From Bacteroidota bacterium (lineage in GTDB: Bacteria > Bacteroidota > Bacteroidia > JABEUT01), in NCBI GenBank assembly GCA_013288205.1, contig JABDCH010000008.1, forward strand, positions 1 through 42,995: a stretch of DNA of 42,995 nt, in the 5' to 3' direction. Position numbers and translations under genes: made by a program. The notes beneath the pieces are model-generated. The model did not search any database, was not told where the DNA came from, and saw only the letters and a program-made list of their open reading frames with translations. The first letter of the stretch is position 1; every line of letters starts with the position of its first letter. This document shows positions 1 to 42,995 of this stretch, piece after piece.

Positions 1-683
1 ATAAGCAGTAGATGATATGTTTTTGCTTTTGGAAGCCCAATCCTCACTACAATCGTATTTTTCCCCGAGGCCGCATCGGTTTGAATATCGCGCATATTAT
101 TAACATTCAATACACCTGTACTCAATAAACCTAAGGCAGCAGCAGGCAATAAAATAGCCGGATAAAAATGATGTGCATGTAAATAAAACGGACCTCCTAC
201 CCCAACTAATCCGAAGAAAATAAAAACAGCCACATCTCCCAGCCCTGAATATCCATAGGGATTTTTACCCATAGTATATTTTATGGCAGCCGCTATGCAG
301 GCAAGGCCGATAATAAAAAACAGAATAAAAACGCCTGTTCCATTTATAGATTGATCCAAAAGAAACGAACCGGAGATTAAAGTCAGTATGGCAGTAAAAA
401 TAATAGCATTCCGCATTGCGCCAATAGTAATTGTTCCACTCTGCAAGGCTCTTTGTGGACCTACTCTTTCTTCGTTATCAGCACCGGTTTTATAATCGCC
501 AAAATCGTTAGCAAGATTAGATAGTATTTGTAAAAGGATTGCTGTCAATGCCGTCAATAGGCAAGTTTGCAAACTAAAAACCCTGAAACCTGCCGCTAGG
601 AAACTTCCCATACCTGTACATGCCAGGGCCAATGGAAGTGTTCTTAACCGCAACGAAACAACCCATGCACGGGCTTTACTCAT
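1..683 (-). CDS. menA: 1,4-dihydroxy-2-naphthoate polyprenyltransferase MenA (partial, 3' end beyond window)
   Basis: This is an integral membrane UbiA-family prenyltransferase that attaches the polyprenyl tail to 1,4-dihydroxy-2-naphthoate, the membrane step of menaquinone synthesis. About 227 residues are visible, starting MSKARAWVVSLRLRTLPLAL from an ATG whose last base is 683. The Asp-rich prenyl-diphosphate/Mg2+ motif is clear as NDFGDYKTGAD, followed by alternating hydrophobic helices and a second Asp motif region (NVNNMRDIQTD). The ORF stays open to base 1, so the C-terminus lies outside the window. It starts 3 nt after the menB stop, as the last visible gene of the menFDBA operon. Family assignment is firm; only the missing C-terminus limits it. 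Confidence 0.93.
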   Translation of the reverse strand, partial: MSKARAWVVSLRLRTLPLALACTGMGSFLAAGFRVFSLQTCLLTALTAILLQILSNLANDFGDYKTGADNEERVGPQRALQSGTITIGAMRNAIIFTAILTLISGSFLLDQSINGTGVFILFFIIGLACIAAAIKYTMGKNPYGYSGLGDVAVFIFFGLVGVGGPFYLHAHHFYPAILLPAAALGLLSTGVLNVNNMRDIQTDAASGKNTIVVRIGLPKAKTYHLLL

Positions 684-686
684 ACC

Positions 687-1508
687 TTATGGGAATTTAG
701 GAAATTTACTAAAATCAGGCTCCCTCTTTTCTATAAAGGCGTTCTTACCTTCTTTCGCTTCATCGGAAAGATAATACAGCAGCGTTGCATTGCCTGCCAA
801 TTCCTGTAAACCTGCCTGTCCATCTAATTCTGCATTGAATGAAGATTTCAGCATACGTATGGCAAGCGGGCTTTTCTGCATAATTTTATTACACCACTCC
901 ACGGTTGTATCTTCTAATTTTTCAAGAGGCACCACTTTATTTACCAGTCCCATATCTAATGCTTCTTGTGCATCGTATTGGTCGCAAAGAAACCAAATTT
1001 CCCGAGCCTTTTTCTGTCCTACAATACGAGCTAGGTAGGAAGCGCCAAAGCCTCCATCAAAGCTGCCCACTTTGGGGCCTGTTTGTCCGAAACGGGCATT
1101 TTCAGCAGCGATAGTCAAATCGCAAACTACGTGCAATACATGGCCTCCGCCTATTGCCCAGCCCGCCACCATAGCAATAACAGGCTTGGGTATGGAACGT
1201 ATCAGCTTTTGTAAATCCAATACATTTAAACGAGGGACTTTATCGCTCCCCACATATCCTCCATGCCCACGAACGCTTTGGTCTCCGCCGGAACAAAAAG
1301 CTTTTCCGCCTTCGCCAGTAAGGATTATCACACCAATATCGGTGCGCTCCCTACACAGATACATAGCATCTATCATCTCCTCCACCGTAAGCGGAGTGAA
1401 GGCATTATGCACTTCCGGGCGGTTAATACTGATTTTTGCAATACCATTGTGGAAAGTAAAAAGAATCTCCTTGTATTCCTTTATCGTTTCCCATTTTCTA
1501 TTTTCCAT
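687..1508 (-). CDS. menB: 1,4-dihydroxy-2-naphthoyl-CoA synthase MenB
   Basis: This is a cytosolic crotonase-fold enzyme that closes the second ring of the naphthoquinone from o-succinylbenzoyl-CoA. The 273-residue length is normal. Crotonase oxyanion-hole segments are present ([11 protein letters not shown] and [19 protein letters not shown]), along with the MenB-specific stretch [18 protein letters not shown] and the C-terminal [10 protein letters not shown] typical of MenB. The ATG start overlaps the end of menD by 11 nt, suggesting translational coupling, and menA follows after 3 nt. The MenB-specific C-terminus makes a generic enoyl-CoA hydratase unlikely. Confidence 0.96.
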
Positions 1509-3216
1509 TTTTATTTTTTAATAAGTTAAAATATTCTGCCCACATATTTGCATTTTCTTCATTGGGCGTAAATACCTCCAACACGGCTGGTTTTCCTTTA
1601 TGATCGGCATATAATTTATTGAGGGCTTGTTCTAATTCATCTTCATTTTTAGCAGAGTAGTACGGAATATTATGTGCCTTAACTAATTCCTCTGCCTTCA
1701 TAGAATGCTTTGCCTCAAAATACTTTTCAAGCAAGGGTGTATCTTTTGAATCAATCAAACGGAATATCCCTCCTCCCCTATTATTTATTATTATCATCCT
1801 GAAATTGTCACAAAGATATTTATTCCACAAGGCATTGGAATCGTAAAAAAAGGCTAAATCGCCTGTTATAAGAGTCGTCACCTTATCTGTAGCATAAGCC
1901 GAACCCACGGCAGTACTGGTTATTCCATCAATACCACTTACTCCACGATTACAGTAATAATGAATGCCATTTTTAGAATCAGTCTCAAACAAATTGGCAT
2001 AACGGATAGGGGAACTATTACCTAGATGTACATCGGAATTTTGTGGGATATGCTTCATGATCATATCCATTGTTTTCATATCCGTAAATGCAGCCTGTTT
2101 GCAATAAATTTCTAATTCTTTGTATGCTTTAGCGGAAGCATTATGCCAATGTTCAGCATAGTTACCTATAGTATCATGATGCTGTCTCGAAAGTAAGTCA
2201 AACAAGTATTTCTCATCTACCGCCAACACGTGTGTCAACGCCTGAAAAGTATCGGTATGTGCTGTCGAAACCGAAATATGCCAATGTTGTGAAGGCTTAT
2301 ACTTACGGAGATACATTTTCAGTTTCTTGCTGGTGACAGGTCCACCAAGACTAATCAGCAGTCCAGGATGAAACTCTTTCTTATCTTCTTCATTTAAAGT
2401 ATCAAGTACCGCATCAATATTACCGATGAACTTATCACTTTGCATATTTGATGTAGTCTCCGTAATTATAACTACCGATTGATTTGCTGCCAGTTTATCC
2501 AATAAATTAGTCAGTTCTTTATCGGGTTTATGGAGGCCAACAATAACCATCATTTTCTTTGAATCGCCCCAAGTCGCAAGCATCTTCCTTTCCAGTTCGG
2601 TTGTTAATCGCCTTTGAATATTCGGGATATTAATAATCTTATATGCCATCTCCACCTTCTCCACTTCTTTATAGAGCGGTTCTCTAAAAGGGACATTAAT
2701 ATGTACTGGGCCTTCATTACCAGATTCGGTAGCCACATTGAAAGCTTCGGAAATTAATCGTTGGGCATACCAGGCATCATCTGTATCATTTGCGTCGACA
2801 GGCAAATTGTAAGAACCTTTGCAATAATTGGAAAATATACTTTGTTGCCTTATGGTTTGGCCATCATCCTGGTCAATCCATTCAGGGGGCCTATCTGCTG
2901 TAATAACTATCAACGGAATCTTTTGATAAAATGCTTCTACTACAGCAGGAGCATAATTCAACACCGCAGAACCCGAAGTACAAATTACAGCCACAGGCAA
3001 ATTGGTTTGTTGGGCAATACCGAGTGCAAAAAAAGCTGCACTGCGTTCATCAATTACAGAAAGACATTCTATTTCCTTTTGAGCATCGAAAGCAATAACC
3101 AATGGGGCATTCCTAGAACCGGAAGAAATCACTACATGTCGCATACCCTTTTCCGCTGCAATAGCGGAAAGCATGGAAGCCGTTGGTTTATCAGTTGTCT
3201 TGTTAGATTTACTCAT
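1498..3216 (-). CDS. menD: 2-succinyl-5-enolpyruvyl-6-hydroxy-3-cyclohexene-1-carboxylate synthase MenD
   Basis: This thiamine-diphosphate enzyme condenses isochorismate with 2-oxoglutarate-derived succinic semialdehyde in menaquinone synthesis. At 572 residues it has the usual three-domain ThDP layout. The N-terminal pyrimidine-binding domain shows [13 protein letters not shown], then [18 protein letters not shown] and ITADRPPEW. The C-terminal pyrophosphate domain carries [14 protein letters not shown] and the [14 protein letters not shown]...NNRGGGIF region that holds Mg2+/ThDP. It starts with ATG 6 nt after the menF stop and overlaps menB at its end. The N-terminal SSGSRNAPL signature is characteristic of MenD within this superfamily. 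Confidence 0.96.
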
Positions 3217-3222
3217 TTGACT

Positions 3223-4257
3223 TTACTCGAATGCAAATAACAATGTTTTTGATTTCAATTCCGTTTCATCCCACTCTTTTTCGGGTATAGAATCCTTTGT
3301 TATTCCGCCACCAATATACAAGTTTACCTTATCACGGAATAATTCGGCGCAACGCAAATTGACAAATAAATTGGTTTGTCCATCGATATTGCATGGCCCT
3401 AAGAAGCCTGTATAATACTTCCTGGCGTAGTTTTCAGTTTGGGCAATAAATTGTTTTGCAGTATCCCTTGGGATGCCACACACGGCAGGGGTTGGATGCA
3501 AAACAGAAACCAATTCCCACATATCGGTCGTTAATTCGGCTGAAAAAGAAGTTTTAAGATGCCTCACATTACCTGCGACGACTTCATCAGGTCCTGAAAG
3601 AACAATGTTCTTACATCTCTTGTCTAAAATTCCATGAATATAGTCTGTTACAATCTGTTGCTCTATTTTCTCTTTTTCTCCCCATATTTCATCATTATCC
3701 AAAGACTTAGTCCCTGCCAAAGAAACAGTGTTCACTTTATTATCTTTAACAGATAACAATAGCTCAGGCGTAGTAGTTATCCATAATACTTCTCCAGGAA
3801 TGTATACTAACGAGATAAAAGCACTAGGGTATTTAACACAAAGCTTGTGAAATATCTTTAACGGGTTTCCCGAACTATTGTTAATAGTCTTCTTCCTTGA
3901 AAGAACAACTTTCTGCATAGTTCCCGAGCGAATCTCACTTACTGCATCCGCCACATTCTTACAATACACTTCCTTGGTTTTTAGATAGCTGTCTGTATCC
4001 TGAAAATCTTTTATATCCCAATCAGTATCCTGTGAGGCGAGGTTAGCTATTTCTTCGAGTGTAATCTTCCTGACAGTATCAGCCTGCATAAAATGCGCTT
4101 TAGCAGAACTGTCAGGAGTAAATGGATATAAGATAAAACCTGGCGAATCGGAGATTGTGCCCAAGGATTTTATCTCTCGACTCTTAGACTCAGACTTCAA
4201 AGCCCAAGCCTCACTGGGCATTCGGTAATAAACAAAGGGCAAATTACTTTTGTCCAC
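3223..4257 (-). CDS. menF: isochorismate synthase MenF
   Basis: This chorismate-utilising enzyme converts chorismate to isochorismate, the entry step of menaquinone synthesis. At 344 residues it is a compact member of the family. It contains the conserved C-terminal core: LAGTKSLDNDEIWGEKEKIEQ, LHPTPAVCGIPRDTA, YYTGFLGPCN and the YIGGGITKDSIPEKEWDE tail with its metal-binding glutamates. The start is GTG (last base 4257), which retains the N-terminal LPFVYYRMP segment; the next in-frame ATG would remove it. It lies 16 nt after the acyl-CoA dehydrogenase and 6 nt before menD. An anthranilate or salicylate synthase role is less likely given menD, menB and menA next door. Confidence 0.92.
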   Translation of the reverse strand: MDKSNLPFVYYRMPSEAWALKSESKSREIKSLGTISDSPGFILYPFTPDSSAKAHFMQADTVRKITLEEIANLASQDTDWDIKDFQDTDSYLKTKEVYCKNVADAVSEIRSGTMQKVVLSRKKTINNSSGNPLKIFHKLCVKYPSAFISLVYIPGEVLWITTTPELLLSVKDNKVNTVSLAGTKSLDNDEIWGEKEKIEQQIVTDYIHGILDKRCKNIVLSGPDEVVAGNVRHLKTSFSAELTTDMWELVSVLHPTPAVCGIPRDTAKQFIAQTENYARKYYTGFLGPCNIDGQTNLFVNLRCAELFRDKVNLYIGGGITKDSIPEKEWDETELKSKTLLFAFE

Positions 4258-4273
4258 TTAAGTCCCAGAATAT

Positions 4274-6064
4274 TTAAAAACAATACTTATTTTCCGAAAG
4301 CATTTTGTTGGCTATTCTTCTGCGGGCTTCTTTTGTATTGAATGGATCTGTTTTGGTGAAGCGTTTCAGCCCGGAAAGCATAATTCGTTGTTCATCTCCT
4401 TCGGCAAATGCATAAATGGCATCTCTGCCTGATTTATTTAATCTTTCTGCAGAATCACTTAACCAGGTACGAAGAATATCCAATTGCAAAGCGGATTCCT
4501 GTTCACCTTTCGTATTAGCCAACTTTTCTGCCCTGAGTAATAAGGATTCACCCACATATATCTCTATTAACATATCGGCAATATTCATTACTATTTCCTG
4601 TTCGTTTTGCAGTTGAGTCATCAGCTTACGGACAGCCGCACCGGCCACCATTAAAGCGGCCTTTTTGAAGTTTCGCAAATAGCCTTTTTCTTTTGCAAAT
4701 AACGCATCATCTTCAGAACCCATATCAGGGATAGACATAAGCTCTTCGGCTACTTTTTGAGCAGGCCCCATTAGGTCTAATTCACCTTTTAGAGCACGCT
4801 TAACCATCATATCAAGAATCAACATCCGGTTGATTTCATTCGTTCCTTCAAATATCCGGTTGATACGGGAATCACGATAAGCACGCTCCATCGGGCCTTC
4901 GGCAGAATAACCCATACCACCATAAATCTGTACGCCTTCATCTACGATATAATCGAGGGCTTCTGAGCCAAATATCTTCATAATAGCTGCTTCTACTGCA
5001 AATTGTTCTGTTCCTTTAAGCACCGCCTGTGTTTTATCCATACCCGATTCAGCAAGGCCAGCTATAGCATCTTCGATGTTACGGGTAGCGCGATACAAAG
5101 CAGTTTCACAAGCGTATGCCAGGATTGCCTGTTCGCCTAATTTATGTTGAATTGCTCCGTATGTACCGATAGGATGACCAAACTGGTTACGCTGGTTGGC
5201 ATACTCCACCGCATGTGTAATAATCACTTTAGAACCACCCAAGGCAGCTGCCGCGAGCTTTATGCGACCTACATTTAAAATGTTAACAGCAATCTTAAAC
5301 CCATGTCCCCGTTCTGATAAAAGGTTTTCGACCGGCACTTTGCAATCATTGAAGAATATCTGGCGTGTAGAGCTTCCTTTTATGCCCATTTTGTGTTCTT
5401 CAGGGTTCAAAGTAATTCCCCCAAATACTTTTTCCACAATAAATGCACTCAGATTCTTATCATCATCTATCTTAGCAAATACAATAAATATATCAGCAAA
5501 GCCGGCATTGGTTATCCACATTTTTTGTCCGTTAATCAGGTAATGCTTACTGTCTGTATCTAATTTTGCATGTGTTTTCCCTGAATTAGCATCAGAGCCT
5601 GCCCCCGGCTCAGTAAGGCAATAGGAAGCCTTCCAGTCACCCGATGCAAGTTTGGGTAAGTATTTCTTTTTCTGTTCTTCATTTCCATAATATAAAATAG
5701 GCAGCGTTCCAATTCCTGTATGTGCGGCAACCGTTACCGCAAATGAATTACCTGCGCCAACACTTTCAGTAGAAAGCATACCCGTAACAAAATCTTTCTC
5801 AAACCCTCCGTATTGCTCCGGTATATTTAACCCCAGGATGCCCAATTCGGCAGCTTTTTCAAGGATTTTAACCATCAGACCTTCTTCTTTATCATCCAAC
5901 CGGTCTAATACAGGCCAAACTTCCTGCGCAATAAAATCGTGACAGCTTTGGGCTATCATTTTTTGTTCTTCGGTAAAATCTTCGGGAGTAAATATATCCT
6001 GCCACGAAGATTCTTTTACTATAAATTCTCCACCTTTTAGGGTTGTTTTAATGTTCATTTCCAT
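4274..6064 (-). CDS. acyl-CoA dehydrogenase, long form with C-terminal extension
   Basis: This FAD enzyme performs the first oxidation step of fatty acid beta-oxidation. The 596 residues comprise the standard dehydrogenase core (to about residue 410) plus an extension of about 190 residues, resembling the very-long-chain type. Visible landmarks are the FAD/substrate loop YCLTEPGAGSDANSG, WITNAGFADIF and the Arg-rich CoA region. The IFEGTNEINR motif supplies the predicted catalytic base Glu406. The ATG start is followed by a second Met at residue 3, so the exact start could be 6 nt shorter. An exact TAnnTTTG element lies about 45 nt upstream. It is grouped with thiolase and the fused hydratase/dehydrogenase, and menF follows after 16 nt. 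Confidence 0.93.
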   Translation of the reverse strand: MEMNIKTTLKGGEFIVKESSWQDIFTPEDFTEEQKMIAQSCHDFIAQEVWPVLDRLDDKEEGLMVKILEKAAELGILGLNIPEQYGGFEKDFVTGMLSTESVGAGNSFAVTVAAHTGIGTLPILYYGNEEQKKKYLPKLASGDWKASYCLTEPGAGSDANSGKTHAKLDTDSKHYLINGQKMWITNAGFADIFIVFAKIDDDKNLSAFIVEKVFGGITLNPEEHKMGIKGSSTRQIFFNDCKVPVENLLSERGHGFKIAVNILNVGRIKLAAAALGGSKVIITHAVEYANQRNQFGHPIGTYGAIQHKLGEQAILAYACETALYRATRNIEDAIAGLAESGMDKTQAVLKGTEQFAVEAAIMKIFGSEALDYIVDEGVQIYGGMGYSAEGPMERAYRDSRINRIFEGTNEINRMLILDMMVKRALKGELDLMGPAQKVAEELMSIPDMGSEDDALFAKEKGYLRNFKKAALMVAGAAVRKLMTQLQNEQEIVMNIADMLIEIYVGESLLLRAEKLANTKGEQESALQLDILRTWLSDSAERLNKSGRDAIYAFAEGDEQRIMLSGLKRFTKTDPFNTKEARRRIANKMLSENKYCF

Positions 6065-6108
6065 AATGATTTTTAAAAACTTCGATTAATGACTCTTCCA
6101 TTTCTATA

Positions 6109-6116
6109 CAAAAGTA
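6109..6116 (-). promoter_or_regulatory. candidate -7 promoter element (TACTTTTG) for acyl-CoA dehydrogenase
   Basis: On the minus strand this is an exact match to the Bacteroidota -7 consensus TAnnTTTG, in the 76-bp gap between the glycosyltransferase stop and the acyl-CoA dehydrogenase ATG. It leaves a leader of about 38 nt. No clear -33 TTG was seen at the normal spacing. If real, it lets the dehydrogenase and menFDBA be transcribed apart from the upstream thiolase genes. Confidence 0.45.
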
Positions 6117-6140
6117 GCGTATTTTACCATCTATTAGCAG

Positions 6141-7994
6141 TTAAAAATTAGCATTTACATGCGCAACTACGTTGGAGCCATAACCCTCCATATGAAAGAC
6201 TCGTATGGTATACATATCTATCTTTAAATGTTGTTTTTTATTATTCCACAAATAACATACAAACCTGTGAATCTTAGCTGGAAGAGGCCCGGTTTCAATT
6301 GTCAAATCACTGCTTTTATCCAGCCAATTATATCGAACCCAATTCAAGGGTATTCGTTTGTAATAAGCTTCCTGTCCTTCCGTACTATCAATATCTAATA
6401 CTATCCAAGCACGTGAAGGCATATCACCCTCCCTAATCTTAAACTTAAACTCCACCAGCAAAGGAGAACGGTCTTTGATCGCTGTATCTCTCACCTCCAA
6501 TAAATTTATAAACTCGCTCTTTTCATCCACTTCTATATTTTTAGAAGGAAACGTAAAGGCAGGCTCCCTTTTAAGAAATTGTCTCCTTTTTAATAATGTA
6601 AAGCCATAATCTTTATCCGAATCTATTTCCTGGTAATAAGGCAAATATTGAGTCCGATTCACTTTATAGGCAATATAATAATCGTCATTCATATCCATAT
6701 CCTCAGGGTCTTCGGGAATATCCATTAAGTTTAATTTCCCATGATTCCTATAATTCCTAAACGCATAAAAAAGCTCCCTAAACCTGTTGCCTCCAATGGT
6801 AATTTTCCCAGGGTTCTGATTTTGCTCCTGCACCAACCGCTCATAAAAACGCTCAGGTACCACTGCATATATATCTAAAGTATGTTTCCGAAAGTTAATA
6901 TTCATCATAAAATGCACTGTAAAAAGGATGAATGTAAGCGATGCAATGAGATTGGATATTTGAGGCTTTATCATGTCTACTATAAAGGCAGCATTCAATA
7001 TAAACAATACATAGAAGAACAACCCTGTCCGGTCCTCGGGGAAATTTATTCCACCTACTTTTTTCAATAGGTAGAAGGCAACTATCAGGCCATTAAAAAC
7101 AATAATGAGAAAAAAGGTATAAATAGATTGTCCCGATTGTGGAATTTTTATATTTTTCAATAGAAAGTATAAACTAATTAGCATCAAAACACCATAGGCC
7201 ACTAATACGGATGTATTTATGAGGAGGTTTTGTTTACCTACGATAGTATATATAAGGGACACAAAAGTGACTTGCCAATAACTGGTACCCTGCCCGGCAT
7301 ATAAGAGATTATTTTGCTGTAAAAAGAACGAGTATTTAACCCAGAATAGAAAGATAGCCATATGCACACATAACACAAGGATGTTACCAATACTGAAAAA
7401 TCTGCGATGGTATAGCTGAAATAAGCAAATGAGGGAAGCAATAATTAGTGCTGTAAGGATGAGTGTAAGATTCGCACAAAGGGCCAGGTTTAAGAGCAGA
7501 TATATTTTTAATATATCCGGAAAACGCTTATATTCCAAGTAATCAAGAATATAACTGAAGGCAAGCACCAACAAGGCCATAGACATTCCATAGCCGCGAC
7601 ATACATCATAAAAGCCCAGCCAGTTGAATGAAATCAATAACCCGGCAACAAGAATCACTTTCGAGGCATTTTGAGTCAATTGCCCTGCCAACCTGTATAC
7701 TGCAATGATAAGTATAATAAGGCTTACCAAGTTAGGAAGCCTGAGCGCAAATGGAGAACTGCCCAACAAACGAAAACTGATCCAGCCTAAAAAGCTATTG
7801 AGGATATGGTTGTTTGCATCGCCGTGGGCAATGTAAGGCAAATAATCACCTGTTTGTATGTAGTAAAAAAAGGTAGCGGTTTCATCGTGACAAAAAGGCA
7901 CCAAAGCAGCCCGGACAGCAACCACTATAAAAATAAACAATGAAAGAAATAGGAAAGCTTTATTGAAGATTTTGGAGATCATTCTTAATTCCAT
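6141..7994 (-). CDS. GT-C fold membrane glycosyltransferase (GT39/ArnT-like)
   Basis: This is a polytopic membrane protein of 617 residues. The N-terminal helix is followed by VPFCHDETATFFYYI, in which the Asp-Glu pair in the first outer loop matches the catalytic/metal position of lipid-phosphate-sugar-dependent GT-C enzymes. About ten hydrophobic helices follow (to about residue 355). The last 250 or so residues are soluble and probably periplasmic, with a beta-rich sandwich-like character. Such enzymes transfer sugars from polyprenyl-phosphate donors to proteins or lipids; the acceptor cannot be read here. It lies 11 nt downstream of thiolase and interrupts the beta-oxidation genes. The initiating ATG may be residue 1 or residue 5. 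Confidence 0.75.
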   Translation of the reverse strand: MELRMISKIFNKAFLFLSLFIFIVVAVRAALVPFCHDETATFFYYIQTGDYLPYIAHGDANNHILNSFLGWISFRLLGSSPFALRLPNLVSLIILIIAVYRLAGQLTQNASKVILVAGLLISFNWLGFYDVCRGYGMSMALLVLAFSYILDYLEYKRFPDILKIYLLLNLALCANLTLILTALIIASLICLFQLYHRRFFSIGNILVLCVHMAIFLFWVKYSFFLQQNNLLYAGQGTSYWQVTFVSLIYTIVGKQNLLINTSVLVAYGVLMLISLYFLLKNIKIPQSGQSIYTFFLIIVFNGLIVAFYLLKKVGGINFPEDRTGLFFYVLFILNAAFIVDMIKPQISNLIASLTFILFTVHFMMNINFRKHTLDIYAVVPERFYERLVQEQNQNPGKITIGGNRFRELFYAFRNYRNHGKLNLMDIPEDPEDMDMNDDYYIAYKVNRTQYLPYYQEIDSDKDYGFTLLKRRQFLKREPAFTFPSKNIEVDEKSEFINLLEVRDTAIKDRSPLLVEFKFKIREGDMPSRAWIVLDIDSTEGQEAYYKRIPLNWVRYNWLDKSSDLTIETGPLPAKIHRFVCYLWNNKKQHLKIDMYTIRVFHMEGYGSNVVAHVNANF

Positions 7995-8005
7995 CCAACC
8001 TCATT

Positions 8006-9184
8006 TTAATTCAACAACTCATATATTCCCGCAGCACCCTGCCCTGCGCCTACGCACATGGTAACCATTCCATATTTATTTTTCCTACGTCGCATTTCAC
8101 TAAATAACTGAACAGAAAGTTTTGATCCGGTGCAACCCAACGGATGTCCTAATGATATAGCCCCGCCATTAACATTTACGATATCCTGATTCATCTCCAG
8201 CTTACGAACTACCGCAAGAGATTGAGATGCAAATGCTTCATTTAATTCTATTAATTCAATATCCTGCAATTTCATTCCCGCCTGTTTCAAAGCTTTTGGA
8301 ACAGCTTCAATAGGGCCAATGCCCATGATACGCGGTGGAACCCCCGCGGCAGCATATGATACTAATCGTGCAATAGGTTTAAGATTTAGTTCCTTCATTT
8401 TCCTTTCCGACATTACGACCATAAAAGCAGCCCCATCAGAAGTTTGCGAAGAGTTTCCGGCGGTAACGCTTCCATTATTAGCAAATACCGGTTTTAGCTT
8501 AGCAAGCGCATCAAGCGATGTATCTGCACGCGGGCCTTCGTCCGTATCTACTATATATTCTCTGGATTTCTTTCTTCCGTTTTCATCCACATAATTCTCT
8601 TTTACCGTAACAGGAACAATTTCATCTTTGAATTTTCCTGCCTTAATAGCGGCAACAGCTCTTTGGTGTGAACGCAATGAAAAAGCATCCTGGTCTTCGC
8701 GAGACACATTAAATTCATTGGCAACAGCTTCGGCTGTCATACCCATACCCCAATACCAGTCAGGGTGCACCATTGCCACATCAGAATTGGGTACTATACG
8801 CCACCCACCCATTGGGATAAGCGACATTGACTCTGCGCCTCCGGCAATAATTACATCGCCCATTCCGGCACGAATTTTTGCAGACGCGATGGCAATAGAT
8901 TCAAGCCCCGATGCGCAGTAACGATTTACTACCATTCCGGGAACTTTATCGGTATCCATAGCCATGAGAGAAATAAGCCTTCCGAAGTTGAGACCTTGTT
9001 CAGCTTCCGGCATAGCATTCCCAACGATAATATCGTCAATCTGTTCCTTTGTGAGGCCAGGGACAGATGCCATTAATTTCCTGATAATGTCAACAGCCAA
9101 ATCATCCATTCGCATAAAACGGAATTTACCCCGAGGCGCTTTACCCACTGCAGAACGAAATCCAGCTACTATATATGCATCCAT
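8006..9184 (-). CDS. fadA: acetyl-CoA C-acyltransferase (3-ketoacyl-CoA thiolase)
   Basis: This enzyme cleaves 3-ketoacyl-CoA with CoA to release acetyl-CoA, the last step of beta-oxidation. At 392 residues it is full length. The nucleophile Cys90 lies in VNRYCASGLESIA. The general-acid/base residues are in NEAFASQSLAV, GGAISLGHPLGCTGS (His347) and the terminal MCVGAGQGAAG (Cys377). It follows the fused hydratase/dehydrogenase by 12 nt, so the two products probably form the trifunctional pair. A biosynthetic acetoacetyl-CoA thiolase has the same fold, but the gene context favours degradation. Confidence 0.94.
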   Translation of the reverse strand: MDAYIVAGFRSAVGKAPRGKFRFMRMDDLAVDIIRKLMASVPGLTKEQIDDIIVGNAMPEAEQGLNFGRLISLMAMDTDKVPGMVVNRYCASGLESIAIASAKIRAGMGDVIIAGGAESMSLIPMGGWRIVPNSDVAMVHPDWYWGMGMTAEAVANEFNVSREDQDAFSLRSHQRAVAAIKAGKFKDEIVPVTVKENYVDENGRKKSREYIVDTDEGPRADTSLDALAKLKPVFANNGSVTAGNSSQTSDGAAFMVVMSERKMKELNLKPIARLVSYAAAGVPPRIMGIGPIEAVPKALKQAGMKLQDIELIELNEAFASQSLAVVRKLEMNQDIVNVNGGAISLGHPLGCTGSKLSVQLFSEMRRRKNKYGMVTMCVGAGQGAAGIYELLN

Positions 9185-9196
9185 AAATTTTTCCGT

Positions 9197-11599
9197 TTAG
9201 TTTCTTAAAATTTTTCCTCCGTTTAAAATACTCTGCATTCTTTCTAATGTCTTTTTCTCTCCACAAAGAGATAGAAATGCTTCTTTCTCCAAATCGAGAA
9301 GATATTGTTCAGTAACTAATGTGGGTGCAGACAAATCTCCACCACAAATTACATGTCCTAATTTGAGAGATATCTTCTTGTCGTGTTCGGACATATAATT
9401 ACCCTTTTGCATCACATCGGCTCCTACATATATCATGCCTAATGCTTGTTTGCCCAATACCTTAATATCCTTCCGGAGTACGGGCTGTGTATAGCCTTCT
9501 TCTGCCAATCGAATACAAGTTGCTTTAGCATCTGTCAACAAACGAGAACGATTGAGCGTAATCTCATCATGTCCTTTGCGAAGGTATCCTAAATCATATG
9601 CTTCATAAGCAGAAGTAGAAACTTTTGCCATAGCCAATGTCAGGAATTTTTCACGCAATTCGGGTAATTCAATATCACCTTCGGAAAAGGAATCGGAAAT
9701 ACGAACAGCCATTTCCTTGGTGCCGCCACCGCCGGGTATAAGACCTGCTCCAAATTCAACTAATCCAATATAGGTTTCGGCATGTGCCTGTACTTTATCA
9801 GAGTGCATAGCCATTTCACAAGCCCCACCCAATGTAAGATTATGCGGAGCCACCACTACTGGTATAGACGAATAGCGTATCCGCATGTTCATATTCTGGA
9901 ACATTTTAATAGCCATGGAAACCTCATCCCAATCTTGTTCTGCAGCCATTGAAAAAAGAAGTGCAAGATTGGCCCCGGCAGAAAAATTATCGCCTTCGTT
10001 AGAAATTACCAATCCCCTGTAATCTTTTTCGGCAAGTTCAATGGCTTTGTTTACTCCTTCTACCACTTCACCGCCTATAGTATTCATTTTGGTGTGAAAT
10101 TCGATATTCAAGATTCCATCTCCAATATCCGTAACGGTAGTGCCTGCATTTTTCCAAACCGTCTTATTTGCCCGAATATTATCAAGTAACAAAAAGGCTT
10201 CTGTACCCGGAATTGCCTTATATGATGCGGAAGGAATGTCATAATATTTTTTTAATCCATTCTCTGTCTTATAGAATAATGTATTTCCCTTTTTCAGCAT
10301 ATCGTATACCCAAGCTGCAGGTTTATTACCTGCCTTTTCCATCATGGTTATAGCCGATTGCACACCAATAGCATCCCACGTTTCAAAAGGACCCAATTGC
10401 CATCCGAAACCGGCTCGCATAGCATCATCTATCTTATATAATTCATCCGCTATTTCAGGAATACGATTGGATACATAAGCAAATAAACCTATGAAAGAAG
10501 CACGGTAAAACTCCCCTGCTATATCCTGCCCCATTACAAGGGCTTTCATCCGGTCAGTAAGCGAATCGATAGATTTAGCTAAGTCAAGTGTTGCAAATTT
10601 TACTTTCTCCTGCGGCTTGTACTCAAAGGTTTTAAGGTCTAACGACAGTATTTCACTTTTGCCATCTTTCTTCATTTTTTTATAAAATCCCTGTCCGCTC
10701 TTATCGCCATACCATTTATTCTCGTTGAGTTTGGCAACATAGCCCGGTAATTGAAATAAGTCGCGTGCTTCATCATTAGGAACATTGTCTCTTAGTCCAT
10801 CGGCAACATGAATTAATGTATCTAGCCCAACTACATCGCAAGTGCGAAAGGTAGCAGACTTGGGGCGACCAAGCACAGGGCCAGTTAATTTATCTACCTG
10901 TTCAACTGTCAATCCCATTTTTTCAATCAGGTGAAACAGCGCCATGATGCCAAACACGCCTACACGGTTAGCAATAAAGGCAGGTGTATCTTTACAGAGT
11001 ACGGTTGTCTTACCCAAATACAAATCCCCATAGTGCATGAAGAAGTCTATCACTTCCGGAGACGTTTTCGGCTCGGGAATTATTTCTAATAATCTTAAAT
11101 AACGTGGAGGATTGAAGAAATGGGTACCACAGAAATTCTTTTGAAAGTCTTCACTTCTACCTTCCGATAATAAATGCAGTGGTATACCCGATGTATTACT
11201 GGTTATGAGCGTTCCGGGCTTACGGAACTTTTCTATATTTTCAAAAAGATTCCTTTTTATTTGCAGGTTTTCGGTGACCGCCTCAATTACCCAATCGCAG
11301 GTAGCTATTTGAGCGAGGTCATCATTCAAATTACCTGTCGTTATGCGGGATAAAAATGAACTTTTATAAATAGGTGAAGGATTGCTTTTTACTACTCCCG
11401 CGAGAGCTTCATTTACAACGCGATTTTTAAAAGCTTTATCCTGTATGGTTAAACCTTTTTTTACTTCATCTTCCCGTAATTCTTTTGGAACTATATCGAG
11501 CAACAGAACCTGTACTCCTATGTTGGCAAAATGACAGGCAATACGCGAACCCATCACTCCGGAACCTATTACTGCAACTTTCTTTATCCTCCGGCTCAT
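9197..11599 (-). CDS. fadN: fused 3-hydroxyacyl-CoA dehydrogenase / enoyl-CoA hydratase (FadN type)
   Basis: This bifunctional beta-oxidation enzyme of 800 residues has the order dehydrogenase first, hydratase second, as in Bacillus FadN and opposite to E. coli FadB. The N-terminus carries the NAD-binding glycines (VIGSGVMGSRIACHFA, Gly12-Gly17). The dehydrogenase catalytic His is in CGTHFFNPPRYLRLLEIIP, and GFYKKMKKDGK closes a C-terminal dehydrogenase segment. The crotonase part (from about residue 495) shows NFSAGANLALLF and LGGACEMAMHSD followed by FGAGLIPGGGGTKE. It is the first gene of the beta-oxidation run, with an exact -7 element 13 nt before the ATG. Confidence 0.94.
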   Translation of the reverse strand: MSRRIKKVAVIGSGVMGSRIACHFANIGVQVLLLDIVPKELREDEVKKGLTIQDKAFKNRVVNEALAGVVKSNPSPIYKSSFLSRITTGNLNDDLAQIATCDWVIEAVTENLQIKRNLFENIEKFRKPGTLITSNTSGIPLHLLSEGRSEDFQKNFCGTHFFNPPRYLRLLEIIPEPKTSPEVIDFFMHYGDLYLGKTTVLCKDTPAFIANRVGVFGIMALFHLIEKMGLTVEQVDKLTGPVLGRPKSATFRTCDVVGLDTLIHVADGLRDNVPNDEARDLFQLPGYVAKLNENKWYGDKSGQGFYKKMKKDGKSEILSLDLKTFEYKPQEKVKFATLDLAKSIDSLTDRMKALVMGQDIAGEFYRASFIGLFAYVSNRIPEIADELYKIDDAMRAGFGWQLGPFETWDAIGVQSAITMMEKAGNKPAAWVYDMLKKGNTLFYKTENGLKKYYDIPSASYKAIPGTEAFLLLDNIRANKTVWKNAGTTVTDIGDGILNIEFHTKMNTIGGEVVEGVNKAIELAEKDYRGLVISNEGDNFSAGANLALLFSMAAEQDWDEVSMAIKMFQNMNMRIRYSSIPVVVAPHNLTLGGACEMAMHSDKVQAHAETYIGLVEFGAGLIPGGGGTKEMAVRISDSFSEGDIELPELREKFLTLAMAKVSTSAYEAYDLGYLRKGHDEITLNRSRLLTDAKATCIRLAEEGYTQPVLRKDIKVLGKQALGMIYVGADVMQKGNYMSEHDKKISLKLGHVICGGDLSAPTLVTEQYLLDLEKEAFLSLCGEKKTLERMQSILNGGKILRN

Positions 11600-11612
11600 A
11601 TCTTTTTTTAGA

Positions 11613-11620
11613 CAAAGTTA
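11613..11620 (-). promoter_or_regulatory. candidate -7 promoter element (TAACTTTG) for the beta-oxidation genes
   Basis: An exact TAnnTTTG match on the minus strand, 13 nt before the ATG of the fused dehydrogenase/hydratase. Transcription starting a few bases downstream would give a leader of only about 7 nt. No well-spaced -33 TTG is evident. The same octamer at the same 13-nt distance precedes the TolC gene at 36308-36315. Confidence 0.45.
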
Positions 11621-11720
11621 TATTAATTGGGAACATTGCAGACAGCCCTTGCAGAACAATACGGTTCAAATTGAGATTCAATGGCTATCAATAAAGATAC
11701 CATATTGACCTGGAATTCTA

Positions 11721-11960
11721 TTATAAATCCCAGATACGTTTGCGGGAACTGGACGAAGGAAGAAAATAATCCTTATTCTCCTTAAAAAAAGCGAGAATAA
11801 AATAAATAATAACCGGGGAACCAAACGTAAAAAAGGAAAGATAAATGAAATACAGGCGAACGGTGGTGCCCTTTATACCGAGCTTATTGCCCAGTGACTC
11901 GCACACTCCAAAAGTCTGTTGCTCAAACCATGCGATAATATAGTTGATAATTCTTAGCAT
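11721..11960 (-). CDS. small PspC-domain membrane protein
   Basis: This 79-residue protein matches the PspC fold. An amphipathic N-terminal stretch (MLRIINYIIAWFEQQTFGVC) leads into the typical ESLGNKLGIKGTTVRLYFIYLSFFTFGSPVIIYF segment, shown here only to locate its single or double hydrophobic helix, and then a charged tail. In enterobacteria PspC works in envelope-stress sensing; many Bacteroidota have stand-alone short versions of unknown role. It has its own exact -7 element 20 nt upstream and is followed by the beta-oxidation promoter, so it is probably monocistronic. Family call is good; function is inferred only from the family. Confidence 0.8.
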   Translation of the reverse strand: MLRIINYIIAWFEQQTFGVCESLGNKLGIKGTTVRLYFIYLSFFTFGSPVIIYFILAFFKENKDYFLPSSSSRKRIWDL

Positions 11961-11980
11961 TGTTGGTCTTGGTTATTACA

Positions 11981-11988
11981 CAAAAATA
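11981..11988 (-). promoter_or_regulatory. candidate -7 promoter element (TATTTTTG) for the PspC gene
   Basis: An exact TAnnTTTG match on the minus strand, in the 51-bp gap between the DUF2851 gene and the PspC gene, with 20 nt to the ATG. The octamer is the same as those upstream of the YHYH operon and moxR. Confidence 0.42.
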
Positions 11989-12011
11989 CATATTTCTTCC
12001 GGAGGATCATG

Positions 12012-13286
12012 TTATTTAACATTCATTAACTGGTGGCCAATAGCACAATTAACACACCGGCGCCTGTCGCAGTATTCCTTTCGGAGTTGTAACAGAGCTT
12101 GCGATTCATAAGCATCAGCCGCGGGAATGCTAATAGAAGTCCACTTTTTTATAAAGGTATTATCTTCAGGTTTCAGAGAATGTAGAAGCTCCAGTGATTT
12201 TTCGGTTATTTCTTCTTTGCCCGTATGCCTTCCATAAACAAACATGATAGGAACAATCGCATTTATAATCATTATCTCTATTGTTGATTTGCCGACTGCA
12301 CCCACTTTACGCGCAGCCAACTTATCGGGTTGTATATGCGTATGCCAATAATCAGATGGCTCCATTGAAAACAGTTTGACAATATCATCTATGGCTTTTG
12401 CATCCATTGCTTTCCTAAACAAGTGCCCTTCTTTATTAACTATGGCGGCAAACTGTGCAAGCCGTATCGTAGGGAATTGCGGCGGGCGTATTCGCATAAA
12501 CTTCCACTCTGCTTTCGACATCGGGGACAGATTCAATTTATGCCTCAAATACTCATACTCTTTTTGTAAACGGATGGCATATTCATCCTTGAATTTCTCA
12601 TTGAGAAACCCGGCTTGGCCAAGCAACAAAGCCTCTACCTGCAATATATCTGCCCTATGCTTATTAATAACCCGGAAAGGCAGAACTTCTGCCAGGTGCT
12701 CGAATGCTTCCGAATTAATAGGGTTACCAAATGTCCTAAGAATAAGACGGTAAAAGGTTTCTTCCCAATCATGAATACTTTTGTCAAGGTTTGAGGATAC
12801 CAATTTTGTTTTGCGCTCCAGCCTTTCAGCTACCAACCTGTCGAGCCATGAATAAAGGGTTAACGTAGTCACCTTATGAATTTCACTTTCACAGGGAATT
12901 CGTTTAGAAGAGTTTTTTAATTCTTCATACTTCCAATAAATATCGGGGGTTATAATATTCTTCAGCTCCAATGCCGGAAGAACAGAACCGCCTAACAATG
13001 TTATATCTATATCATTTTCCCAAACTACATGAAGAATTACGTTTTTATATGCTGCATCCTCATGATGTTTATGTTTTAACCATTCAGACGACTTGGTGTG
13101 TACCTCTACATTCCCTGCCCAGAGGGTGTCATCAATTCGCAATTGGGCATTGAAAAAATCAGGCCCGGCATCGGAATTATGCAAACCGGAATGCACTATC
13201 TCTATAGGCTTTCCATCCGTAGTCTTCAAAAGAGATCTGTCAAATAGGGCATGCTTCCAGATGTATTGTAAAAACTCCTCAGTCAT
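12012..13286 (-). CDS. DUF2851 family protein
   Basis: This 424-residue soluble protein is of a kind widespread in Bacteroidota and annotated as DUF2851. Recognisable pieces are the N-terminal MTEEFLQYIWKHALFD, HSGLHNSDAGPDFFNAQLRI, WAGNVEVHTKSSEWLKHKH and HVVWEND, an endonuclease-like arrangement of acidic and His residues. The C-terminus has a Cys cluster (CDRRRCVNCAIG) that could bind zinc. No established function is known to me. It begins 1 nt after the methyltransferase stop, so the two are cotranscribed. Confidence 0.85.
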   Translation of the reverse strand: MTEEFLQYIWKHALFDRSLLKTTDGKPIEIVHSGLHNSDAGPDFFNAQLRIDDTLWAGNVEVHTKSSEWLKHKHHEDAAYKNVILHVVWENDIDITLLGGSVLPALELKNIITPDIYWKYEELKNSSKRIPCESEIHKVTTLTLYSWLDRLVAERLERKTKLVSSNLDKSIHDWEETFYRLILRTFGNPINSEAFEHLAEVLPFRVINKHRADILQVEALLLGQAGFLNEKFKDEYAIRLQKEYEYLRHKLNLSPMSKAEWKFMRIRPPQFPTIRLAQFAAIVNKEGHLFRKAMDAKAIDDIVKLFSMEPSDYWHTHIQPDKLAARKVGAVGKSTIEIMIINAIVPIMFVYGRHTGKEEITEKSLELLHSLKPEDNTFIKKWTSISIPAADAYESQALLQLRKEYCDRRRCVNCAIGHQLMNVK

Positions 13287-13287
13287 C

Positions 13288-14034
13288 TTACATAATTTCA
13301 GGTTTACGACTAATAATAATCAACCGGTCTGATGTGGTGGTGTCAAATTTATTCAATTGGTAGTCGCCTAATATCTCACTTATTTCAAATCCACAATCAG
13401 TAATATATTGTTTCAATTTTGCTTCTGAAAAAATACTTACCTTTTCAGAAAAGCTGCATTTTTCTTTTCCATCAGTAATATCAATTTCCTTTATAATAAG
13501 ATTGTTTTTTGCATATCTCTTAATATTGAAAAGTACCCCATGTACGGAGCATTTTTCCTGCTTCATAAGGTGCTTAGCCGCCTTTTCACCATTTACATAA
13601 TCGAGAACAAAAGTTCCCCCATTTTTTAGCGAGTTATATACATTTGAAAGAACCAGCTTATTTTCCTCGTCATTATCAAAATAACCAAAGCTAGTAAAGA
13701 GATTAAATACATAATCGTACTTGTTTGGCTGAAGTGGCATCCGCATATCATTCACTGCAAACGAAAGTGTTTTATTCTGGTATTGTTTTGCAGCTTCGAT
13801 TTTCCGTTGTGAAAGGTCAATTCCTGTAACGTTATATCCCATGCGGTTAAGCGCGATGGAATACCTGCCGTTTCCACAAGCCAAGTCAAGCATCATCGCA
13901 TTTTCAGGAGGAGATAAATATTTTACCAGGTTATGCACAAACATATCTGCTTCCTTTTGGTCCCTGCCTTTATATAACAGGTCATAATAGGGAGAATCAA
14001 ACCAATTGCGGTACCACTCTTTCTTACTAGGCAT
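13288..14034 (-). CDS. class I SAM-dependent methyltransferase
   Basis: A 248-residue Rossmann-fold methyltransferase. Motif I is MLDLACGNGRYSIAL, the acidic residue after strand 2 is in GYNVTGIDLS, and motif II/III appears as FAVNDMRMPLQPNKYDYVFNLFTSFGYF. The FNLFTSFGYF and the later FVLDYVNG segments resemble small-molecule or rRNA-type methyltransferases of this class, but the substrate cannot be predicted. It is separated by 47 nt from the di-heme enzyme gene upstream and joined to the DUF2851 gene downstream. Confidence 0.85.
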   Translation of the reverse strand: MPSKKEWYRNWFDSPYYDLLYKGRDQKEADMFVHNLVKYLSPPENAMMLDLACGNGRYSIALNRMGYNVTGIDLSQRKIEAAKQYQNKTLSFAVNDMRMPLQPNKYDYVFNLFTSFGYFDNDEENKLVLSNVYNSLKNGGTFVLDYVNGEKAAKHLMKQEKCSVHGVLFNIKRYAKNNLIIKEIDITDGKEKCSFSEKVSIFSEAKLKQYITDCGFEISEILGDYQLNKFDTTTSDRLIIISRKPEIM

Positions 14035-14057
14035 AAGACAAATGTACTAAGTATAGT

Positions 14058-14083
14058 AAACAGATAGTTAATTCTATTTGTTT
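14058..14083 (-). terminator. AT-rich hairpin at the end of the YHYH/MbnP/di-heme operon
   Basis: The plus strand reads AAACAGATAG, a 6-nt loop TTAATT, then CTATTTGTTT: a 10-bp stem with one weak pair. It overlaps the stop codon of the di-heme enzyme gene and lies in the 47-bp gap before the methyltransferase. There is no clear U tract on the minus strand, so it is a weak terminator candidate or an mRNA end-stabilising hairpin. Confidence 0.3.
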
Positions 14084-15134
14084 AATAATGTCCACTTGGA
14101 TCGGCAAAACGCCTGTCATGAAGGAAGGTTTGGTCGCTTAGCGTTTTCAAAAATGCTATAATATTCGTTTTATCGGCTTCTGACAAAGAAATCCCCTTTA
14201 CTAATATAGGATCGGCCCCACTTTCCCTGGTAAATTTTTGGGTGTAATGGTCTAGTACCTGTTTAAGCGTTCTAAATCGCCCATCGTGCATATAGGGATA
14301 TGTCATTTCTATATTCCGTAGTGTAGGTACTTTAAATTTCCCCATATCTTTCATCTGACCATTGATAGCGGCTACACCTGAGTCATGGAGGTTGGTATCT
14401 GGTGCAAGTCCCGTATTACGAAAAGTATTATCCGTAAACAATGGCTCTTTATGACATTGCTCACACTTATCCCTGAAAAGTTGCAATCCTTTCAATTCAG
14501 TAGCAGAGAGAGTGTCTTCTCCCCGCATATATTTATCGTAGCGTGAATTATCTGAAATCATAAGGCCTGTAAATTGGGCCAGCGCTTTCAACATATTTTT
14601 TGAATTAACTATGCTATCGTTAAATGCAGCTTTAAACATCACCGTATATTCCTTATTCCGTTGTAGTTTCTGAATAATATGTCCTATTGTTTCATTCATC
14701 TCAATAGGATTGGATATAGGTGATAAAGGCTGTACTTCCAAGTGGTTTATTCGTCCATCCCACATAAACGAAGTGTTCCAAATCAAATTTTGCAATGGAG
14801 GTACATTTCTTTTCCCAATCAATCCGTTTATACCATGACTTAAGGGATGATCTATATGTGCAAATGCTGCTATACGCTGGTGACAAAAGCCACAACTTAT
14901 CGAACTATCCTTAGACAAAATAGGATCATAAAATAATTTTCGTCCAAGTACAAAACCAGCCGGAGTTGGGTTATTATTCTTAAAATCATATAGCGGTTTA
15001 GGAAACCCATTTGGAATAGTAAACTCCACATCCTTTTGTGTGATTTTAAAATAGAGATTATCGCCTATGAAGCTGCCCATAAACAACAGAACAAAAAAGA
15101 AGAATGCAAAGGAGTATATTAGTTTTCGTTTCAT
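14082..15134 (-). CDS. di-heme cytochrome c peroxidase family protein, MauG/MbnH-like
   Basis: This 350-residue secreted protein has an N-terminal hydrophobic signal/anchor (residues 5-24) and two haem c sites: CGFCH (81-85) and CEQCH (224-228). Trp125 in MWDGR matches the tryptophan between the haems of bacterial peroxidases. Near the C-terminus, YPYMHDGRFRTLKQVLDHY places Tyr297 where classical CcpA has the axial Met. MauG and MbnH use Tyr there to stabilise a bis-Fe(IV) state and oxidise protein side chains. The gene starts 6 nt after an MbnP-family gene, the pairing seen for MbnP-MbnH. The ligand assignment is by motif comparison, not structure. An H2O2-detoxifying peroxidase remains the alternative. 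Confidence 0.85.
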   Translation of the reverse strand: MKRKLIYSFAFFFFVLLFMGSFIGDNLYFKITQKDVEFTIPNGFPKPLYDFKNNNPTPAGFVLGRKLFYDPILSKDSSISCGFCHQRIAAFAHIDHPLSHGINGLIGKRNVPPLQNLIWNTSFMWDGRINHLEVQPLSPISNPIEMNETIGHIIQKLQRNKEYTVMFKAAFNDSIVNSKNMLKALAQFTGLMISDNSRYDKYMRGEDTLSATELKGLQLFRDKCEQCHKEPLFTDNTFRNTGLAPDTNLHDSGVAAINGQMKDMGKFKVPTLRNIEMTYPYMHDGRFRTLKQVLDHYTQKFTRESGADPILVKGISLSEADKTNIIAFLKTLSDQTFLHDRRFADPSGHY

Positions 15135-15140
15135 GATACG

Positions 15141-15881
15141 CTACTTGCCTTCATCCATAACGCTAAACATAGTGGAGTAATTATCTGCAATATTCCTTGC
15201 ATTATGAAAATCCGTAACCGAAGATAATTTAGAAAAATCAACCGGATTGGGTGAGAAAAACAAATGACTGAGGTCTGCTTTAATATCTACTATATGATTT
15301 GTTTGTTCTCCTACTGTAACAGTATGCTTAAGTTCCAGGTTAATTCTTTTAATGCAATTATTGGGTTCTCGATATCCACCAATATGAAATTCGAGGCGTT
15401 TTCCATTTGAATTGGAAACAGGTGATATACCTTCCATTTTAAGAAATATGTATCCCGAGTTCCAGGCCCAGAACATCCCATTAACAGGGTCCAATGCCCC
15501 CGACTGGGCACCGCTGCAATTATCAATACTGTCTACTCCGAGTGTAAAACCAATAGCGGAATATATTCCTGCAGGAATACTGTCTATCGTAATTTGCATA
15601 GAGCCTGGTTCTTCCTGATTGATCAAAAAGTATCTCTTTGATGTATATTCTCGCCCTCCCTTATTTTTAAAATGAAAATTACCTGCGTAGTATTTGAACA
15701 TGGTTACGCGATAGGGCTGCCCCAATTGGTTTTTATAAGAGACCGAATCGAAAATCATTGGACTATCGCCTACGTAATTGTGAAACCGTATAATTAGTTT
15801 TGCAGCCGAGGGAGGAGTAAATGACATAGCAGCTACAAGGACTGCTATGATACTAATACTATAAATTATCTTTCTGAACAT
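15141..15881 (-). CDS. MbnP-family putative copper-binding protein
   Basis: A 246-residue exported protein with an N-terminal signal (residues 3-27, ending SAA). Family features are FHNYVGD (His34), the GFTLGVDS strand, the ALDPVNGMFWAWNSGYIFLK signature with Trp138 and Trp140, and FHIGGY (His166). Cys122 and Cys176 could form a disulfide. In methanotrophs MbnP binds copper after the partner MbnH converts a tryptophan to kynurenine. The neighbouring di-heme enzyme makes the same chemistry plausible here, with the GMFWAW tryptophans as natural candidates (inference). The ATG shares one base with the YHYH stop codon (TAATG), so translation is coupled. Confidence 0.82.
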   Translation of the reverse strand: MFRKIIYSISIIAVLVAAMSFTPPSAAKLIIRFHNYVGDSPMIFDSVSYKNQLGQPYRVTMFKYYAGNFHFKNKGGREYTSKRYFLINQEEPGSMQITIDSIPAGIYSAIGFTLGVDSIDNCSGAQSGALDPVNGMFWAWNSGYIFLKMEGISPVSNSNGKRLEFHIGGYREPNNCIKRINLELKHTVTVGEQTNHIVDIKADLSHLFFSPNPVDFSKLSSVTDFHNARNIADNYSTMFSVMDEGK

Positions 15882-17122
15882 TATTGCACTTTAACAATCT
15901 TCTTTGCAAAAGTAGCATTTGAAGTTTGTAAGCGCAAAAAATAAACCCCTGCAGGATACTCGCTGAAGTTTATAGAGTAACTCATACTTGGCTGCAAGTT
16001 TTGATATGTTTTCAGCACTTTTCCATTTATATCGTATAGTTCGCCGGTAATATTATTGTCGCTTGCAGGATCGATATAAAAATAGGCATAATCGGTAACC
16101 GGGTTGGGTTCAAGAGTAATGTTAATTTGTTTTCTTACCACATTAGCTACTCCTGTATATATGGTAGTAGAGTCAGAGGGTGTATTATGCCCGCTGCCTG
16201 GTCCTGTATTACCTGATTGAACCACACCGTAGTAAGCTAAACCTAGGGTATAGGGATACACGGGAGTCAGCGTTTCATCAATTGTTACAAAATAAGCGTA
16301 GATTCCATTAGGATATTCAGGGGTTATACAGAATCTCCCGTTATTCGTATCCAAATCACCTGAACCGACAATGTATTTATAATCTTCCATAAAATCGCCG
16401 ATTGGATAGGTTGCACTTACGGCAGGTCCCGTTTGTGATGCTACAGCCCCGGTTGGCAAAGTATCTCTATTTACCATTTTGCGTAACTGATACGAAGAGT
16501 GCATACGTTTTATGCCCCCGGTGCCATTGGCATTAGCATAGCCATAAGCGCCATAAATAGGATACCCGTCAAACGCATAGCCGATAATGGGAGAATGGTT
16601 GGTGCTATCGGCATCATTATACAAGCATTTAGGATTAACGTGGTGATGATAACACCCAGATTGGTCTGGGTGACCAAGACAATTATCAAAACTAGGGCCT
16701 TCGAAGTAGTATGCATTACGGTGCCACACCCCATCATTGTTGTAGGTCATGCCATCGCTTGCGTTGAATAAAGCAACCCCATTGCTCCACACGCCTATCG
16801 GGCCTAAACCCATCACAGTAGGGGTACCAGTATTTTTTTGGGGATTACGCGTTATTTTAAACACAAAATTCTGGTTGCTGGGCATGTTGGGGTTACCATT
16901 CCAGGGGCCAATGCTATAGCCTGGAATACAAGTACAGCTAACATAAACATTTGCTGCATCATACTGTATTACCTGAACATTGGTCAGAATGCCTCCGTAC
17001 CCGGTAGCATTGTTTGTGTTAAGTATCCATGATGTAATAACAGGACTCTGTGCAGAGACTTGCATTATTACGGCCAAAAACAGGGATAAACAAAGGCCGG
17101 TTCTTTTAATAATTGTTTTCAT
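15881..17122 (-). CDS. YHYH domain protein with type IX secretion C-terminal sorting domain
   Basis: This 413-residue protein has a Sec signal peptide (1-25, ending VSAQ), a YHYH domain (about 28-300) and a type A T9SS sorting domain (about 337-413). The YHYH core has the His cluster GCYHHHVNP (157-164), the GYAFDGYPIYGAYGY strand (181-195) and FCITPEYPNGIYAYFVT (264-280). CTCIPGYSIGPW near residues 63-74 adds two Cys. The C-terminus shows LEPNPV, DINGKVL and AGVYFLRL, ending KKIVKVQ, as in proteins exported to the cell surface by T9SS. The His cluster suggests metal binding, but this is not established to my knowledge. It is the first gene of the operon with the MbnP and di-heme genes. Confidence 0.87.
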   Translation of the reverse strand: MKTIIKRTGLCLSLFLAVIMQVSAQSPVITSWILNTNNATGYGGILTNVQVIQYDAANVYVSCTCIPGYSIGPWNGNPNMPSNQNFVFKITRNPQKNTGTPTVMGLGPIGVWSNGVALFNASDGMTYNNDGVWHRNAYYFEGPSFDNCLGHPDQSGCYHHHVNPKCLYNDADSTNHSPIIGYAFDGYPIYGAYGYANANGTGGIKRMHSSYQLRKMVNRDTLPTGAVASQTGPAVSATYPIGDFMEDYKYIVGSGDLDTNNGRFCITPEYPNGIYAYFVTIDETLTPVYPYTLGLAYYGVVQSGNTGPGSGHNTPSDSTTIYTGVANVVRKQINITLEPNPVTDYAYFYIDPASDNNITGELYDINGKVLKTYQNLQPSMSYSINFSEYPAGVYFLRLQTSNATFAKKIVKVQ

Positions 17123-17186
17123 ATTTTATTTCGGTTTAAGGTTGTGTTATAACGCTACGACCGCCAAAATAACACAAAGTTTAAAA

Positions 17187-17194
17187 CAAAAATA
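17187..17194 (-). promoter_or_regulatory. candidate -7 promoter element (TATTTTTG) for the YHYH/MbnP operon
   Basis: An exact TAnnTTTG match on the minus strand within the 90-bp gap before the YHYH gene, leaving a leader of about 58 nt. A TTG at 17210-17212 lies 15 nt upstream of the element, slightly closer than usual for a -33 box. No obvious metal-regulator operator palindrome was found in the gap. Confidence 0.45.
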
Positions 17195-17212
17195 AAAAAG
17201 AGTGCTATTCAA

Positions 17213-18718
17213 TTAAAAACCTTCGATTTCGGGCTGACGATAGTGAAGCCAAAATTTTTGCAAAGCCTTAATGGTATAGGGATAATGATAAAACCCGGTT
17301 CTATACCGCCAGGATGAAATAAGATGCATAAATTTCCGTTGAAAAGATGTAAGTTTTATATCCGAAACGGTAGGATAATAGCCATTCAGAATCGTTTCAA
17401 AGTTCCTGATTTTATTCACCATTTCCGCAGTAAGCCAAGGTGTGAGCGGGTTTTTATGCAAATCAAACTTCTCCCATTCAGGGTTTAGCCAATCTTCCAG
17501 CTTTTCTGGAAAACGGAACCCTGTATCTAATACGTCATTAAATAATTCAGAGCCCTCGGTTGGAACAGGGCTATATATATATATAATAATCTCTGTATTA
17601 GGGTTGGCCTCCTTTACCTTATAAATAAAATCAATATCCTCATCTATTTGCTTCATCACTTTTTCAGGCGTTTCCCCCGGGGTCCCCATTACAAAGGAAT
17701 ACTCGGGAACAATGTCAAATTCTCGCAATCGTTTTGCAAAACGCAAAATCTGTTCGCCCGTTTGGGTTCCTCCCTTATTCATTATTTTCAATTGTTCATC
17801 ATTTCCTGATTCAGCTCCGAAAAAAACCATTTTACATCCCGACTCCCTCATTAATTGAAGGGTGGAATCCTTGTACCTATCCATCGTATCTATCCTGCTG
17901 AAACCCCACCATCCTATATTTTCATCCTTGATGAGTTTTGCAAACTTAATGGTTCTTTTTTCTGAAACGAAGAAATTATTATCATGGAATTCGATGGCAG
18001 TACCTCCATAATTGTCCTTTAAATATTTAATGTCTTTATAAATATTTTCGGCCGATTTGGCTTTCCAGCGCGCATTATAAATAGGGACTACCGCACAAAA
18101 TGAACAGGAAAAAGGACAGCCTACACTGGAATGATACGCAATAGTCTTTGTTCCGAGATAGGTTTTACCTAGATATTTGTTTAAGGGATAGAAAAGATTT
18201 AATTTGTCGTAAGGCAACGGAGGAAGTATATTTTGATCATACAGTTCATCTTTACGAGTTTTTATAATCTGCTCACCTTCTTTAAATATCAGGTTATTGA
18301 TAGAATGTAATGAAGTGTTATTTTCAAATGCCTCTAATAAGGCCGGGAAGGCTTTGTCCCCGGGGCCATAAACTACCACATCTACATACCCGGAGTTAAG
18401 AATTGTCGTCGCCTGATGTGAGGCAAAATACCCACCCCAGATTACCTTTATATCAGGATAGGTCTTTTTTATCTCTTTAGTAAAAGGTATGGCTTGTTTA
18501 GTCTGCGGCCCAGGCATAACTGTACTGGCAAAATAACCTATATCTCCTTTTAATAAGTATGAATTTATTTTAGATAAAGGATCGCTCTCTAAGTTCCCGT
18601 CTACAATAACATATTCGTATTTACCATCAATGCTGGCGGCAATATTCATAATGGAATTAGGTATACGGGGATTATACCTTGCACTGCGTGGGTTAAATAA
18701 AAGTACTTTAGGTTTCAT
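17213..18718 (-). CDS. B12-binding domain-type radical SAM protein
   Basis: A 501-residue protein with an N-terminal Rossmann-like cobalamin-binding-type domain (about 1-140) and a radical SAM domain (about 190-400). The 4Fe-4S motif is CPFSCSFC (Cys201, Cys205, Cys208), and GGYFASHQATTIL is typical of class B radical SAM enzymes. I see no DxHxxG lower-ligand motif in the N-terminal domain, so cobalamin would have to bind without a His ligand. Such proteins methylate or rearrange lipids, hopanoids or peptides; the substrate here is unknown. A (TA)7 run lies inside the ORF at 17572-17585. The gap to the YHYH operon contains that operon's promoter, so the two are probably separate. Confidence 0.85.
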   Translation of the reverse strand: MKPKVLLFNPRSARYNPRIPNSIMNIAASIDGKYEYVIVDGNLESDPLSKINSYLLKGDIGYFASTVMPGPQTKQAIPFTKEIKKTYPDIKVIWGGYFASHQATTILNSGYVDVVVYGPGDKAFPALLEAFENNTSLHSINNLIFKEGEQIIKTRKDELYDQNILPPLPYDKLNLFYPLNKYLGKTYLGTKTIAYHSSVGCPFSCSFCAVVPIYNARWKAKSAENIYKDIKYLKDNYGGTAIEFHDNNFFVSEKRTIKFAKLIKDENIGWWGFSRIDTMDRYKDSTLQLMRESGCKMVFFGAESGNDEQLKIMNKGGTQTGEQILRFAKRLREFDIVPEYSFVMGTPGETPEKVMKQIDEDIDFIYKVKEANPNTEIIIYIYSPVPTEGSELFNDVLDTGFRFPEKLEDWLNPEWEKFDLHKNPLTPWLTAEMVNKIRNFETILNGYYPTVSDIKLTSFQRKFMHLISSWRYRTGFYHYPYTIKALQKFWLHYRQPEIEGF

Positions 18719-18751
18719 AAGTATTAAACTCGCTAAGTAAAACAGTACAAA

Positions 18752-20290
18752 CTATTTTACAGTATATGTTAAGCCCACCGATGCGCTAAACAGCTTGGGG
18801 CTGGTGGTTACTGCTATCTGATCGTCAATTGGTGTAACTGCATTATGCAGGCCGGGTTCTATATATATTGAAAGATGGTTCCCTACTTTGTATGTGGCTC
18901 CGATACCTACATAATAGGAAAAGTAAAAATTTCTCGAACCCTCCATATTACTTGCACTTACAGTACCTCCTTCACCCCAATAATTCTGCCAGTTCATAAC
19001 GGTATTATCTCCTAGATTAAAACAAGGTTCCAGTCCACCTACAACATAAAATCTCAATTTCTTAGTGTTCACTAAAAAATATTTCGCAAGCAATGGCACC
19101 TGCAAGTATTTACGGGTGGACGATGCATTCATTTTAATACTATCGTTCAACGCAGTATGCCCATAAGAAGGACATTCAACTACACCTGAGCTGGTTGTAA
19201 AATAATATCCAATATCGCCATCCGATTGTCTTTGTGCATATACAGTGCCGGGATTGACATTGAATGAATACTCTTCATAAGCAATACCTGCGCCTATTGT
19301 AAAATTAGAAGAAATCGCATACTCTACTTTTGCCCCTGTGGTATAAGAGAATTTTTCTTTTTCTCCTTGTTTTATAGCATTTTCAATTTGCGATCCCCAT
19401 GAATAAGGAGAATTAAATCCATATCCAACCAAGTTATCGGGAGAGAAAAACACAGAGATGTTTAGTTTTGAAGCGCTATCATTTACGGTTGGCTTATTAT
19501 TTTGAGCATTCGTTGATAATGGAGGTAGACCAGTAACTTGGTCAGCCTGTTCGACCACATCATTTGCAGAGTCAGATGTATCATCTTGTTTGGTTATAGA
19601 ATCTGCGGACTGAGAAGATGGCTTTACAAAGGCATACGTCTTTTCTTGAACAGAGCTGTTTTCCAGGTTATTGTTCTCATTATTGGCAACGGAAACTATT
19701 GCATTATTCTTTTGATTGGCAAGTGATGTTGCGTCAACCGGTTTATGACTGGCCCTGATAGCAGACTTTTTATAATTTGTCGCTAAACTTATTTTTGTAT
19801 GATTGGCACTCACATAACTAACAGGCGAACTTGCTGATGTATGGTGACCACTATTTACTACAGCCGGAACTTGACTTGCTACCACTGGGTGGTATTCAGG
19901 AACAACCTTAGTTGCAATACTAGTATTTTGTTTATGGCTGGTAACCTTGTTCTTACTTGCAATAGTTTTTAAAGTAGTGTTATCTTCATTCTTCGCTATA
20001 GTATTTTCAGTTAATTTATCGACTTGTTTATTTTGGTCATTTTCAACAACTTTCATTTGTTGATTGGCATGTTCCAGGCTGCTTTGCATCCGGTAAGTAA
20101 AGTAGCCCAATACCACCAACCCTGCACCTAGCACAAATGCGATGGCCCTCCACCGGAAAATTCTCTTTTCCGTAGCCTTACTGCCCTTTGCAATAATGTC
20201 CTCGGCAGCTTTTCGCCAAAACTCTTCCGAGGGCTCGGTATCCAAAGGCTCAATGGCCCTCTTAAAAATATCGTCTATATTATTCCCCAT
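18752..20290 (-). CDS. ECF-linked membrane protein: anti-sigma-like N-terminus, one TM helix, linker, outer-membrane beta-barrel
   Basis: The ATG at 20290 gives 512 residues, is preceded by AAGG at good spacing and fits the family start MGNNIDDIFK. An upstream TTG at 20305 would add five residues. The layout is a cytoplasmic segment (1-46) with a Trp-containing SEEFWRKAAEDI helix as in Bacteroidota ECF partners, then a TM helix (about 49-65). A low-complexity Ser/Thr/Asn/Lys linker follows (about 70-270). The C-terminal 240 residues are rich in alternating strands (YEEYSFNV, YLQVPLLAKYFL, FYFSYYVGIGATYKV, SASVGLTYTV), like a PorT/OmpW-type barrel. It overlaps the sigma factor stop by 11 nt. 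It is plausibly the sigma factor's regulator; the barrel role is unknown. Confidence 0.8.
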   Translation of the reverse strand: MGNNIDDIFKRAIEPLDTEPSEEFWRKAAEDIIAKGSKATEKRIFRWRAIAFVLGAGLVVLGYFTYRMQSSLEHANQQMKVVENDQNKQVDKLTENTIAKNEDNTTLKTIASKNKVTSHKQNTSIATKVVPEYHPVVASQVPAVVNSGHHTSASSPVSYVSANHTKISLATNYKKSAIRASHKPVDATSLANQKNNAIVSVANNENNNLENSSVQEKTYAFVKPSSQSADSITKQDDTSDSANDVVEQADQVTGLPPLSTNAQNNKPTVNDSASKLNISVFFSPDNLVGYGFNSPYSWGSQIENAIKQGEKEKFSYTTGAKVEYAISSNFTIGAGIAYEEYSFNVNPGTVYAQRQSDGDIGYYFTTSSGVVECPSYGHTALNDSIKMNASSTRKYLQVPLLAKYFLVNTKKLRFYVVGGLEPCFNLGDNTVMNWQNYWGEGGTVSASNMEGSRNFYFSYYVGIGATYKVGNHLSIYIEPGLHNAVTPIDDQIAVTTSPKLFSASVGLTYTVK

Positions 20291-20861
20291 GTGCACCTTG
20301 TTCAAAGTAAATAATTTTCTCTTCTCGTTCCATATTGCGGTATATCTTTCTTTTCAATAATGATCTTGCGTCTGAAAGATTCGATTTGGATGTTCCTTCT
20401 GCTATTCCTACTTTAGCCGCTATTTCTTTATGGCTCATTCCTTCAAACACGTAAAGGTTAAATACCATTTTATACATTGGCGGCAGTTCCTGTATCATTT
20501 TAAGTAATTCCCTCGACGCCAGTTGGCTCAACACATCTTCCGTACTAATGAATTTATCTTTTACATTATTTATATTCATCACCGGAAATATTTTGCTACT
20601 CTTCCGTAAATGCTCCAATGACTTATTTACCATTATTCTCCTTATCCAACCTTCAAAAGAACCCTGCATTCTGAACTGGTACATCTTTTCAAATACGATA
20701 ATAAATCCTTCTTGTAGAACGTCTTCAGCTTCTTCCTGGCTGTCAGCATACCGCATACATACTGTAAGCATTTTAGCAGCATAACGTTTGTACAACATTT
20801 GCTGAAATGCCGGTATAGATGCAAGGCATCCTTTTATTAGCTCTTCTTCGGAAATTTCCAA
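20280..20861 (-). CDS. ECF RNA polymerase sigma factor
   Basis: A 193-residue sigma-70 family member. Region 2 is clear: YAAKMLTVCMRYADSQEEAEDVLQEGFIIV, then FEKMYQFRMQGSFEGWIRRIMVNKSLEHLRK, which bind core polymerase and the -10 element. Region 4 is LPPMYKMVFNLYVFEGMSHKEIAAKVGIAEGTSKSNLSDAR, a helix-turn-helix that reads the -35. The start is TTG (last base 20861): an in-frame stop lies four codons upstream, and the next Met would remove part of region 2. The stop overlaps the membrane/barrel gene, so the two are coupled. A 12-bp palindrome lies 38 bp upstream of the start. Confidence 0.92.
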   Translation of the reverse strand: MEISEEELIKGCLASIPAFQQMLYKRYAAKMLTVCMRYADSQEEAEDVLQEGFIIVFEKMYQFRMQGSFEGWIRRIMVNKSLEHLRKSSKIFPVMNINNVKDKFISTEDVLSQLASRELLKMIQELPPMYKMVFNLYVFEGMSHKEIAAKVGIAEGTSKSNLSDARSLLKRKIYRNMEREEKIIYFEQGAHGE

Positions 20862-20898
20862 AAACTTGTGGTTTTAAATCGTAGATGCGTAACCTATC

Positions 20899-20910
20899 CC
20901 CAACGTTGGG
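20899..20910. promoter_or_regulatory. 12-bp perfect palindrome CCCAACGTTGGG, operator candidate
   Basis: A perfect inverted repeat centred between 20904 and 20905, 38 bp upstream of the sigma factor TTG start. The symmetry resumes beyond one mismatched pair on each side (TA...TA). GC-rich symmetry in an AT-rich gap suggests a dimeric regulator site, but no regulator gene is adjacent. Confidence 0.35.
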
Positions 20911-21137
20911 TATTTGTTATTATATTCTTTGTTCAAATATCGCTAATATTTAGCATATTCTTTCATTTCTCGGTCTTCACTGCTTTAAGATTCATAAAAA
21001 ACAGACATAAACAGCTGATCTATATGCAATTATCTATAATGTTGATTCGGGCATACCGAAAATGGATAAAACCTTAAAATAAATACGAGGCATGCGTGAT
21101 ACAATTAAAATTTAATTTTTGCGTACTGTTATGTTAC

Positions 21138-21145
21138 TATTTTTG
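21138..21145 (+). promoter_or_regulatory. candidate promoter (-7 TATTTTTG) for moxR operon
   Basis: An exact TAnnTTTG match with a TTTG at 21118-21121, 16 nt upstream, in the position of a -33 box though a little close. It leaves about 33 nt to the moxR ATG. This is the best-supported promoter candidate in the window because both elements are present. Confidence 0.5.
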
Positions 21146-21178
21146 TGAGTTTAACTGAGGTATTAAATCTATTTATTT

Positions 21179-22150
21179 ATGAATTATCAGTCAGATGTTG
21201 AAGCTGTTGATGCTTTTGGAGTTAAGTATAAAGAGCTTTGTACAGAAATAGGAAAAGTAATTGTAGGTCAGCAAAAAATTGTGGAAGATGTGCTTATTTC
21301 CATTTTCGGAAGAGGGCATTGCTTATTAATTGGTGTCCCTGGCCTTGCCAAAACCCTTTTAGTTAATACTATCTCTCAAACATTGGGATTATCGTATAAC
21401 CGTATCCAATTTACACCTGATTTAATGCCTTCCGACATATTAGGAACAGATATTTTGGACGAAACCCGTAATTTTCGATTTATTAAAGGCCCTTTATTTG
21501 CCAATATTATCCTGGCAGATGAAATAAACCGTACCCCGCCCAAAACCCAATCGGCTTTGTTAGAAGCCATGCAGGAAAGGGCCGTAACAGTGGGTGGGAA
21601 ACGCTATGAAATAGGAAACCCCTTCTTTGTTCTTGCCACCCAAAACCCTATTGAGCAGGAAGGGACTTATCCACTGCCTGAAGCTCAATTAGATCGTTTT
21701 ATGTTTAATATCTGGGTAGATTATCCGACTTATTCTGAGGAATTGCAAATTGTGAAAAGTACCACCTTTGATAAGGATGTTACTCTTAACAAGATACTAA
21801 ATGCCGAGGAAATACTTTATTTTCAAAAACTGGTGCGCAAAATACCTATTGCAGATAATGTACTTGAATTTGCTGTAAAACTAGTTGCTAAAACAAGACC
21901 GGATGATCCGGGCGCAAATCAGGTGGCCAAGCAATATATAGTTTGGGGTGCTGGGCCAAGGGCATCGCAATTCTTAGTGATTGCTGCCAAATGTCATGCG
22001 GCATTACATGGCAAATACTCACCCGATATTGAAGATGTGAAAGCTATTGCCACTCCTGTGCTGCGACACCGTATTGTACGCAATTACAAAGCTGAAGCAG
22101 AAGGAATCAGTACCGATGAAATTGTAAAACGGTTAATAGCTATTAGCTGA
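21179..22150 (+). CDS. MoxR family AAA+ ATPase
   Basis: A 323-residue cytosolic chaperone-like ATPase. Walker A is GVPGLAKT (52-59) and Walker B is IILADEINRTPPKTQSALLEAMQE. The sensor segment is FFVLATQNPIEQEGTYPLPEAQLDRF. The C-terminal lid includes VWGAGPRASQFLVIAAKCHAAL, typical of MoxR. These proteins usually act with a DUF58 protein and VWA-domain proteins to mature or activate envelope enzymes. Here the next gene, 12 nt away, is a glycosyltransferase and no DUF58 gene is in view, so the partner is unlinked or different. It is the first gene of a plus-strand operon with a promoter-like sequence upstream. Confidence 0.93.
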   Translation: MNYQSDVEAVDAFGVKYKELCTEIGKVIVGQQKIVEDVLISIFGRGHCLLIGVPGLAKTLLVNTISQTLGLSYNRIQFTPDLMPSDILGTDILDETRNFRFIKGPLFANIILADEINRTPPKTQSALLEAMQERAVTVGGKRYEIGNPFFVLATQNPIEQEGTYPLPEAQLDRFMFNIWVDYPTYSEELQIVKSTTFDKDVTLNKILNAEEILYFQKLVRKIPIADNVLEFAVKLVAKTRPDDPGANQVAKQYIVWGAGPRASQFLVIAAKCHAALHGKYSPDIEDVKAIATPVLRHRIVRNYKAEAEGISTDEIVKRLIAIS

Positions 22151-22162
22151 TAACCATTAGCT

Positions 22163-23281
22163 ATGGGAAAGAAAGCCATAGTATCTGTAATAAACGATCT
22201 GGTAACCGACCAGCGTGTCAACAGAACTTGCATAACCCTTACTGAATACGGATATGATGTTGTATTGGTTGGCCGGGTACTGAAAAATAGCCTTCCTATG
22301 CCTTCCCGCCCCTATTCCAGCCACAGAATGCGCTTGCTTTTCATAAAAGGGGGTCCATTTTATTTAGAATTTCAAATACGTCTCTTTTTATACCTGCTTT
22401 TCCATAAAGCTGACTTGCTTTTTTCCAACGATTTGGATACCTTATTTCCCAATTACGTTGTATCTAAATTAAAACGTACTCCTATAATTTATGACAGCCA
22501 TGAATACTTTACAGGTGTACCAGAATTAGCAGAAACCCCGTTCAAAAGAAAGATTTGGAAAGGTTTGGAGCAGTTATTGATTCCGCGGCTAAACTTTATG
22601 TTTACGGTAAACGGTTCCATTGCTAAACTGTACCACGATGAATTTGGAGTGGATGTAAAAATTATGCGAAATGTTCCAACTCGAAAAACATTACCGGAAA
22701 AGGCTACCCGTGAATCTATCGGTTTGCCCCCCGATGTAAACATTATCCTGTTACAGGGTGCGGGCATCAATATCAACCGGGGTGCGGAAGAAGCCATCGA
22801 GGCCATGAATTATCTTGATAATTGTCTTCTCCTAATTATAGGAGGAGGCGATGCCATTGAAAGTTTAAAAAAATTAGCCGGTCAATTAAATCTTACAGAA
22901 AAGGTAAAATTCATACCCAAACTTCCATTTGAGCAATTACTGCAATATACCATTCATGCTGACATTGGACTTAGCATTGATAAGGACACCAACATCAATT
23001 ACCGGTATAGCTTGCCCAACAAATTATTCGATTACATACAGGCAGAGGTTCCGGTGCTTGCATCCCCTCTGGTGGAAGTGAAAAACATTGTTGATACCTA
23101 CCAGGTGGGTGTCTGCATTGAATCTCATAACCCGGTTGAGATAGCGTCCAAAATAAAATATATGCTCGCCGATAAAGACAGGTGGCTCACCTGGAAAAAC
23201 AATGCTGTCAAGGCAAAAGAGATTCTTTGCTGGGAAAATGAAAAGAAAGTTTTAATAGAAGTTTTAGAAAAAATAAAATAG
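22163..23281 (+). CDS. GT4-type glycosyltransferase
   Basis: A 372-residue GT-B fold enzyme. The N-terminal domain starts KAIVSVINDLVTDQRVNRTC, in which the DQRV pattern is common in Bacteroidota GT4 enzymes, and it has IYDSHEYFTGVPEL. The C-terminal nucleotide-sugar domain has LLQGAGININRGAEEAIEAM and the GT4 donor-binding stretch SLPNKLFDYIQAEVPVLASP. It acts at the cytoplasmic side of the membrane on a nucleotide-sugar donor; acceptor and sugar cannot be inferred. It sits between moxR (12 nt) and the exonuclease gene (7 nt). Confidence 0.9.
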   Translation: MGKKAIVSVINDLVTDQRVNRTCITLTEYGYDVVLVGRVLKNSLPMPSRPYSSHRMRLLFIKGGPFYLEFQIRLFLYLLFHKADLLFSNDLDTLFPNYVVSKLKRTPIIYDSHEYFTGVPELAETPFKRKIWKGLEQLLIPRLNFMFTVNGSIAKLYHDEFGVDVKIMRNVPTRKTLPEKATRESIGLPPDVNIILLQGAGININRGAEEAIEAMNYLDNCLLLIIGGGDAIESLKKLAGQLNLTEKVKFIPKLPFEQLLQYTIHADIGLSIDKDTNINYRYSLPNKLFDYIQAEVPVLASPLVEVKNIVDTYQVGVCIESHNPVEIASKIKYMLADKDRWLTWKNNAVKAKEILCWENEKKVLIEVLEKIK

Positions 23282-23288
23282 AATTGAT

Positions 23289-24011
23289 ATGATGCTAACC
23301 CCTATGGAAAAGGAAAATATAGTTTTCCTCGATATTGAAACAGTACCACAGTATTCCAATTTCAATGATGTACCCGCCCCACTTCAACATCTTTGGGAAG
23401 AAAAAATCACCAGGCAAAAGCTTTTAAAAGAAAATGAAACTATTCCTGAATCATATGGCAGAGGTGGTTTATATGCAGAGTTTGGCAAAATAATTTGTAT
23501 CGTGGTTGGGTTTATTAAAAAAGACGCGTTGCATATTCGCAACTTTTCAGGTGATGATGAAGTGAGCTTACTTCAGGCGTTTACTTATTTCCTGGAAAAC
23601 CACAAACCTTTCGGTAACCGGCCTGTGCAGTTGTGTGCGCATAACGGAAAAGAATTTGATTATCCTTACATAGCCCGCCGAATGATTATTAACAGGCTTC
23701 CTATCCCTACTTTGCTTGATAATTCAGGCAAAAAGCCATGGGAGGTGAACCTGATTGATACATTGGAATTATGGAAGTTCGGAGATTATAAAGCATTTAC
23801 TTCACTTAACCTGATGGCTTATATATTGGGGCTTCCAAGTCCTAAGCAGGATATGGATGGAAGCATGGTGGGCACTTATTATTGGGATAAAAAAGAGTTA
23901 GATAAAATAGTACGTTACTGCGGCAGTGATGTAGTAACCCTTACCAATATTTTCCTGCGTATAAAAGGTGATGTTACCATTAATGAAGAAAATATTATTT
24001 TTGAGCAATAA
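23289..24011 (+). CDS. predicted 3'-5' exonuclease, PolB-like (DNA_pol_B_exo2)
   Basis: A 240-residue DnaQ/RNase H-fold nuclease of the stand-alone PolB exonuclease group. Exo I is VFLDIETVPQ, Exo II is LCAHNGKEFDYPYIARRM, and Exo III is IVRYCGSDVVTLTNIFLR with its metal-binding Asp. It also has LIDTLELWKFGDYKAFTSLNLMAYILGLPSPKQDMDG, a segment I recognise from this family. Two further in-frame ATGs lie within the first six codons, so the start is uncertain by up to 15 nt. It is 7 nt after the glycosyltransferase, and its stop shares a base with the ABC ATPase start (TAATG). Confidence 0.9.
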   Translation: MMLTPMEKENIVFLDIETVPQYSNFNDVPAPLQHLWEEKITRQKLLKENETIPESYGRGGLYAEFGKIICIVVGFIKKDALHIRNFSGDDEVSLLQAFTYFLENHKPFGNRPVQLCAHNGKEFDYPYIARRMIINRLPIPTLLDNSGKKPWEVNLIDTLELWKFGDYKAFTSLNLMAYILGLPSPKQDMDGSMVGTYYWDKKELDKIVRYCGSDVVTLTNIFLRIKGDVTINEENIIFEQ

Positions 24012-24931
24012 TGATTGATGTAAAAGATATACAAAAAAGTTACGGAAACATCTATGCTGTTAAAGGTATAAGCTTCTCTATTGCTGCAGGCGAATGCTAT
24101 GGGCTATTGGGCCCAAACGGGGCCGGAAAAAGCACTACCATAAACATGCTTAGCACCTTGTTTCCGCCGGATACTGGTGAAATACTTATCAATGGACTGG
24201 ATATAAAAAAATCGCCTGAAGAAGTAAAAAAGATATTAGGCGTGGTTCCGCAGGAAATTGCGCTCTATGCCAATTTTACAGCCTGGGAAAATATGCTCTT
24301 TTGGGGAAGCTTGCATTCGCTTAAAAATAATGAATTACACAAAAAAGCCGAAGAGCTTTTACAGTTCGTAGGTCTTTCAGACCGTAAAAATGAAAAGATA
24401 AAAGGCTATTCCGGTGGAATGAAAAGACGCATTAACCTGGCATGTGCCTTACTCCATTCTCCTAAAATATTATTGCTAGACGAGCCCACTGTAGGTGTTG
24501 ACCCTCAAAGCCGCAATATGATTTTTGAATTAATAGAATCATTGAACAAGCAAGGCATGACGGTTATTTATACTACCCATTATATGGAAGAAGCCGAAAG
24601 GCTCTGTGACCGCATTGGAATTATTGATAGCGGCCAGATAGTTGCACAAGGTACACTGGATGAATTAAAACAGCAAAGTGGAATTAAGGATGTAATTGTT
24701 ATGCAATGCAACCAATCGCCCGATGCAGCTACTATTGCAGCTAAGCTAAATCTGGAAGTGGAAGTTACAGACCATACCATTTATATACAAACTGATAATT
24801 CAAAAAAAGATCTTACACGTTGTGTAATCAGTTGTTCAGAGACAGGATATGAAATTCATCATATTGATATTCAAAAAGCGAATCTGGAAAATGTATTCTT
24901 GAAAATGACCGGTAAACAATTAAGAGACTAA
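24011..24931 (+). CDS. ABC transporter ATP-binding protein (ABC-2 export type)
   Basis: A 306-residue ATPase subunit with all motifs: Walker A GLLGPNGAGKSTTIN, Q-loop VVPQEIALYANFTAWEN, signature YSGGMKRRINLA, Walker B ILLLDEPTVGVDPQSR and H-loop YTTHYMEEAERL. The length and the C-terminal 80 residues match the drug/Na+-type (CcmA-like) exporter ATPases. The start shares a base with the exonuclease stop, and its own stop shares a base with the permease start, so the three are coupled. Substrate unknown. Confidence 0.94.
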   Translation: MIDVKDIQKSYGNIYAVKGISFSIAAGECYGLLGPNGAGKSTTINMLSTLFPPDTGEILINGLDIKKSPEEVKKILGVVPQEIALYANFTAWENMLFWGSLHSLKNNELHKKAEELLQFVGLSDRKNEKIKGYSGGMKRRINLACALLHSPKILLLDEPTVGVDPQSRNMIFELIESLNKQGMTVIYTTHYMEEAERLCDRIGIIDSGQIVAQGTLDELKQQSGIKDVIVMQCNQSPDAATIAAKLNLEVEVTDHTIYIQTDNSKKDLTRCVISCSETGYEIHHIDIQKANLENVFLKMTGKQLRD

Positions 24932-26163
24932 TGTTTAAAATATTAAAAAAAGAACTTCAGGCATTTTTAAAGGACAGAAGGGCTGTAATGCTTACATTCC
25001 TTCTTCCTGCCATACTTATCAGTGTATTTTCCCTTGCATTTGGAGGAGCCGGCGGAGATGATAACATAGATAAAATCCCCTTATTGGTTTGTGATCAGGA
25101 TAATTCTAAAATCACTAAACAAACCATCAATGATATTGATTCCGTTAAGATGATTGATGTAATACCCTGCACTTTTGATAGCGCTATTGATTTGATAAAA
25201 CGAGGAAAAAAAGCCTCCATGCTTGTTTTCCACAAAGGCTTCGCAGATTCAGTGGCCGCCATGAGGCATTTGCCATGGGAATTCCAGTACGATGCGGCTA
25301 AAATACAAGAAACAGGCGTATTGCAATCACTCTTGTCCCGGACAGTTTATAGTAGCATAGGCAAATTCATGGCTAAAAATGCCATTATACAAAATATTGA
25401 TAAGCAATCCCCTGGCATGGACAGTGCAACCCGCAAAACGGTAATTGCAAAAGTTATAGCTAACCAGGAATCCGGCAATTCGACAGGTGGAACTAATCTG
25501 GAAGCGGTTATGAAGCTTCAAACAGTTTCGGTAATAAGTGCTAAAACAGGTAATTTAGGTTTAGTGCAAGCTGTTGCCGGCACTGCCGTAATGATGCTAC
25601 TCTTTTCGCTTACGGGCATGGGTGGAGGTTTGTTAGATGAAAAAGAACAAGGCACCTTAAAAAGACTCCTCTACTCCCCTATTCACCCGGCTGAAATTTT
25701 ATTGGGTAAAATGGCCGCCTCTATTTTGGTTGCCTCGGTTCAGCTTACCTTTATGTTTGCGTTTTCCTCCGTAATATTTCATTTGCATATAGCCGATAAA
25801 GTCCTTCCACTTGTTATTTTAATATTTGCTACCGCTTTCGCCTGTTCCGGGTTTGGGTTGTTACTTGCCACTTTTGCAAAATCGAGACAACAATTACAAA
25901 GCATGAGTACATTAATCATTCTCTCTATGTCGGTAATCGGGGGCAGTATGGTTCCCACATTTATCATGCCTCAATGGATGCAAAATATTAGTGTTATATC
26001 TATCAACTATTGGTCTATTCAAGGCTTCTATGATATTCTATGGCGCGAACTCCCTATAGGAATTACCTTTTTAACTAAAGTGGGTGTGCTGCTTGCTATA
26101 GGTATAACGTTTACATTGCTTGCATTCCGTCTTTTTCGGAAAAATGTATTGGCATTAGACTAA
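24931..26163 (+). CDS. ABC-2 type transporter permease
   Basis: A 410-residue membrane subunit partnered with the upstream ATPase. It has the usual ABC-2 design: one N-terminal helix (about 18-38, VMLTFLLPAILISVFSLAFG), then a large periplasmic domain (about 40-225). Five or six clustered helices follow from about residue 226, with the cytoplasmic LLDEKEQGTLKRLLYSPI segment between the first two. The Asp/Lys-rich periplasmic domain and YbhR/NatB-like layout indicate export, but the substrate (lipid, drug or polysaccharide) is not readable. The following dinB gene is 74 nt away. Confidence 0.91.
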   Translation: MFKILKKELQAFLKDRRAVMLTFLLPAILISVFSLAFGGAGGDDNIDKIPLLVCDQDNSKITKQTINDIDSVKMIDVIPCTFDSAIDLIKRGKKASMLVFHKGFADSVAAMRHLPWEFQYDAAKIQETGVLQSLLSRTVYSSIGKFMAKNAIIQNIDKQSPGMDSATRKTVIAKVIANQESGNSTGGTNLEAVMKLQTVSVISAKTGNLGLVQAVAGTAVMMLLFSLTGMGGGLLDEKEQGTLKRLLYSPIHPAEILLGKMAASILVASVQLTFMFAFSSVIFHLHIADKVLPLVILIFATAFACSGFGLLLATFAKSRQQLQSMSTLIILSMSVIGGSMVPTFIMPQWMQNISVISINYWSIQGFYDILWRELPIGITFLTKVGVLLAIGITFTLLAFRLFRKNVLALD

Positions 26164-26191
26164 TACGATAGTTGGACGAGATAAATAGAAG

Positions 26192-26229
26192 TAACTGGCA
26201 AATTATACGTAAATTGCATTGGTAAGTTA
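26192..26229. repeat. nested imperfect inverted repeat upstream of dinB
   Basis: The gap before dinB holds an inner hairpin, GCAAATTA-TACG-TAAATTGC (26198-26217, one mismatch), inside an outer pair TAACT/AGTTA (26192-26196 and 26225-26229). It ends 8 bp before the dinB ATG. It could be an operator for a damage regulator or an end-of-transcript hairpin for the ABC operon. No U tract follows. Confidence 0.3.
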
Positions 26230-26237
26230 TCCTGTTC

Positions 26238-27413
26238 ATGAACCGTCGCGTAGCACATTTTGATTTAGACTCCTTTTTTGTTTCGGTAGAATGCCTCAGA
26301 GATAAATCTCTATTAGGGAAGCCTGTAATTATTGGTGGTTCGTCCGACAGAGGCGTAGTTGCCTCCTGTAGTTACGAAGCACGCAAGTTTGGTATTCATT
26401 CTGCCATGCCGGGCAAATTAGCTAAGAAACTTTGCTCCGAAGCCATATTTATCAAGGGTGACATGGAGCTCTATTCTGAATACTCCCGTAAAGTAACCCA
26501 TATAATTGAAGAACGCGCGCCTGTTGTAGAAAAGGCATCGATTGATGAACATTACATTGATGTTACAGGCATGGACCGTTTTATCAAGGACAGTCTCTTA
26601 TGGACAAAAGAGTTGCGCCAAACTATTATTAAAGAAACTGGGTTGCCTATCTCATTTGGACTATCAGTTAATAAGACCGTCTCTAAAATGGCTACCAATG
26701 AAGCCAAGCCCAATGGAGAAAAATACATTGAGCAGGGAACTGAAAAGGTCTTTTTAGCGCCCCTGTCCATTCGCAAAATACCAGGCATTGGGGCAAAAAC
26801 CTATGTCGCACTGAGTAACATGGGAATAGAAAAAATAGAGGCTATCCAAAGGATGACAAAAGAAGCCATGTATAATGCCTTGGGTGAAAATGGGGAATCT
26901 ATCTGGAGAAAAGCCAATGGCATTCATCATTCTCCTGTCATTCCATTTCACGAACAAAAAAGCATGAGCACTGAAACCACTTTCCATAAGGATATATCCG
27001 ATACGGAAAAACTAAAAAATGTACTTATCGGAATGGTAGATGAGTTGGCTTTCACACTACGGAGAATGAAAAAAGTGGCAGCCTGTGTCACGCTTAAATT
27101 ACGGTATTCCGATTTTGAGACGCATACCTTTCAAGCGCACATACCATACACAGCAGCCGATCACATTCTGCTGCGAAAAGTATTGGAGTTGTTTGCTAAA
27201 AATTACAAAGGAAGACCCTTAATCCGTTTGATAGGGGTACGTTTTAGTTACCTGGTTTCAGGGCTTAACCAAATAGATTTGTTCGACGACACCGAAGAGA
27301 TGATGAACTTATACCAGGCTATGGACAGAATACGAAAACGTTTTGGAGACCGGGCCATAACAAGGGCTTCCTCGGTGAGACCGCCCAAGGAATTGCGAAT
27401 GGGAAAAGATTAA
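26238..27413 (+). CDS. dinB: DNA polymerase IV (Y-family)
   Basis: A 391-residue error-prone translesion polymerase. The first catalytic motif is AHFDLDSFFVSVE (Asp9), with the aromatic steric-gate region next to it. The second is KASIDEHYIDVTG (Asp103, Glu104). GLPISFGLSVNKTVSKMATNEAKPNG and the thumb HhH KIPGIGAKTYVALSNMGIEK are typical, and the little-finger domain fills the C-terminus. The usual beta-clamp peptide is probably the QIDLF segment near the C-terminus. It converges with the glycosyltransferase gene, with 1 nt between the two stops. Confidence 0.94.
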   Translation: MNRRVAHFDLDSFFVSVECLRDKSLLGKPVIIGGSSDRGVVASCSYEARKFGIHSAMPGKLAKKLCSEAIFIKGDMELYSEYSRKVTHIIEERAPVVEKASIDEHYIDVTGMDRFIKDSLLWTKELRQTIIKETGLPISFGLSVNKTVSKMATNEAKPNGEKYIEQGTEKVFLAPLSIRKIPGIGAKTYVALSNMGIEKIEAIQRMTKEAMYNALGENGESIWRKANGIHHSPVIPFHEQKSMSTETTFHKDISDTEKLKNVLIGMVDELAFTLRRMKKVAACVTLKLRYSDFETHTFQAHIPYTAADHILLRKVLELFAKNYKGRPLIRLIGVRFSYLVSGLNQIDLFDDTEEMMNLYQAMDRIRKRFGDRAITRASSVRPPKELRMGKD

Positions 27414-27414
27414 T

Positions 27415-28872
27415 TTATTTTACAGTAACCGAATCTTCCTTAAATAAATCATATTGCTCCAAATGAGCCACCAGACTATATTGTGCAGGTGGCTGGCCAT
27501 GATGATTTACATTATCTAAATAAAACAAATGAGGTTTATTGGGATCTATACTGATACTATAATACCGTATAAGATAACATTGCAAATCCCACTCATTCCA
27601 TACATCGGCACTGTTTGGAATAGCAACTACCGAATGGTCGGGTACTATCTTGCCAATGGCATACACATCATGCAATAGCTCTTTATTGCGGGATGTTTTA
27701 CCAATTTGTGAAATGGTAAATCCTATCGAGAAGCAAAGTATAACGACTCCTACAATAGAAATAATCCTGTAAATATTTCTCTTATTGGAAATAGTTTCCA
27801 CAAGCTCTTTTGTGTAAGGAGCTATATATATGGCTAACCCGATGGCAAAAAATGGCAATGCAGGAACCATATAAAATCCCTTTTGAACTAAGGTAGCCAT
27901 CAAAGGCAAGGTTCCGGCAAACCCGATTACTATAAAAAAAAGTCCTGCTTTTTTATATATTCTTTCCGTTCTTATTTGTTTTCGGTTTGCAAAGAATAAT
28001 ACGATAGCCGTAAGTCCCAATTGAGGAATAGTATTCATCAACAATTGCCATAGAATAGACAACCTGTTCGATACCACCGGCTCATTTTGAATACGCCCTA
28101 AAACCCGCTTTGTAAAATATATAGTGAGGCTGTCCCTGCTTTCTGGATATAACATTAGCAGGCCATACAATAAAAGTGGAATGCCAACGATTATAAGGGT
28201 AGCTGCAAATATTATTCTGAAGGAAGTGTCGCGAACAGCAAGCCAGTATATCAAAGGCACCATAACTGGAAATAATCCCGGCAAGCCTTTAGTAAGTGAA
28301 GCCCCAAAAATGCATAAGCCTGATAACAACAAATACATGTACATACCCTTGCTTGCTTTGCTGCTTTTATAAGAAAACAGGACTGAAATCAATACAAAAA
28401 TGCTCATAGTATTTTCCATCATGTTATTGCAGTAACTCCAATAGCAAATCGGGATAGTTATCCATAACAACAATGGAATCCAGGCCAATTTCTGCATTTC
28501 AGTATCCTTCCGGTAAATTTCTTTCCATAACAACACTATAAGGCAGGCGGCCAGAACAAGCATCAGCAAGGTGTATATTCTTTCCGTATACATTCCACTG
28601 CCGAATAGCTTAAAAAAGAAAGCCTGTATACCAAACCCCAAAGGAGGCTGTTCGTGAAAGGATGTCAGTCCTGACATATTATTATAACTGAACTGCGGAA
28701 ACCAAAATGTACCAATTCCCTGGCTAAGATTATGCGCTACACTGGTGTATAACATAGCATCCATAAACATCCCGTCTTTTATCAATGTAGGCAGTGTAAG
28801 TACTACTAATATGCTGATAGTAATTAACCAAAAGGGTAAGTTCTTCGCATTATTTTTTTGCAGGGATGCCAA
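27415..28872 (-). CDS. GT39/ArnT-like membrane glycosyltransferase
   Basis: A 485-residue polytopic membrane protein with about ten hydrophobic helices. The first outer loop carries MFMDAMLYTSVAHNLSQG and FHEQPPLGFG; the acidic residue and the H/PPL pair are characteristic of PMT/ArnT-like GT-C enzymes that use polyprenyl-phosphate sugars. The start is TTG (last base 28872), because the preceding in-frame codon is TAG and the next Met lies after the first helix. It is the last gene of the tilS-dsbD operon, 8 nt after the GT22-type gene. The acceptor is unknown; the pair suggests lipid or protein glycosylation. Confidence 0.8.
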   Translation of the reverse strand: MASLQKNNAKNLPFWLITISILVVLTLPTLIKDGMFMDAMLYTSVAHNLSQGIGTFWFPQFSYNNMSGLTSFHEQPPLGFGIQAFFFKLFGSGMYTERIYTLLMLVLAACLIVLLWKEIYRKDTEMQKLAWIPLLLWITIPICYWSYCNNMMENTMSIFVLISVLFSYKSSKASKGMYMYLLLSGLCIFGASLTKGLPGLFPVMVPLIYWLAVRDTSFRIIFAATLIIVGIPLLLYGLLMLYPESRDSLTIYFTKRVLGRIQNEPVVSNRLSILWQLLMNTIPQLGLTAIVLFFANRKQIRTERIYKKAGLFFIVIGFAGTLPLMATLVQKGFYMVPALPFFAIGLAIYIAPYTKELVETISNKRNIYRIISIVGVVILCFSIGFTISQIGKTSRNKELLHDVYAIGKIVPDHSVVAIPNSADVWNEWDLQCYLIRYYSISIDPNKPHLFYLDNVNHHGQPPAQYSLVAHLEQYDLFKEDSVTVK

Positions 28873-28880
28873 CTATTTGC

Positions 28881-30419
28881 TTAAGATTTTGGTGGAGGAA
28901 TCACTGCTCCTTTTTCAGTGAACTTATATATATAAGCAGTTTCATTGCGATTTACCGGATTCAACCTGAACAGTACCTTATCCATAAATCCGGGCTCAAT
29001 AATCGTTTTGAACTCCACATTGGGGAATATTTTTCGGAAGGCTTCAAAACGCTCCGATTCATGCTCAGCCCCGTAAAATATTACGTAATTAGGATGAACC
29101 ATAGTATCGGGAATGGCTATATACGAATTAACCACATCGGCGGTTGAATGTTCTTTTGTCATTCCACGTATCAATATATTCCAACGGTTAAGGTAAAACA
29201 TCGGGGGTTGCGTATAGGAATATTGATCGCTTTCTTCAATTAATATTCCATGTACATCAGTTTGTTTAGAGAGATATGTCATAGCCTCTACCCTACTGCG
29301 TTTAGAATACATGGTAGATACAACAGGAAGCGCAATAATATTCAATACCCAAAAGAAAACCCAACATCCCCTTATCAATTTTTTTCGCGCCTGCCAATAT
29401 GCAGAGCTTTCTGAAAACTCATTCCAGCCAATAACACCAAGCATTATAACAAATGGTATGGCAGGTAGAATAAACCGTTCCTGCTTATTAGGGAAAAGTG
29501 AATGAAATAATAGAAATCCAAAACTCGGCCAGAAAAGAAGAGGATATTTTTTCCAAGACCGGAAATATCCGAAAAGTATAAAAAGACTTATGGGTGGAAC
29601 CAGCACACCCAAAAGCAACAGGAAATATTGATAAAATGGGCCGTTGGTATAAGTATGTGCATTGTGAATATTATAGGATATATATTCTGAAAATTCAGTG
29701 AACGGTTTGCCCCAAATTGTAGTGTCTACAATACCTTGTACAGCAACAATCATAACCAAGCTGCTGACAGAAAATGCAAAAAACCCTTTCCAGTTCTTAC
29801 GTAATAAAAGTATTAACCCGATAAGACCATCAAAAACGAGTGTTTGAAAGCGCATATTAAATGCGAGTCCGCATAAAAGGCCAGCCCAAATATAGTTTTT
29901 TACTTTCTGGCTTTTTTCGGGATGGATCAATAAATAGGTGGCAATCACAAGGGGCGGAATGCACGCCATTTCAACCAGGTCACGAACTGCAAACATCGGG
30001 TAAAACCAAAGAATGGATAATAACATTCCTGCCTGTCTTGCCGGTTTCTTTCCTCCTACCAGGTTCACTATCCTATATCCATACACAATTGTAATAAGCG
30101 ACCAGAGTGCATTTACGGAGCGCATAATGTACATTTTGGTTTGCGGATCGGTTAATCCTCTCCACTTTAAGTACATAAAGAAGAAATAATGCAAGCCCGG
30201 ATAAAATATGCTATAGGGGGTATCGCTGCCAAAATCTTTCCAATGTGTATAACCATCTACAGCAGATTGGGCGGGTTCGACTACCAAAAAATGGTCGTCG
30301 TGCATACCAAATCCTTTGGAAAATATTACTGCCAGCAAACGGAAAAAGATACCCGCCAATAGTATTAGGGTAAGCGGCTTATCTTCCCATAGTTTACGGA
30401 TAATCTGCCTAATCTGCAC
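28881..30419 (-). CDS. GT22-type (ALG9/PIG-B-like) membrane mannosyltransferase
   Basis: A 512-residue polytopic membrane protein. The N-terminal first loop has SKGFGMHDDHFLVVEPAQS with paired Asp residues, and the GT22 signature appears as LFPNKQERFILPAIPFVIML, comparable to the HKEERF motif of eukaryotic ALG/PIG-B enzymes. RDLVEMACIPPLVIATYLL and GLAFNMRFQTLVFDGL also fit the family. The start is GTG (last base 30419), 11 nt after the dsbD stop. Members add mannose from polyprenyl-phosphate mannose. The sugar is inferred from the family, and the acceptor is unknown. Confidence 0.8.
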   Translation of the reverse strand: MQIRQIIRKLWEDKPLTLILLAGIFFRLLAVIFSKGFGMHDDHFLVVEPAQSAVDGYTHWKDFGSDTPYSIFYPGLHYFFFMYLKWRGLTDPQTKMYIMRSVNALWSLITIVYGYRIVNLVGGKKPARQAGMLLSILWFYPMFAVRDLVEMACIPPLVIATYLLIHPEKSQKVKNYIWAGLLCGLAFNMRFQTLVFDGLIGLILLLRKNWKGFFAFSVSSLVMIVAVQGIVDTTIWGKPFTEFSEYISYNIHNAHTYTNGPFYQYFLLLLGVLVPPISLFILFGYFRSWKKYPLLFWPSFGFLLFHSLFPNKQERFILPAIPFVIMLGVIGWNEFSESSAYWQARKKLIRGCWVFFWVLNIIALPVVSTMYSKRSRVEAMTYLSKQTDVHGILIEESDQYSYTQPPMFYLNRWNILIRGMTKEHSTADVVNSYIAIPDTMVHPNYVIFYGAEHESERFEAFRKIFPNVEFKTIIEPGFMDKVLFRLNPVNRNETAYIYKFTEKGAVIPPPKS

Positions 30420-30430
30420 GCTGGGTAGAA

Positions 30431-32461
30431 TTAATTAATTTTAATCGGGGGATTTGAGCTGAAAACAGACTTCTGGGCACTACTGCTACTTGCATTCTTT
30501 ACTTTAAATGCATTTAACCCATCTACGAGGAATTGCTTGTACTCAACAATGTCAGGTGTGTAGCCTCGTTGAGGTATTAATGTATTTCCACTCGTATCAA
30601 CAAGCACATACAAGGGTTGTGTATTGCTTTTATAGAGGTTGGTTTCCATATCGGTCCAACGGTCTCCATCAGTTTCAATTTTAGAACCATCGAATTTAGA
30701 GACCGATTGTTTATCGGCCGGTAATTCATTTTGGTCATCTACATATAAAGAAACCAACACATAATCATTATCAATTATATTATAAACAGATGGGTCTGAC
30801 CACACATTCTCTTCCATTTTACGGCAATTCACACAGGTATTACCCGTAAAGTCGATCATAATTGGTTTTTTCATTTGCTTAGCCACAGCAACTGCTTCAT
30901 CGTAATTATGCAGGCAGTTAATATGGGGAGGGCATCCATGCACGCTTGCCGTTTTGGTCGATGCCTTGGAATTATCTGTTTTATCGGATTCTATAGCACC
31001 GGATGATGCTATGGTCCAACCTTCGGAATAGGATGCCGGTGGAGGGAATCCGCTCAACAGCTTCAGCGGGGCACCAAATAAGCCCGGCATAAGATATAGC
31101 GAAAATGAAAATGCAAAAACAGCAAGAATTAAACGGAAAACGCTGAGATGTTTTATCTCAGAATCGTGGGAGAACCGCAATTTTCCGATAAGATACAAGC
31201 CCGTGATGGCGAACATAACTATCCAAATAGCAACAAATATTTCCCGTCTAAGGATACCCATTGGCCCATTAATATGGAAGTGCAGCCATTTGATATGCAG
31301 ACCTACTAAATCGGCATTGGAAAGGAATTTAAGCGAGAAGGTAATTTCAAGTAATCCCAATACTACTTTAACACTATTAAGCCATCCGCCTGATTTTGGC
31401 ATCTTAGATAATAGATGTGGAACAGCAGCAAATAAAGCAAAGGGCAATGCCATGGCGGTTGAAAAGCCGAACATTCCTACTATCAAACTCCAATAACCAC
31501 CACTTTGAGAAACCCCTGCTAACAGGGAACCTAATATGGGACCAGTGCAGGAAAAAGAAACTATACATAGCGTAAGAGCCATAAAGAATATTCCCAATAA
31601 TCCACCCTTTTCGGAAGCAGTATCGGTTTTATTTACCCACGAACTTGGAAGCGTTATTTCAAATGCGCCAAGGAATGAGAACCCGAAAATGACAAATACA
31701 ATAAAGAAAATAAGATTCACCCACCCATTACTGGCTATAACATACAAACCCGAAGGGCCTGCCAATGCAGTTATTAATCCACCTAAAAGAACATAAATAA
31801 GTATAATGCAAAGGGCGTAGATATAAGGCCCCGCTGATTTCCTTTTATTTTGAGGAATAGTTCTTTTGGTAAAGAAACTAACCGTAAGCGGAATCATAGG
31901 AAACACGCAGGGAGTTAATAACGCTGTAAGCCCACCCAGAAAACCGAGTATAAATATTAAAAGATAGCCGCTGCCGGAAGATTTTGACATGGGTACTGCC
32001 GGCGGTATGGTAATAACGAAATCAAATGCCTTAGGTGGAAGACACATACTTTCATTACATACCTGGCAATATACATTTCCCTTTAGGGTAAATCCTTTGA
32101 GGTTATGTGCAACAATCTTTTGGGTAAAGTCAGCCTGGTTAAAGAAATATTTCACCACCAATTTAAAAGTGGAGTCGTACTTAGTTATGCAGGTGTCAAC
32201 ATCCATTGTTTTTCCTTCCACAGTATAATCAGGAGCAGTTGTATAAGTAAAGGCCATCGGGATGGGTCCGTTGCTATCGCTATGCTGAGCGTAGGTATGC
32301 CAGCCCTTCTGGATATCTACATGCAATGTAATTGCATATTCCGAATCACTAATTTGCTTTTGAGAGAATTTCCAACTAAGGGGGTTATACACCTGTGCGC
32401 TCGCTGTATATACTAAAAACAAAAAAAGGCCAATCCAGCCTTTCCTGAATATATGCACCAT
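30431..32461 (-). CDS. dsbD: thiol:disulfide interchange protein DsbD family
   Basis: A 676-residue protein carrying electrons from cytoplasmic thioredoxin across the inner membrane. Domain order is a signal peptide (1-22), an N-terminal DsbD-alpha domain with CQVCNESMCLPP (Cys135 and Cys140), then eight helices. The membrane redox cysteines lie in LLTPCVFPMIPLTVSFF (Cys185) and SFSCTGPILGS. A C-terminal thioredoxin domain carries CVNC (543-546). A Ser-rich tail of about 20 residues ends the protein. It is 3 nt after the small hypothetical gene and 11 nt before the GT22-type gene. It may supply reductant for cytochrome c haem attachment or disulfide isomerisation in the periplasm. Confidence 0.94.
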   Translation of the reverse strand: MVHIFRKGWIGLFLFLVYTASAQVYNPLSWKFSQKQISDSEYAITLHVDIQKGWHTYAQHSDSNGPIPMAFTYTTAPDYTVEGKTMDVDTCITKYDSTFKLVVKYFFNQADFTQKIVAHNLKGFTLKGNVYCQVCNESMCLPPKAFDFVITIPPAVPMSKSSGSGYLLIFILGFLGGLTALLTPCVFPMIPLTVSFFTKRTIPQNKRKSAGPYIYALCIILIYVLLGGLITALAGPSGLYVIASNGWVNLIFFIVFVIFGFSFLGAFEITLPSSWVNKTDTASEKGGLLGIFFMALTLCIVSFSCTGPILGSLLAGVSQSGGYWSLIVGMFGFSTAMALPFALFAAVPHLLSKMPKSGGWLNSVKVVLGLLEITFSLKFLSNADLVGLHIKWLHFHINGPMGILRREIFVAIWIVMFAITGLYLIGKLRFSHDSEIKHLSVFRLILAVFAFSFSLYLMPGLFGAPLKLLSGFPPPASYSEGWTIASSGAIESDKTDNSKASTKTASVHGCPPHINCLHNYDEAVAVAKQMKKPIMIDFTGNTCVNCRKMEENVWSDPSVYNIIDNDYVLVSLYVDDQNELPADKQSVSKFDGSKIETDGDRWTDMETNLYKSNTQPLYVLVDTSGNTLIPQRGYTPDIVEYKQFLVDGLNAFKVKNASSSSAQKSVFSSNPPIKIN

Positions 32462-32464
32462 AAA

Positions 32465-32752
32465 TTATATCTTGATTTCGTGTATTCGTTTGATGGGAAT
32501 AGTAACTCCATGCTTCAATACAATCCTGTCTTTAGTAACTGCCCAAACAGTAGTTTCTACTTGTTTTAATCCGTCGTCATCTTCAAAAAGTATTTTCATT
32601 TTTACCCTGTCAGTACCCAAGGATGCAGCTCGCTCAAGATCATACGCTCTCTGTAATTTCAGATCGGAGGAGTTTAAAATTTCGTCGTTGGGAAAATGAA
32701 GGCTTCCTATAATTTCTTTGTCAACCAGTAGAGGGTTTTCTATCTTATTCAT
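32465..32752 (-). CDS. small hypothetical protein, probably conserved in Bacteroidota
   Basis: A 95-residue soluble protein with no signal peptide or membrane helix. It is lysine/glutamate-rich, with a helical middle (LKLQRAYDLERAASLGTDRV) and a beta-like C-terminal half (KMKILFEDDDGLKQVETTVWAVTKDRIVLKHGVTIPIKRI). The C-terminal half looks like a small beta-barrel or PilZ-like fold, but I recognise no named family. It lies between tilS (12 nt) and dsbD (3 nt), so it is surely expressed with them. Coding bias and tight packing support it as a real gene. Confidence 0.75.
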   Translation of the reverse strand: MNKIENPLLVDKEIIGSLHFPNDEILNSSDLKLQRAYDLERAASLGTDRVKMKILFEDDDGLKQVETTVWAVTKDRIVLKHGVTIPIKRIHEIKI

Positions 32753-32764
32753 GTCCGGTTTTTT

Positions 32765-34090
32765 TTAGGACTTACAAAGATATACTTTTTTTGTTCCCTT
32801 AGTCACTTTAAACCTTTCATCGGGACGGTGCCCTACCAGCCAGGCAATTTCATTACCGGAAACCAATACATAAACATGTTCTTTATCGGGCAGGGAAACT
32901 TTATTATCTACCAGGAAATCACTCACTTTCTTAGGATTATTCATCCCCAGCGGATAAAACCGGTCTCCTTCTTTCCACCTGCGTATTTTTAGGGGAAATG
33001 TGAGTTTGTCAAAATCAAGGCTTGCTATGTTAGAATCGGTTGAAATTTGAAAGTCAGCTGTTTTTTCAACAACGTTGAATATGTAAATATGCTTATCCGT
33101 CAAAAGCTCTTTTGTTTGCTCATTTATTTCTATTTCAAAATAGGTATTGACTCCAGTATAAGGTTCTATGATGAGTCCTTCACGATCAGTAACAAGACGG
33201 TGTGTAGCTGATAAAAATATTCTTCCCGGTTGGTCTTTACTATTTTCAACTATCTGCTCGCATTGTGCATAGTTGAATCCCATACCTTTAATTACCTCGT
33301 ACAAATAAATGACGGGTGGAGTATATTCATTAGAAAATGCAAACGGAATAATGGTGCGTTGTCCTTCTATCCTGATAGATTCGCACATTATTCTATCGAT
33401 GGAATTATTCAGAATAATCTCAGCCTTTCCCAAGTTTTCAATTGTAGCGGTAATTGATTCTTTTGCATTTGGGCTTATTTCTTCCAAAACAGGCAATAAC
33501 TGATGCCTTATTTTATTCCGCTCATATTTATCGGATTTATTGCTGCTATCTTCCCTCCAACCCAGTTTGTTTGCAATTGCAAACTCTTCAATTTCCCTAC
33601 GATAAAATTTCAACAAGGGGCGGATAGTATTTTCATGCTTTACGTTGATACCGTGTAGTCCGGAAATACCCGTGCCCCTTAACAGATTGATGAAAAAGGT
33701 TTCTATGGCATCATCCGCATGATGAGCTGTAACAAGGTACTCAAACCCATTTTTTTGCCTTATTTGCTGAAACCATTCATACCGTAATTGCCTTGCACCC
33801 ATTTGTACCGACAGTTTATTTTCTTTACAGAACTTTTCAGTTTCAAATTGTATTTGGAAAAAGGGCGCTTCAGACTTTGCAGCTAATTCCTTTACAAAAT
33901 TTTCATCTTCATCTGATTCCTTTCCTCTCAATTGAAAGTTGCAATGGGCTATTCCATATTTATATCCTGAAAGCCCGAATAATTCTGTCATAACCACAGA
34001 ATCGAGCCCCCCGCTAACTGCCAATAAAAAAGAAGGTGCCTCATTACCTGAGACCAATTCAGAAAGATATTTTCGAAAGGCTTCTATCAT
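32765..34090 (-). CDS. tilS: tRNA(Ile)-lysidine synthetase TilS
   Basis: This essential enzyme modifies C34 of tRNA-Ile(CAU) to lysidine so it reads AUA codons. Starting at the ATG at 34090 (MIEAFRKYLSELV) gives 441 residues. The longer ORF reaches 34138, but a -7 promoter element lies inside that extension. The PP-loop is LLAVSGGLDSVVM (SGGLDS at 26-31), followed by HCNFQLRGKESDEDE and VTAHHADDAIETFFINLLRGTGISGL. The C-terminal tRNA-binding domain has RFYPLGMNNPKKVSDFLVDNKV. It heads a five-gene minus-strand operon and is divergent from the S9 peptidase gene. Confidence 0.94.
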   Translation of the reverse strand: MIEAFRKYLSELVSGNEAPSFLLAVSGGLDSVVMTELFGLSGYKYGIAHCNFQLRGKESDEDENFVKELAAKSEAPFFQIQFETEKFCKENKLSVQMGARQLRYEWFQQIRQKNGFEYLVTAHHADDAIETFFINLLRGTGISGLHGINVKHENTIRPLLKFYRREIEEFAIANKLGWREDSSNKSDKYERNKIRHQLLPVLEEISPNAKESITATIENLGKAEIILNNSIDRIMCESIRIEGQRTIIPFAFSNEYTPPVIYLYEVIKGMGFNYAQCEQIVENSKDQPGRIFLSATHRLVTDREGLIIEPYTGVNTYFEIEINEQTKELLTDKHIYIFNVVEKTADFQISTDSNIASLDFDKLTFPLKIRRWKEGDRFYPLGMNNPKKVSDFLVDNKVSLPDKEHVYVLVSGNEIAWLVGHRPDERFKVTKGTKKVYLCKS

Positions 34091-34098
34091 AATGACCA

Positions 34099-34106
34099 CA
34101 AATGTA
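34099..34106 (-). promoter_or_regulatory. candidate -7 promoter element (TACATTTG) for tilS operon
   Basis: An exact TAnnTTTG match on the minus strand, only 8 nt before the tilS ATG at 34090. If used, the mRNA would be almost leaderless. It lies inside the longer possible tilS ORF, which argues for the shorter start. Confidence 0.42.
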
Positions 34107-34169
34107 AGAAAACAGGGCATCAGCAGATTTAGTAACATTTCCCTATCTTAGCTCCCTCAAAAAAACCGC

Positions 34170-36215
34170 ATGAAAAAACTACTTATCCTTTCATTCCTCA
34201 CGTTAAATTCTTCATTTTTAATTTTTTCTCAAAATATAATGACACCCGAATTGCTTTGGCAACTTGGCAGAGTAAGTGGAGAATGCCTTTCTCCAGACGG
34301 TAAAAATGTTATCTATGGTGTTACCTATTATAACGTAGAGGCGAATAAAGGGCAAAGGCACCTTTACTCCGTGCCTGTTGCAGGTGGCGAGCCAACACAA
34401 TTAGCCCCCACCAATGGGGGCGAATACAATGTTCAGTTCTCTCCCGAAGGCAAAATTGAATACATCTATAAGGGCAACTGGTATCAACTAAGTGCAGAAG
34501 GAGGCAATGCTAGCCAACTTACCCACGATACAGATGGAATTGACAATGTAAAATATTCACCGGATGGCAAATGGGTGCTATTCACTAAAAATGTGAAGAT
34601 AGACCCAAGCACTACTGACCTTTACCCCGGCATGACTAAAGCCCATGCCCGTATTATTAATGACCTGATGTATCGCCATTGGTCTACCTGGGAAGATGGA
34701 ACTTATAGCCATGTTTTTTATGCGCCTTATTCAGCCGGACATATTGATATGAGCAAAGCTAAGGATATTATGAAAGGTGAACGCTACTATTGTCCCCAGC
34801 AACCGGAAGGTGGCCCGGAGGATGTAACCTGGAGCCCCGATAGCAAAACCATAGCATACGTTACAAAAAAGAAAACAGGTAAAGAGTATGCCGTTAGCAC
34901 AAATACCGATATCTATATGTATGATATGTTGTCGGAAAGTACAAAAGACTTTACACAAGACAATCCGGGTTACGATACTCACCCAGTATTTTCACCCGAT
35001 GGCAGCAAAATAGCCTGGCTCAGTATGGCGCATGATGGTTATGAATCTGACAAAAACCGGATCATGATATATGATTTTGAAACACAAACAAAATATGATT
35101 TAACGAAGGATTGGGATGAATCGGCTACATTATTAAAATGGAGCAAGGATAATAGCAAGCTATTTTTCATTGAAAATGCTTTTGGAACAGATCAGCTTTT
35201 TGAAATTACCATTCCCAGCAATCTTTCAGGGATAACAAACAAAAACTTCAGGCAAATTACAAGCGGAGACCATGATGTTACTGATATGCTCGGTGAGTCG
35301 GGCAATGACATGGTGGTTAGCCGAACCGATATGAATCATGCAAACGAAGTATATAAAGTGGACTTAAAAACCGGGGACTTTACCCAATTAACATTCACCA
35401 ATAAAAAAGCTTATGACAATATCCACATGGGTAAAATTGAAAAGCGCTGGGTAAAAACAACCGATAATAAAAAAGAATTGGTATGGGTTATCTATCCACC
35501 TGATTTCGATTCTACTAAAAAGTACCCTTCCTTGCTCTATTGCCAGGGAGGTCCACAGTCAACCGTATCGCAGTTTTATTCATTCCGCTGGAACTTTCAA
35601 CTAATGGCGGCCAATGGTTATATTATTGTAGCTCCATGCAGAAGAGGGATGCCTGGTTTCGGCACCGCCTGGAATGCAGAAATAAGCCGCGACTGGGGAG
35701 GACAACCCATGCGCGATTACCTGTCTGCCATTGACTCTATTTCCAAACTGCCTTATGTAGATGTAAATCGCAGGGGCGCTGTAGGAGCTAGTTATGGCGG
35801 ATATTCCATTTTCTTCCTGGCCGGAATACATGATGGACGATTTAAGTCATTTATTGCACATGATGGGGTATTTGACTTAGAGAGCATGTATGGCACTACT
35901 GAAGAAGTTTGGTTCCCTAATTGGGAAACAGGCGGCTCATATTGGCAAAAACCGGAACCCGTGGACTATCAGAAATTCAATCCTAAGAACTTTGTAGATA
36001 AATGGACCACCCCTATTCTCATTATACAGGGCGAACAAGATTTCCGCGTACCGGTAGAACAAGGATTAGAAGCATTCCAAGCAGCCCAATTAAGAGGCAT
36101 TAAGAGCAGATTATTATACCTGGATGAAGAATGCCATTGGGTATTGCAACCACAGGATGCCCTGATATGGCAGCACGAATTTTACAAATGGCTCGATGAG
36201 ACGTTGAAGAATTGA
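34170..36215 (+). CDS. secreted S9 family peptidase (prolyl oligopeptidase / dipeptidyl aminopeptidase type)
   Basis: A 681-residue exported serine peptidase. A signal peptide (1-20, ending IFS) is followed by a WD40-like seven-bladed propeller with TolB-type repeats (SPDGKNVIY, SPDGKWVLF, SPDSKTIAYV, SPDGSKIAWL). A C-terminal alpha/beta-hydrolase carries Ser541 in GASYGGYS, Asp624 in IQGEQDFRVP and His656 in EECHWV. The propeller restricts access, so the likely substrates are short peptides in the periplasm. It is monocistronic: divergent from tilS, with the efflux operon 113 bp downstream. A one-mismatch -7 element (TATCTTAG) lies 18 nt upstream. Confidence 0.94.
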   Translation: MKKLLILSFLTLNSSFLIFSQNIMTPELLWQLGRVSGECLSPDGKNVIYGVTYYNVEANKGQRHLYSVPVAGGEPTQLAPTNGGEYNVQFSPEGKIEYIYKGNWYQLSAEGGNASQLTHDTDGIDNVKYSPDGKWVLFTKNVKIDPSTTDLYPGMTKAHARIINDLMYRHWSTWEDGTYSHVFYAPYSAGHIDMSKAKDIMKGERYYCPQQPEGGPEDVTWSPDSKTIAYVTKKKTGKEYAVSTNTDIYMYDMLSESTKDFTQDNPGYDTHPVFSPDGSKIAWLSMAHDGYESDKNRIMIYDFETQTKYDLTKDWDESATLLKWSKDNSKLFFIENAFGTDQLFEITIPSNLSGITNKNFRQITSGDHDVTDMLGESGNDMVVSRTDMNHANEVYKVDLKTGDFTQLTFTNKKAYDNIHMGKIEKRWVKTTDNKKELVWVIYPPDFDSTKKYPSLLYCQGGPQSTVSQFYSFRWNFQLMAANGYIIVAPCRRGMPGFGTAWNAEISRDWGGQPMRDYLSAIDSISKLPYVDVNRRGAVGASYGGYSIFFLAGIHDGRFKSFIAHDGVFDLESMYGTTEEVWFPNWETGGSYWQKPEPVDYQKFNPKNFVDKWTTPILIIQGEQDFRVPVEQGLEAFQAAQLRGIKSRLLYLDEECHWVLQPQDALIWQHEFYKWLDETLKN

Positions 36216-36265
36216 ATGGACTATGATTGCGCAGGCAAACAATTCATTTTGAGATAATATTGAGC

Positions 36266-36282
36266 GGAGCATTGGAAGCTCC
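36266..36282. repeat. short intergenic hairpin after the S9 peptidase gene
   Basis: GGAGC, a 7-nt loop and GCTCC, flanked by AATATT on both sides. It sits between the peptidase stop and the efflux operon promoter. It has no T tract, so a rho-independent terminator is uncertain. Confidence 0.3.
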
Positions 36283-36307
36283 TAATATTCCGGTAACAAA
36301 AAAAATT

Positions 36308-36315
36308 TAACTTTG
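36308..36315 (+). promoter_or_regulatory. candidate -7 promoter element (TAACTTTG) for the RND efflux operon
   Basis: An exact TAnnTTTG match 13 nt before the TolC gene ATG, the same octamer and distance as for the beta-oxidation genes. No -33 TTG at normal spacing was found. Confidence 0.42.
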
Positions 36316-36328
36316 GTGCCACACCTAA

Positions 36329-37582
36329 ATGCGTAGAGCCCCGCAAAATATTATTGTTTTCATCTTTATTTCAGCGTTTTACAACACTGCCATTTTAAAG
36401 GCACAAACTAAAACACTGGACGATTATCTCAATACAGCTTTAAAAAGCTCTCCTGTTTTAAAAGACTATTACGGGCAAATTGAGCAAAGTAAATTAGATA
36501 GTGCTATAATAGTTTCCAATTATAAGCCCCAAGTCAATCTTACAGGTCAGGCTTTGGTAGCCCCTACTTATGGTCAATATGGGTATGATGAAGCAGTTAC
36601 TAATGGAGGCAATTATGAGGCAATTGTTAGCGTTTCCCAGCTAATCTTTCCACGCAAAGAAATAAATACAAACAAGAAATTAAGCAATATTGCTCATCAA
36701 TCTCTTTCGAACCAGGCCAAGCAAACGGAAATACAGTTAAAAAAAGATGTTACAGACAAATATCTAACCATTTGCCTCTTGGAACAGCAGCAAATCTATT
36801 TTTCAGAAAGCGATAGTTTCCTGGTTCATGAATTAGTGCTCCTCAAAAATCTTACCGAAAAAGGGATATACAGAATATCTGACTATTATGAATTGTCTGT
36901 TGAGGAACAGTCCGAGCGTACGGAATTAGTGAAGCTAAAACTGGATATGGTGCAGTCTTTCAGCGATCTGAACGAAGCCTGCGGAATTTCAGATACTACC
37001 CATTACTACTTGGCCGTACCTCAAATTCAAGCCTTCAAACAAGCTGACTACCGGCAATTAACCATGTTTCAAAAATACCAGATTGATAGCAGCCAGATTT
37101 CATTTCAGGGCAAATTGCTCGATGCAGAATATAATCCTCATCTTTCGTGGTATGCCGATGCTGGTATGGAGGCATCACAGCCCAACCTGATTTATCGGAG
37201 TTTTGGTAATAGCATTGGCCTCAATCTTTCTATGCCTATATATGATGGACACAAAAAAGACCTGAAATATAAATCGCTCAAAATTTCAGATGACACACGC
37301 GCCAACTACCAAAACTTCTTTATCCAGAATTACAATAGCCACACAAGCATGCTTGCGAAACAACTAGAAGATAACCTGAACCTACTTATACAGTTACACA
37401 AGGAAGAAGAGCAGATAAATAACTGGCGAAAAGTTAACGAAGTGCAATTAGCAGCAGGCAATATATCTATCACGGATTTTCTCATTAGCACTCGCAAAGA
37501 ACTGGACGTGAAAAACGAAATTACACAAGCCCTCATTAATCAACAACAATTGCAGAATGAATTTAACTATTGGAATCAATAA
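36329..37582 (+). CDS. TolC family outer membrane efflux protein
   Basis: A 417-residue outer membrane channel component with a Sec signal peptide (about 1-25, ending ILKAQ). The family is recognisable from the N-terminal TLDDYLNTALKSSPVLKDYYGQIEQSK, the repeated long amphipathic helices, and the periodic halves: a strand segment GNYEAIVSVSQLIF in the first and SIGLNLSMPIYDGHKKDLKYK in the second. It is shorter than E. coli TolC. Its last 26 nt overlap the adaptor gene, so translation is coupled. It should form the exit duct for the RND pump encoded downstream. Confidence 0.88.
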   Translation: MRRAPQNIIVFIFISAFYNTAILKAQTKTLDDYLNTALKSSPVLKDYYGQIEQSKLDSAIIVSNYKPQVNLTGQALVAPTYGQYGYDEAVTNGGNYEAIVSVSQLIFPRKEINTNKKLSNIAHQSLSNQAKQTEIQLKKDVTDKYLTICLLEQQQIYFSESDSFLVHELVLLKNLTEKGIYRISDYYELSVEEQSERTELVKLKLDMVQSFSDLNEACGISDTTHYYLAVPQIQAFKQADYRQLTMFQKYQIDSSQISFQGKLLDAEYNPHLSWYADAGMEASQPNLIYRSFGNSIGLNLSMPIYDGHKKDLKYKSLKISDDTRANYQNFFIQNYNSHTSMLAKQLEDNLNLLIQLHKEEEQINNWRKVNEVQLAAGNISITDFLISTRKELDVKNEITQALINQQQLQNEFNYWNQ

Positions 37583-38528
37583 ATATCCGGGGAAAGTCCC
37601 TTTCCACGGGCTGCTTTTTACCATACTTGCGTCACTGGCTATGTGCATGGGATGTACTCATAGCGGAGGAAACGATGGAGATGATAATGCAGATACTGCA
37701 GTAAAAGGTGGAAAAATAGACGTAAATGTAACTTCTCCGAGGATTGGAAAAATATCTCAATACCAAACCCTGAATGCAACAACCGCTTACCTGTTAAACG
37801 ACGATGTGCGAGCCCCCATTAGCGGATATTTGCAAAAGGTGAACGTTACCCCAGGTCAGCTAGTAGAAAAAAACGATATACTTTTTTCGATGGAAAGTAA
37901 AGAAGCGATTGCTTTGAACCTGGTAAAAGATACGGCATTGCACATTAGCAGCATCATATATGTAAAAGCTACTGAGACAGGAATTGTAAAAACCATCAAC
38001 AGGCAGTTAGGCGATTACGTGCAAGATGGAGATGTGCTATGTACCGTTGCAAACAGCTCAAGCCTTGTATTTACACTTGAGGTTCCTTTCGAAATGCATG
38101 CCTATATTAAAGAAGGTTCTGACTGCTTAATAACTTTACCCGACGGACAGTCTGTAAAAGCACGTGTCAGTTCCAGGATACCGGAAATGGACAGGGCTGT
38201 ACAAATGGAACGTTATATTTTAAGGACTACTACTCCGCTGAATCTACCTGAAGGATTGATAGCCAACGTAAAAATCCCCACCGACATTCAGAACAATGCA
38301 ATAATACTGCCCAAATCAGCCATTTTGTGCGATGAAACTCAGGTTCAATTTTGGGTTATGAAGCTGGTACGCGATTCTCTTGCTATCAAAATCCCCGTTG
38401 AAAAAGGCGCTGAAACTACAGATAGCGTCCAGATAAAAACTCCGACTTTTTCGGAACAGGATAAAATACTTATAAGCGGTAATTATGGTTTACCTGATAC
38501 AGCCCTCGTAAAAGTGATAAACAGGTAA
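37557..38528 (+). CDS. efflux RND transporter periplasmic adaptor (short, hairpin-less, probable lipoprotein)
   Basis: A 323-residue membrane fusion protein. Its hydrophobic N-terminus ends in LAMCMGC, a probable lipobox with Cys33 (Cys30 also possible). The lipoyl domain is split as usual: DDVRAPISGYLQKVNVTPGQLVEKNDILFSM (84-112) and IIYVKATETGIVKTINRQLGDYVQDGDVLCTV (133-164), quoted only to locate the halves. Normally these halves flank a long coiled-coil hairpin that meets TolC. Here only about 18 residues lie between them. Beta-barrel and membrane-proximal domains follow. It overlaps the TolC gene by 26 nt and precedes the pump by 9 nt. Confidence 0.87.
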   Translation: MNLTIGINKYPGKVPFHGLLFTILASLAMCMGCTHSGGNDGDDNADTAVKGGKIDVNVTSPRIGKISQYQTLNATTAYLLNDDVRAPISGYLQKVNVTPGQLVEKNDILFSMESKEAIALNLVKDTALHISSIIYVKATETGIVKTINRQLGDYVQDGDVLCTVANSSSLVFTLEVPFEMHAYIKEGSDCLITLPDGQSVKARVSSRIPEMDRAVQMERYILRTTTPLNLPEGLIANVKIPTDIQNNAIILPKSAILCDETQVQFWVMKLVRDSLAIKIPVEKGAETTDSVQIKTPTFSEQDKILISGNYGLPDTALVKVINR

Positions 38529-38537
38529 CCTGAAGAA

Positions 38538-41500
38538 ATGAAGCAACACTTTTTCATAAAATTCAAAAATCCTATACTGGCCATTGTAATTTTTGCCCTG
38601 GTAGGGGGTTATTATGTTTCCCGGAATACGAAAACTGCCCTGCTTCCCAATGTAATTTTCCCGAAAGTGAAAATCATTGCAGAAAACGGGGAACAGCCGA
38701 TAGATAAGATGATGATAACGGTAACCCGTCCGCTGGAAGAGGCTATAAAACAAGTTCCTTACCTGCAAAGGGTTTACAGTACAACCAGCCGCGGAGAATG
38801 TGAGATAAATGTCTTCCTGAATTGGGATGCCGATATGGATATCAGCGAGCAACAGATAGAATCGCGGATTAACCAGATTAAAAATATGCTGCCTCCCGAT
38901 GTGGAGATAAAAGTAGAAAAGATGAGCATGTATTCCGTTACAACTGTGATGGGGTATGTATTAAGCAGCCCAGACAGAACGCCTATAGATCTTAACTGGA
39001 CTGCACAATACACGGTTAAGCCCTTCTTGTCGCAAGTAGAAGGAGCATCAAAAGTAGAGATTTCAGGTGGGAAGAATAAGGAATACTGGGTGAACCTGAA
39101 TGCAGCTAAAATGAGTGGCCTGAGGATTACGCCTGCAACGGTTCGCGACGCCATAGCTAAAAATGATTTCATAGAATCTAACGGATATTCTTCCGACTAC
39201 AACCGTATGTATCTTTCTATTACCGATGCAAGCATCTACAACATCCCGGAATTAGAAAATATCATTGTAAATTCAGATAGTTCGGGCTATGTAAGATTAA
39301 AAGATATTGCCACCGTGCAGGTCCATGAAGAACTTGCCTTTACACGCATTCGGGCTGATGGGAAACAGGCATTACTGGTAGATGTGTTACAACAACCCAA
39401 TGCAAACCTGGTCGACTTCTCCCAGCGGATGGATGAAAAAATAAAGGAGTTGCAAAAGATTCTTCCTTCGGATGTACATATCTCTAACTATTATGACCAG
39501 GCAGTTTTTGTAAAAGATGCTGTATCAAGCGTACAAGAGGCTTTAATGATAGGCTTGGCGCTTGCCATCATTATGGTTATTATTTTCCTCCGTTCGCTGA
39601 GGGCATCTGTTGCAGTGTTGCTCACTATCCCGGTTACACTTTCGCTTACCTTGATGGTTATTTATGCAGTAGGGTATACTTTTAATATTATGACACTTGG
39701 GGCGCTTGCTGCAGCCATCGGTCTTATTATTGACGATGCCATTGTGGTAGTGGAGCAAATTCACCGCATACGGGAAGAGCATCCTGAACTCACCGCTTTT
39801 GAGGCTTCCCAGCAAGCTATTCATAAGTTGTTACCTTATATGGTAGGTTCATCGCTGAGTACGCTTGTAATATTTATACCCTTCGCATTTCTGCTGAGTG
39901 GTATATCGGGAGCCTACTTCAAAGTACTTACCATCACCATGCTGATAACGCTTGTCTGCTCTTTCTTTGCGACGTGGCTCATCCTTCCCGTTATTTATTC
40001 TTATTTCTCCAGAAGTATTAAAACTACTAAAACATCGCATCACGTAAAGCGGCAGAAATGGGTTATCTTCGTTGTTACCCGCCCCTGGACAAGTTTTATT
40101 ATCATAGCCCTGATGCTGGGAAGTTTTCTATATATAATTCCCCACATAGAAACGGGATTTCTACCCGATATGGATGAGGGTACTATAGTATTGGACTATT
40201 TTACACCTCCGGGCACCTCCCTTGAAAAGACAGACAGTATTCTACACAAGGTTGAACGAGCTGTAATGGGCGTGCCTGAAGTAAGCAAAGTGGTAAGACG
40301 AACCGGAGCTGAAATGGGTTTTTTTGTAACAGAACCTAATTCCGGCGATTTCCTCATTCAATTAAAAAATACCAGGAAAGTAACTACTGACGCCGTAATT
40401 GATGAGATACGTGATACCATACAATCACTCAGCCAACCAATTCATATTGAAATTGGACAGAGAATAGAGGATATTTTAGGTGATTTAATTGGAGAAACGC
40501 AGCCTATACAAATCAAAATATACGGAGACGATGCGGACAGACTACATGCCATTGCATCTGGTGTAGCAGATAAAATAAGTGGGATCCCCGGCATCACGGA
40601 TGTATTTAACGGAGTTACCATTGCAGGTCCCTATATTAATATACGTCCTGATCTAACCAAACTGGCTCAGTTTAATATTGCACCGGAAGATTTCCAATTT
40701 CAATTAGCGACCCAATTGAATGGCTCTACTGTAGGAACTGTTTTTGAGAAGCAACAAATGACGAACATACGCCTTGTTCAGTTGAATTATTCACTTTCGG
40801 CTGAACAGGCAGGCTATTTTCAAAGTATTGACGATTTGAAACAAAGCTCCGTTTTTTTGCCTGACGGAAGACTTCAGCCCATTACCCATCTCGCAACTAT
40901 CACACCCACAAAAGGTATATCAGAAATCAATCGTGAAAATCTTCAACCTGTGGTGATGGTAACAGCCCGTTTAAGCAATAGAGATTTGGGCAGTACCATG
41001 AGCGACGTAAAGAAGGCGATGCAGAAAATTGTACTACCGCAAGGCTATCATTATTCTTTCGGAGGAACCTACGAAGAGCAACAACAATCTTTCCATGAGT
41101 TATTGATAATACTTATCACTTCCTGCCTGTTAGTATTCAGTATTATGCTGTTCCTATTTAAAGATTTCAGGGCTGCATTTGTGGTTCTTGGTATTGCTAT
41201 ACTGGGTGTTACAGGTAGTTGCATAGCATTATTCCTTACGGGAACACCACTCAATGTAGGCAGTTATACGGGGCTTATTATGATTGTAGGTATTATTGGC
41301 GAGAATGCCATATTTACGTTCCAGCAATTTGCAGAAGATATACCTAAGCAAGGCGTAAAAGAGGCATTGGTATTTGCTATATCCACCCGTTTACGACCTA
41401 AAATAATGACAGCACTTTGTGCCATTATTGCATTGTCACCATTGGCTTTCGGAATAGGCACAGGAGCCACCTTGCATCGCCCGCTCGCTATTGCTGTAAT

Positions 41501-41597
41501 AGGTGGTTTTGTAACAGCACTACCACTATTGCTGATAGTTTACCCTGCTCTACTTGCTCTTGTTTATCGCAAAAAGGATAGTAAGGCCAAAGAATAA
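38538..41597 (+). CDS. efflux RND transporter permease subunit (HAE1/AcrB-type)
   Basis: A 1019-residue inner membrane proton-driven pump. It has TM1 near the N-terminus (residues 10-27), a large periplasmic loop, TM2-6, a second periplasmic loop, and TM8-12. The proton-relay acids are Asp399 and Asp400 in AAIGLIIDDAIVVVEQ, matching the AcrB Asp pair. GFLPDMDEGTIVLDYFTPPGTSLEKTD and GLIMIVGIIGENAIFTFQQFAED are further family marks. Substrate is unknown; the sequence resembles both drug and metal (CusA-like) branches. With the TolC and short adaptor genes it forms one operon and ends 12 nt from the convergent LpxR-family gene. Confidence 0.93.
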   Translation: MKQHFFIKFKNPILAIVIFALVGGYYVSRNTKTALLPNVIFPKVKIIAENGEQPIDKMMITVTRPLEEAIKQVPYLQRVYSTTSRGECEINVFLNWDADMDISEQQIESRINQIKNMLPPDVEIKVEKMSMYSVTTVMGYVLSSPDRTPIDLNWTAQYTVKPFLSQVEGASKVEISGGKNKEYWVNLNAAKMSGLRITPATVRDAIAKNDFIESNGYSSDYNRMYLSITDASIYNIPELENIIVNSDSSGYVRLKDIATVQVHEELAFTRIRADGKQALLVDVLQQPNANLVDFSQRMDEKIKELQKILPSDVHISNYYDQAVFVKDAVSSVQEALMIGLALAIIMVIIFLRSLRASVAVLLTIPVTLSLTLMVIYAVGYTFNIMTLGALAAAIGLIIDDAIVVVEQIHRIREEHPELTAFEASQQAIHKLLPYMVGSSLSTLVIFIPFAFLLSGISGAYFKVLTITMLITLVCSFFATWLILPVIYSYFSRSIKTTKTSHHVKRQKWVIFVVTRPWTSFIIIALMLGSFLYIIPHIETGFLPDMDEGTIVLDYFTPPGTSLEKTDSILHKVERAVMGVPEVSKVVRRTGAEMGFFVTEPNSGDFLIQLKNTRKVTTDAVIDEIRDTIQSLSQPIHIEIGQRIEDILGDLIGETQPIQIKIYGDDADRLHAIASGVADKISGIPGITDVFNGVTIAGPYINIRPDLTKLAQFNIAPEDFQFQLATQLNGSTVGTVFEKQQMTNIRLVQLNYSLSAEQAGYFQSIDDLKQSSVFLPDGRLQPITHLATITPTKGISEINRENLQPVVMVTARLSNRDLGSTMSDVKKAMQKIVLPQGYHYSFGGTYEEQQQSFHELLIILITSCLLVFSIMLFLFKDFRAAFVVLGIAILGVTGSCIALFLTGTPLNVGSYTGLIMIVGIIGENAIFTFQQFAEDIPKQGVKEALVFAISTRLRPKIMTALCAIIALSPLAFGIGTGATLHRPLAIAVIGGFVTALPLLLIVYPALLALVYRKKDSKAKE

Positions 41598-41609
41598 TTG
41601 CCTTGTTGT

Positions 41610-42659
41610 TTACCAACCATAGTATATAGAGATATTTCCATAGGTGTATGGGTATACCCCTTTTAGTACACAAGTGGAATACGTCTGCGTAAATGACATG
41701 CTCCAATGCCGGTATGCCGTGGCAGGACCATAAGCTATATATCCCACATAATTCTCAATTTCCTGTTTAGGTTTTTGAAAATAAATCTGCTCCCGTTTAC
41801 CATCCACAGAAACGAATGTAGTAACGGTTGGTGGTGGGCTAAACAGGCCTCCCTGAAGCATAGCGCTGTAAAGCACATACTGCACAGCCGATTTAACCAT
41901 GAAATAGAGCTGCACTTTATTCCAGCCGTTATCCCCTTTTGTAAGTGAACAAGAAAAATGACTCATATACCCTTTAAAATAAGGTTGCATCTTGCCTATC
42001 CGTATAGTTGGCCCTGCTTCTATTTCATCCAGCATAGTACCCGCGGAAAGCCCTGCATCAGCTATAATTTCTAAATATCGATGGTTGCTGTATAATTGCT
42101 TTTCGGCAGTAAAATTGATATTGAGTAGCGTAGCATTTCTGTATTGATTACTCCATCCGTTGGGTATTGCAGTGTCTCCAATTGTCTTATGCAACCAATG
42201 TTGCGCCTGGCCTGCAAATGCATCAGGCCCCATTATTCCAGCTACTATATCTGTCTGAAAATCGTAATTCTTTTTAGCATTAAACGAATAGAGGGAGTAT
42301 TTAAGCACCTCAGCCCCCGCATACGAATAATCATTGGGCACATAGTAAACGGCAGTAAGGTAATCGGGCGTATACATGATTTGCATGATGCCGAGTCCAT
42401 ACACATTGGTGGCGCTATCTCCTGCTTTAGGCAAGCAATGGTCCAAAAAGAAACGGGAAGGGTGATTCTTCATATAAAATAATGTAACCTGGAGGCCGCT
42501 GGTATAAGCCTTGTCAGTGCCTCTTCCAAGGTCGTTCAGGAAATCATCATCCTCATAAGCCCGGAACATATCTGATGGAGCAGCATTTTGCGCCCATAAT
42601 GTATTTACCTGGCAGAGTAATGCTCCGAATAAAAATAGGGTTACTATGAACTTATGCAT
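41610..42659 (-). CDS. LpxR-family (DUF2219) lipid A deacylase-like outer membrane protein
   Basis: The ATG at 42659 gives 349 residues beginning MHKFIVTLFLFGALLC with a clean signal peptide ending WAQ. The ORF could extend to 42716, but that would bury the signal. The LpxR pattern is clear: an acidic motif and TDKAYTSGLQVTLFY near the N-terminus, then GIMGPDAFAGQAQHWLHKTIG followed by PNGWSNQ, where the His matches the catalytic His of LpxR. The C-terminus is beta-strand-rich, ending in aromatic residues (YIYYGW), as in a barrel. LpxR removes the 3'-acyloxyacyl chain of lipid A. It converges with the RND pump gene. Confidence 0.88.
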   Translation of the reverse strand: MHKFIVTLFLFGALLCQVNTLWAQNAAPSDMFRAYEDDDFLNDLGRGTDKAYTSGLQVTLFYMKNHPSRFFLDHCLPKAGDSATNVYGLGIMQIMYTPDYLTAVYYVPNDYSYAGAEVLKYSLYSFNAKKNYDFQTDIVAGIMGPDAFAGQAQHWLHKTIGDTAIPNGWSNQYRNATLLNINFTAEKQLYSNHRYLEIIADAGLSAGTMLDEIEAGPTIRIGKMQPYFKGYMSHFSCSLTKGDNGWNKVQLYFMVKSAVQYVLYSAMLQGGLFSPPPTVTTFVSVDGKREQIYFQKPKQEIENYVGYIAYGPATAYRHWSMSFTQTYSTCVLKGVYPYTYGNISIYYGW

Positions 42660-42733
42660 TATATAGGATAATCGAACGCAATAATAATAAGAAAAGTGTA
42701 CGACCTTATATGGCATTTGTCCATATTTGCACT

Positions 42734-42995
42734 ATGATAAATTCTATTTCCGAAAGAGATAAAAAAGTAACCTGGCATCCGTTTACGCATCAGAAACAAG
42801 CCATATCACCCCTTAATATTGTGAAAGGTGATGGCGTTTACCTGGTAGATGAAAATGGTAATAAATACATCGATGCATTTTCATCATGGTGGGTAAACTT
42901 ACATGGTCATGCTAATCCCTATATTGCTGAAAAGATATACGAACAGGCTAAAAAACTGGAACAGGTTGCCTTTTCAGATTTCACACACGAGCAGG
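42734..42995 (+). CDS. bioA: adenosylmethionine-8-amino-7-oxononanoate aminotransferase BioA (partial, 5' end)
   Basis: Only the first 87 residues are present. They start at an ATG at 42734 and run open to the right edge. The sequence has VTWHPFTHQKQ, GVYLVDENGNKYIDAFSSWW and NLHGHANPYIAEKIYEQ, which match the N-terminus of BioA, the PLP enzyme that converts KAPA to DAPA in biotin synthesis using SAM as amino donor. The SSWWVNLHGH stretch is characteristic of BioA among class III aminotransferases. It is divergent from the LpxR-family gene; a near -7 element (CATATTTG) lies 4 nt before the ATG, probably too close to be used. Confidence 0.9.
   Translation, partial: MINSISERDKKVTWHPFTHQKQAISPLNIVKGDGVYLVDENGNKYIDAFSSWWVNLHGHANPYIAEKIYEQAKKLEQVAFSDFTHEQ

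Follow-up and report, generated by a model that had tools for sequence, protein, structure and literature searches.

Experimental evidence of copper sites that depend on kynurenine is, to our knowledge, confined to methanotrophs, and an MbnP/MbnH pair was reportedly characterised by Manesis et al. in PNAS in 2021. A 2013 report already noted conservation of the pair 'far beyond' the producers of methanobactin (PMC3621798), and in 2022 MbnPH pairs were reported in copper-regulated operons (PMC9426467). The original prediction for the locus presented here had counted its position outside methanobactin clusters as a novelty, but this part was already published in those two reports. What is new, as far as we have checked, is the presence of a YHYH-domain protein as a third partner of MbnP–MbnH. 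No relevant paper linking YHYH to copper or SCO1 was found in the non-subscription literature searched.

The window, that is, the whole stretch of 42,995 nucleotides that was analyzed, comes from a Bacteroidota bacterium that is uncultured and carries the three genes on its minus strand in the order YHYH, MbnP and two-haem enzyme. Their coordinates were exactly as claimed: the YHYH and MbnP genes overlap by 1 nt, with base 15881 common to both, and a gap of 6 nt separates MbnP from the di-haem gene. The three identities were borne out as well. Pfam matched both the YHYH domain and the T9SS tail of the first protein, the second belonged to the MbnP family by Pfam and by its fold match to 7l6g, and the third was MauG/MbnH-like according to its Pfam domain, its two CxxCH motifs and its best PDB profile match, 6e1c. 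Hydrophobic N-terminal export signals were visible in all three products, as had been claimed. The host genome is a draft (62% complete, 153 contigs) with one copy each of the YHYH, MbnP and di-haem families. We conclude that the three-gene set is a real, widely conserved envelope operon.

Table 1. Features of the three-gene operon, with positions in the window.
Feature	Position	Strand	Evidence
YHYH-domain protein, 413 aa	15881..17122	-	Pfam PF14240 E 1.9e-52, PF18962 E 5.9e-12; AlphaFold model pLDDT 87.8
Parts of YHYH: signal peptide; YHYH domain, residues 88-286; T9SS type A sorting tail, residues 339-410	~15893-16108 (tail)	-	
His151, His159, His161 of YHYH, putative metal site	16640..16672	-	118/120 aligned proteins each
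MbnP-family protein, 246 aa, exported, no lipobox	15141..15881	-	PF20243 E 5.5e-50; Foldseek 7l6g; hhalign E 2.7e-25
Met136-Phe-Trp138-Ala-Trp140, MxWxW motif of MbnP; Trp138 is the expected kynurenine	15462..15476	-	joint alignment; aligns with GMAWNW of 7l6g
His166 of MbnP, near-invariant, candidate copper ligand	15384..15386	-	46/48 in joint alignment
MbnH/MauG-like di-haem enzyme, 350 aa, N-terminal hydrophobic signal/anchor	14082..15134	-	PF03150 E 1.6e-52; TIGR04039; 6e1c
First CxxCH haem site, Cys81-Cys84-His85	14880..14894	-	invariant in 39 homologues
Second CxxCH haem site, Cys224-Cys227-His228	14451..14465	-	invariant in 39 homologues
Tyr297, aligned with the axial Met of bacterial cytochrome c peroxidases	14244..14246	-	invariant in 39 homologues

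Two transcription signals had also been proposed, a terminal hairpin and an upstream -7 element. The folding z score of the hairpin was -0.71, and 48 of 200 shuffled sequences were equally or more stable. The octamer of the -7 element does exist (TATTTTTG, 17187-17194, minus strand) but is no better than chance, the pattern being rarer in the window (34 observed) than expected by chance (~54). Neither signal exceeded chance, and we rejected both as evidence of a transcription unit. The radical-SAM gene upstream (17213-18718) was likewise rejected as an operon member because its position is not conserved in same-genus loci. Pfam scanning of the window ORFs revealed no mbnA, mbnB or mbnC, although a lone tiny mbnA could escape such a scan.

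We interpret the locus, with moderate confidence, as an MbnP/MbnH-type operon that handles copper in the envelope and would include YHYH as a third, surface-exported partner. The coupling of YHYH to the other two genes was assessed by co-occurrence across genomes. MbnP occurred in 78 of the 297 Bacteroidota genomes that made up an even sample, full-length YHYH in 22 and both in 13 (Fisher p 0.0007), and the two genes were at most 5 kb apart in 8 of these 13, compared with 0.09 expected by chance. Among 60 relatives, linked genes were found in 18 further genomes. When 80 loci were picked by YHYH similarity alone, some of the records being the same genomes as in the samples of 297 and 60, a di-haem (MauG/MbnH-like) gene lay within five genes of 30/77 YHYH genes, and MbnP within five genes of 29/77. 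Neighbouring pairs of these families were always on one strand in the fetched loci (144/144), and the median gap ranged from −4 to 61 nt. Two gene orders were present: MbnP–MbnH–YHYH, and YHYH–MbnP–MbnH, the order of the window's genus and related bacteria. In the MbnP tree, the two orders occupied separate clades with YHYH-free pairs between them, and constraining all YHYH-linked MbnPs to one clade was rejected (AU p 1e-109). Hence there was more than one event in which the genes either became linked or lost their linkage and were rearranged; as the tree is quick and its branches are long, the count of events is not firm. These results show that YHYH is linked to MbnP–MbnH across many Bacteroidota families beyond chance, and the coupling singled out in the original prediction holds.

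YHYH of the window matched PF14240 with 178.5 bits (cut-off 25), and its YH.H motif reads YHHH. The family occurs in bacteria, phages (in phage tails) and diatoms, and its function has hitherto been unassigned. Copper genes nearby, which the original prediction had looked to, were absent from the 25 other window ORFs scanned with Pfam but were present beside YHYH genes elsewhere. Short YHYH lipoproteins are encoded in an operon of YHYH, a MORN protein and SCO1/SenC. SCO1/SenC lay within five genes of 16/22 short-class YHYH genes compared with 0/585 background genes; four of the short-YHYH/SCO loci had been fetched for a nearby CnrX-like match, and SCO was still present in 11 of the 15 YHYH loci fetched otherwise. 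A multicopper oxidase stood beside YHYH in five loci (L195, L196, L113, L220 and L238), mostly together with an AhpC/TSA protein, and one of them, L220, also harbors MbnP and MbnH. YHYH itself therefore tracks copper genes. No copper neighbour could be recognised for many YHYH genes of planctomycetes and for some of Bacteroidota.

These neighbours bear on another explanation, in which the MbnP–MbnH pair handles copper and YHYH is merely a co-regulated surface hydrolase dependent on zinc or another metal, acting, for example, in envelope remodelling under metal stress. In phage YHYH domains, three His and one Asp were predicted to form a Zn2+ site, and the domains to act as hydrolases (PMC7824862). 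Other YHYH genes have sulfatases, arylsulfotransferases and FGE-domain proteins as neighbours, and YHYH persists without MbnP/MbnH, all of which would suit a hydrolase. The same applies to the fold search, in which the YHYH domain had no PDB match and matches were limited to the T9SS tail and Ig-like domains. On the other hand, SCO1 beside the short class, the multicopper oxidases and the linkage to MbnP–MbnH in two orders point to copper specifically, and we regard the hydrolase explanation as unlikely, if still deserving attention. A separate idea, that YHYH is a relative of MopE/CorA, was rejected, as neither protein appeared in the PDB profile search or the fold search.

That YHYH is modified by the enzyme too was part of the original prediction. 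The di-haem enzyme would then oxidise both MbnP and YHYH, generating a second kynurenine-type site in the latter. Two loci speak for this: in L268 (a deltaproteobacterium) and L275 (a planctomycete), YHYH is preceded by a gene for a YtkA-like protein and, directly upstream, by one for a MauG-like enzyme, with no MbnP. Trp32 of YHYH is also conserved in 55/55 MauG-linked YHYHs; however, it is kept in 42/49 YHYHs without a MauG neighbour, as is Trp133 in 48/49, and no MauG-specific conserved Trp was found in the YHYH alignment. Moreover, many genomes have YHYH by itself, and G305, of the same genus as the window, has kept a YHYH with the regulatory cassette described below and lacks MbnP and MbnH. 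Signs of a second substrate are thus absent from the sequences, the claim finds no support in them, and we consider it improbable.

Returning to the copper-handling operon, we assessed how closely its other two proteins resemble MbnP and MbnH. The window MbnP scored above the gathering score of PF20243 (170.3 bits, cut-off 27) and below that of the NCBIfam equivalog TIGR04052 (35.2 bits, cut-off 140). A single-sequence search of the PDB with MbnP gave nothing, and profile and fold searches were needed for a match. In a Foldseek search with the AlphaFold model (pLDDT 93), the only significant PDB matches were six chains of 7l6g (E 2e-9 to 8e-8, TM 0.56-0.60), the methanotroph MbnP of Methylosinus trichosporium OB3b; the next match had an E value of 3e-2. 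Using hhalign, we also compared a profile of 42 Bacteroidota MbnPs with six MbnPs of Methylocystis, Paracoccus, Ideonella, Deinococcus and Trichormus (Table 1). By sequence and model, the window MbnP is a genuine yet divergent branch of the family. The WxW claimed at Trp138 and Trp140 is present, and the joint alignment showed W138 in 48/48, W140 in 47/48 and M136 in 46/48 proteins. Met136 and His166 were thus near-invariant across phyla and may be the Met and His that ligate copper in MbnP. The His of an NH after N121 is conserved in the six MbnPs from other phyla and absent from Bacteroidota, and Asp117 is invariant in Bacteroidota MbnPs and Pro in those six. The copper site of Bacteroidota MbnP may therefore differ. 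The predicted Trp-to-kynurenine copper site stands as a candidate, since a genuine MbnP is accompanied by an MbnH-like enzyme by sequence and fold.

The enzyme had TIGR04039 (MbnH) as its best NCBIfam model (219.9 bits versus 174.3), under the cut-off of 362.85. When the family profile was compared with the PDB, the best match was 6e1c (E 3.4e-77), MbnH of M. trichosporium OB3b, with 263 bits versus 228 for the peroxidase 1iqc and 180 for MauG, a margin of 35 bits over peroxidases and 83 over MauG. The axial ligand is Met in di-haem peroxidases and Tyr in MauG. In our alignments, the column of Tyr297 is Tyr in 6e1c and Met in 1iqc, 3o5c and 3hq8. By family profile and NCBIfam, MbnH stands nearest to the enzyme, ahead of peroxidases and MauG. 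An oxidative-stress operon, with the di-haem protein as an ordinary H2O2 peroxidase and MbnP as its structural or electron-donor partner, is very doubtful: PF03150 does include ordinary peroxidases, and phmmer with the single enzyme sequence ranked 1iqc marginally first, about equal to 6e1c, but the family profile favours MbnH, an invariant Tyr replaces the axial Met, and the substrate Trp of MbnP is invariant. The two-haem enzyme probably oxidises a Trp of its partner MbnP, enabling the latter to hold copper.

Upstream of both gene orders, many relatives' loci carry a regulatory cassette encoding an ECF sigma factor of ~190 aa, a single-pass protein of 80-95 aa and a third, membrane-anchored PF13801/LTXXQ protein of ~155 aa that is CnrX/Spy-like. 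The profile of the third protein had weak matches to NccX (over its full length), CnrX and Spy, with E values of 0.01-0.2 for NccX and CnrX and with Spy equally close. The cassette has the layout of CnrH–CnrY–CnrX, with matching protein sizes. Across 357 genomes, all 13 matches above 150 bits to the CnrX-like profile adjoin MbnP or YHYH; the profile was built from 11 of these 13, and the other two (G305 and contig 40 of G192) agree. The cassette is not beside the window operon or in three sister loci, and the profile search found no copy of its sensor in the host genome (G000), at its 62% completeness. The original prediction had named acquisition or storage; given the CnrX-like cassette of the relatives, a response to excess metal is no less plausible.

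We propose that the copper-handling operon would work as follows. In the periplasm, the MbnH-like, Tyr-ligated di-haem enzyme would oxidise Trp138 of the co-exported MbnP to kynurenine, a step proposed because of the homology with the characterised MbnP/MbnH pair, and the kynurenine-modified MbnP would bind one Cu(I). YHYH would reach the cell surface by type IX secretion, and its cluster of His151, His159 and His161 may bind or hand over copper there; here we infer from the genomic context and the His cluster itself. In relatives, a CnrYXH-like cassette of ECF sigma factor, small membrane anti-sigma-like protein and CnrX/Spy-like periplasmic sensor would switch the operon according to envelope metal. 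As to the direction of copper flow, the candidate roles are uptake, delivery to oxidases, as suggested by SCO1, and detoxification, as suggested by the CnrX-like control. A bolder generalisation, to us conceivable rather than probable, is that YHYH (PF14240) represents an unrecognised class of extracellular copper proteins whose fold the PDB still lacks, joined more than once in Bacteroidota to a kynurenine-forming MbnP/MbnH under a CnrX-like cassette dedicated to metal sensing.

The MbnP/MbnH pair, with its substrate Trp fully conserved, is now placed across the large phylum Bacteroidota and tied to a regulator and to the surface protein family YHYH. This family thereby gains its first testable functional lead, copper.

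Compared with known systems, the relatives' cassette resembles CnrYXH/NccYXH of Cupriavidus in sizes and architecture (an ECF sigma factor, a single-pass protein of ~95 aa and a periplasmic PF13801 protein), although the similarity to CnrX is weak and the cassette is absent beside the window copy. Methanotroph MopE/SACCP and CorA/CorB share the layout of a surface copper protein, Trp-to-kynurenine conversion and a co-transcribed di-haem protein (PMC3912023). Their ligands are two His and kynurenine, and no MopE/CorA entry appeared in our sequence or fold match lists. Isolated MbnPH pairs occur in copper-regulated operons alongside DUF2946/CruR, TonB receptors, ScoC, PCuAC and CopC (PMC9426467); like the present operon, they lie outside methanobactin clusters, and pairs of this kind with copper genes were also seen in loci of our analysis. 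TonB receptors and CruR set those operons apart from the Bacteroidota ones, which contain YHYH and, among relatives, the CnrYXH-like cassette. The Bacteroidota MbnP of the window is shorter (246 aa versus 274-350 aa in the six MbnPs of other phyla), lacks one conserved His and has Asp117 for Pro. The likeness to MbnP/MbnH of M. trichosporium OB3b (7l6g, 6e1c) extends to the fold, the MxWxW motif, the enzyme type and the adjacent gene pair; unlike that system, the window shows no methanobactin genes among its scanned ORFs, and YHYH is the third partner here.

Short YHYH lipoproteins, a MORN-repeat protein, and SCO1/SenC are encoded together in an operon that is conserved across loci of other genomes (L178-L187, L189, L192, and L194), and this operon is a second copper context for YHYH, without MbnP. 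In some of these loci it is preceded by the cassette of an ECF sigma factor, a small single-pass membrane protein, and a CnrX-like protein. MbnP was also absent from L268 and L275, where the gene order was YtkA-like protein, MauG-like di-haem enzyme, and YHYH; this order possibly reflects a direct pairing of the MauG-like enzyme with YHYH. A multicopper oxidase, bearing a T9SS tail in L195, adjoins YHYH in L195, L196, L113, L220, and L238, usually together with an AhpC/TSA redoxin and in some loci with a sulfatase.

An arylsulfotransferase-like protein recurs between or beside YHYH and MbnP (L101, L151, L202, L224, L240, L244). In two genomes of the same genus (L101, L104), a ZIP metal transporter lies closely 3' of the operon; the window has none. 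In the window, a B12-binding radical SAM gene lies directly upstream of YHYH on the same strand, 90 nt apart, and it is not kept at this position in relatives. The window also encodes a DsbD-type thiol:disulfide interchange protein and a tripartite efflux set (OEP, a membrane-fusion protein of the HlyD/CusB type, and an RND pump of 1019 aa).

Coordinates of features in the window and in loci of other genomes
Feature	Positions
YHYH/MORN-repeat/SCO1/SenC operon (example)	L187:6374-10076
YtkA-like/MauG-like/YHYH, deltaproteobacterial MAG	L268:5838-9209
YtkA-like/MauG-like/YHYH, planctomycete MAG	L275:6140-9323
Arylsulfotransferase-like protein with T9SS tail	L101:6435-8114; L151:10105-11751
ZIP metal transporter, downstream of operon	L101:1874-2593; L104:12589-13308
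MbnM-labelled gene after MbnP, two CxxCH motifs	L277:4591-5751; L278:3681-4865; L280:4492-5661; L281:4595-5746; L282:3521-4792
B12-binding radical SAM gene	window 17213-18718
DsbD-type protein	window 30431-32461
Tripartite efflux set	window 36329-41597

In L277, L278, L280, L281, and L282, the gene after MbnP is named 'methanobactin export MATE transporter MbnM' in RefSeq/PLSDB. Because its product has two CxxCH motifs, it is apparently the di-haem MbnH, and the MbnM name a misannotation.
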